Shown here: positions 1-38,733 of the stretch, piece after piece
Layout: each line of letters begins with the position of its first letter
Position numbering within the stretch: position 1 is the first letter of the stretch
Assembly (NCBI GenBank): GCA_020249465.1
Contig: JADCFP010000019.1
Location: forward strand, 1 to 38,733
DNA: 38,733 nucleotides
Reading direction: 5' to 3'
DNA from: Roseomonas sp.
GTDB lineage: Bacteria; Pseudomonadota; Alphaproteobacteria; Acetobacterales; Acetobacteraceae
Notes under the pieces: model-generated
What the model saw: only the letters and a program-made list of their open reading frames with translations
Told to the model about the DNA's origin: nothing
The model's database searches: none
Translations under genes and position numbers: made by a program

Positions 1-1
1 C

Positions 2-217
2 CCGAGCCTCCCGCCCGTGCGCATCTCCGCCATTGATGCCGGAAAGGTCCGCATCGGCGGCAACGCCCCGAGCCTCCCGCCCGTTCGCATCTCCGCCATT
101 GATGCCGGCAAGGTCCGCATCGGCGGCAACGCCCCGAGCCTGCCGCCTGTGCGTATCTCTGCCATTGATGCCGGCAAGGTCCGCATCGGCGGCAACGCCC
201 CGAGCCTCCCGCGCTGA
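2..217 (+). CDS. C-terminal part of a 22-residue tandem-repeat protein (5' end outside window)
   Basis: The frame is open from the first bases of the window to the TGA at 215-217, so this is the 3' end of a longer gene. A GTG at 17 could start a 66-aa protein, but the same repeat already runs upstream of it (five codons PSLPP), so that is unlikely to be the true start. The visible part is three copies of VRISAIDAGKVRIGGNAPSLPP; the last residue of the final copy is Arg. Each unit holds two half-units that begin with VRI, and the protein has no Cys, Trp or aromatic residue. Differences between copies are almost all synonymous (Val GTG/GTT, Arg CGC/CGT, Ser TCC/TCT, Gly GGA/GGC, Leu CTC/CTG), which is good evidence for translation and selection on the peptide. 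I do not recognise the family. It could be a repetitive surface or structural protein, or a multi-core peptide precursor. Confidence 0.7.
   Translation, partial: PSLPPVRISAIDAGKVRIGGNAPSLPPVRISAIDAGKVRIGGNAPSLPPVRISAIDAGKVRIGGNAPSLPR
17..214 (+). repeat. Three tandem 66-bp units encoding a 22-aa repeat
   Basis: The units lie at 17-82, 83-148 and 149-214, each exactly 66 bp with no spacer, and the tail of a preceding unit occupies 2-16. They are about 93-97% identical at DNA level and differ almost only at third codon positions. The array probably continues upstream of the window, so the copy number is unknown. The unit length is a multiple of three, so expansion or contraction by recombination would keep the frame. 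Confidence 0.95.
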
Positions 218-257
218 ACCCAAGGCCAAAGGCATCCTGGGCGCCGCACCCCGGTTG

Positions 258-310
258 GTGGTTTGGGGAAATTCGGGGGAGAGTTTCGTCTCCCTTAACC
301 CCCTAACCAC
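258..310 (+). promoter_or_regulatory. Large nested inverted repeat between the repeat gene and the DUF6065-like gene
   Basis: The outer arm GTGGTT (258-263) plus GGGG (265-268) pairs with CCCC (300-303) plus AACCAC (305-310). The inner arm GGGAGA (277-282) pairs with TCTCCC (289-294) around a six-base loop. No T-tract follows, so it is not a classic terminator. It more likely stabilises the upstream mRNA end or lowers read-through into the gene that starts at 326. Confidence 0.6.
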
Positions 311-325
311 AGGACAGGCTGGACC

Positions 326-1108
326 GTGACTGAATCCCGCAAGGCGGAAACGCCGCTTGCCACCTTTTACCGTATGGTTCCTTCGGCGCGCCTACCCCAG
401 CGTGCCGATCGTGCGGCCGCCGGCACCTTACCGACACGCGCTTTTCGTTTTTGTGAGGCAATGACCACGGCTTCATCCTTTGGGTGGTATATTTTCCCGC
501 CTATTGGCTTCAAGCTGATGTGGGATGGTTCGGATGTTATCTGGACCTATGATGGGGTGGAAGACTGGTTTCCGCTGACCACCGCGCAATTCCCGAATTT
601 CGCGCCACATTTCGATGAAGCGGCACCTGAAGACATCAAGGGCTATTCGCCGCCTTTCCTCAGCAGCTTTATCGAACCCGGCGTGTTGCAGATCTGGAGC
701 GGCCTTACCATGCGCACTGCGCCAGGCTGGGCCGCGTTGATTCGTGCGCCAGCCAATTTCGTGCGTAATCGTGGCTATGAATGCTATGAAGGCATTGTGG
801 AGACCAGCAGCTGGTTCGGCCCGCTTTTCATCAATGTACGGCTGACACGCACGCATCACCCGATCGAATTCGATCCGGATTTCCCTTTTCTGCAGGTGCA
901 ACCTATCCCGCGGGAGGCCTATGGCCCGGCCGTCGAAAATTTCTCGATCATCGAGAATTTGTCAGACTTTGGTGAGGCTGATTGGAATGATTTCCGCCAC
1001 ACCGTGGTACGCCCGAACAAGGTTCCGCATCGCAAGCTTGGCGATTACGCCGTCGGATTGCGCAAGAACCAACGCGCGAAGGAACGTGATGATCCTGCGA
1101 AGGGTTGA
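326..1108 (+). CDS. DUF6065-like protein of unknown function
   Basis: A 260-aa protein with a GTG start, preceded by a purine-rich AGGACAGG about 7 bases upstream. The sequence is rich in Trp, Phe and Pro and contains blocks such as FGWYIFPPIGF (residues 52-62), RTAPGWAALIRAPAN and ETSSWFGPLFINVRLTRT. From memory these match the uncharacterised DUF6065 family; no search was run. There is no signal peptide, membrane span or cysteine motif that suggests a catalytic class. The C-terminus is basic (KNQRAKERDD). It lies 108 bases downstream of the repeat protein on the same strand, with a strong hairpin in between, so the two may share a transcript. Function cannot be assigned. A partner, modifier or binder of the repeat protein is possible but unproven. 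Confidence 0.75.
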   Translation: MTESRKAETPLATFYRMVPSARLPQRADRAAAGTLPTRAFRFCEAMTTASSFGWYIFPPIGFKLMWDGSDVIWTYDGVEDWFPLTTAQFPNFAPHFDEAAPEDIKGYSPPFLSSFIEPGVLQIWSGLTMRTAPGWAALIRAPANFVRNRGYECYEGIVETSSWFGPLFINVRLTRTHHPIEFDPDFPFLQVQPIPREAYGPAVENFSIIENLSDFGEADWNDFRHTVVRPNKVPHRKLGDYAVGLRKNQRAKERDDPAKG

Positions 1109-1232
1109 AATAGGGCCTGTATGCTGCGCGAAAATACGGCACCGGGAAACCGGTGGTGAATTGATGCTGTCGCCCCACTCCCGCCAATCAGAAAAAACCC
1201 TTATGCCAGCTTCAGAGAGTCGCAAATTTATG

Positions 1233-1260
1233 TTGCTTTGCAAAATATCCTGGCTAGACT
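1233..1260 (+). promoter_or_regulatory. Possible sigma70-type promoter for the 74-aa ORF
   Basis: TTGCTT (1233-1238) and TAGACT (1255-1260) are separated by 16 bases in a locally AT-rich stretch, about 30 bases upstream of the ATG at 1290. The match to consensus is moderate and the transcription start is untested. Confidence 0.3.
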
Positions 1261-1289
1261 GGTGGCAATGAAAAAGGAGGAATGTTGCC

Positions 1290-1514
1290 ATGCCGCGCGA
1301 TGGTGAAGATACGCTTTCCGAAAATCTCATTACGCCTGCGCTTGAATTGGCGGTGTTGCGGCTTTGGGCCGCGGCGATGCATATGGAACGCAGCTTCAGC
1401 CGTCAGGAAATCGAAGCCTTGCCTGAATTGTCGCGCGCCATTGCGGCAGCGCATCTATTACCTGCCGCCATTGGCTGGGACGATGTTTTGCCGGAACAGG
1501 TTGCTCACCTGTGA
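1290..1514 (+). CDS. Small orphan protein (74 aa)
   Basis: A 74-aa acidic protein. The ATG at 1290 is chosen because a strong AAGGAGG lies 11 bases upstream; the alternative ATG at 1282 in another frame is too close to that site. The peptide looks helical, with segments such as ALELAVLRLWAAAMHME and SRQEIEALPELSRAIAAAH, and has no signal peptide, membrane span or metal motif. It is followed by the convergent XRE regulator. I do not recognise a family. The good ribosome-binding site and plausible promoter support it being a real gene. Confidence 0.55.
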   Translation: MPRDGEDTLSENLITPALELAVLRLWAAAMHMERSFSRQEIEALPELSRAIAAAHLLPAAIGWDDVLPEQVAHL

Positions 1515-1592
1515 AAGGCTATGATGGTTTGATGCAACCTCCCTTCAAGGCGATACGTACCTTCTGAATCTTTCTTTCTGAAACTGAATTTT

Positions 1593-2045
1593 TCAAACTT
1601 CGCTACCTTCCGCCTGTCGCGCCAGACTCTGTACCAGAGTGGTGATTGAACGCCTGACTTCGGGGTCCGATATTTGGGAAAAAGCCCGCCCGATATTATA
1701 CGCATCGCGCGCAGTCTCTGGCAGTTCCATTTCAGCCGGACTCGTATTTCCCTGGCGCTGCGTAAAGCCATGCTCATCCAAAAGGAAGGTGATCGGTATC
1801 CCCAGCGCGGTCGCCACCACCAATAATCTTCCGGCGCCGATACGATTCTCGCCCCGCTCGTATTTCTGCAGCTGCTGGAAGGTGACACCAATGTTTTCGG
1901 CAAGCTTCTGCTGGCTCATACCGATCATGGATCGGTAAAGCCGAATGCGGTCGCCTACGAACCGGTCAACATCATTGGTTTCCCGGCGTCCGGGTTTTCT
2001 TAGAGAGTCCAGAAGGTCTTGCTCGGTCCGCGTGAAATCCGACAT
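1593..2045 (-). CDS. XRE-family helix-turn-helix transcriptional regulator
   Basis: A 150-aa DNA-binding protein. The Cro/C1-type HTH spans about residues 31-90 (GDRIRLYRSMIGMSQQKLAE, then TFQQLQKYERGENRIGAGRL and LGIPITFLLD). This arrangement is typical of alphaproteobacterial HTH regulators with a C-terminal tail of about 60 residues. I chose the ATG at 2045 over the upstream frame-open ATG at 2099 because AAAGGGA sits about five bases before it and the family normally begins close to the HTH. The C-terminal part (ETARDAYNIGRAFSQISDPEVRRSI) is helical and may mediate dimerisation. Its targets are unknown. The nearest candidate operator is the palindrome at 2166-2181. Confidence 0.85.
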   Translation of the reverse strand: MSDFTRTEQDLLDSLRKPGRRETNDVDRFVGDRIRLYRSMIGMSQQKLAENIGVTFQQLQKYERGENRIGAGRLLVVATALGIPITFLLDEHGFTQRQGNTSPAEMELPETARDAYNIGRAFSQISDPEVRRSITTLVQSLARQAEGSEV

Positions 2046-2165
2046 GGCATCCCTTTCCGAGTGGTGCGACCCTTCAAGGCCGCCCGGATAAACGATCATC
2101 CAGAGTCATGATGCAAAGCCCCCTGTATACTTGCCGTGATATTGGCGCATGCTAAGCGTCAAATC

Positions 2166-2181
2166 GCGCAGCGCGCTGCGC
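2166..2181. promoter_or_regulatory. Perfect 16-bp palindrome upstream of the XRE gene
   Basis: GCGCAGCGCGCTGCGC is a perfect inverted repeat. It lies between the 3' end of the Bug gene (2231) and the start of the XRE gene (2045). It could be an operator for the XRE regulator or part of a terminator for the Bug gene. No T-tract follows on the minus strand. Confidence 0.35.
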
Positions 2182-2230
2182 AACAAGGGGCAGAATGCCG
2201 TCAAGTTTGCGTGAAAGCCGTTAAAAGGGC

Positions 2231-3199
2231 TCAATCCGCAGTCGCGCCGGAACTGCGCACCACTTCGGCCCAGATCTGCGCCTCTCGCCGCACGAAATCG
2301 GCTGCCGCGGTGCCGGAAAGGCCGGGATCGGTCAGTGACAACGTAGCAAGCCGCGCCTTCAATTCCGGATCCGCCATGGCGCGCGGTACCTCGGCAGCAA
2401 GCCGCGCCAAGGAATCGGATGATTGCCGCGCCGGGGCGAAAAGCCCGAACCAGGTGGAAGCGGCAAAGCCCGGAAAGCCCTGCTCTGCCACGGTCGGCAC
2501 ATCAGGCAGTGTCGGGTCGCGCTCGGCCCCCGCGACTGCAATCGGGCGCACCCGGCCTTCACGGATCAAGGGCAGGGCGGGCGGCAGGCTGGTGCTGCCA
2601 ATGGGCGCCTGATTTGCCAGCACGGCCGTTGCCGCCTGGGCAGGGCCGAAGGCAACCGGCGTGGCCTCCACCTTGGCCAATGTTCGGAACAGCAATTCTG
2701 CCCCCAGATGCGGCGTGGTCCCGGTGCCCGAATGGGCATAGGCCATGCCGGGATTGGCGCGCATATGGGCCAATAGCTCGGTCAGATTGCGCGCCGGCAC
2801 GGAAGGATGGACGAAAAACGCATTGGGCGCGGTCGCGACCACCGCGATGGTCGTGAAATCATCCAAGCCATACCCTGCCGCGCGATAGAGCGATGGGTTC
2901 ACGCAAAAGGCCGTGCTGTGCATCAGCAGCGTATGGCCATCGGTGGCGCCCTTGACCGCCTGGGTGCCGATATTGCCCCCGGCGCCGGCGCGATTTTCGA
3001 CCGGCACGGATTGGCCGAGCAGCGCCTCCAACCGCGCTGCCATGGCGCGCGCCACGACATCGGTGGAACTGCCAGGTGGGAAGGCCACGATGATGCGGAT
3101 GGGCCGTTCCGGCCAGGCAGCGCGCGCAAGGCGCGGCGTCGCCAAAAGCGCCCCACCGGCAATCAGCGCCGCGCGGCGGCCCCATAGCTGCTTGGTCAT
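2231..3199 (-). CDS. Bug/TctC-family periplasmic substrate-binding protein
   Basis: A 322-aa extracytoplasmic binding protein of the tripartite tricarboxylate transporter (Bug) family. These proteins bind small carboxylates or related ligands in the periplasm. The N-terminus has a twin arginine before a hydrophobic stretch (GRRAALIAGGALLA) and an ARA cleavage site near residue 27, so Tat or Sec export is likely. Family motifs follow: WPERPIRIIVAFPPGSSTD, RAGAGGNIGT and the C-terminal PTVAEQGFPGF. The ATG at 3199 has a GGGAGG site; the ATG at 3214 is less likely. No TctA/TctB membrane genes are present, as is common for the many orphan Bug genes of this group. It is divergent from the molybdenum hydroxylase operon, which suggests its ligand may be that enzyme's substrate or a related compound. 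Confidence 0.92.
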   Translation of the reverse strand: MTKQLWGRRAALIAGGALLATPRLARAAWPERPIRIIVAFPPGSSTDVVARAMAARLEALLGQSVPVENRAGAGGNIGTQAVKGATDGHTLLMHSTAFCVNPSLYRAAGYGLDDFTTIAVVATAPNAFFVHPSVPARNLTELLAHMRANPGMAYAHSGTGTTPHLGAELLFRTLAKVEATPVAFGPAQAATAVLANQAPIGSTSLPPALPLIREGRVRPIAVAGAERDPTLPDVPTVAEQGFPGFAASTWFGLFAPARQSSDSLARLAAEVPRAMADPELKARLATLSLTDPGLSGTAAADFVRREAQIWAEVVRSSGATAD

Positions 3200-3399
3200 G
3201 TTTTCCTCCCGCATTGGATGCCATTCTGTAGCATGCCCCGATGGCCAAAGCCCGTAATGCGCGAATCACGCCCAATTGCCGGCCGGGGGCTATGCCGATC
3301 TTGCGCGTCCCTATAGCCTTGTTCCAGTGTAAGTGCCTGAGGAAGAATGGCCCCCTGACCCGGGGTGTCACAAGCAAGGCAAGGACGACAGGAACGCTC

Positions 3400-4269
3400 A
3401 TGACGGATACTCGATATTTGGCGCCGCAGACGCTTGATGAAGCGGTCAGCGCCTTTGCCGCGGCCCAGGGGGCTGCTCGGATTCTGGCAGGCGGCACGGA
3501 TCTGCTGGTGCAGATGCGCGCTGGCATCGCGGCGCCCGGCTTGATTGTGGATATCAAGAAAATCGGCGAAATGACGCGCATTACGGAAAACGCCGATGGC
3601 AGTTTTACCGTTGGTGCGGCGGTCTCCGCCGCTTCTCTTTCCGATCATCCGCGCTTCGGCAAGGTGTGGCCGGGCGTGCTGGAAGCGGTGAACCTGATTG
3701 GATCAAAGCAGGTGCAAGGCCGTGCCTCGCCGGGTGGGAACCTCTGCAATGGCTCCCCCGCTGGTGACAGCGTGCCGGCCATGGTCGCTGCTGGCGCGGT
3801 GGTCACCATCCAGGGGCCGAATGGCCGCCGGCAAATGCCGGTGGAAGCCTTCCCCGCGGGTCCGGGCAAGACCAACCTCGCGCCTGGCGAAATCCTGGTG
3901 AGCTTCACCCTGCCCGCGCGCCCCGCCGGTTCGGGCGATGCGTATCTGCGGATGATTCCGCGCACGGAAATGGATATCGCCGTGGTGGGCTGCGGTGTCA
4001 GCCTGACGATGAAGGATGGCGTTTGCACCGCCGCCCGCGTTGGGCTTGGCGCTGTGGCGCCGGTCGTCATGCTGGTGGAAGCCGCTGGCAAGGCGCTGGT
4101 CGGCACCAGGCTTGAACCCGCTGCGGTGGCCGCTGCTGCCGCCGCGTGCAGCGCTGCTTGCCGCCCCATCAATGACAAGCGCGGCACCATTGCCTATCGC
4201 ACCAAGGTTGCCGGCGTGCTCTTGAAGCGCGCCGTTGCCATCGCCGCCGAACGCGCCAGCCGGAGCTGA
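3400..4269 (+). CDS. Molybdenum hydroxylase, FAD-binding medium subunit (CoxM/XdhB type)
   Basis: A 289-aa flavoprotein subunit that passes electrons from the 2Fe-2S subunit via FAD to an acceptor. The FAD-binding motifs are AGGTDLL (about residues 30-36) and SPGGNLCNGSPAGD (110-123), followed by a CO-dehydrogenase-flavoprotein-like C-terminal domain. The ATG at 3400 is chosen because the homologous region starts there (TDTRYLAPQTLDEAV); the open frame extends upstream to 3241 without family similarity. The stop is three bases before the next gene, so the three subunits are co-transcribed. The overall family is clear, but the substrate is not. Confidence 0.93.
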   Translation: MTDTRYLAPQTLDEAVSAFAAAQGAARILAGGTDLLVQMRAGIAAPGLIVDIKKIGEMTRITENADGSFTVGAAVSAASLSDHPRFGKVWPGVLEAVNLIGSKQVQGRASPGGNLCNGSPAGDSVPAMVAAGAVVTIQGPNGRRQMPVEAFPAGPGKTNLAPGEILVSFTLPARPAGSGDAYLRMIPRTEMDIAVVGCGVSLTMKDGVCTAARVGLGAVAPVVMLVEAAGKALVGTRLEPAAVAAAAAACSAACRPINDKRGTIAYRTKVAGVLLKRAVAIAAERASRS

Positions 4270-4272
4270 ACA

Positions 4273-4752
4273 ATGTCCAAGATGCATGTTTCTACGACCA
4301 TAAACGGGGAACCGATGGAGTTCCTCTGCGATGCGCATGACAGCATGCTGGATGCGCTGCGCGGCCCGCTTGGCCTGACCGGCGCCAAGGAAGGCTGCGG
4401 CACCGGCGATTGCGGCGCCTGTTCCATCACCGTGGATGGCCGACTGGTTTGCGCCTGCCTGATGCTGGCGGTGGAATCCGAAGGCAAATCACTCGGCACC
4501 ATTGAAGGCATGTCGCAGGGCGGCGATCTGCACCCGCTCCAGCGCAAATTCCTGGAAATGGCCGCGCTGCAATGCGGCATCTGCACGCCGGGCGTATTGA
4601 TTGCCGCGAAATCGCTGCTCGAGAAAAACCCGAACCCGACCGAAACCGAAGTGCGCTTCGGCCTTGCTGGCAACCTGTGCCGCTGCACGGGTTACGACAA
4701 GATTGTTCGCGCCGTGCTTGAAACCGCCGCTGAAATGAGGGGGGCCGCCTGA
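4273..4752 (+). CDS. Molybdenum hydroxylase, [2Fe-2S] small subunit (CoxS/XdhC type)
   Basis: A 159-aa iron-sulfur subunit carrying two [2Fe-2S] clusters. The N-terminal plant-ferredoxin-like cluster is formed by Cys42, Cys47, Cys50 and probably Cys62 (GCGTGDCGAC, then CACL). The C-terminal four-helix cluster uses Cys101, Cys104, Cys136 and Cys138 (QCGICTPG and NLCRCTGY). All eight expected cysteines are present, so the subunit should be functional. The TGA overlaps the ATG of the large subunit (ATGA, one shared base), which indicates translational coupling. Confidence 0.95.
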   Translation: MSKMHVSTTINGEPMEFLCDAHDSMLDALRGPLGLTGAKEGCGTGDCGACSITVDGRLVCACLMLAVESEGKSLGTIEGMSQGGDLHPLQRKFLEMAALQCGICTPGVLIAAKSLLEKNPNPTETEVRFGLAGNLCRCTGYDKIVRAVLETAAEMRGAA

Positions 4753-6992
4753 TGAACGATATGTCCAACAAATGGATCGGCAAAAGCACGATCCGTCCCG
4801 ATGGCGCGGAAAAAGTGACGGGTCGCGCTGCCTATGCCGCCGATACCAATATGCCCGGCATGATCTGGGGCAAGGTGCTGCGCAGCCCGCATCCGCATGC
4901 GCGCATCATTTCCATCAATACCGCGAAGGCGGAAGCGCATCCCGGCGTGAAGGCCGTAGTGACGCATAAGGATGTTGTCGATTTCCCCCTCGACAAATCC
5001 GTGATGCTCGGCATTCAGGATATGCGCTGGATGTGCCGCAACATCATGGCGCGCGAAAAGGCTCTGTTCCATGGCCACCCGATTGCCGCCATTGCCGCGA
5101 TTTCCGAAAAGGTGGCGGCCGAGGCGCTGAAGCTGATCGAGGTGGAATATGAGGTTCTGCCCTTCGTGATTGACGCGGAAGACGCGATCAAGCCTGATGC
5201 GCCGATCCTGCATGATTTCATCAAGTTTGACGGCAAGCCTTCGAACATCGCAGGCAAGCTGGAACACAAGCTTGGTGATGTGGATGCGGGTTTTGCGGAA
5301 GCCGAAGTGGTTGTGGAACGCAGCTTCCGCACCGCGCCCGTGCATCAGGGCTATATCGAAACCCATGCCTGCCTGGTCAGTGTGGCCGATGGCAAGGCGA
5401 CAGTTTGGAGCTCCAGCCAGGGCCAATTCATGGTCCGCGCGATGTGCTCCTACCTCACGGGCCTGCCGCAAAGCGATATCCGCGCCATTCCGGCGGAAAT
5501 CGGCGGCGGCTTTGGCGGCAAGACGATTGTCTATCTGGAACCGGTGGCGCTGCTGCTGGCGAAGAAATCCGGCCGTCCGGTGAAGATGGTGATGACGCGC
5601 GAAGAAGTGATGCGCGCGACGGGCCCGACTTCGGGTTCCTTCAGCACCGTCAAGATCGGTGCGAAGAAGGATGGTACCATCGTCGCCGCGCAAGGCACTT
5701 TCTACCTCCAAGCAGGTGCCTTGCCCGGTTCGCCCATTCGCGGTGCGGCGGGTTGCGCCTTCGCGCCCTACAACATCCCGAATGTGCATTCGCTGGGCTT
5801 TGATGTGGTGTCCAACCGCTCCAAGGTTGCCGCGTACCGCGCACCGGGTGCGCCAATTGGCGCTTACGGCGTGGAATGCGTGCTGGATGAAGTGGCGGAA
5901 AAGCTTGGTATGGACCCCCTCGCGCTGCGCCTGAAAAACGCCGCGCAGGAAGGCACCAAGGCCGCGCATGGCCCGGTCTATCCGCGCATTGGCTTCAAGG
6001 AAACCATCGAAGCCGCCATGGCGCATCCGCATTACAAGGCGCCGCTCGGCCCCAATCAGGGCCGCGGGGTGGCCAGCGGGTTCTGGTTCAATGCCGGGGG
6101 TGAATCTTCCGCGCAGGTGAACATCACGGAAGATGGCAATGTGGTTGTCACCACCGGGCATCCGGATATTGGTGGCTCACGCGCGTCCATCGCCAATATC
6201 ACGGCGGAATTGCTTGGCATTGATTACAAGCGCGTTTCCGTGCTGATCGGCGATACCGCAACGATTGGCTATTCCAACCTGACCGGTGGCAGCCGCGTGC
6301 TGTTCGCTTCCGCGATGGTGGTGACGCAATCATCCGAAAAGGTCATCACGCAGCTTAAGGAACGCGCGGCGAAGATCTGGAAGATCGATCCCGAAGCGGT
6401 GATTTGGGACAATGGTGAAGCGCGCCCTGCGGGCGCCAATGCGGGTCAATTCCCGCCGCTGAGCCTCAAGGAAATCGCCGCCAAGGCAACGGAAACCGGC
6501 GGGCCGATTGGGGCTGGCGTGCAGTTGAACACGACCGGCGCCGAAGGCGGTTTCGCGACCCATATCTGCGATGTGGAAGTGGACCCGGAACTCGGCACCG
6601 TGAAGGTGCTGCGCTACACCTCCTTCCAGGATGTCGGGCGTGCAGTGCATCCGGCCTATGTGGAAGGCCAGATGCAGGGCGGCGCGGCGCAGGGCATCGG
6701 CTGGGCGCTGAATGAGGAATATATCTACAACGCCAAGGGCCAGGTGGATAATCCCGCCTTCCTTGATTACCGCATGCCGGTCTGTTCCGATTTGCCGATG
6801 CTGGATGCGGTGATGCTGGAAATCCCCAATCCGAAGCACCCGCAAGGCGTGCGTGGCGTGGGCGAAGTGCCGCTGGTGCCGCCGCTGGCGGCGATTTCCA
6901 ACGCCATGTATCGCGCGACCGGCAAGCGTTTCTACGCGCTGCCCATGTCGCCGCCGCGCGTTTTGGAAAAGCTGGAACAGGCGGCTGAATAA
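4752..6992 (+). CDS. Molybdenum hydroxylase, molybdopterin-binding large subunit
   Basis: A 746-aa catalytic subunit of the xanthine oxidase family. It would bind the molybdenum-pterin cofactor and hydroxylate a carbon centre with water as oxygen donor. The motif GGGFGGK is at 251-257, the active-site loop AYRAPGAP at 361-368, and the catalytic glutamate in GVGEVPLVPP is Glu705. The loop lacks the AYRCSFR cysteine of true (form I) CO dehydrogenase and also differs from the form II AYRGAGR, so CO oxidation is not supported. It more likely acts on an aromatic, heterocyclic or CoA-linked compound. No XdhC/CoxD/CoxE maturation gene is in the window. A strong terminator follows at 7017. Confidence 0.93.
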   Translation: MNDMSNKWIGKSTIRPDGAEKVTGRAAYAADTNMPGMIWGKVLRSPHPHARIISINTAKAEAHPGVKAVVTHKDVVDFPLDKSVMLGIQDMRWMCRNIMAREKALFHGHPIAAIAAISEKVAAEALKLIEVEYEVLPFVIDAEDAIKPDAPILHDFIKFDGKPSNIAGKLEHKLGDVDAGFAEAEVVVERSFRTAPVHQGYIETHACLVSVADGKATVWSSSQGQFMVRAMCSYLTGLPQSDIRAIPAEIGGGFGGKTIVYLEPVALLLAKKSGRPVKMVMTREEVMRATGPTSGSFSTVKIGAKKDGTIVAAQGTFYLQAGALPGSPIRGAAGCAFAPYNIPNVHSLGFDVVSNRSKVAAYRAPGAPIGAYGVECVLDEVAEKLGMDPLALRLKNAAQEGTKAAHGPVYPRIGFKETIEAAMAHPHYKAPLGPNQGRGVASGFWFNAGGESSAQVNITEDGNVVVTTGHPDIGGSRASIANITAELLGIDYKRVSVLIGDTATIGYSNLTGGSRVLFASAMVVTQSSEKVITQLKERAAKIWKIDPEAVIWDNGEARPAGANAGQFPPLSLKEIAAKATETGGPIGAGVQLNTTGAEGGFATHICDVEVDPELGTVKVLRYTSFQDVGRAVHPAYVEGQMQGGAAQGIGWALNEEYIYNAKGQVDNPAFLDYRMPVCSDLPMLDAVMLEIPNPKHPQGVRGVGEVPLVPPLAAISNAMYRATGKRFYALPMSPPRVLEKLEQAAE

Positions 6993-7016
6993 GCCATCTT
7001 TCTGAATGAGGCATCA

Positions 7017-7051
7017 GGCCCGGAGGCTTCGGCTTCCGGGCCTTGCTTTTT
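7017..7051 (+). terminator. Rho-independent terminator of the molybdenum hydroxylase operon
   Basis: An 11-bp GC-rich stem (7017-7027 with 7032-7042, one G-T pair) closes a stable TTCG tetraloop and is followed by TTGCTTTTT. It lies 25 bases after the large-subunit stop and before the FKBP gene. Confidence 0.9.
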
Positions 7052-7076
7052 GTGAGAAGCACAACAGGAGAAAACC

Positions 7077-7409
7077 ATGATTGACACGAAACTCGGCACC
7101 GGGGCGGAAGCGACACCAGGCCAGCACATCACTGTGCATTACACGGGCTGGTTGTTCGATGGCGCAGCCCCCGAAAACAAGGGCCGCAAATTCGATTCTT
7201 CGCGCGACCGCGCCGAGCCCTTTTCCTTCCTGCTTGGCGCCGGGCATGTGATTGGCGGCTGGGATCAGGGTTTTGCGGGGATGAAGGTGGGCGGGCAGCG
7301 CACGCTGATCATCCCGCCGGAGCTTGGCTATGGCGCGCGCGGCGCAGGTGGCGTCATTCCACCCAATGCGACGCTGATTTTTGAGGTTGAACTATTGGGC
7401 GTCGGCTGA
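7077..7409 (+). CDS. FKBP-type peptidyl-prolyl cis-trans isomerase
   Basis: A 110-aa single-domain cytoplasmic FKBP that isomerises Xaa-Pro bonds and assists folding. Typical blocks are visible: HYTGWLFDG (near residues 22-30), [32 protein letters not shown], then [15 protein letters not shown] and [15 protein letters not shown]. These contain the aromatic and Asp residues of the active pocket. There is no signal peptide. An AACAGGAG site precedes the ATG. The gene follows a terminator, so it probably has its own promoter, and the TlyA gene starts 34 bases downstream. Confidence 0.95.
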
Positions 7410-7443
7410 AACGGCGCCCGCCGCGCTGCCGCATGAAGGCGCC

Positions 7444-8193
7444 ATGACCCGCCCGCCAAAACAGCGCGCCGATTTGCTGCTTGTCGCAACCGGCCTCGCG
7501 GAAAGCCGCGCCCGGGCGCAGGCGTTGATTCTGGCTGGCAAGGTGTTCAGCGATGGCAAGCGTGTCGAAAAAGCGGGCGATCTGATGGCTGATGGCGCGC
7601 CGCTTGAAGTGCGCGGTCAGGATCATCCTTGGGTCTCACGCGGGGGGCTCAAGCTTGCCCATGCGCTGGCGCATTTCGGGCTAAAGCCGGAAGGGCGGGT
7701 TTGCCTGGACCTGGGCGCCTCCACCGGGGGCTTTACCGATGTGCTGCTGCATCATGGTGCCGCGAAAATCTATGCGGTGGATGTCGGCCATGGTCAATTG
7801 GCCTGGAAGCTTAGGCAAGACCCGCGCGTGGTGGTGCTGGAAAAGACCAATGCCCGCTATTTGGACAACACCACCATCCCGGAACCCATTGGCGCCTTGG
7901 TTTGCGATGCTTCCTTCATCGGGCTGCGGACCATCCTGCCAGCCCCCTTGTCGCTCTGCGCGCCGTGTGCCTTTGCAGTGGCATTGATAAAACCGCAATT
8001 CGAAGCGGGGCCCGGCCAGGTCGGCAAGGGCGGCGTGGTGCGCGACCCTGCACTGCATCAAGCGATTTGCCGCATGATCGCCGATTGGTGGGCCGCCCTT
8101 CCCGGCTGGCAAGTGATTGGCATCACCGAAAGCCCGATCACAGGCCCTGAGGGGAATAAGGAATTCCTCATCGCCGCGCGACGGGAAGGCTAG
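7444..8193 (+). CDS. tlyA: TlyA-family 16S/23S rRNA 2'-O-methyltransferase
   Basis: A 249-aa SAM-dependent RNA methyltransferase. An N-terminal S4 RNA-binding domain (about 6-60) is followed by SRGGLKL (65-71), the SAM-binding CLDLGASTGGFTDVLL (87-102), KTNAR (134-138), CDASFI, KPQFEAG and PEGNKEFL. These match the TlyA (FtsJ-like) family that methylates ribose in rRNA; older names call it a haemolysin. The ATG at 7444 begins the conserved MTRPPKQRADLLL segment, and the open frame before it overlaps the FKBP gene. It is probably co-transcribed with the FKBP gene. In many alphaproteobacteria this gene neighbours dxs, but not here. Confidence 0.92.
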   Translation: MTRPPKQRADLLLVATGLAESRARAQALILAGKVFSDGKRVEKAGDLMADGAPLEVRGQDHPWVSRGGLKLAHALAHFGLKPEGRVCLDLGASTGGFTDVLLHHGAAKIYAVDVGHGQLAWKLRQDPRVVVLEKTNARYLDNTTIPEPIGALVCDASFIGLRTILPAPLSLCAPCAFAVALIKPQFEAGPGQVGKGGVVRDPALHQAICRMIADWWAALPGWQVIGITESPITGPEGNKEFLIAARREG

Positions 8194-8273
8194 CGGTGCG
8201 ATTCATGCCGACCTATCCCCTGCCCAAAAAGCCCCCGCGCACCATTGGCCGTATACTTGGTGGGCCGATTCAC

Positions 8274-8298
8274 GCCGCTGTCGGGAACCGACAGCGGC
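8274..8298. promoter_or_regulatory. Perfect 11-bp hairpin in the tlyA-ndk gap
   Basis: GCCGCTGTCGG (8274-8284) pairs exactly with CCGACAGCGGC (8288-8298) around GAA. No T-tract follows, so it is either a Rho-independent-like end for tlyA without the tail, an mRNA-stabilising element, or a protein-binding site about 87 bases upstream of ndk. Confidence 0.5.
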
Positions 8299-8384
8299 GA
8301 TCGGACCACTAGGCAGGGCTTGCGCAAGCGGCTCATCCCGCCTATCCGCCCCCTTCCTTTTCAGACATTCAGGGGTTTGCCACC

Positions 8385-8807
8385 ATGGCCATCGAACGCA
8401 CTTTCAGCATCATCAAGCCGGACGCCACGCGCCGGAACCTGACCGGCAAGATCAATGCGGTGTTCGAAGATGCGGGGCTTCGCATTGTCGCGCAAAAGCG
8501 CATCCACATGTCGCAGACCCAGGCCGAGAATTTCTATGGCGTGCATCGTGAACGCCCCTTCTTCAAGGATCTGGTGTCCTTCATGACCTCTGGCCCCGTG
8601 GTGGTGCAGGTGCTGGAAGGCGAAAACGCGATCGCCCGGAATCGCGAATTGATGGGGGCGACCAACCCCGCCAATGCCGCCCCCGGCACCATCCGCAAGC
8701 TGTTTGCCGAGAGCATTGAAGCGAATTCGGTGCATGGCTCTGACAGCCCCGAAAACGCGGCCATCGAGATTGCCTATTTCTTCGCCGGCAGCGAAATCTT
8801 CGCCTGA
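8385..8807 (+). CDS. ndk: Nucleoside-diphosphate kinase
   Basis: A 140-aa enzyme that transfers the gamma phosphate of ATP to NDPs to balance nucleotide pools. It starts with the typical [18 protein letters not shown] and carries the active-site histidine His117 in [13 protein letters not shown], within the normal family length. It lies alone between tlyA and the EAL gene with about 190 bases upstream, so an own promoter is likely. Confidence 0.98.
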
Positions 8808-8892
8808 TCTGCTGAGACTTCCTGCCCGGCGGTAACCAGACCGTAAGCAGTTCTGGTGTTTACTGCGCCCTCAAGACATTGGGGACGTAGGC

Positions 8893-9714
8893 ATGAGCGA
8901 AGGTTTCGGCTTCGAAGGGGATCGGGCGGCGGCGGGGCTGGATATTGCCCATTCGCCAGCTGAACTCCGCCAGGGCATTGCCGAGGCGCTCGCCAATGAT
9001 GGTGCCGGGCTGCGGCTGGACCTGCAGCCCGTTTGCAGCGCCAATGGCTTGGAAACCGTGGGCTATGAAGCGCTGCTGCGCTGGGTCCACCCTGATCTCG
9101 GCCCGATTCTCGCCATGGAAACGGTCAATGCCGCGACCCAGGCCGGGCTGGCGGCGGCGCTGGATGCCTGGGTCTTCAATGAAGCCTGCCGTATCAGGGC
9201 GCGTTGGCCGCGTTCCGCCCCCTATATTTCCGTCAACATCACTGCCGAGGCGTTTTTGCGCGGTGATGGCACCGCTTTGATGCGTCGCGCGCTCTATGAA
9301 GCGGATACGGACCCGCGCGGCTTGGCGGTGGAATTGCCGGCCAATGCGGTCTCACTCTGGCATGATGCGGCGGCCAATCTGGCGGCCGGGCTGCGCGGGC
9401 TTGGGGTTGTTGCGGCGCTTGATGATTTCGGCGTGGCGCGCGGCACCATCCTGGCCTTGCGCGCCATTCCCTTCCCCATGGTGAAGCTACACCCAAGCCT
9501 TTGTGCAGGACTGGATGGGGAGCATTTGGCGGCACGCCGGGCTTTGGCGCTGACAGCCGGCCAGATCGAAACCGCCCATGCACTAGGCACCATTGTGGTC
9601 GCGAAAAGCGTTGAGACGCTGGCGCAGCTGCGTGCCCTGGAAAAGGCGGGCTGCGATGCCATGCAGGGCTGGCTGCTGGGCCGGCCCGGCAAGGTGCCCA
9701 ACCTGACGGAATAG
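8893..9714 (+). CDS. Stand-alone EAL-domain protein, possibly degenerate c-di-GMP phosphodiesterase
   Basis: A 273-aa cytoplasmic protein with one EAL domain (about 25-265) and no GGDEF, PAS or membrane segment. Most catalytic residues of the family can be placed: Glu59 (YEALLRW), Asn115 (SVNIT), Glu147 (VELPA), Asp177-Asp178 (LDDFG), Lys198 (VKLH) and Gln258 (QGWLLGRP). The glutamate of the AEGVE motif, thought to be the general base, is replaced by Lys238 (VVAKSVET), although Glu241 remains. Loop 6 after DDFG is also altered (GVARGT instead of GTGYSS). It may therefore bind c-di-GMP or a partner without hydrolysing it. The start ATG at 8893 has a GGGGACG site. Confidence 0.88.
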   Translation: MSEGFGFEGDRAAAGLDIAHSPAELRQGIAEALANDGAGLRLDLQPVCSANGLETVGYEALLRWVHPDLGPILAMETVNAATQAGLAAALDAWVFNEACRIRARWPRSAPYISVNITAEAFLRGDGTALMRRALYEADTDPRGLAVELPANAVSLWHDAAANLAAGLRGLGVVAALDDFGVARGTILALRAIPFPMVKLHPSLCAGLDGEHLAARRALALTAGQIETAHALGTIVVAKSVETLAQLRALEKAGCDAMQGWLLGRPGKVPNLTE

Positions 9715-9722
9715 TCACACGC

Positions 9723-9743
9723 AAGGGCTGAGTGTCAGCCCTT
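9723..9743. terminator. Hairpin between convergent EAL and permease genes
   Basis: AAGGGCTG (9723-9730) pairs with CAGCCCTT (9736-9743) around AGTGT. It covers the stop codon of the permease gene and lies nine bases after the EAL stop, so it may act as a shared bidirectional end. There is no T-tract. Confidence 0.4.
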
Positions 9744-10649
9744 CACATCCATTGCCTGCCTCAGCCCGTCACTCACCAGGTTGAAGCAGATGGAGGTGAC
9801 GAAAATGCACACCCCAGGCAACACCGCAATCCAAGGCTGCACATAAATCGCGGTGCGGAGCGTATTGAGCATCAGCCCCCACTCCGGCTCTGGCGGCTTG
9901 GTGCCAAGGCCAAGGAAGGAAAGGCCGGAAGCCAAAATCATCGAAACGCTGATCAGTGATGTCGCATAGACAAAGATCGGCCCCAGCACATTGCCCAGCA
10001 CATGTACGCGCACAATGGTGAAGCCATTGGCCCCCGAGGCACGCGCAGCATCCACGAAATCCAAATTGCGCACGCCCGTGGTGACGGTTTCCGCCACCCG
10101 GATAATGGGCGGGATGAACACCAGCGTCAGCGCAAGGATGGCATTCACGATGCCGGCACCCAAGGCGCCTGAAATCGCCACCGCCAGCAGCACGGATGGG
10201 AAGGCATAGAACACATCCGTCACGCGCATGATCGCCATATTGGTCTTGCCGCCAACATAACCCGCCAGCACGCCCAGCACCGTACCGATCACGAAAGCAA
10301 GTGCCACCGGCGTAATGCCCATGAACCAGGAAAGCCTGCCGCCATAAAGCAGGCGCGTCAGCATATCGCGCCCCAGCTCATCGGTGCCCAGAATGTAATT
10401 CGGCGTGCCGATGGGCCGCAGGCGGCGGATCATGCTGCCCTGATAAGGGTCATGCGGCGCAATCAGTGGCGCGAACACAATCGCGAGCAGCATCAGCAGT
10501 AGGACTGCGGCGCAGAAGATCGTCACCGGATCACGCCGCACGCGCTTCCACACGCCGGCCCAATAGCCCGTGGAACGCTCTGGCGCCTGCCGTGCCTGAA
10601 CGGCGAGTTCGGCTTCCGCTGCGGATGGGGTGGTTGCGCTATCCGCCAT
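9735..10649 (-). CDS. Peptide-type ABC transporter permease (DppC/OppC family)
   Basis: A 304-aa inner-membrane permease of the dipeptide/oligopeptide/nickel class. The cytoplasmic N-terminus leads to a first span around residues 40-65 (TIFCAAVLLLMLLAIVFAP), the OppC-type LGTDELGRDMLTRLLYGGR block, and five further spans. The EAA loop that contacts the ATPase is DAARASGANGFTIVRVHVLG. It starts four bases after the stop of the DppB-like gene and is the last gene of the operon. The ATP-binding DppD/DppF subunits that normally follow are not present before the convergent EAL gene, so they must be encoded elsewhere. Confidence 0.93.
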   Translation of the reverse strand: MADSATTPSAAEAELAVQARQAPERSTGYWAGVWKRVRRDPVTIFCAAVLLLMLLAIVFAPLIAPHDPYQGSMIRRLRPIGTPNYILGTDELGRDMLTRLLYGGRLSWFMGITPVALAFVIGTVLGVLAGYVGGKTNMAIMRVTDVFYAFPSVLLAVAISGALGAGIVNAILALTLVFIPPIIRVAETVTTGVRNLDFVDAARASGANGFTIVRVHVLGNVLGPIFVYATSLISVSMILASGLSFLGLGTKPPEPEWGLMLNTLRTAIYVQPWIAVLPGVCIFVTSICFNLVSDGLRQAMDVKG

Positions 10650-10653
10650 GGCG

Positions 10654-11607
10654 TCAATTCCGCTTGATGCGCGGATCGAGCGCGGTTTGCATCAGATCCA
10701 CCAAAAGATTGAGGATGACAAAGAACATGGCCAGCACCAGAATGGTGCCTTGCAGCACCGGCAAATCACGCTGGAAGATGGCATTGTTCAGCAACAAGCC
10801 CGTGCCGGGCCAGGAAAACACGGTCTCTACCAGAATCGAACCGCCCATCAGATAGCCAAGCTGCAAGCCCATCACCGCTAGCGCGGTCGGCGCGGCATTC
10901 TTCACCACATGCAGAAAAACACCACCGCGCGTCAGCCCCTTGCCGCGCAAGGCGGTGACGAATTCCTGATTCATGATCTCGGCCACAATGCCGCGCACGG
11001 TGCGCGTCACAATCCCCATGGGAATAACGGAAAGGGTCACCGTCGGCAGGATCAGATGCTTCATATGCTCCCAATCCCATGCCCAATCGGAAGAACCGCC
11101 CGGCCCGGCGCCCATGGCCGGCAGCCAGTTCAATTGCACGGAGAAAATCACCACCATCACCATGCCAAGCCAGTAATGCGGCACGGAAACGCCACCCACC
11201 GCCAAGGTCACCGCCGCACGATCCAGCCAGGAACCGCGGAAAGTGCCGGCAAGCCCACCCAGGACACAGCCCAGGATAAAACCAAGCAAGGAAGCGCAAA
11301 TCGCCAACATGAGTGTATTGCCGATGGCGCTTGAAAGATCAGACCAGACGGGGCGCCCAGAGGCGAGCGACCGGCCCAAATCCCCTTGCACCACCTTCAT
11401 GAGCCAAAGCCCGAATTGCACGGGCAGCGGCTTATCCAACCCGTAATCACGCCGCACCTGTTCCACCACATCGCCCGGCGCATCGGGCGGCACGATGGCG
11501 TTGATGGGATCACCGGGCGCGATCTGCACCAGCATGAAACAGACAAACCCGACTGCAAGCGCAATCGGAATGCCATAGGCGATGCGACGGATCAGATAGA
11601 AAAACAT
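10654..11607 (-). CDS. Peptide-type ABC transporter permease (DppB/OppB family)
   Basis: A 317-aa inner-membrane permease with six predicted spans. The N-terminus YLIRRIAYGIPIALAVGFVCF is the typical first helix, followed by the periplasmic APGDPINAI and RRDYGLDKPLPVQ segments. The EAA loop is VTALRGKGLTRGGVFLHVVKNA. The protein would pair with the DppC-like permease four bases downstream to form the channel for the ligand delivered by the 538-aa binding protein. It is separated from that gene by a strong hairpin that probably reduces its expression relative to the binding protein. Confidence 0.93.
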   Translation of the reverse strand: MFFYLIRRIAYGIPIALAVGFVCFMLVQIAPGDPINAIVPPDAPGDVVEQVRRDYGLDKPLPVQFGLWLMKVVQGDLGRSLASGRPVWSDLSSAIGNTLMLAICASLLGFILGCVLGGLAGTFRGSWLDRAAVTLAVGGVSVPHYWLGMVMVVIFSVQLNWLPAMGAGPGGSSDWAWDWEHMKHLILPTVTLSVIPMGIVTRTVRGIVAEIMNQEFVTALRGKGLTRGGVFLHVVKNAAPTALAVMGLQLGYLMGGSILVETVFSWPGTGLLLNNAIFQRDLPVLQGTILVLAMFFVILNLLVDLMQTALDPRIKRN

Positions 11608-11620
11608 TGTCTCTCCGGCA

Positions 11621-11650
11621 ATCGCCGGGCGGTCGTTGCCGCCCGGCGAT
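11621..11650 (-). promoter_or_regulatory. 12-bp intercistronic hairpin between binding-protein and permease genes
   Basis: ATCGCCGGGCGG (11621-11632) pairs perfectly with CCGCCCGGCGAT (11639-11650) around a six-base loop. It lies in the 49-base gap of the operon and has no T-tract. Such elements after binding-protein genes commonly stabilise the upstream mRNA and limit permease expression. Confidence 0.7.
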
Positions 11651-11656
11651 CAGGGG

Positions 11657-13273
11657 TTACTGGATGAAGGGCAGACGCAGATCCACAAACCAGCTCTGCG
11701 GCTGCACATAGCCACGTACACGCGGGCTCATGGCGCGCGGGGACACGTCATGCGCAATCCAGATGAACAGTGCCTCATCCACGCCGGCGGCATGCAGGCG
11801 GGCGAGCGCCGCATCTCGCGCGGCGGGTTCAAAGGCATTGCGCGCTTCCGCAATCATCGCGTCAAAGCGCGGATTGTTCCAGAAGCCCCAATTATTGGAG
11901 ATCGGCGGCGCCATCTTTGAATCCCAGAAGCGCACCATGGCAAAGAAGGGGTCCATGGCGGCGAAGGAAACATTGGTCATATGCGCACCGCGCGCTGAAG
12001 GATCGCGGCAACCCTGGCGCCAGGAAGCAAATAATGCGTTCCATTCAAGAACATCGAATTCGACATTCACGCCAACCTGCTTCAGATCCTGCTGCAGGAA
12101 CTCATTCATCGGCAGCGGCTGCATCTGACCGGAACCAGAGGCAGAAATCTGCACCTTCAGATTCAAGGGACGCTGCGGCCCATATCCGGCTTCGGCCAGC
12201 AGCCGACGGGCTTCGGCCTTGTCGGTGCGGATATTGAAGCTCGGATTGCCGAACCAGGGATGGCCGCGCGGCACGGTGCCAACGGGGATGGACATCATGC
12301 CGCCCAGAAGCGTGCGCAGCCCTTCACGATCAATGGCAAGATTGAGCGCGCGACGCACGCGCACATCAGTCATGGGCGAGCCTTCGGTAAAGCAGGGCTG
12401 CCAGGGCCAGACATGTGGCTGGGCATTGCTGGTGATGACCATGCCGCGCTGACGCAGCTGAGGAATGGTATCGGGTGACGGCGCTTCAATCCAATCCACC
12501 TGATTGGACAGCAGCGCTGCCGTGCGCGCATTGGCTTCCGGAATCGGCAGCAGGATCACGCGATCAAGCTTGGCCTTATCTGTCCAATAGGCATCGTTGC
12601 GTGCATATTCCACACGTTCACGCGCAACAAATCGGGTCAGGCGGAAGGGCCCGGTGCCAGACGGATCACGCGCAAAGGCAAGCCATGCCGCTTCGGCATT
12701 CGCGCTGGTCGCGCGCATCTTGTCCCATTGGGCGGGGCTCGCCATGAAAAGATTGGTCAGGTTGATGGGCAGCAGGCTGTCCGGTTCGGACGTGAACAGG
12801 GCAACGGTGTAATCATCAATCTTCTCAGCCCGGCGCAGCGTTGGCATGCGCGTCGCCGTCACACCGACCTGACGCGGATCATAATGCGGCGCTTCGCGAT
12901 CCAGGATCTTGCGCACATTCCACACCACCGCATCGGCGTTGAAATCCGATCCGTCATGGAATTTCACACCGCGACGCAGGCGAAACACCCAGCGCGTCTT
13001 GTCATTGGCATCAACCGCCCATTCGGTCGCAAGACCGGGGATCACCACCGAAGGCTTATCGGCCGAAGACAGGTCCCACATGGTGAGGCTGTCAAACAGC
13101 GGAATGCCGGTGAAGCGGTTGCCTTCAAAACCCTGGTCGGGCTGGCCATTGGTCAGCGGTATATCCGCCGCCGTCATGCCGATACGCAGCGTGCCCTGGG
13201 CCTGAGCGATAGACGCCCCAAGCACCGGCAGCGCTACCAGGCAGGCGGTCATCAAGAATTTCTTCAATCGCAT
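11657..13273 (-). CDS. ABC transporter substrate-binding protein, family 5 (peptide/nickel type)
   Basis: A 538-aa periplasmic binding protein. A Sec signal peptide (MRLKKFLMTACLVALPVLG, cleavage after ...SIAQA near residue 25) precedes the mature protein. Family-5 features include the FRLRRGVKFHDGSDFNADAV block, DPSGTGPFRL, VRRALNLAIDRE and a C-terminal FIWIAHDVSPRAMSPRVRGY. Its length is normal. GGGAG lies eight bases before the ATG at 13273. It is the first gene of an operon with two permeases. The ligand is probably a peptide or other small molecule and cannot be read from the sequence. The divergent racemase-family gene may act on the same or a related compound. Confidence 0.93.
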   Translation of the reverse strand: MRLKKFLMTACLVALPVLGASIAQAQGTLRIGMTAADIPLTNGQPDQGFEGNRFTGIPLFDSLTMWDLSSADKPSVVIPGLATEWAVDANDKTRWVFRLRRGVKFHDGSDFNADAVVWNVRKILDREAPHYDPRQVGVTATRMPTLRRAEKIDDYTVALFTSEPDSLLPINLTNLFMASPAQWDKMRATSANAEAAWLAFARDPSGTGPFRLTRFVARERVEYARNDAYWTDKAKLDRVILLPIPEANARTAALLSNQVDWIEAPSPDTIPQLRQRGMVITSNAQPHVWPWQPCFTEGSPMTDVRVRRALNLAIDREGLRTLLGGMMSIPVGTVPRGHPWFGNPSFNIRTDKAEARRLLAEAGYGPQRPLNLKVQISASGSGQMQPLPMNEFLQQDLKQVGVNVEFDVLEWNALFASWRQGCRDPSARGAHMTNVSFAAMDPFFAMVRFWDSKMAPPISNNWGFWNNPRFDAMIAEARNAFEPAARDAALARLHAAGVDEALFIWIAHDVSPRAMSPRVRGYVQPQSWFVDLRLPFIQ

Positions 13274-13302
13274 TGTGTCACTCTCCCTTCGTCGTGTTGG
13301 GA

Positions 13303-13320
13303 CAGTTTCGGGGGAAACTG
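13303..13320. promoter_or_regulatory. Inverted repeat in the divergent dpp/racemase region
   Basis: CAGTTTC (13303-13309) and GAAACTG (13314-13320) are perfect arms around GGGG, 30 bases upstream of the binding-protein ATG. It could be an operator for a dimeric regulator or a leader hairpin on the minus-strand mRNA. Confidence 0.35.
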
Positions 13321-13428
13321 CCGCCTGAATTTACGCGCCACGCCTGCCCCCAGGGCCGAGACCCGGATGCCAGGCCAATATCCGGAGGCAGCAAAGCCTG
13401 TGCCACCCCCCAGCCTTGGTCTGGCGGT

Positions 13429-13454
13429 CAGGGATATTCATCCCTGCCTTTTTT
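13429..13454 (+). terminator. Terminator-like hairpin in the leader of the racemase-family gene
   Basis: CAGGGAT (13429-13435) pairs with ATCCCTG (13440-13446) around ATTC and is followed by CC and six Ts (13449-13454). On the plus strand it looks like a Rho-independent terminator, but no plus-strand gene lies upstream, since the preceding 1.6 kb is the antisense of the binding-protein gene. It may be an attenuator for the gene at 13565 or the end of a small RNA from the divergent region. Confidence 0.5.
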
Positions 13455-13564
13455 GTCGGCAACACTGCCTGACCATGGGGCGCCGCGCGGGAAGGCGCAA
13501 TAGGGTGCGGGCGTATGGCGCCACACCCTTGCCAGCCCTGCCGACAAAGCGGCAGAAGCGCTGC

Positions 13565-14320
13565 ATGCGAATTCTGCTTTTGAACGGCAATACCGACCCC
13601 GCCATCACCACCCTGATCGCTGCCCGCGCCAAGGAGGCTCTGCCCCGGCTTGGCCTGCCCACCTGCGATCTGGTGCCGGCCACTGCCCCTTTCGGCGCGC
13701 GCTACATCGCGACGCGCGCCGCAGTCGCCATTGCCGGCCACGCGGTGCTCTCCGGCCTTGCCGAGCATATCGGCGCGGACAATCCACAGGGGTTTGATGC
13801 CGCCATCATCGCCTGCTTCGGCGAACCCGCCATTGAAGCCGCGCGGGAATTGCTGCCTGTTCCGGTGATTGGTATGGCAGAAGCCTCCATCACGCTCGCA
13901 TTGGAACAGGCGCCGCGCATTGCGCTGCTGACGGGTGGGGCCGCCTGGGTGCCGATGCTGGAAGAATTCGCGCTGATCCGCGGCCATGGGCCGGATCGCG
14001 TTCAGGTGCGCTCCGTACCGCCCACCGGCGACATGATCGCGCGCGAGCCCGAAAAATCGCTTGGCCTGATCGCGGAAGAAGCGCGGCAGGCCGTGGCGGC
14101 GGGTGCGGGCGTTGTGGTGCTGGGCGGGGCCGGGCTGGTGGGCCTGGCGCCGAAGCTCGCGGCCCTGCTGCCGGTGCCGGTGCTGGATAGCCTGGATTGC
14201 GCGCTGGTCATGGCCTGCCGGGGCGGTCGGGCGCCGGCCCACGTGGCGCAGGCGCCGCAAATCGGGCTGGGACCGCACCTTGCCCGCCTACTGGCCGGAG
14301 AAAACGCAAAATCTAAGTAA
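13565..14320 (+). CDS. Asp/Glu/hydantoin racemase-family protein lacking the second cysteine
   Basis: A 251-aa cytoplasmic protein. MRILLLNGNTDPAIT is the typical start of the family, which contains aspartate, glutamate and hydantoin racemases, maleate isomerase and arylmalonate decarboxylase. The first catalytic cysteine is present as Cys84 in IIACFGEPA. At the position of the second cysteine, normally in LGCAG, this protein has LGGAG with Gly188. Two-base racemisation is therefore doubtful unless Cys212 substitutes. One-cysteine members can be decarboxylases or isomerases. The ATG at 13565 is used; a long open frame upstream is antisense of the binding-protein gene. No clear Shine-Dalgarno is seen. 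Confidence 0.85.
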   Translation: MRILLLNGNTDPAITTLIAARAKEALPRLGLPTCDLVPATAPFGARYIATRAAVAIAGHAVLSGLAEHIGADNPQGFDAAIIACFGEPAIEAARELLPVPVIGMAEASITLALEQAPRIALLTGGAAWVPMLEEFALIRGHGPDRVQVRSVPPTGDMIAREPEKSLGLIAEEARQAVAAGAGVVVLGGAGLVGLAPKLAALLPVPVLDSLDCALVMACRGGRAPAHVAQAPQIGLGPHLARLLAGENAKSK

Positions 14321-14339
14321 GTACTACTTACCTTTTTTT
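14317..14339 (+). terminator. Short terminator overlapping the racemase-family stop codon
   Basis: GTAAGT (14317-14322) pairs with ACTTAC (14326-14331) and is followed by C and seven Ts. The stem is short and AU-rich, so termination may be weak, but the T-tract is good. It separates the gene from ilvE, which starts at 14392. Confidence 0.6.
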
Positions 14340-14391
14340 GCGCCCCAGGCTAATCTCACGCAAGAAATCAAAACCCCGAGGATACGCAGCA

Positions 14392-15465
14392 ATGGCTTCC
14401 TTCCCGATCACCCGCACCACTACCCCCAAGGTGAAGCCCGCCGATGATGAATTGGCCTTCGGCAAGGTGCTGACCGATCACATGTTCCTGATGGATTATC
14501 AGGAAGGAAAGGGCTGGCATTCGCCGCGGATCGTGCCCTATGGGCCGCTTAGCCTTGATCCCGCTACATCTGTGCTGCATTACGGTCAGGCAATTTTTGA
14601 TGGCCTGAAGGCGTTTCGCGGCGATGATGATCAGATCCGCCTATTCCGCCCCGATCGCCATGCGGAACGCTTCAATCGCTCTGGCCAGATCATGTGCATG
14701 CCGGAATTGCCGGTGGATATCATTCGCGAAAGTTTTGATGCGCTGGTTGGGCTTGAACATGAATGGGTGCCGCGCAAGCCCGGCACGGCGCTTTATCTGC
14801 GTCCCACTATTATCGCGACCGATGTGATGCTGGGCGTGCATCCGGCGCATAATTACCTGTATTTTCTGATCCTCTCGCCCGTTGGCACCTATTACAAGGA
14901 AGGCGTGAAGCCGGTGAAAATCCTGGCGTCAGACACGCATGTCCGCGCCGTGAAGGGTGGTACCGGGGAAGCCAAGACCGCCGGCAATTACGCCGCGAGC
15001 CTGGCTGGTCAGCGCGATGCCGCGAAGGCCGGCTATTCGCAGGTGCTTTATCTGGATGGCGTCAATCGCAAATACCTCGATGAGGTTGGCACCATGAACA
15101 TCATGCTGCGCATCGGGGATGAGGTGATCACACCGCCACTCACGGGCACTATCCTGGATGGCGTAACCCGCGCGAGCACCATGCAATTGATGCGCGATTG
15201 GGGGCTGAAGGTCACCGAACGCCAGATCGCGATTGAGGAAGTCATGGCCGCCGGTCGTGACGGCACGCTCAAGGAAATGTGGGGCACGGGGACGGCGGCA
15301 GTGGTCTCACCGGTCGGGACGCTCGGCTATAAGGGCGAGGATGTACTGATCAATGGTGGTGAGATCGGTGATGTCACGCGCCGGCTTTATGATGCGATCA
15401 CCGGCCTGCAATATGGCCGCAGCAATGACCCGCATGGCTGGACCAGCATTGTGCGCAAGGGCTGA
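14392..15465 (+). CDS. ilvE: Branched-chain amino-acid aminotransferase
   Basis: A 357-aa PLP enzyme (fold type IV) that performs the last step of leucine, isoleucine and valine synthesis. The conserved SVLHYGQAIFDGLKAF block is at 60-75, LYLRPTI at 135-140, and the PLP lysine is Lys195 in GGTGEAKTAGNYAASL. YLDEVGTMNIM and GTGTAAVVSPVG complete the class II BCAT pattern. The ATG at 14392 starts MASFPITRTTT, and GAGGAT lies about ten bases before it. The gene is convergent with the DUF4169 gene, with nine bases between the stops. Confidence 0.96.
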   Translation: MASFPITRTTTPKVKPADDELAFGKVLTDHMFLMDYQEGKGWHSPRIVPYGPLSLDPATSVLHYGQAIFDGLKAFRGDDDQIRLFRPDRHAERFNRSGQIMCMPELPVDIIRESFDALVGLEHEWVPRKPGTALYLRPTIIATDVMLGVHPAHNYLYFLILSPVGTYYKEGVKPVKILASDTHVRAVKGGTGEAKTAGNYAASLAGQRDAAKAGYSQVLYLDGVNRKYLDEVGTMNIMLRIGDEVITPPLTGTILDGVTRASTMQLMRDWGLKVTERQIAIEEVMAAGRDGTLKEMWGTGTAAVVSPVGTLGYKGEDVLINGGEIGDVTRRLYDAITGLQYGRSNDPHGWTSIVRKG

Positions 15466-15474
15466 AGTAGCCCT

Positions 15475-15651
15475 TCATTCCCCTTTCTTCGCGCCGTCGG
15501 TGATGGCGCGCAGCTTCGCTTTTTCTAAGGCCAGCCGCGCGCGTTCCGCCTTGGTCTGCCCGTATGTGGCGCGGTTTTCGGCAGCCTTGGCTTTGGCGGC
15601 ATCGCGCGCCTTAGCCTTTCGGGCGCGCTTCAGGTTGACGATTTCAGCCAT
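15475..15651 (-). CDS. DUF4169-family small basic protein
   Basis: A 58-aa protein starting MAEIVNLKRARKAKARDAAK, which is the conserved beginning of DUF4169. It is very rich in Lys, Arg and Ala, so it is probably helical and may bind nucleic acid; the function is unknown. The ATG at 15651 is preferred over an upstream TTG at 15678 because family members begin at MAEIVNL. It is divergent from the dienelactone hydrolase gene 41 bases away. Confidence 0.8.
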   Translation of the reverse strand: MAEIVNLKRARKAKARDAAKAKAAENRATYGQTKAERARLALEKAKLRAITDGAKKGE

Positions 15652-15692
15652 GCCATCAGGATAAGCCCATCTCACCAAGAAGGAAAACGCCC

Positions 15693-16358
15693 ATGCCCAT
15701 GATCTCTCTCACCGCCGCCGATGGTTTTCGCCTGCAAGCCTATCGAACCGGCCCGCAGGATGCCGCGCGCGCCCTGGTGGTGACGCAGGAAATCTTTGGC
15801 GTGAACCGCCATATCCGCAAGCTGTGCGATGATTTCGCGGCAGCTGGTTACGCGGTCATCGCGCCGCAGCTTTTTGACCGTGCCGAGCGTAATATGGAGC
15901 TTGGCTATGACGCTGCCGATCTGGCGCGCGGGCGCGAATTGCGTGGCAAGATTGATGCGGGCAAGACGGTGCTTGATATCCTGGCCGCCGCCGCTGCTCT
16001 GCCCCGCCAGGCCAAGCGCGGCATTGTCGGCTATTGCTGGGGCGGCACGGTCGCCTGGCATGGTGCGACGCGCACCAGCGCCTTTTCGGCCTCGGTCGGC
16101 TGGTATGGCGGCGGGATTGCAGCGGCGAAGGATGAGGTGCCGAATTGCCCCACGCAACTGCATTTCGGCGAAACCGATGCGTCAATCCCCATGACCGACG
16201 TGGACGCGATCCGCGCCGCGCGCAAGGAAGTGGAAATCTTCGTCTATATGGGCGCCGGCCACGGCTTTGGCTGTGATGAGCGCGGGTCTTATGTCGCGAA
16301 GGATGCCGCACTCGCCCAGGAACGCACGCTGGCGTTTTTTACCAAGCATCTCGGCTGA
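15693..16358 (+). CDS. Dienelactone hydrolase family protein
   Basis: A 221-aa alpha/beta hydrolase. The catalytic triad is Cys115 (GYCWGG), Asp162 (GETDASIP) and His190 (GAGHGF), and Glu33 (TQEIFG) is the residue that activates the cysteine in this family. These enzymes open dienelactones or related carboxymethylene lactones, but many homologues have other ester substrates. No aromatic degradation genes are adjacent, so the substrate is open. AGAAGGAAAA lies before the ATG. A strong hairpin follows the stop. Confidence 0.93.
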   Translation: MPMISLTAADGFRLQAYRTGPQDAARALVVTQEIFGVNRHIRKLCDDFAAAGYAVIAPQLFDRAERNMELGYDAADLARGRELRGKIDAGKTVLDILAAAAALPRQAKRGIVGYCWGGTVAWHGATRTSAFSASVGWYGGGIAAAKDEVPNCPTQLHFGETDASIPMTDVDAIRAARKEVEIFVYMGAGHGFGCDERGSYVAKDAALAQERTLAFFTKHLG

Positions 16359-16363
16359 AAATA

Positions 16364-16389
16364 GGCGCGCGGGGGCTGCCCCCGCGCCC
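16364..16389 (-). terminator. Terminator between dienelactone hydrolase and phasin genes
   Basis: GCGCGGGGGC (16367-16376) pairs with GCCCCCGCGC (16378-16387), with the apex bases forming a three-base loop in practice. Read on the minus strand the stem is followed by CTATTTT, so it best serves the phasin transcript and may also block read-through from the plus side. Confidence 0.7.
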
Positions 16390-16395
16390 ACCAGA

Positions 16396-16830
16396 TCACG
16401 CCTTCTTGTCGGTGGAGAGGTTCTTCACCTCCTCCATCGCTTCGGAAAAGCGCTTATGCAGGACTGAAAGCGCTTCACCGCTGGATTTCTGGATCAGATC
16501 GGCCAATTCCTGCATCTGCCCAACGGCGCGTTCATAAGCGGCCTTGGCCATTTCGGCGCGCTTTGTCGCCTGTTCCTGCATATCGCCCGGGCTTGCCATG
16601 CTGCGCATCGCGTCCTGCATTTCCGCGACCGATTGCTGGACAATTTCCATATGCCGCTCGGCAACCGCGCGCGCCCCTTCCAGCGCGACCTTATTGGCCG
16701 CCGTGATGGCTTCCAGATTCTTCTGCTGCGCCTTGGCGAGTTCTGTCATATCCGGCATGGCGGGCATGCGAAACTCGGCCATGATTTTGGTGATGTCGAG
16801 GTTGGGCTTGAAGCTGAAGGGATCGGACAT
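16396..16830 (-). CDS. Phasin family protein
   Basis: A 144-aa helical protein. MSDPFSFKPNLDITKIMAEF at the N-terminus, the central amphipathic helices (AQQKNLEAITAANKVALEGA, then MEIVQQSVAEMQDAM) and a Lys-rich tail match bacterial phasins, which coat polyhydroxyalkanoate granules. There is no signal or membrane segment. The ATG at 16830 is used because homology begins there and CGGAG precedes it; the open frame upstream overlaps the TetR gene. It lies 49 bases downstream of the TetR gene on the same strand, so that regulator might control it. No PHA synthase is in the window. Confidence 0.88.
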   Translation of the reverse strand: MSDPFSFKPNLDITKIMAEFRMPAMPDMTELAKAQQKNLEAITAANKVALEGARAVAERHMEIVQQSVAEMQDAMRSMASPGDMQEQATKRAEMAKAAYERAVGQMQELADLIQKSSGEALSVLHKRFSEAMEEVKNLSTDKKA

Positions 16831-16879
16831 GAGGGGTCTCCGGGGGTGAAACCCCAGTATAGACCGCCTGCGCGGAAGG

Positions 16880-17497
16880 TCACGAAGTTTCGGCGGCTTC
16901 CCCGGCCGGTGGCGGCGTGGCCTCGCCCCGCAATAGCTCAAGCGGGCGGGCGATGCGTTCTGCCCGATCCAGCGCTGCATCCAAGGCCGCCATGGTGCTG
17001 CCCATATCGGGGCTGTCATCGCGCGCCCAGGCGCGGATGGTGGCAAGCCAAACACCGGTCAGGCCCAAAGCCAGCACCCTTGCCTCGCAGCTTTTCGCCT
17101 CAACCTCCGCCGCTTCCAGCATCCAGCGCATGGCAATGCCGATATGGGGCGCGAGTGCCAGCGCCAGCGCAGGATCGCGGCGCATATCTTCGAACAGGCG
17201 GAGAATACCCTCCCGGTGCGGCTGCATGGCATCCAGCCGGCGCATCAGCACATCAAAAATCCTATCGCGCGCAGACCCGCCCTGGCCTGGAATAGTGCCG
17301 GCCAGCACGGCCTGATCCATCAGGCGGCCATGGAGCAGCAAAAGATCAAGCCGGGTCGGGAAGCGTTCGCGCAGGCTGGCGGCTTCCACGCCCGCCTCAG
17401 AGGCAAGCCGGCGCATCGTCAGCCCAGGCCAACCATGCGCGGCAATCATGCGCCAGAGTGCGGCGATAAGACTTTCATCATGAGAACGCTGGGACAT
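16880..17497 (-). CDS. TetR-family-like transcriptional regulator
   Basis: A 205-aa protein. The N-terminal HTH (about residues 8-55) contains ALWRMIAAHGWPGLTMRRLA and SEAGVEAASLRERFPTRLDLL, the usual TetR pattern. The C-terminal ligand domain (RDRIFDVLMRRLDAMQPHRE) also recalls TetR/COQ9-like proteins. The ATG at 17497 is chosen; the in-frame upstream ATG at 17545 adds a hydrophobic stretch (FLWRVIAFLAYLP) not expected in TetR proteins. No clear Shine-Dalgarno is visible. It probably forms a transcription unit with the phasin gene. Confidence 0.82.
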   Translation of the reverse strand: MSQRSHDESLIAALWRMIAAHGWPGLTMRRLASEAGVEAASLRERFPTRLDLLLLHGRLMDQAVLAGTIPGQGGSARDRIFDVLMRRLDAMQPHREGILRLFEDMRRDPALALALAPHIGIAMRWMLEAAEVEAKSCEARVLALGLTGVWLATIRAWARDDSPDMGSTMAALDAALDRAERIARPLELLRGEATPPPAGEAAETS

Positions 17498-17633
17498 GGC
17501 GGGAAGATAAGCCAAGAAGGCTATAACGCGCCAGAGGAAGATCAAGGGATGCCTGCCAGTGTCGCGGGCAAGCGCTCATTAGCCTCGACCTGCACTTGCT
17601 TCCTCTGCACCCACAACAGGCTATTGAACCAGG

Positions 17634-18563
17634 TCAAAGCGCGCCAAAAGCACGGAAGGCCGCGAGAAGGCTGGCCTCTGATTTCGCGGGCGCATAGGCG
17701 GCAGCCGTTTCGCGGCCGGCGGCGATCATGGAGGCTATCAAGGGATCGTTCTGGCGCAGCCCCTCCAAAACCTCAGCGAGGGCATCAATCACGCCTTCCA
17801 GCTCATCATGGCCGAACCAGCGGCCATTGGCGGCATTGGCGTAGTCGAGCCCGCCCCAGCCATGATAACCGACAACAGCGCAACCTGATGCCATGGCTTC
17901 AATTGGGGTCAGACCAAAGGATTCCCGATGGGATAAGCTGAGGAAAACGGCGCTACCAGCCATCGTCTCGGCGACGGCGTTTTCGGGCATGTTTTCAATA
18001 CGCGCCACCGGGATGGAGGCAAACTGCGGGTACAAATGCCTGAAGCCGGCGATGATTACCTCATATTCGGATGGCAGTTTGCGCGGAACGGTGCAGATGC
18101 GTAGCCGTTTTACGCCAGGGCAGAAGATCGCGCCATTGACCGACACCTGGACAAGATGGGTGGAAGCCGAACCGCTCACGCGCCGGACAAGCCTTGCGCT
18201 GCCAGCACCCACGGTCATGACACCATCCCAGACAAAAGACGCTGGATCAGCAAAACGCTTCCTCAGGTAATGAAAGGGATTTTGACAGAAAAGAATACGC
18301 CTTGGCGTGACACCTTCCAGTAATTCCAGCGCCGCAGAAGCCGGGACATCTTCGGGCAATACCACGAGGTCATTCGCACCAAGTGGCGGACGATCATGGC
18401 AATGCGGCGCGTCGGATTCGAACCAGGTGGGGCGCCCGTGGCGCTGCCAGACGACCGCATCCACCCCATGGCGCGCCAGCATGCAGGCGGCCTGGTAGAT
18501 CATCTTCTGACCGCCAGAAACCACATTGCTGCGAAACGGGAGCGCGAAAACAACACGCGGCAT
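17634..18563 (-). CDS. Glycosyltransferase, GT4-like C-terminal domain
   Basis: A 309-aa protein whose C-terminal half has the GT-B retaining glycosyltransferase signature E-x7-E (Glu214 and Glu222 in ESFGLTPIEAMASGCAVVGY). The N-terminus VVFALPFRSNVVSGGQKMIY contains a GG loop like those of GT4 enzymes, but the protein is shorter than the usual 350-400 residues. It would transfer a sugar from a nucleotide donor to glycan or LPS; the acceptor is unknown. The ATG at 18563 is chosen over one at 18599, because homology starts at MPRVVFAL. It stands alone with no other polysaccharide genes beside it. Confidence 0.85.
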   Translation of the reverse strand: MPRVVFALPFRSNVVSGGQKMIYQAACMLARHGVDAVVWQRHGRPTWFESDAPHCHDRPPLGANDLVVLPEDVPASAALELLEGVTPRRILFCQNPFHYLRKRFADPASFVWDGVMTVGAGSARLVRRVSGSASTHLVQVSVNGAIFCPGVKRLRICTVPRKLPSEYEVIIAGFRHLYPQFASIPVARIENMPENAVAETMAGSAVFLSLSHRESFGLTPIEAMASGCAVVGYHGWGGLDYANAANGRWFGHDELEGVIDALAEVLEGLRQNDPLIASMIAAGRETAAAYAPAKSEASLLAAFRAFGAL

Positions 18564-18661
18564 GCCGAAAGAACCTTTGCCAAAATAAGCAAGCAACATT
18601 CCAAAGACTGGTCGGTTTTGCGGCGATGCGCCAGACCTTTCGCGGGCGCGGCTGCCCGGCG

Positions 18662-19474
18662 CTACCCCGCCAATTCGCGCGCGCGATCAGTCGCGGCCTG
18701 GATCGCCCGCGACATCGCCTTGGGCCAGGCATCCGGTTCCATCAAGACCGCGAGTGCACGTTCCGTGGTCCCCTTGGGGCTGGTCACGGCGCGGCGCAGA
18801 TCCGCTGCATCCTGTTCACTGGCACCAAGCAGAGCGCCAGACCCCGCCACCGTCGCGCGCGCCATGCGCCGCGCCAGGTCGCGCGGCAGGCCCTGCTCCA
18901 CGGCGGCGGCTTCCAATACCTCGGCCAGCAGAAACACATAGGCCGGGCCGCCGCCCGAGACTGCGGTGACGGGATTGATCTGATCTTCCTGCTCCACCCA
19001 GGCCACTTCGCCGATGGCGGCGAGCAAAGCATCGGCCAGCACATGTTGCGCAGGCGTCACCCCCGGCCCGGCAAAGGCCGCCGTGAAACCTTGGCGGATG
19101 GCCGCTGGCGTATTCGGCATGGCGCGCACGACTGCGGTGTTGTCACCAAGCGTCGCCTGCATGGAAGCAATGGACCGCCCGGCCATGATGGAAAGAAACA
19201 AGGCACCCTGCCCGGCAAAGCGCGCATAGGCCGGCAGGCTTGCCGGGGCTTCCTGCGGCTTGATCGCGGCCACCACGGCGGCGGGGCGGAAATCGGCTGG
19301 GATCGCCCCGGCATCCGCCACCACGCGCACCCAGCCTGCGAAGGCGGCAACTGCCGGCGCATGGGGTTCCACCACCACGGCATCAGACAAACCTTGTTCC
19401 AGCCAGCCGGACAGCATCGCGCCGCCCATCTTGCCGCAGCCAATCAGAAGGATCGGGGGTAGTTTTTCGCTCAT
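18662..19474 (-). CDS. proC: Pyrroline-5-carboxylate reductase
   Basis: A 270-aa NAD(P)H enzyme that makes proline from pyrroline-5-carboxylate. The nucleotide-binding motif IGCGKMGGAML is at 11-21, the family blocks AVVRAMPNTPA and SGGGPAYVFLLAEVLEAAAV are present, and the C-terminus carries TSPKGTTERAL. Its length is normal. It follows the YbjN-like gene by 55 bases on the same strand, in an order (ubiK, ybjN, proC) that I recall as common in this group. Confidence 0.96.
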   Translation of the reverse strand: MSEKLPPILLIGCGKMGGAMLSGWLEQGLSDAVVVEPHAPAVAAFAGWVRVVADAGAIPADFRPAAVVAAIKPQEAPASLPAYARFAGQGALFLSIMAGRSIASMQATLGDNTAVVRAMPNTPAAIRQGFTAAFAGPGVTPAQHVLADALLAAIGEVAWVEQEDQINPVTAVSGGGPAYVFLLAEVLEAAAVEQGLPRDLARRMARATVAGSGALLGASEQDAADLRRAVTSPKGTTERALAVLMEPDAWPKAMSRAIQAATDRARELAG

Positions 19475-19498
19475 GCCCCCAGATTGCCCATGAAATCA

Positions 19499-19522
19499 GG
19501 CGCGGGCAATCACCCCCGCGCC
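19499..19522 (-). promoter_or_regulatory. Hairpin in the ybjN-proC gap
   Basis: GGCGCGGG (19499-19506) pairs perfectly with CCCGCGCC (19515-19522) around eight bases. No T-tract follows on the minus strand, so it is more likely an mRNA-stabilising element than a full terminator. Confidence 0.45.
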
Positions 19523-19529
19523 GATACCC

Positions 19530-20033
19530 CTACGCTTCGCCCACGCAATCCAGCATGGCGGCCGCCAGCGCATCGGCCGGGCTTTTCCCGCCCCAGAGCA
19601 CGAATTGGAAAGCCGGGAAAAAGCGCTCGCACTCCGTCAGCGCAATATCCACCATGTCTTCCAGGCTTTCAGCGGAGGCGCCCTGCGCCCCGCGCAGCAG
19701 CACTGAATGGCGGAACACTGGTACGCCTTCTTCCGATTCAATGCCGAAATGCCCGATCCACAGCCGATCATTGGCCAGCGCCAGCAATTCATACAGCTTT
19801 TCCCGCCGCGCCGCCGGCACTTTCAGGTCAAAGGCGCAGGTGAAGGCCATGGCGCTCATCTCGGACGACCAGGAGAAATGCAGCCCGTAATCGCACCATT
19901 TCCCCGGTGCCTCGGCGGCCATTTCCTCATCGGAGCGGCGTTCAAACACCCATTCATTGCCTGAGATGATCTGTTCCAGCACGTCCAAGGGATTGATAAC
20001 GCGATCAATTTCAGTGTGTAATGAGGCTGACAT
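19530..20033 (-). CDS. YbjN domain-containing protein
   Basis: A 167-aa acidic cytoplasmic protein related to YbjN, a fold also seen in type III secretion chaperones and of unclear role. The segments FSWSSEMSAMAFTCAFDLKV, LYELLALANDRLWIGHFGI and RHSVLLRGAQGASAESLEDM match the family as I know it in alphaproteobacteria. The start is the ATG at 20033. A purine-rich AAAGGGGG precedes it by about eight bases. It is probably co-transcribed with proC. Confidence 0.82.
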   Translation of the reverse strand: MSASLHTEIDRVINPLDVLEQIISGNEWVFERRSDEEMAAEAPGKWCDYGLHFSWSSEMSAMAFTCAFDLKVPAARREKLYELLALANDRLWIGHFGIESEEGVPVFRHSVLLRGAQGASAESLEDMVDIALTECERFFPAFQFVLWGGKSPADALAAAMLDCVGEA

Positions 20034-20166
20034 CGGAAATTCCCCCTTTCCGATCAGCCAGCCTGCACCCCAACATCTGGTGTGCGAATCGGGCCGGCGA
20101 CCACAAGGGGGAGATTACGCAGGTGCGGAATCCCACTGCAAGGGCGAACAGGTTACAATCCTGTCT

Positions 20167-20457
20167 TCACGTATTGGATGAGGATTTGCCGCCCGATTTC
20201 GGCATATGACGCGCTTCTAGCGCTGCGACCCGCGCGGCCAGGTCCTCGGCTTGTTCCCGGGCGCGACGCGCCACATCCATGGCAGCGTCCAGTTCTTCCC
20301 GCCGGACCAGATCAAACCGCCGGACCACAGCTTCGACCTGCGCTTTGGCAACGGCTTCAATCTCCGCGCGGATGCCGGTCAGCACCGAAAAGGCACCGCC
20401 CGCCATGCCGGCCAAATCATCCATCATGCGCCCGCGCCCGCTACCCTGATCCTTCAT
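20167..20457 (-). CDS. UbiK-like accessory factor (BMFP domain)
   Basis: A 96-aa protein with a central amphipathic part (MMDDLAGMAGGAFSVLTGIR) and a C-terminal coiled coil (EELDAAMDVARRAREQAEDL, then AARVAALEAR). This is the pattern of the BMFP/UbiK family, which supports ubiquinone biosynthesis and binds membranes. The ATG at 20457 has AAAGGAC upstream and starts MKDQGSGRGR; the ATG at 20427 (MMDDLAGM) is an alternative. It is divergent from hldD. Confidence 0.8.
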   Translation of the reverse strand: MKDQGSGRGRMMDDLAGMAGGAFSVLTGIRAEIEAVAKAQVEAVVRRFDLVRREELDAAMDVARRAREQAEDLAARVAALEARHMPKSGGKSSSNT

Positions 20458-20552
20458 CGCCTTGTCCTTTCGGCCCTTGCTTGCCGGTCTATCCACCCAC
20501 GGCCTATACGCTTGAGACCGTTCGCTCAAGGCCGAGGTTGCAAAGACCGCCC

Positions 20553-21536
20553 ATGCATATTGTCACCGGCGGGGCCGGTTTCATCGGCTCCAACCTGGTT
20601 GCAGCACTTTGCGCCCGCGGGGCGGAGGTGATGGTCGTGGACCGCCTGCGCCAGGGGGTGAAGTGGCGCAACCTGGCCAAGCACCCGATTGCCGGCGTGA
20701 TCCCGCCTGAGGGGCTGTGGGATTTCCTGACCTCCGGCGCGCCGGTCGAAGCCGTGTTCCATATGGGCGCGATCAGCGCCACCACGGAAACTGATGGCGA
20801 TCTGGTGGCTTCGGTGAATATCGCCCTGTCGCAACGCCTGTGGGATTGGTGTGCCAAACGCGGCGTGCCCTTTATCTACGCTTCTTCCGCCGCGACCTAT
20901 GGCGATGGAAAGCTTGGCTTTGACGATGACGCATCCGAAGCGGCTTTGGCGAAGCTGCGTCCCTTGAATCTTTATGGCTGGTCGAAGCTCGCTTTCGATC
21001 GGCGCGTGGCGCAGATGCTGACGCGCGGGCAGGCGCGGCCACCGCAATGGGCCGGCTTGCGCTTCTTCAATGTCTATGGCCCGAATGAACACCATAAGGG
21101 CCGCATGGCGAGTGTGGTTTTGCATAAATTCCGCCAGATCATGGCTGGGGAAGCGGCGACACTTTTCGCCTCTGACCGCGAAGCTGTTGCGGATGGCGAA
21201 CAGCAGCGCGATTTCGTGCATGTAGATGATTGTGTGGCGGCGATGCTTTGGCTGCATGACAATCCTGGCACTTCCGGCCTGTTCAATATCGGCAGCGGCC
21301 AGGCGCGGAGCTTTCTTGACCTGGCGCGCGCCATTTACGCGGCTTTGGACCGTGCGCCTGATATCCGCTTTGTGCCGATGCCGGATGATCTGAAGGGCGG
21401 CTACCAGTATTTCACCGAAGCGCGCATGGAACGCCTGCGCGCGGCTGGCTTTCGCAAGAACCCAATCACGCTGGAAGCCGGTGTTTCATCCTATGTGCGT
21501 GATGTGCTGCTACGGGCCGAGGATCCTTTCGCCTGA
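20553..21536 (+). CDS. hldD: ADP-L-glycero-D-manno-heptose 6-epimerase
   Basis: A 327-aa short-chain-dehydrogenase-fold epimerase for the last step of ADP-heptose synthesis for LPS. The cofactor motif is TGGAGFIGSNLV (5-16), the active site contains SSAATYG (111-117) and Tyr141/Lys145 in YGWSK, and FNVYGPNEHHKGRMASV is the hallmark HldD block. The ATG at 20553 starts the Rossmann motif directly; the open frame runs further upstream without homology. The stop shares one base with the lgt start. Confidence 0.94.
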   Translation: MHIVTGGAGFIGSNLVAALCARGAEVMVVDRLRQGVKWRNLAKHPIAGVIPPEGLWDFLTSGAPVEAVFHMGAISATTETDGDLVASVNIALSQRLWDWCAKRGVPFIYASSAATYGDGKLGFDDDASEAALAKLRPLNLYGWSKLAFDRRVAQMLTRGQARPPQWAGLRFFNVYGPNEHHKGRMASVVLHKFRQIMAGEAATLFASDREAVADGEQQRDFVHVDDCVAAMLWLHDNPGTSGLFNIGSGQARSFLDLARAIYAALDRAPDIRFVPMPDDLKGGYQYFTEARMERLRAAGFRKNPITLEAGVSSYVRDVLLRAEDPFA

Positions 21537-22333
21537 TGTTCTTCGCCATGCCCTTTCCGATGATTGATCCGGTGCTGGTGCAGATCGGCCCCTTCGCCAT
21601 TCGCTGGTATGCGCTCGCCTATATCGTCGGGATCGTGCTGGGCTGGCGGCTCGCGCGGCGGCTGGTGGTGCTGGGTCCGAAAGTGGCGACGCCCGAACAG
21701 GTGGATGATTTCGTCACCTGGGTGACACTCGGCATTATTCTGGGTGGGCGTTTTGGTTATGTGATTTTCTATCGCCCCGATATTTTCCTGCGGGCGCCTT
21801 GGGAGATCCTCTATTTGTGGCAGGGCGGCATGTCCTTCCATGGCGGGGCGCTTGGGGTGATTCTGGCGCTCTATTTCTTCACGCGGCGCCAGGGACTGGA
21901 TTGGGTAGCGTTTTCGGATCGCGTGGTTTGCGTGGTGCCGATTGGGATTTTCCTGGGGCGGCTTGCGAATTTCATCAATGGCGAGCTTTGGGGCCGCGTG
22001 AGTGACGTGCCCTGGGCCATGGTTTTTCCCGGCGCAGGGCCTGATCCGCGCCACCCTTCGCAGCTTTACCAAGCGGGGCTTGAGGGTTTGTGCCTGTTCA
22101 TCCTGCTGATGCTGCTGGTCTCCCGCCCATCCATCCGCGCCCGTGTTGGCGTGCTTTCAGGCGTATTTCTGGCCGGTTATGGCGTGGCGCGGTTTACCGG
22201 CGAGTTTTTCCGCCAGCCCGACGCGCATTTGGGGTTTCTGTTCGCCGGCGCGACCATGGGGCAATTGCTGTCACTGCCGATGGTTGCGGTCGGGGTTTGG
22301 TTGGTGGCGCGCGGCATGCGGCGCGACGCTTGA
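21536..22333 (+). CDS. lgt: Phosphatidylglycerol-prolipoprotein diacylglyceryl transferase
   Basis: A 265-aa inner-membrane enzyme that adds diacylglycerol to the lipobox cysteine of prolipoproteins. The signature GRLANFINGELWGR is at 141-154, with MSFHGG (His102) and HPSQLYQA near 173-180. Seven hydrophobic spans are visible. The ATG at 21536 overlaps the hldD TGA; an ATG at 21548 (MPFPM) is a possible alternative. The two genes are translationally coupled. Confidence 0.96.
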   Translation: MFFAMPFPMIDPVLVQIGPFAIRWYALAYIVGIVLGWRLARRLVVLGPKVATPEQVDDFVTWVTLGIILGGRFGYVIFYRPDIFLRAPWEILYLWQGGMSFHGGALGVILALYFFTRRQGLDWVAFSDRVVCVVPIGIFLGRLANFINGELWGRVSDVPWAMVFPGAGPDPRHPSQLYQAGLEGLCLFILLMLLVSRPSIRARVGVLSGVFLAGYGVARFTGEFFRQPDAHLGFLFAGATMGQLLSLPMVAVGVWLVARGMRRDA

Positions 22334-22443
22334 TTTCGGGAGATCAACGCGCATCCTATGGCCTCGGATGAAAAGGCCGGGCAAGATGTTATGATGTTGT
22401 CGGCTGTTAAGACATACCTCGACCATCACCGACTGGAACCCTG

Positions 22444-23280
22444 ATGCAAGACAATACTCGCCTGACCGGCAAGGTCGCGATCGTCACTGGCGCCGGCTCT
22501 CGAAACCCTGGTGCGGGCGCAACCAATATCGGCAATGGACGCGCCATTGCGGTACTGATGGCAGCACGCGGCGCCAAGGTACTGCTTTTGGATGTGGACC
22601 GTGCGGCCTTGGAAGAAACTGCGCGCTTGATCGCGGAAGAAGGCGGGGTTTGTGCCATTGCGGAGGCGGATGTCTCAAAGGCTGATGAGTGCGCGGCAGC
22701 GGTGGCGGACGCCGCCCGACTTTGGGGGCGCGTGGATATCCTTGTGAATAATGTCGGCATCAGCGGCCCCGCCGGCAATGCGGAGGGCGTTGATCCCGAA
22801 GCCTGGGATTATGCCATGCAGGTCAATGTGAAATCCGTGATGCTCATGGCGAAATATGCCGTGCCGGAGATGCGGAAATCGGGCGGCGGGGCGATTGTGA
22901 ATCTGTCTTCGGTTGCCGGGCTGCGCGCTGGGCATCCGGGCTTGCTCTACGCCACGACCAAGGGTGCCATTGTGCAAATGACGCGGGCCATGGCCGGGCA
23001 TCACGGGGTGGATAACATCCGCGTCAATGCGGTGGCACCTGGCTATGTTTATACGCCCATGGTTGCATCGCGCGGCATGACGGAAGAACTACGCCAGCAG
23101 CGCGCGCAATCGGGCATGTTGAAGTTTGAAGGCAGCGCCTGGGATGTTGCGGAGGCTGCCTGTTTTCTGGCCTCGCCAGCCGCGCGCTGGATCACGGGTC
23201 AGACGCTGCCGGTGGATGCCGGGCGTTCGGCGGGCAATGCGGCAGGTGCTTCGCCGAAGCCGGCTGGGGCGCTGCGTTAG
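22444..23280 (+). CDS. SDR-family oxidoreductase with enlarged glycine loop
   Basis: A 278-aa classical short-chain dehydrogenase/reductase. NNVG (102-105), the catalytic Ser155/156 (NLSSVAG), Tyr169 and Lys173 (YATTK) and the WITGQTLPVDAG tail are all present. The cofactor loop reads TGAGSRNPGAGATNIGNG (15-32), about nine residues longer than the normal TGxxxGxG. A D at 50-52 (LLLDVDR) suggests NAD(H) preference. The substrate is unknown. Its 3' end overlaps that of the convergent protease gene by four bases. The start ATG follows GGAACCCTG. Confidence 0.9.
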   Translation: MQDNTRLTGKVAIVTGAGSRNPGAGATNIGNGRAIAVLMAARGAKVLLLDVDRAALEETARLIAEEGGVCAIAEADVSKADECAAAVADAARLWGRVDILVNNVGISGPAGNAEGVDPEAWDYAMQVNVKSVMLMAKYAVPEMRKSGGGAIVNLSSVAGLRAGHPGLLYATTKGAIVQMTRAMAGHHGVDNIRVNAVAPGYVYTPMVASRGMTEELRQQRAQSGMLKFEGSAWDVAEAACFLASPAARWITGQTLPVDAGRSAGNAAGASPKPAGALR

Positions 23281-23966
23281 GGAGCGGGAATAACCAAGGC
23301 CGGCACGGCAAGCCCTCCGGCCCGGCCCAGGATGCCCTTGCTCTGCACGCCAATGATCGCAAAGCCACCATCGGCGCTACGCAGCAACAAGGGACCACCT
23401 GAAGACCCCATCGTGCCGGCGCAATCATGCGCGAGCATCACGCCTTCCCTTTCAATCCGGCGCAGCCCCAGATAGCGACAGGCTGGGTCCACCAGCAGCG
23501 CACCGGGCGCATCACGCTGAAAGCCAGGCAGGGAAAGGATACTGCGTTCTGGCGGCGTTTCGCGCAGCAGGGGCAAGACGCGCCCCGCGCCAATCGGCGC
23601 ATTCAGCGACACCAGCGCCCAATCGGATGCCCAGGGTGCTTCGCGGGCAGGATCAAAGCCCGCACCGACACGCAGCGCCACACCGCGTGCCTCTGCACCG
23701 CCGATTGAAACACGAATCCGCGCTGCGGGCAGCAAACCGGTTCCGGCTTCATCCTTCAGGCAATGCGCCGCAGTCAGTACCACCGCAGGGGCCACCATGG
23801 CGCCTGTGCAAAGCCCCGCACCTTCGGCTTCAATCAGGGCCACCGCATGCCAGGGCGGATGCGCTGCCGGCACCGGCAGGCGCGGATCGGGCCCAGCATT
23901 CATCCCCGCGACCTGTGCCAAACCTGGACTGGCCAGGCCCAGCAGCAGCGCGATGATCAAGCGCAT
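23277..23966 (-). CDS. Trypsin-like serine protease (S1 family)
   Basis: A 229-aa secreted protease. A signal peptide (MRLIIALLLGLASPGLAQ) is followed by the chymotrypsin-type triad His68 (TAAHC), Asp115 (SDWALV) and Ser189 (GSSGGP). Cys53-Cys69 and Cys163-Cys182 may form disulfides. All catalytic residues are present, so it is probably an active periplasmic or secreted endopeptidase. The start overlaps the end of the sirtuin gene by ten bases, and it is the last gene of a three-gene operon. Confidence 0.88.
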   Translation of the reverse strand: MRLIIALLLGLASPGLAQVAGMNAGPDPRLPVPAAHPPWHAVALIEAEGAGLCTGAMVAPAVVLTAAHCLKDEAGTGLLPAARIRVSIGGAEARGVALRVGAGFDPAREAPWASDWALVSLNAPIGAGRVLPLLRETPPERSILSLPGFQRDAPGALLVDPACRYLGLRRIEREGVMLAHDCAGTMGSSGGPLLLRSADGGFAIIGVQSKGILGRAGGLAVPALVIPAP

Positions 23967-24664
23967 GAAGCGAGCATATGCTCCACAAAGGCCGGCACGA
24001 TCTGCGTGGCGGGGCCGTGCTGCGCCTCATGGAACAAAGCCGTGCCTTCGGTTTCTTCCAGATTCAGTTCCACACAGCGCGCCTGCCGCCGCACTGCCTG
24101 CACGAAGCCGGCAGCGGGATAGACCTGGCCAGAAGTGCCAATGGCAACAAAGACACCGCAAGCATCCAAGGCGGCTTCGATCCTTTCCATCTCAAGCGGG
24201 ATTTCGCCGAACCAGACCACATGCGGCCGGAGCCGCCCTGCTGCGCCACAAGCGGGGCAGGCGGCATCTGCGGTGATGTCATCCTCCCAAACAGTCACAG
24301 CACCACAGGCCAGGCAGCGCGCCTTCTGCAATTCTCCGTGCATGGCAATCACATTGCACGATCCCGCGCGCGCATGCAGGCCATCGATGTTTTGCGTGAC
24401 CAGCGTGACGGGCGCGGGCCAATTGGCTTCCAAGCGCGCCAGCGCATGATGGGCGGCATTGGGTTGGATGGCAGGGTCGCGCAGTTGCGCGCGCCGCGCA
24501 TTATAAAAACCCTGCACAAGATCAGGATTGCGCGCGAAGGCTTGCGGCGTTGCCACATCCTCGATCCGGTGGCGCGCCCAAATGCCATCGGCATCGCGAA
24601 ATGTGGCCAAGCCGGATTCACGGGAAATTCCCGCGCCGGTCAGAATCACAATGGGTGGCGCCAT
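23957..24664 (-). CDS. cobB: NAD-dependent protein deacylase (sirtuin, CobB type)
   Basis: A 235-aa sirtuin. GAGISRESGLATFRD (10-24) and TQNIDGLHARAG (90-101) bind NAD, His109 is the catalytic base (MHGEL), and Cys117, Cys120, Cys136 and Cys139 form the zinc site. Tyr54 and Arg57 (FYNARRAQL) match the E. coli CobB residues that allow desuccinylation, so both deacetylation and desuccinylation are likely. The ATG shares one base with the stop of the small upstream gene. Confidence 0.95.
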   Translation of the reverse strand: MAPPIVILTGAGISRESGLATFRDADGIWARHRIEDVATPQAFARNPDLVQGFYNARRAQLRDPAIQPNAAHHALARLEANWPAPVTLVTQNIDGLHARAGSCNVIAMHGELQKARCLACGAVTVWEDDITADAACPACGAAGRLRPHVVWFGEIPLEMERIEAALDACGVFVAIGTSGQVYPAAGFVQAVRRQARCVELNLEETEGTALFHEAQHGPATQIVPAFVEHMLASCA

Positions 24665-24822
24665 CAGCTTGTGGGCGGCGCCGGCGGCGTGCAGCTGCGT
24701 GGTGGGCGCGGAAAGGTCTGGTCCGGCTGCGGCGGCGCCGGGCCTTCGCTTTGCTGAGGCGCCGAGATCACCGGCGCTTCAAGGCAGGGACCAAATGCAA
24801 GCAGGGCGAGCATGATCAGCAT
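24664..24822 (-). CDS. Small exported proline-rich protein (52 aa)
   Basis: A 52-aa open frame starting MLIMLALLAFGPCLEAPVIS: a short hydrophobic N-terminus, a cysteine at residue 13, then a Pro-rich tail (PQQSEGPAPPQPDQTFPRPP). The ATG at 24822 has a perfect GAGGAGG six bases upstream, and its TGA overlaps the sirtuin ATG. Both support real translation and coupling. The LAFGPC segment is a poor lipobox because Pro precedes Cys, so lipidation is uncertain. No family was recognised. It may be a leader whose translation drives the sirtuin gene. Confidence 0.55.
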   Translation of the reverse strand: MLIMLALLAFGPCLEAPVISAPQQSEGPAPPQPDQTFPRPPRSCTPPAPPTS

Positions 24823-24868
24823 GGCAGCCTCCTCGCGCAACTTCAGCACAAGGGCCGGCCCCTCCGCA

Positions 24869-26158
24869 ATGCGGGGCTTGCGGCGCGGCGCAGCCTCGGG
24901 GAGTGTATCGCCAGAAGCAGCGGGGAAACAGCGCGTGGCCGGAGCGCATCAGGGCAGTATCGAGTCGCGCTATTCCTGGGTTGTCGCCATCACGGCGGTG
25001 ACCATGCTCTCACTCGCTGCCGGTGGCCCGATCACGGTGGTGGTGGGGCTCGTGCAAATTGCCGAGGATTTCGGCAGCGGGCGGTCCCTGCCATCGCTTG
25101 CCAATTCGCTCGCCTATTTCGGTACCGCTATTGGCGGCATGGTCTGCGGCGTGATGGTGGCGCGCTTCGGCCAAAGGCTGGTCGCGATGATTGGCGGCAT
25201 TGCGGTCGCACTTGGCCTGATGCTGGCGTCCTTTGGCGAGAGTTGGGCGCTGCTGGTCGGGCTTGGGCTTGGTGTTGGGCTATTTGGCAATGGCGCCTTG
25301 TTCCCGCCGATGTTGGCTTATGTCTCGCTCTGGTTCGATCGGCGCCGAGGCACGGCTTTGGCGCTGGTGGCTTCCGGGCAATATGTTGCGGGCTTCCTGT
25401 GGCCGCCGATTTTTGAGCGCGCCATTGCAACCCTTGGCTGGCAGCGCACCATGTTCGGCTATGGGATTTTGGTCGCCGCAATCGCGGTGCCCTTGGCGGC
25501 GCTAGTGCTGCGCCCACCACCGGCGCAACCCACCACCGGCAATTTCGCTGAGAAAATCCAGCCAGGTGCACGTGTGCTTGGCATGAATGGCAATCTGGCT
25601 TTTTTCCTCTTGGCTTTCTGTTCCTTCCTGTGCTGCATCCCCATGGCCATGCCGGCGGCGCATCTTGTCGCGTTTTGTGGTGATCTTGGCATTTCCGCAT
25701 CCCGCGGCGCGCTCATGCTTTCCGTGCTGACCTTCGCCGCCTTCATGGCGCGGCAATTCTGGGGCTGGCTTTCAGACAAGATTGGCGGGTTATGGACGAT
25801 TGTCTTTGGCTCGCTCGCGCAAATCCTGGGCATGCTGGGCTTTCTGGCGACGCAGGATGAGGCCGGCTTGTTCTTCGTGGCCGCCGCTTATGGGCTTGGC
25901 TTCAGTGGCATCATCCCTGCCTATGTGCTGACGCTCCGCGCCTTGTTTCCAGCATCGGAAGCACATTGGCGCGTGCCGACGCTACTGTTCCTGAGCCTTT
26001 CCGGCATGGCGGCCGGCGCCTGGCTTGCTGGATATATCTATGACTGGCTTGGCTTCTATGCTGCCGCCTGGTGGGCCGGCATTGGCTTCAACCTGGTGCA
26101 ATTCGCGTTGATTGTCTTCCTGCTGCTACGCTGGCGGCGGGGCGTGGCGGCGGGATGA
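24869..26158 (+). CDS. MFS transporter (oxalate/monocarboxylate-like)
   Basis: A major facilitator protein of about 429 aa with twelve hydrophobic segments. It begins near SRYSWVVAITAVTMLSLAAG and carries the loop 2-3 motif GVMVARFGQRLV and FDRRRGTALALVASGQY. The overall shape resembles the monocarboxylate/oxalate-formate branch; the substrate is unknown. The start is uncertain: ATG 24869 (used), ATG 24812 or 24821, which overlap the divergent small gene, or GTG 24935, which has GGGGAAA upstream and directly precedes the first helix. Confidence 0.87.
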   Translation: MRGLRRGAASGSVSPEAAGKQRVAGAHQGSIESRYSWVVAITAVTMLSLAAGGPITVVVGLVQIAEDFGSGRSLPSLANSLAYFGTAIGGMVCGVMVARFGQRLVAMIGGIAVALGLMLASFGESWALLVGLGLGVGLFGNGALFPPMLAYVSLWFDRRRGTALALVASGQYVAGFLWPPIFERAIATLGWQRTMFGYGILVAAIAVPLAALVLRPPPAQPTTGNFAEKIQPGARVLGMNGNLAFFLLAFCSFLCCIPMAMPAAHLVAFCGDLGISASRGALMLSVLTFAAFMARQFWGWLSDKIGGLWTIVFGSLAQILGMLGFLATQDEAGLFFVAAAYGLGFSGIIPAYVLTLRALFPASEAHWRVPTLLFLSLSGMAAGAWLAGYIYDWLGFYAAAWWAGIGFNLVQFALIVFLLLRWRRGVAAG

Positions 26159-26219
26159 TGAAGGTGTTGTGGCGGCACGTCACCATGAAAACGCTTTTGC
26201 CGAGACGTTTTTCATTACC

Positions 26220-26863
26220 ATGTCTGACGCCAAAGACCTTCTCTTCTTTGAACGCCAAGCCGCCTAAACGCGGCGTATGACCACATTGAACCAGACCATG
26301 GATAGGCTGCTGCGCCGCGCGATGGGCCGGTGGTGCAGGCGGGACCCTTCGTCCGCATGCAGCTTGGCCAGCATAGCACCGAAGGCTGCCACGCGCCCAA
26401 GCTGCTCGGCTGTTGCGAATAGGCGCTGCACCCGCATTTCGAGCGCTTCATTGCGCGCGGTTTCGACGCAGTGCTGAATATCGGCTGTGCCGAGGGCCAT
26501 TACGCCATTGGCCTGGCGCGACGCATGCCGGGCACGAAAATCTTCGCCCATGATCTGAATGAGGATGCACAAAAAACCTGCCGCAGCATGGCACAACTCA
26601 ACGGCGTTTGCGGCCGCACCATGATTGACGGGCTATTCTCCGGCGGGGACTTCGAACGCTTCGCAGCCCTTGATACGCTTGTCATGGCAGACATTGAAGG
26701 CGCGGAAGAGGCGTTACTCGGTCCGGAACGCGGCACGACAGAAACCCTCACCGCGCGCTTCCAGCCGACGGACCACGTTACCAGATCGGATCAGCTTTTG
26801 CCGATATGGGAGTGGCGCATGGCGCCAACGCCCTGGCTGGTGCTGGAGCCGTTTAATAGCTGA
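26220..26863 (+). pseudogene. Degraded SAM-dependent methyltransferase
   Basis: The remnant begins at ATG 26220 (MSDAKDLLFFERQAA) and meets a TAA at 26265. After a frameshift it continues in another frame from about 26330 (VVQAGPFVRMQLGQ) through APKLLGCCE to an in-frame TAG at 26420, then ALHPHFERFIARGFDAVLNIGCAEGHYAIGLARRM, the SAM-binding region, and VMADIEGAEEALL. The end (WEWRMAPTPWLVLEP, stop at 26861) follows too soon after the IEGAEE motif, so an internal deletion is also likely. At least three independent lesions show the gene is dead. The last 130-aa open piece starts at 26471 and should not be read as an intact enzyme. Confidence 0.75.
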
Positions 26864-26875
26864 TAGGTCGCTGGT

Positions 26876-27142
26876 TCAGTGAACCAACGCCACCCCCATC
26901 CCATGCTGGAAAATCGCCGCCGCGCCAAGCGCGTAATCCGGTGCGGCGCCGATTTGTGTGCCGTCTGCCGCATGGATCGCAATTGCGCGCTGATTATTCA
27001 CCGTAACGGGCCGCATATAGGCAATGCGGTTGGTGCCGTAGCGCGCCCAATCAAGCGGCGAGAGCTTCCGCAAATCCTCGGCCGTCAGGATGATTTCCTG
27101 TTCGGCTTCGGTTTCGTTTTCAAAATCTTCCTGGTCACTCAT
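26876..27142 (-). CDS. DUF1150-family protein
   Basis: An 88-aa acidic protein. LSPLDWARYGTNRIAYMRPV and AIAIHAADGTQIGAAPD match DUF1150, a small family that regularly follows hsp20 genes in alphaproteobacteria. An AAAGGAC-like site lies about six bases before the ATG. Its function is unknown, but conserved linkage with small heat-shock proteins suggests a stress-related partner. It begins 75 bases after the Hsp20 stop and is probably co-transcribed with it. Confidence 0.88.
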   Translation of the reverse strand: MSDQEDFENETEAEQEIILTAEDLRKLSPLDWARYGTNRIAYMRPVTVNNQRAIAIHAADGTQIGAAPDYALGAAAIFQHGMGVALVH

Positions 27143-27217
27143 GGTCTTGTCCTTTGGCGCGTCCTGATGAACCGCGCGTCAATGCCGTCCTGAATTAGGC
27201 CCGGCGGTTTCGGGCGT

Positions 27218-27691
27218 TCAGCCCCGTGCAGGGCGCCCTTCCACAATGGTGGCGGCGCCATTTGTTTTGGTGTCAATCCGGATGGTCTTGACGCGCACCT
27301 CAGGCAGGGGCCGCTTCAATTCCACATGCAAAAGGCCGTTATCCAACCACGCCCCTTCCACATCTATGCCTTCCGCAAGCACAAAGGCGCGTTGGAATTG
27401 GCGGGCGGCGATGCCGCGATGCAGGAAAATCCGGCCTTCCGAATCATCCTTCTGCCTGCCCCGGATGACCAATTGATTGTCTTCCTGCGTGATCTGCAGA
27501 TCATCCATCGAAAACCCAGCCACCGCCAGCGTAATGCGCAGCCGATTGTCACCGATCTGTTCGATGTTGTAGGGCGGGTAGCCATCGGCATTCTTGCTCA
27601 CACGGTCGAGCATCTGTTCCAGATGATCGAAGCCAAGAAACAAGGGCGAGCCGAAAAGCGAAGGTCTGGTCACGTAATATGGCCTCCTCAT
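27218..27691 (-). CDS. Small heat-shock protein Hsp20
   Basis: A 157-aa chaperone of the alpha-crystallin family that holds unfolding proteins. The N-terminus SLFGSPLFLGFDHLEQMLDRV is the usual alphaproteobacterial start, the alpha-crystallin domain runs about 42-140 (PPYNIEQIGDNRLRITLAVA, then GLLHVELKRPLPE), and a short tail follows. The ATG at 27691 is used; an ATG at 27706 adds five residues. Neither has a strong Shine-Dalgarno. A heat-shock-type promoter is possible at 27739-27768. Confidence 0.92.
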   Translation of the reverse strand: MRRPYYVTRPSLFGSPLFLGFDHLEQMLDRVSKNADGYPPYNIEQIGDNRLRITLAVAGFSMDDLQITQEDNQLVIRGRQKDDSEGRIFLHRGIAARQFQRAFVLAEGIDVEGAWLDNGLLHVELKRPLPEVRVKTIRIDTKTNGAATIVEGRPARG

Positions 27692-27738
27692 CTGAGAGCG
27701 AAGCATGTTGCCGGGCCCGAAGCGCCCTGCTGGACCCC

Positions 27739-27768
27739 TATTTTGGCGCGCGGCTTTGGCGTTGCAAG
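27739..27768 (-). promoter_or_regulatory. Possible sigma32 (RpoH) promoter of hsp20
   Basis: On the minus strand CTTGCAA (27768-27762) and CCAAAATA (27746-27739) are 15 bases apart, similar to the RpoH pattern CTTGAAA...CCCCATNT but with an imperfect -10. It is about 48 bases upstream of the chosen ATG. Confidence 0.35.
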
Positions 27769-27787
27769 GGGGGGCGCGCGGGGCTAC

Positions 27788-28330
27788 ATGCCTGCGCCTG
27801 CCATGACCGAAAACGCACCCCTGCCCATCCTGTTTGTGCCTGACAAAAGGCTCCGCCTGAAGGCGCGCCCGATTGGCGATGCCGATGGGGACATGGTGCG
27901 CGCGCTCGCGCCCAAAATGCTCGCCACTATGTATGCGGCGCCGGGCATTGGCCTGGCTGCGCCGCAAATTGGTGAGGGGCTCCGCCTGGTCGTGCTGGAT
28001 ATCCAGCCCAAGGAAAAGCCTGATCCGATGGTACTGGTGAACCCGGAAATCATCGCCGAAAGCCATGAGGCCGCAACGCGCGAAGAAGGCTGCCTATCGC
28101 TCCCCGGCCAATATGCCGATGTGACGCGCCCCGCCCGCGTGAAGGTGCGCTATCTGGACCTGACAGGTGCAAAGCGGGAGATCGAAGGCGACGGCCTGCT
28201 TTCCGCCTGTCTGCAACATGAAATTGACCATCTGGACGGCGTTTTGTTCGTGGACCACCTTTCTGCGCTCAAGCGCAATATGATCCTGCGGAAGCTCGCC
28301 AAGGATCTGAAATCCCAGCAGCGCGGGTGA
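27788..28330 (+). CDS. def: Peptide deformylase
   Basis: A 180-aa metalloenzyme that removes the formyl group from nascent proteins. The three motifs are GIGLAAPQ (53-60), EGCLSLPG (100-107, Cys102) and QHEIDHLDG (143-151, His144/Glu145/His148), all intact. The ATG at 27788 is used; an ATG at 27803 gives 175 aa. The TGA overlaps the fmt GTG by four bases (GTGA), so def and fmt are coupled. Confidence 0.97.
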
Positions 28331-29253
28331 GCAGCCCCGCGCACCCTTTGCGCCTGGCTTTCATGGGCAGCCCGGATTTCGCGGTGCCGGCGTTGCGCGC
28401 TTTGCATGATGCGGGGCATCACATTGCCACGGTGTATTGCCAGCCGCCCAAACCCGCCGGGCGCGGGCAGAAGGAAACCCCCTGCCCGGTGCATCGTGCG
28501 GCCTTGGAACTGGGCCTGCCCGTGCGCCACCCCGCGCGGCTGAAGCGCGATGAGGCGGAACACGCTGCCTTCGCAGCGCTTGATCTGGATGTCGCGGTGG
28601 TCGCGGCCTATGGGCTGATTTTGCCGAAGGCCATGCTGGATGCACCGCGGCGCGGTTGCCTGAATATCCATGCCTCCCTGCTGCCGCGCTGGCGGGGGGC
28701 GGGGCCGATCCAGGCGGCGATTTTGGCGGGCGATACCGAGACCGGCATCACCATCATGCGCATGGAAGAAGGGCTGGATACGGGGCCAATGCTGCTGGCG
28801 GAAGCGGTGCCGATCACGCCTGCCACCACCACGCCCGCATTGCATGATGCGCTGGCTGCGCTTGGCGCCCGGTTGATCCTGCGCGCACTGGCGGAAAACC
28901 CCGCCGCCACGCCTCAGCCGGCAGAGGGCGTCACCTATGCCCCCAAACTGGTGAAGGAAGATGGCCGCCTGGATTGGGCGCAACCGGCCGAGGTGCTGGA
29001 ACGGCGCATCCGCGCGCTCAACCCCTGGCCAGGCACCTTCTTCATGCTGAAGGGGGAAGCCATCCGGGTTTCCGCCGCCGCGCTTGAAGCGGGCGAGGGC
29101 ACCCCCGGTGAGGCCCTGGATGATGCCGGGCTGATTGCCTGCGGGCAGGGGGCGCTCCGCCTGCAGCGCCTGCAACGCCCTGGCCGCGCCGCCATGCCGG
29201 CCGAAGCGTTTTTGCGCGGCCTGCCCATCCCCGCCGGCACGCGCCTGGAATGA
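28327..29253 (+). CDS. fmt: Methionyl-tRNA formyltransferase
   Basis: A 308-aa enzyme that formylates initiator Met-tRNA using 10-formyl-THF. The catalytic residues Asn113, His115 and Asp151 are in [20 protein letters not shown] and EEGLDTGPM. The C-terminal OB-like domain follows from about residue 205 ([14 protein letters not shown]). It starts with GTG and overlaps def; truA begins four bases after its stop. Confidence 0.97.
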
Positions 29254-29257
29254 CGCC

Positions 29258-30019
29258 ATGCCCCGCTATGCCTTGAGGCTGGAATATGATGGCGCGCCCT
29301 TTTGCGGCTGGCAGCGCCAGGATGGCCTGCTTTCCATCCAAATGGTGCTGGAAGACGCCGCCGCGCATTTGAATGGCGGAGAGGTGCCGCTGGTCACCGC
29401 CGCCGGGCGCACCGATGCCGGCGTGCATGCCGAAGCCCAAGTGGCGCATCTTGATCTGCCGGCTGACTTGCCGCCTGAGCGGGTGCGAGAGGCGCTGAAT
29501 TTCCACACCCGCCCGCACCCCGTGGCGATAACGGGTGCGGCGGTGGTGGATGACGCATGGTCGGCTCGGTTTTCTGCCATTGGCCGCGCTTATCGCTACC
29601 GCATTTTGAACCGACCAGCGCGCCCGGCGCTGGATTGGGGCCGCGTGTGGCATGTGAAAAAACGCCTGGACGCGGCAGCGATGCATGAGGCCGCGCAAGG
29701 GCTTTTGGGCCGGCATGATTTTTCCGCCTATCGCGCGGCGTCCTGTCAGGCCAAATCCCCCTTGCGCACGCTCGATCGGCTGGATGTGACGCGCCTGGGT
29801 GATGAGATTGAAATCATCGCCGAGGCACGGAGTTTTTTGCACCACCAGGTGCGCAATATGGTTGGCACTTTGGTGGAGGTCGGCTTTGGCCGCCGCCCGG
29901 CCTCCTGGCCGCGTGCGGTGTTGTTGGGTGCGGACCGCGCCAAGGCCGGGCAGACCGCGCCGCCGGCGGGGTTGGTGCTGACAGGGGTGCGATACCCGGA
30001 AGCAGTGGGGTGGGGGTAG
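29258..30019 (+). CDS. truA: tRNA pseudouridine synthase A
   Basis: A 253-aa enzyme that makes pseudouridine at positions 38-40 of the tRNA anticodon arm. The catalytic aspartate is Asp53 in AAGRTDAGVHA, with RYALRLEYDGAPFCGWQRQ at the start and FLHHQVRNMVGTLVEVGFGR near the end. The ATG at 29258 begins the family motif. It ends the def-fmt-truA operon. Confidence 0.97.
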   Translation: MPRYALRLEYDGAPFCGWQRQDGLLSIQMVLEDAAAHLNGGEVPLVTAAGRTDAGVHAEAQVAHLDLPADLPPERVREALNFHTRPHPVAITGAAVVDDAWSARFSAIGRAYRYRILNRPARPALDWGRVWHVKKRLDAAAMHEAAQGLLGRHDFSAYRAASCQAKSPLRTLDRLDVTRLGDEIEIIAEARSFLHHQVRNMVGTLVEVGFGRRPASWPRAVLLGADRAKAGQTAPPAGLVLTGVRYPEAVGWG

Positions 30020-30337
30020 GGATTTCTTTGAACCGACAGTGGCCTTGTACGGCTTCTTTTTCCGAAAAGAATTGATGAATCATTTCGTATTACGCGTGCC
30101 CGCGCACGAGAATTCTGTGCTTCATGGAACGGAATAGCATGGTGTTTCGCATGGCAGCATCCGACGCCCCACATAATGAAAGAAGATCACGGTCCAAACC
30201 CCACAGAGCGGGCGGCGTGAACACATGTGAACGCAACACGCTCTGGCTGGAACAATCAAAGGCGAAACCCCACAAAAGGACGATTGACCGTCCGAACGGG
30301 CCCGCTCATAGTTCCTGAAAAGGAGAGGAGAAGGCCA
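30020..30337. other. Intergenic region with structured leader of the LivK-like gene
   Basis: No convincing gene is seen in these 318 bases. Base composition is lower in GC than truA. A nested inverted repeat lies at 30204-30245: CAGAGCG/CGCTCTG arms enclose GCGT/ACGC arms and a central CACATGTG palindrome. A smaller hairpin GGACG/CGTCC lies at 30278-30293. These may be operator sites or leader structures for the gene at 30338. Confidence 0.5.
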
Positions 30338-31573
30338 ATGAAACCCACAATCAACCGCCGGAGCATGCTGAAGGCAACTGCGGCATCCACACCGTTTCTT
30401 GCGGCTCCAGGATTGCTCAAGGCGCAATCCACATCAAGGCCCGTGCAATTGGGCCTGGTCAGCGATATGGGCGGCCCGTTTCGTGATGTGGGCGGCCCCG
30501 GCCAACGGGTCGCGGCAGAGCTTGCCATTCAAGATTTTGGTGGCTCGGTTCTTGGGCGGCCTGTCGTGGTGCGCCAGGCCGATGGCCAGAATCGTGCCGA
30601 CATCTCATCCCAAATCGCGCGGGAATGGATTGATCGGGAAGGTGTTGACGCGCTTGGGGATGGCGCCGCCAGTTCCGCCGGCCTCGCCATTCAGGAAGTC
30701 TGCCGCGAACGCAAACGGATTTATCTTTGCACCGGCCCGGCTACTTCTGACATGACAGGTAGCCGCTGTTCCCCTTACGGCATACAGTTTGGCTATGACA
30801 CTTACGCCTTGTCACACGGCACGGCGACTGCGCTGACCAAGGCTGGGGGCGATACCTGGTTCTTCATCACCTCGGATTACGCCTTTGGCCACGCGCTTGA
30901 ACGCGATGCTTCCAATGCCGTCCGCAACAATAACGGGCGGGTCGTGGGGGCGGTGCGCGTGCCGCTCAATTCCTCCGATTGGTCAAGCTATCTTATTCGT
31001 GCGCGCGCTTCAGGGGCCAAGGTGGTAGGCCTTGCCATCGCCGGTACAGATTTGCAGAATTGCGTGAAGCAGGCGAGTGAATTTGGCTTGACCCGCGGCG
31101 GGCGCATTCGCATGGCGACGCTGCTGGTGCAGATTCCTGACATTGTCTCCCTCGGCCATCAGACATGCGAAGGCATGGTCTTCACGGATAGCTTCTATTG
31201 GGACATGTCGGACCGTGCGCGCGCATTTTCTCAGCGCTTCATGCAGCGCATTACGCAACACCCACCTGGCCTGCAACATGCGGGCGTTTATGGCGCTACC
31301 TTCCACTGGCTCAAGGGCATTCAGGCCACGGGGACAACGGAAGCCGAGCCAGTGGTTGCCTGGATGAAGGCAAACCCGATGAATGATTTCTACAACGACA
31401 ATATTCGCGTTCGTGAGGATGGGCGCGCGATGCATCGCATGTATCTGTGGCAGGTCAAGCCACCAGCCGAGGCAAAGTCGCGCTTCGACTTCTGCAATCT
31501 GGTCGCCAATATCTCGCCCGACGAAGCATGGCGCCCGCTGAATGAGGGCGGTTGTCCCCTGATCCAAAGCTGA
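30338..31573 (+). CDS. ABC transporter substrate-binding protein (branched-chain amino-acid/LivK type)
   Basis: A 411-aa periplasmic binding protein of the Peripla_BP_6 class. The N-terminus has NRRSMLKATAASTPFLAAPG, a twin-arginine signal, with cleavage probably after LLKAQ. VQLGLVSDMGGPFRDVGGPG and ADGQNRADISSQIAREWID are typical of the class, and the closing segment DFCNLVANISPDEAWRPL recalls binding proteins for small organic acids. AGGAGAGGAGAAGG precedes the ATG at 30338. No permease or ATPase genes follow; the next gene is a flavoprotein. Confidence 0.9.
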   Translation: MKPTINRRSMLKATAASTPFLAAPGLLKAQSTSRPVQLGLVSDMGGPFRDVGGPGQRVAAELAIQDFGGSVLGRPVVVRQADGQNRADISSQIAREWIDREGVDALGDGAASSAGLAIQEVCRERKRIYLCTGPATSDMTGSRCSPYGIQFGYDTYALSHGTATALTKAGGDTWFFITSDYAFGHALERDASNAVRNNNGRVVGAVRVPLNSSDWSSYLIRARASGAKVVGLAIAGTDLQNCVKQASEFGLTRGGRIRMATLLVQIPDIVSLGHQTCEGMVFTDSFYWDMSDRARAFSQRFMQRITQHPPGLQHAGVYGATFHWLKGIQATGTTEAEPVVAWMKANPMNDFYNDNIRVREDGRAMHRMYLWQVKPPAEAKSRFDFCNLVANISPDEAWRPLNEGGCPLIQS

Positions 31574-31602
31574 TTCCCGATCAGGCGCAACATTCGACAT
31601 GA

Positions 31603-31625
31603 CCCATAGGCGCCCTGCCTATGGG
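31603..31625 (+). promoter_or_regulatory. Hairpin between the LivK-like and flavoprotein genes
   Basis: CCCATAGGC (31603-31611) pairs perfectly with GCCTATGGG (31617-31625) around GCCCT. A second GC-rich inverted repeat (GGGGC/GCCCC) follows at about 31629-31645. There is no T-tract, so it is more likely an mRNA-stabilising element. Confidence 0.5.
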
Positions 31626-31672
31626 CTTCCTGCGGGGCCCCTTGCCCCCCAAAAAGTTTCAGTTGGTATCTT

Positions 31673-33130
31673 ATGCCCCATGTTTCCGACATCCTGATTG
31701 TGGGCCACGGAATCGCTGGCCTATCGGCGGCGGTTTCGGCACTGGAAGCCGGTGCCCGAAACGTTACCATATTGGAACGCGCCCCACGCGCCGAATGCGG
31801 GGGCAATACCCGCTGGACCGAAGCCTTCATGCGCATGAAGAGCCCCGACGAAATCTCCGATGATTTTGAGGCGCATTTCGCGGCCAATGCCGGCTTTTAC
31901 CTCGATCCGTCGCTGGTGGCCGAAACGGCGCGGGATTATGCCTCCTGGCCGGCTATTCTTCGTGCCCATGGCTTTACTGATCCCGAACTTGTCGGGACCC
32001 TTGCCGCAGCCGCCCCAGCAACGCTGCAATGGCTTCAGGGTTTCGGCATCAGTTTTTCGCCAATGGCAACTTATCTTTTGACACAGAATACCACGCGCAT
32101 CATGCCAAATGGCGGCGGACTTCAGCTGGTTGAAACATTGACCGCGGAAGCAGAGCGTCGGGGAGCTGATATTTTCTATGAAACAACAGCGCGTAGCCTG
32201 ATCACCGACGCGGATGGTAGGGTGATAGGGGTCAAGGCGGTGCGCGCCGGTGGCGAGCGTTTGGATATTCACTGCAAATCAGTCGTGCTTGCCTGTGGTG
32301 GATTTGAAGGCAATCCCGAAATGCTCGCGCGCTATATTGGGCCAAAGGCGCGCTATATCAGACCGGTCGCGCGGGGCGGCTATTGGAATAAGGGAGAAGG
32401 CATTGCGATGGGCCTTGCGGCCGGTGCGGCTGCTGGCGGCGATTTTTCTGAATTCCACGCAGAGCCTATTGATCCGCGTTCGGGTGTGTCTGAACCAATT
32501 GTTTTTTGCTTTCCCTATGGGGTCCTGGTCAATCAACTTGGGGAACGTTTTGTTGATGAGGCATCCAATACAGTCGATGCCATTTATGAAGCCGTGACAC
32601 GCCGCATCAATGACCAACCGGAAGGCATCGCCTGGTGCATCCTGGATGCCAGGATAGATGATGTCACGGGATGGCGCCGCAGTGTACGTACCGATCAGCC
32701 ACCGATACAGGCTAATTCCATTGCTGAATTGGCCGAAAAGACAAAACTGCCTGGGCAAACGCTTTCGCAGACGATTGCAGCATTCAACAGCGCCTGCACA
32801 GAAGGGGCTTTCTCACCTTTCGAATTGGATGGTCTGACCACAAAAGGCTTGATGCCGGCCAAATCGAATTGGGCGCGCCCCATCAATAAGGCGCCCTTCT
32901 TCGCCTATCCTATCAGCTGCGCGAATTGCTTCACCTTCGGCGGTTTGAAGACAGATGCGCAAGGCCGGGTGGTTGATACGTCGGGTGAGCCCATTCCCGG
33001 ACTTTATGCAGCAGGCGAAACAGCGGGCCTCTATCATGGGCGCTATACTGGCGCGACATCTGTTCTGCGCGGCGCGGTGTTTGGCAAGATTGCGGGCGCA
33101 CATGCCGCGCGGAGATTGAATACGGATTGA
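31673..33130 (+). CDS. FAD-dependent dehydrogenase/fumarate-reductase-like flavoprotein (TcuA-like)
   Basis: A 485-aa flavoprotein of the succinate dehydrogenase/fumarate reductase family. The FAD motif is ILIVGHGIAGLSAA (7-20), GGNTRWTEAFMR follows the binding fold, and PIPGLYAAGETAGLYHGRYTGA is the C-terminal FAD block. Overall it resembles tricarballylate dehydrogenase TcuA, but the TcuB electron-transfer gene and TcuC transporter are missing. The substrate is probably a small carboxylate, and the neighbouring binding protein may deliver it. The ATG at 31673 has no strong Shine-Dalgarno. Confidence 0.85.
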   Translation: MPHVSDILIVGHGIAGLSAAVSALEAGARNVTILERAPRAECGGNTRWTEAFMRMKSPDEISDDFEAHFAANAGFYLDPSLVAETARDYASWPAILRAHGFTDPELVGTLAAAAPATLQWLQGFGISFSPMATYLLTQNTTRIMPNGGGLQLVETLTAEAERRGADIFYETTARSLITDADGRVIGVKAVRAGGERLDIHCKSVVLACGGFEGNPEMLARYIGPKARYIRPVARGGYWNKGEGIAMGLAAGAAAGGDFSEFHAEPIDPRSGVSEPIVFCFPYGVLVNQLGERFVDEASNTVDAIYEAVTRRINDQPEGIAWCILDARIDDVTGWRRSVRTDQPPIQANSIAELAEKTKLPGQTLSQTIAAFNSACTEGAFSPFELDGLTTKGLMPAKSNWARPINKAPFFAYPISCANCFTFGGLKTDAQGRVVDTSGEPIPGLYAAGETAGLYHGRYTGATSVLRGAVFGKIAGAHAARRLNTD

Positions 33131-33235
33131 CGGTGCGAATTGCGCTTGGTTAGGCGCCCTTGATTCGGAAAGGCAGCAGCATTTCCCGTGCTGCATGTAG
33201 ATCGTCTTCCGTGAATAACTCTGGAGTTTCGCAAC

Positions 33236-33260
33236 AGGGTCAATAGGAGGGTCAATAAGG
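33236..33260. repeat. Two tandem 12-13-bp AGGGTCAATA repeats
   Basis: AGGGTCAATAGG (33236-33247) is followed directly by AGGGTCAATAAGG (33248-33260). It may be a mobile-element end or a protein-binding site, but no partner copy is visible elsewhere in the window. Confidence 0.7.
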
Positions 33261-33294
33261 TAGATCAATTACATTCCCCAAATACTGGTTGTTA

Positions 33295-33447
33295 CTACCA
33301 CTCTGTACTCTCACCCAAACACGCGCCGCATCGGCGCCGGCAGTCACAGCGGGCCCAGGATTTCCCCAACGGTCGGCTTTGGATCACATCCATGGAAACA
33401 TAGTAGTAATAGAGCCGAGAGCCCTTCTTGCTGAAAGCCCGCATCAT
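33295..33447 (-). pseudogene. Possible C-terminal fragment of a serine recombinase
   Basis: A 50-codon open piece on the minus strand reads MMRAFSKKGSRLYYYVSMDV followed by IQSRPLG and a TAG stop. The KKG-x-R-x-YYYVS segment closely resembles the C-terminal KKGxRYRYYVS motif of large serine recombinases. An upstream piece in another frame (FTDQRHGSAALLN) could be its continuation, which would imply a frameshift. No catalytic domain is present, so this is at best a relic. Confidence 0.4.
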
Positions 33448-33538
33448 CGCGATTCAGTAGGGCCGCGCTGCCATGGCGCTGATCGGTAAAGATGGAGGCG
33501 CCGAAGCGCTGAATCAGTCGCTCAAAAAAGGGCGGCGA

Positions 33539-34663
33539 TCAGAAGACCACCACCGATCGGATAGATTTGCCTTCATGCATAAGATCGAAGGCATCGTTGA
33601 TTTTCTCGAGCGGCATGGTGTGGGTGATTAAATCATCAATATTGATCTTTCCTTCCATGTACCAATCAACAATCTTGGGCACATCGCTCCGCCCGCGCGC
33701 GCCGCCAAAGGCAGAACCTTTCCAAACGCGGCCGGTCACCAGCTGGAAGGGGCGGGTTGCGATTTCAGCGCCTGAAGGGGCGACGCCGATGATGATGCTC
33801 TCCCCCCAGCCGCGATGGCAGCATTCCAGCGCCTGACGCATCACCGCAACATTGCCGGTGCAATCGAAGGAGAAATCAGCACCACCGCCGGTCAAATCCG
33901 TAATCGCCTGCACTACCTTATCGGTGCCGATCTTATTCGGGTTGATGAAATGCGTCATGCCGAATTTGCGCGCCATGGCTTGCTTGGCCGGGTTGATGTC
34001 TATGCCGATGATCTTATCGGCACCCACCATGCGCGCGCCCTGAATGACATTGAGCCCAATGCCGCCCAGGCCAAACACCGCGACATTGGCACCTGGCCAG
34101 ACCTTGGCAGTATAGATCACGGCGCCAATGCCGGTGGTCACACCGCAGCCGATATAGCAAATCTTGTCGAAGGGCGCGTCTTCACGCACTTTCGCCACCG
34201 CGATTTCCGGCAGCACGGTGAAGTTCGAAAATGTGCTGCAGCCCATATAGTGGAACACCGGCTTGCCGGGCGCGGTGGTTTCGCAGCGAAAGCGGCTGGT
34301 GCCATCGGGCATCACACCCTTTCCCTGCGTCGCGCGGATGGAGGTGCAAAGATTGCTCCGCCGGCTCAAGCAGGTTTTGCAAGCGCGGCATTCGGGCGTG
34401 TAGAGCGGGATCACGTGATCACCAGGCTTCACGCTGGTCACACCCGCGCCGATTTCGCGCACAATGCCGGCACCTTCATGGCCGAGGATGGCGGGGAACA
34501 GCCCCTCGGAATCCAGGCCATCTAGCGTGTAGGAATCCGTATGGCAAACGCCGGTCGCCATGATTTCGACCAGCACTTCGCCGGGCTTCGGCCCATCCAA
34601 ATCAACGGTTTCGATGGAGAGCGGCTTCTTCGCTTCCCAAGCCACGGCGGCGCGCGTTTTCAT
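33539..34663 (-). CDS. S-(hydroxymethyl)glutathione dehydrogenase (class III alcohol dehydrogenase)
   Basis: A 374-aa zinc enzyme that oxidises the glutathione adduct of formaldehyde and can reduce S-nitrosoglutathione. Catalytic zinc ligands are Cys40, His62 and the cysteine in [10 protein letters not shown]. Structural zinc ligands are Cys92, Cys95, Cys98 and Cys106. Arg110 in SIRATQGKG is the class III substrate-binding arginine. NAD binds at [18 protein letters not shown] lies eight bases before the ATG. It normally works with S-formylglutathione hydrolase, which is not in the window. Confidence 0.97.
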
Positions 34664-34745
34664 GCGGCTGCTCCGCCAAGGTTCAGGTCCCGACGAAAAA
34701 TAGACGATGTTTGCGAAGTATCCATGGTAACTTAAGACTCCTTCT

Positions 34746-35184
34746 CTATAGGCAATGATTTCTTGCCATCAAGAACCAGCCAAGTGTGATGGCAGCGAAA
34801 AATACTGGCAGAAAAACGAAAGAAATTAAGCGGCCATATCTTACCTTATCCTCCTCAGCAAAATATTCGACTTTCTCAAGGGGAGTTCTACCGATAGGAT
34901 GCCTAAATGGGCCAAATTCTTTAAGCCGATCACGTCTCCACAAAACGAAAACGACCGCAATTGACATATGAAAGCGAACAGAAAAAATCGAGAGCAAAAT
35001 CAACATGACTTGCATTCCCTGACCTTTCAGGAGAATGTTTCCAGAGGTTTGGAAAAAAATCTTCTATTCCACACGAGAACATTACAGGCAGACAAAAGGC
35101 GGCTACCACAGCCGCGGCATGGATGTAGCGTGCCAAAGATTCAGCCTCATCTTCTGTGAAGTATGGTTTTCCAGGCGTGTTCAC
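34746..35184 (-). pseudogene. Small three-span membrane protein split by a frameshift in a seven-base A/T run
   Basis: Two overlapping reading frames form one protein if one base of the A7 tract at 35053-35059 (T7 on the coding strand) is removed. The first part (from GTG 35184) is MNTPGKPYFTEDEAESLARY plus a hydrophobic segment ending GIEDFF. The second continues with a Q-V-M-L-I-L-L-rich span, WRRDRLKEFGPFRHPIGRTP and a final span LISFVFLPVFFAAITLGWFL. The joined product has 145 residues and three membrane segments. The DNA is clearly AT-richer than the neighbours, which suggests transfer. It could be a dead gene, a phase-variable gene or an assembly error. Family unknown. Confidence 0.65.
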
Positions 35185-35404
35185 CTCGGCGATCTTTCTT
35201 GGGTCACAGGGCGCCCGTGTACAGGGCGCTGCTTTGGCCTGAATGTTTGGTCAGCCACCATTCTCTTTGCTCACAGAATGCGCTCGCGCGAAGCAGCGCT
35301 GCTTAATGCCGACCCCTTAAAGACGCGCCCCATCTCCATCGCTCCCGCACAGCACAATGCTTCCGGGCAAGCAGTTTGCACGGCATGAGGATGCGATGAA
35401 AGCC
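35185..35404. other. Gene-free spacer upstream of the frameshifted membrane gene
   Basis: No convincing coding frame or RNA is seen in these 220 bases. The segment contains a partial duplication AGGGCGC around 35208 and 35223. It separates the AT-rich patch from the MFS gene end. Confidence 0.5.
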
Positions 35405-36625
35405 CTAGGCTGGCACCGCCCTTGGTGCCGTACGTGCGCCCGCATCACGCGGCAGCGCCATGGCCGCGACCAGCATCACCAGCCCAAGGGCGGCCAGCGT
35501 CAGGAACAGCGCCGGCGCGCCGCCCGCCGCATCGCCGTAAGCCCAGGCGACAAGATTGACGCCAAGGGGTGCAGCGACAAACCCCATGGCGAATTTCAAC
35601 CCGAAGGCCAGGCCACGGCGCCTGCCAGATGAATAGCGCGCCAGCAACAGGTTTTCGACCGGTGCGGCGAAATCAAACATGAAGCCAATCACCACCGCGA
35701 CCAGCAGCGCCCAGGCGCCGCCAAACCAGGCGGCCAGGATCATCAGTGGCAGCTTGATCAGGAAGGTCGCGACATACAGCGCCTTCATCGGCATGCGATC
35801 CGCAAGCCGCCCGCCAATCAATTGCCCGGCGCTGCCCATCAACATGACCGCACCCACAATCAGGCCAAGCTGCGCCGCCCTGGTGGAGTCAAGCAGCAGC
35901 ATATCACTCAGCCATTTCGGCAGCGCGGTGGAATAGGCAGTGTAGGCGATGGACCCCAGCATGAAGGTGACGGCGAGCACGATCAGCACGCCCCAGGGAA
36001 TGCGCGCGGCCTCAGCCGCCACAGCCTGTGCCGCTTCCTGCCCAGGCTGGTGATTGCTGGCGGCCACGCGCCCTGTGATCAGGCAAAACAGCAGCGCAAG
36101 CCCCGCGATGAGGGTGATGATGCCAGGAATGATCATCGCCATGCGCCAGCCGGCGATCTCCGCGAGGCCGCCCGCAATCACGGCGGCGGAGGCAACGCCA
36201 ATGCTGCCCGCAATCCCCAAAATACCCATCAGCCGCCCACGCGCATCGGGCGGCGCGGTCATGGAAACCCAAGCCAAGGCCACGGGATGATAAATCGCGC
36301 CAAAGCCGCCGAGCAGCGCGAGTGCCAGGCCCATTTCCGCACTATCAGTCACTGTCCCGGCGATGATGGAAGCGAAGCCAATACCCAGGAAAAACACCGT
36401 CATCATGCGCGCATGACCAAAGCGATCGGCAAGCCAACCCGCCAGCGGCGCCCCAACCCCGATCATGGCGGCGCCAAGCGTCCAAAGCGCGATGATCTCG
36501 GCATAGGGTCTTTGCCAAATGGCTTCCAAAATCACGGCCAGCGTCAGGAACAAACCCGTCAGCACATGATGCAAAAAATGCCCCGCCGAGGCGAAGCCGA
36601 TGATCAGGCGCTGAGCGGGCTGCAT
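35405..36625 (-). CDS. MFS transporter
   Basis: A 406-aa permease with twelve hydrophobic segments. The MFS loop motif GWLADRFGHARMM is at about 63-75, and a second GGRLADRMPMKALYV is in the C-terminal half. The ATG at 36625 shares one base with the TGA of the glutathione reductase gene (TGATG); a GTG at 36628 is possible. Its substrate is unknown. It ends the gabD-maoC-gor operon and may move a product of that pathway or a drug. Confidence 0.88.
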   Translation of the reverse strand: MQPAQRLIIGFASAGHFLHHVLTGLFLTLAVILEAIWQRPYAEIIALWTLGAAMIGVGAPLAGWLADRFGHARMMTVFFLGIGFASIIAGTVTDSAEMGLALALLGGFGAIYHPVALAWVSMTAPPDARGRLMGILGIAGSIGVASAAVIAGGLAEIAGWRMAMIIPGIITLIAGLALLFCLITGRVAASNHQPGQEAAQAVAAEAARIPWGVLIVLAVTFMLGSIAYTAYSTALPKWLSDMLLLDSTRAAQLGLIVGAVMLMGSAGQLIGGRLADRMPMKALYVATFLIKLPLMILAAWFGGAWALLVAVVIGFMFDFAAPVENLLLARYSSGRRRGLAFGLKFAMGFVAAPLGVNLVAWAYGDAAGGAPALFLTLAALGLVMLVAAMALPRDAGARTAPRAVPA

Positions 36626-37986
36626 CACACACCCACCTCACGGGTGCGCGTGCGCAAGGTCACGAATTCTTCTGCCGCCGTTGGATGAATGCCGATGGTG
36701 CGATCAAAATCCTGTTTTGTGGCGCCCATGACCACGGCAATGCCGATGCCCTGCATCATCTCACCAGCATCTTCGCCGATCATATGCGCGCCGAGGATTT
36801 TTTGTGTCCTCTGACAGACCACCAGCTTCATCAGCGTCTTGCGGCCTTCGCGCTTGCTGATGGTGTGCCGCATGGGGGTGAAGCGCGTGACATAGATATC
36901 AGCGGGGCCGCGCTTGGCCGCTTCCTGCTCTGTCAGCCCCACCGTACCGATGGGCGGGTTCATGAAGACTGCGGTGGGTACGTTTTCATAACTCACGCGG
37001 CGCGGGTTATTGCCAAAAAGCGTATCGGCAAGCGCATGACCAATCGCCGTTGCCATGGGGGTCAGGTTCACGCGGTCCAACACATCGCCAATGGCATAGA
37101 TATGCGGCTGGCTGGTCGCGTGGTTCTCATCCACCGCGATCACGCCATTATCGCCCAAACGCACGCCGGCCTTATCGAGCCCAAGCCCGGCAGTGGCGGG
37201 TTTCCGCCCGGTGCAGAAAAACACTGCATCAACCACCTGCGCGGAGCCATCGGAAAGATGCAGCACGCGTTCCGCACCGCGCGCGTCAATACGCGTTGGG
37301 GTCACGTCGGCATGGCAGGCAATGCCCTGCGCGATCAAAGCCTCTGCCGCGGCGCTGCGAATATCCTCATCAAAGCCACGCAACGGCAAGGGGGCGCGAT
37401 GCACCAGCGCGACCTCTGCGCCCAGCCCTTTCAGGATGCAGGCGAATTCCACTGCGATATAACCGGCACCCAGCACAGCAACGCGCTTGGGCAAAGCCTT
37501 CAGCGTGAAAAGATCATCGGAAATCAGCCCAAGCTCCGCGCCTGGAATATCAAGCCTTGCGGCAACACCGCCAACCGCGATGATGATGCGTTCCGCCGTC
37601 ACGCGCTTGCCGCCGACATCAAGCGTATGCGCATCCAGAAAACTGGCGCGCGCATCGAAGGAAGTGACACCTGCATTCCCCAGCAAGCGGCCATAGATGC
37701 CCGAAAGCCGCGCCACTTCGGCATCGCGCGCGGCGGCAAGCTTCGCCCAATCATGCCCGTGATTTTCAAAGGACCAGCCAAAGGCCGCCGCATCTTCCGC
37801 CCAGGCGCCATATTCGGCGGCATTCACCATGATTTTCTTCGGCACACAGCCGACATTGACACAAGTGCCACCCCAGAAGCGTTCTTCCGCCACACCCACG
37901 CGCGCGCCATGCCCGGCGGCGATGCGCGCTGAACGCACCCCGGCAGACCCGCCGCCAATCACGAAAAGATCAAAATCATAAGCCAT
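36625..37986 (-). CDS. gor: Glutathione-disulfide reductase
   Basis: A 453-aa flavoenzyme that reduces GSSG with NADPH. The redox-active pair is Cys42/Cys47 in GGTCVNVGCVPKK, FAD binds at VIGGGSAGVRSA (9-20), and the NADPH domain has GAGYIAVEFA followed by basic residues (HRAPLPLR), which select NADPH. The catalytic His434/Glu439 are in HPTAAEEF. The ATG at 37986 has GAGG eight bases before it; an upstream in-frame extension is not supported. Its stop overlaps the MFS start. Confidence 0.95.
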   Translation of the reverse strand: MAYDFDLFVIGGGSAGVRSARIAAGHGARVGVAEERFWGGTCVNVGCVPKKIMVNAAEYGAWAEDAAAFGWSFENHGHDWAKLAAARDAEVARLSGIYGRLLGNAGVTSFDARASFLDAHTLDVGGKRVTAERIIIAVGGVAARLDIPGAELGLISDDLFTLKALPKRVAVLGAGYIAVEFACILKGLGAEVALVHRAPLPLRGFDEDIRSAAAEALIAQGIACHADVTPTRIDARGAERVLHLSDGSAQVVDAVFFCTGRKPATAGLGLDKAGVRLGDNGVIAVDENHATSQPHIYAIGDVLDRVNLTPMATAIGHALADTLFGNNPRRVSYENVPTAVFMNPPIGTVGLTEQEAAKRGPADIYVTRFTPMRHTISKREGRKTLMKLVVCQRTQKILGAHMIGEDAGEMMQGIGIAVVMGATKQDFDRTIGIHPTAAEEFVTLRTRTREVGV

Positions 37987-38008
37987 GGAAATACCTCTAT
38001 CGGCGCGG

Positions 38009-38461
38009 TCAGGCCGGACGCTTAGGGACAACAACGCGCACGGTGAAAATCTGCACCGGCTCATCATTTTGGTTGAAGGTTGTGTTGCGCATCAGCGCGC
38101 TACCGCGGTCCGGGCGGGACCGCGAAGGGGCGACTTCCAGCACCTCGATCTCCACGCGCAGCGTATCGCCGGGATAGACCGGCTTGGTCCATTGAATCTC
38201 GCCGCCGCCACCGACAATGCCGCCGGAAATCCCGCCAATGGCCTGCACCACCATGCGCATGGTCATGCCCGCCGTATGCCAACCACTCGCAGCCAGCCGC
38301 CCAAAAAGCGGATGCGCTGCCCCCGCTGCCTCATCCATATGGAAGGGCTGCGGATCGTAAAGCGCGGCGAAGCGTTTGACTTCCTCGGCATCAACCGTGA
38401 CCGAGCCCGCGCTAAAGCGCCGGCCCGGAAACAGATCTTCCAGATAGATCGGCGCGCTCAC
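38009..38461 (-). CDS. MaoC-family dehydratase
   Basis: A 150-aa hot-dog-fold protein related to (R)-specific enoyl-CoA hydratases. The hydratase motif [12 protein letters not shown] supplies Asp36 and His41, the expected catalytic pair, and [13 protein letters not shown] follows. It starts with GTG and overlaps the stop of the aldehyde dehydrogenase gene by four bases. The gap to gor is 22 bases, so it is in the same operon. Its CoA substrate is unknown. Confidence 0.9.
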
Positions 38462-38733
38462 GTGCCGATGCCACCAAGGGCGAGGTATTTCACTTCCAGA
38501 TATTCCTCGATCCCCATATGGCTGCCTTCACGGCCAAGGCCCGATTGCTTGAAGCCGCCAAAGGGCACTTCGGCGGTTGAAATGATCCCCTCATTGATGC
38601 CGATAATGCCGTATTCCAAAGCCTCCGCCACGCGGAAAATGCGCCCGACATCGCGAGCGTAGAAATACGCGGCCATTCCAAATTCCGTATCATTGGCAAG
38701 CTTGATCGCTTCCTCTTCCGTCTTGAAGCGGAA
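38458..38733 (-). CDS. gabD: Aldehyde dehydrogenase, C-terminal part (succinate-semialdehyde type; 5' end outside window)
   Basis: The last 91 residues of an aldehyde dehydrogenase are visible. [20 protein letters not shown], then [40 protein letters not shown] and [12 protein letters not shown] match the GabD (succinate-semialdehyde dehydrogenase) subgroup. The catalytic cysteine and NAD domain lie beyond the window, so the specificity is inferred. It is the first visible gene of the minus-strand operon gabD-maoC-gor-MFS. Confidence 0.88.

Follow-up and report, generated by a model that had tools for sequence, protein, structure and literature searches.

The microviridin precursor AMdnA, which is encoded together with the ATP-grasp ligase AMdnC, is a multi-core RiPP precursor (PMC5934393), and the carrier-peptide pathways of the pearlins and PEARLs provide a second point of comparison. 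Here, we compare with these systems a locus of Roseomonas sp. in which tandem 22-residue units are encoded upstream of a DUF6065 protein. Our search of the open-access literature (subscription papers being outside its scope) returned no paper on DUF6065 (PF19541) or on the core of the unit, and searches of the RiPP literature gave no description of this system; in the resources that we searched, no function is assigned to either the unit or DUF6065. Our best reading is a multi-core ribosomal peptide system with a short leader or none, the units of which would serve as substrate or ligand of DUF6065.

Organization of the Locus

The window (the whole stretch of DNA analyzed, 38,733 nucleotides), contig C74 in a genome of 4.07 Mb and 162 contigs, opens inside the repeat array owing to a break in the assembly. 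A further contig, C14, closes with the same 82 nt with which the window opens, and given this overlap, the array across both contigs comprises one degenerate unit and at least three further units. We take C14 and the window to be adjoining on the basis of this overlap and of the same gene order in intact congeners (L098, L101, L103, L104, L106, and L107), such that the EamA-related and BTAD genes would be divergent from the peptide and DUF6065 genes. The features of the locus are as follows:

C14, 4000-4956, divergent from the peptide gene: EamA-related protein, 318 aa, recognized by tblastn to two Pfam-named EamA proteins
C14, 4984-7062, divergent from the peptide gene: BTAD regulator, 692 aa
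C14, 7260 or 7266 to 7448: 5' part of the repeat peptide gene, from the same genome as the window
Window, 2..217, + strand: 3' part of the repeat peptide gene; positions 2-214 encode PSLPPVRISAIDAGKVRIGGNA three times (three 22-aa units) and then a terminal PSLPR, with the stop TGA at 215-217
Window, 258..310, + strand: possible stem-loop between the peptide gene and DUF6065
Window, 326-1108, + strand: DUF6065 protein, 260 aa (PF19541, 58.4 bits, cut-off 26.6)
Window, 1290-1514, + strand: open reading frame of 74 aa, no Pfam match
Window, 1593-2099, - strand: XRE-type regulator

The first-pass annotation had described three in-frame 66-nt units encoding one 22-mer with almost only synonymous differences. 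The units are as described (Tandem Repeats Finder: 3.2 copies, period 66, 94% matches), and the differences prove to be exclusively synonymous, with all six variable sites among the three window units being third positions and silent. The unit-to-unit comparison that the annotation had proposed gives two synonymous changes between units 1 and 2, five between units 1 and 3, and five between units 2 and 3, with no nonsynonymous change in any of the three pairs. As 55 of the 198 possible single changes are silent, the probability of six silent sites out of six is ∼0.0005, assuming equal and independent changes. The upstream stop or frameshift that had been put forward as a possible refutation is absent: the frame on C14 is open, with an ATG, and the gene starts as MNMSELHIQQLPSMKRVSLGGAAVADAGKTCIGGNAPSLPP... 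downstream of AGGAG, the second Met being the likelier start judging by the congeners. The supposed lack of Cys and aromatic residues holds for the three window units; the first, degenerate unit on C14 contains a Cys (GKTCIGG). Of the proposed VRI...VRI half-repeat, VRI does occur twice per unit and the halves are otherwise unlike.

The possible stem-loop at 258..310 has a z-score of 0.17, with 114 of 200 shuffles folding equally well, and across 13 sequences both sides change in 7 of 20 consensus pairs, with a covariation term of just -0.74. In 13 of 13 loci from close congeners, DUF6065 is succeeded by the 74-aa open reading frame and the XRE-type regulator, the conservation of which is not seen beyond these.

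Linkage of the Peptide and DUF6065 in Relatives

Scanning 84,980 species genomes yielded 268 DUF6065 relatives, and we retained the best 80. Among these 80, the unit peptide is encoded upstream of DUF6065 in 65 of the 71 loci with at least 300 nt of upstream sequence, and a piece of it appears in six of the nine loci with less than 300 nt; reading the upstream sequence did not reveal it in the remaining six of the 71 (L110, L111, L147, L150, L167, and L174). A regular expression found the peptide at 84 of 100 subfamily loci (a partly redundant set). In each of three controls it matched once, namely among 24 main-family DUF6065 loci, 74 points lying 2.5 kb downstream, and 112 reverse strands. 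We rely on the 80-locus set because the 112 loci of the regular-expression search include duplicates of the same organisms. The match at L147 was read as chance, and this locus is thus counted among the six negatives; L114, L138, L149, L152, and L171 were missed by the expression and added by reading.

Within the genus (59 genomes, our own included), the N-terminal part of the peptide has matches in 21 genomes (E up to 0.1) and DUF6065 in 31 (E up to 0.001), with a strong peptide match (best E below 1e-19) in 14. In other genomes of the genus, a different unit stands upstream of DUF6065, either LRLGGLSPLFPP...VADAGTLRMGGLSPVFARG or VADKGTVRIGAGVRTPKAS, and there the search is weak or silent. 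Outside the genus, two Rhizobium plasmids, NZ_CP104041 and NZ_CP104036 (L176 and L246), each encode a peptide with three HIANKSP units, which precedes DUF6065 by 16 nt. Next comes an MFS gene, intact in one plasmid and split into two open frames in the other; the annotation of NZ_CP104041 gives the MFS region as two distinct hypothetical proteins. A search for the Rhizobium peptide in 299 genomes, run without a positive control, gave no match. The subfamily is common in Acetobacteraceae, being found in 84 of 249 sampled genomes and 41 of 102 genera, and rare in the class sample (5 of 385 genomes, including our own).

Conservation, Copy Number, and Selection on the Unit

Across the 71 loci, the core of the unit resembles DAGKVRLGG or, more broadly, DAGKVRxGGxAPxL, and the unit sequences otherwise vary widely. 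In the aligned 14-residue core, the most common residues are kept in 62 (D2), 56 (K5), 64 (V6), 63 (R7), 70 (G9), and 50 (P13) of the loci, and since no residue is strictly kept except one glycine, a modified residue cannot be named. Units without the core proline occur in L138, L149, L140, and L145 (DAGKVRMGAISQTLATA, DAGTVRLGAIARTLPTA), so the family does not depend on this proline. In 58 of the 67 readable ends, 10-18 residues separate the last core from the stop. The N-termini differ between genera, with Roseomonas peptides sharing QQLPSM and Reyranella peptides beginning with the core itself; inspected by eye, these N-termini show no apparent signal peptide or anchor. As in RiPPs, the precursor is small and gene-encoded and has a conserved core. 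The number of detected units per peptide ranges from 1 to about 18-19. A single unit is contained in peptides of just 30-31 residues in L163, L171, L172, and L173, the genes of which are preceded by a clear AGGAG or, in L172, by AAGGA.

The earlier proposal that the peptide sequence is under selection is supported in relatives, with pN lower than pS in 45 of 48 arrays having at least three detected units (pooled pS 0.335 vs pN 0.111); L148 has 17 copies with pS 0.225 and pN 0.000. The exceptions are L105, L112, and L114, the last with two identical windows. We note that mixed registers or nonunit matches in the values for L104, L105, L120, L121, and L131 raise pN. At L105, which comes from a MAG, the frame shifts partway along the array upstream of DUF6065, reflecting either an assembly error or decay.

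Unit distance follows DUF6065 distance across the 71 loci (Mantel r 0.62, reached in 0 of 2000 permutations; unit strings of L105, L120, L131, L163, L171, and L173 corrected by hand), which shows co-inheritance and not contact. Five assemblies carry two copies of the system, in which the paired DUF6065 proteins are 50-55% identical and each has its own unit type, and in a sixth pair, L134/L135, the DUF6065 proteins are 94% identical and the units alike.

The suggestion that the unit matches no known family stands at the curated cut-offs of both Pfam and NCBIfam. A relation to CsrA was considered and rejected, the scores being below the cut-offs in Pfam (24.1 bits vs 27) and for TIGR00202 (22.5 vs 70.1).

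The DUF6065 Partner Protein

The predicted structure of the DUF6065 protein has a dUTPase-like fold. Compared to dUTPases, which are trimeric beta-clip proteins, the model differs by extra C-terminal helices; sequence identity is 8-16%, and hhalign gives probabilities of 0.1 and 0.2%, such that this comparison shows neither a sequence-profile match nor the dUTPase motifs. The aligned stretch covers the motif II-IV region, and the motif residues differ. The dUTPase-like fold is not known as a peptide-modifying fold.

The main DUF6065 family (PF19541; Caulobacter, Sinorhizobium, and others) is related, as the window protein exceeds the Pfam cut-off and the main family and the subfamily align with a probability of 98.6% and ∼30% identity over the aligned part. 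It differs in that its 24 loci have no comparable upstream peptide, bar the one locus with a single regular-expression match. At one main-family locus, on the Sinorhizobium medicae plasmid pMl3 (L244), an autotransporter gene is followed directly by DUF6065. Searches elsewhere gave no PADLOC match for DUF6065, the BTAD protein, or the peptide, only weak matches to unknown families in PHROGs, no DUF6065 relatives in phage records, and nothing meaningful in a PDB sequence search.

Neighboring Genes

A BTAD gene lies near 37 of the 80 loci, placed upstream on the opposite strand in 19, upstream on the same strand in 2, and downstream on the opposite strand in 16; among the 38 loci flanked by 2.5 kb on either side, it is present in 20 and absent from 18. 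Our own genome has three BTAD hits in all, the best being at this locus. Four transporter queries detected transporters in 10 of the 80 loci: EamA in nine, either directly after DUF6065 (L126, L137, and L164) or behind the BTAD gene (six congeners), and an MFS protein after DUF6065 in L159. When the EamA protein of L164, which is from another class, was compared to our own genome, the best match was the C14 protein (36%, E 6.8e-41), and the one other match was at 24% (E 3.7e-9). Among the selected neighbors scanned with Pfam, we saw neither an enzyme of a known RiPP type nor a leader peptidase or an exporter dedicated to peptides, and a known leader was not seen either.

Several other genes recur at these loci. 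A gene for the metalloprotease TldD, which acts in microcin maturation, is located upstream at a distance of 1-3 kb, in the same orientation, near 11 of the 80 (e.g., L121, 4547-5998), which may simply reflect synteny. At 10 of the 80 (L113, L115, L117, L118, L120, L123, L124, L139, L148, and L151), DUF6065 is followed by a gene for a GDSL-like hydrolase. At two loci, the immediate neighbor of DUF6065 encodes an M20 peptidase, downstream in L121 and upstream in L111. We have set all three aside because they are clade-bound or rare.

Interpretation of the Unit and Its Partner

Taken together, the linkage with DUF6065, to which a regulator is often added and an exporter of small molecules sometimes, suggests a peptide-based pathway not described before. 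We give a probability of roughly 0.5 to the unit being a substrate or carrier peptide of DUF6065. The array would then be a small cytoplasmic peptide consisting of tandem copies of one functional unit, with a unit bearing a core like DAGKVRxGGxAPxL standing at the end of the protein. DUF6065, encoded alongside, would bind each unit and then either modify it or use it as a carrier, and the product, or a small molecule built on the unit, would exit through the EamA or MFS exporter, with the BTAD regulator controlling the pathway. Such a peptide would resemble the multi-core precursors of RiPPs, here with DUF6065 as the one partner enzyme and a leader that is minimal or absent. The genes, their linkage, the conservation of the unit and the selection on it, and the resemblance of DUF6065 in fold are observed, and binding, modification, cleavage, export, and any product are inferred from them. 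We favor this multi-core precursor because a single unit suffices, the copies are under selection, the peptide is tied to DUF6065, and a regulator and a metabolite-type exporter are present at some loci. A more specific version, a new class of ribosomal peptide pathway, is tentative, and we hold it to be rather less probable than its negation. In this version, DUF6065 alone would modify the peptide or load it as a carrier, acting on tandem, essentially leaderless cores and feeding an EamA or MFS exporter, and Acetobacteraceae, along with some other Alpha- and Betaproteobacteria, would have turned a dUTPase fold to peptide chemistry. If our reading is correct, it would add a new group of peptide products and a new role for a fold known for nucleotide chemistry.

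The principal competitor, which we judge possible though on balance improbable, is that the units are multivalent, unmodified ligands that gather or cap dUTPase-like trimers of DUF6065, for instance by contributing in trans an edge strand or an arm. The peptide would then sense or regulate metabolism, of nucleotides or otherwise. The predicted fold of DUF6065, the resemblance of the units to short beta strands in the low-confidence peptide model, the lack of a clear leader or known modifying enzyme, and a copy number spanning 1 to about 18-19 are all consistent with such a role; however, the exporters at some loci suggest an exported product, and the dUTPase motifs lack support from the profile comparison.

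The first-pass annotation had also allowed for a structural or adhesive protein. In such a case, we would expect a folded beta-solenoid or silk-like repeat, with DUF6065 as an accessory protein. Regular repeats of 17-25 aa argue for this, as do the strands in register in an AlphaFold2 model of low confidence (pTM 0.47) and the match of one long relative to the AIDA-I autotransporter, which is very weak and far below threshold (54.4 bits vs a cut-off of 1200). A protein of this kind is nevertheless hard to reconcile with peptides of one unit and arrays of just two, with a mean pLDDT of 50.5, or with N-termini that carry no visible export signal, and we regard it as distinctly unlikely; the alternative that the annotation had raised, a multi-core peptide precursor, fits better, as such genes accompany DUF6065 and some encode a single unit. 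Least probable by far, to the point that we give it hardly any weight, is a translated yet neutral repeat, in which unit similarity stems from recent duplication or conversion alone. Units are indeed more alike within an array than between species, as concerted evolution would give, but this leaves unexplained both the deficit of nonsynonymous change in nearly all arrays, including the 17 copies of L148, and the recurrence of the same core beside DUF6065 proteins that are only ∼50% identical.

Comparison with Known Systems

In sequence, the unit does not appear to resemble microviridin. The resemblance to the pearlins and PEARLs lies in an encoded peptide that may scaffold an exported small molecule, and the difference lies in the enzymes, as no PEARL or tRNA-dependent ligase was noticed in a Pfam scan of a few neighbors here. 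Compared to microviridin-type multi-core precursors, the partner is an ATP-grasp ligase there and DUF6065 here, and the present peptides have no clear leader; what the two systems share is a small precursor with several copies of the core in variable number, and a partner enzyme encoded alongside (PMC5934393).
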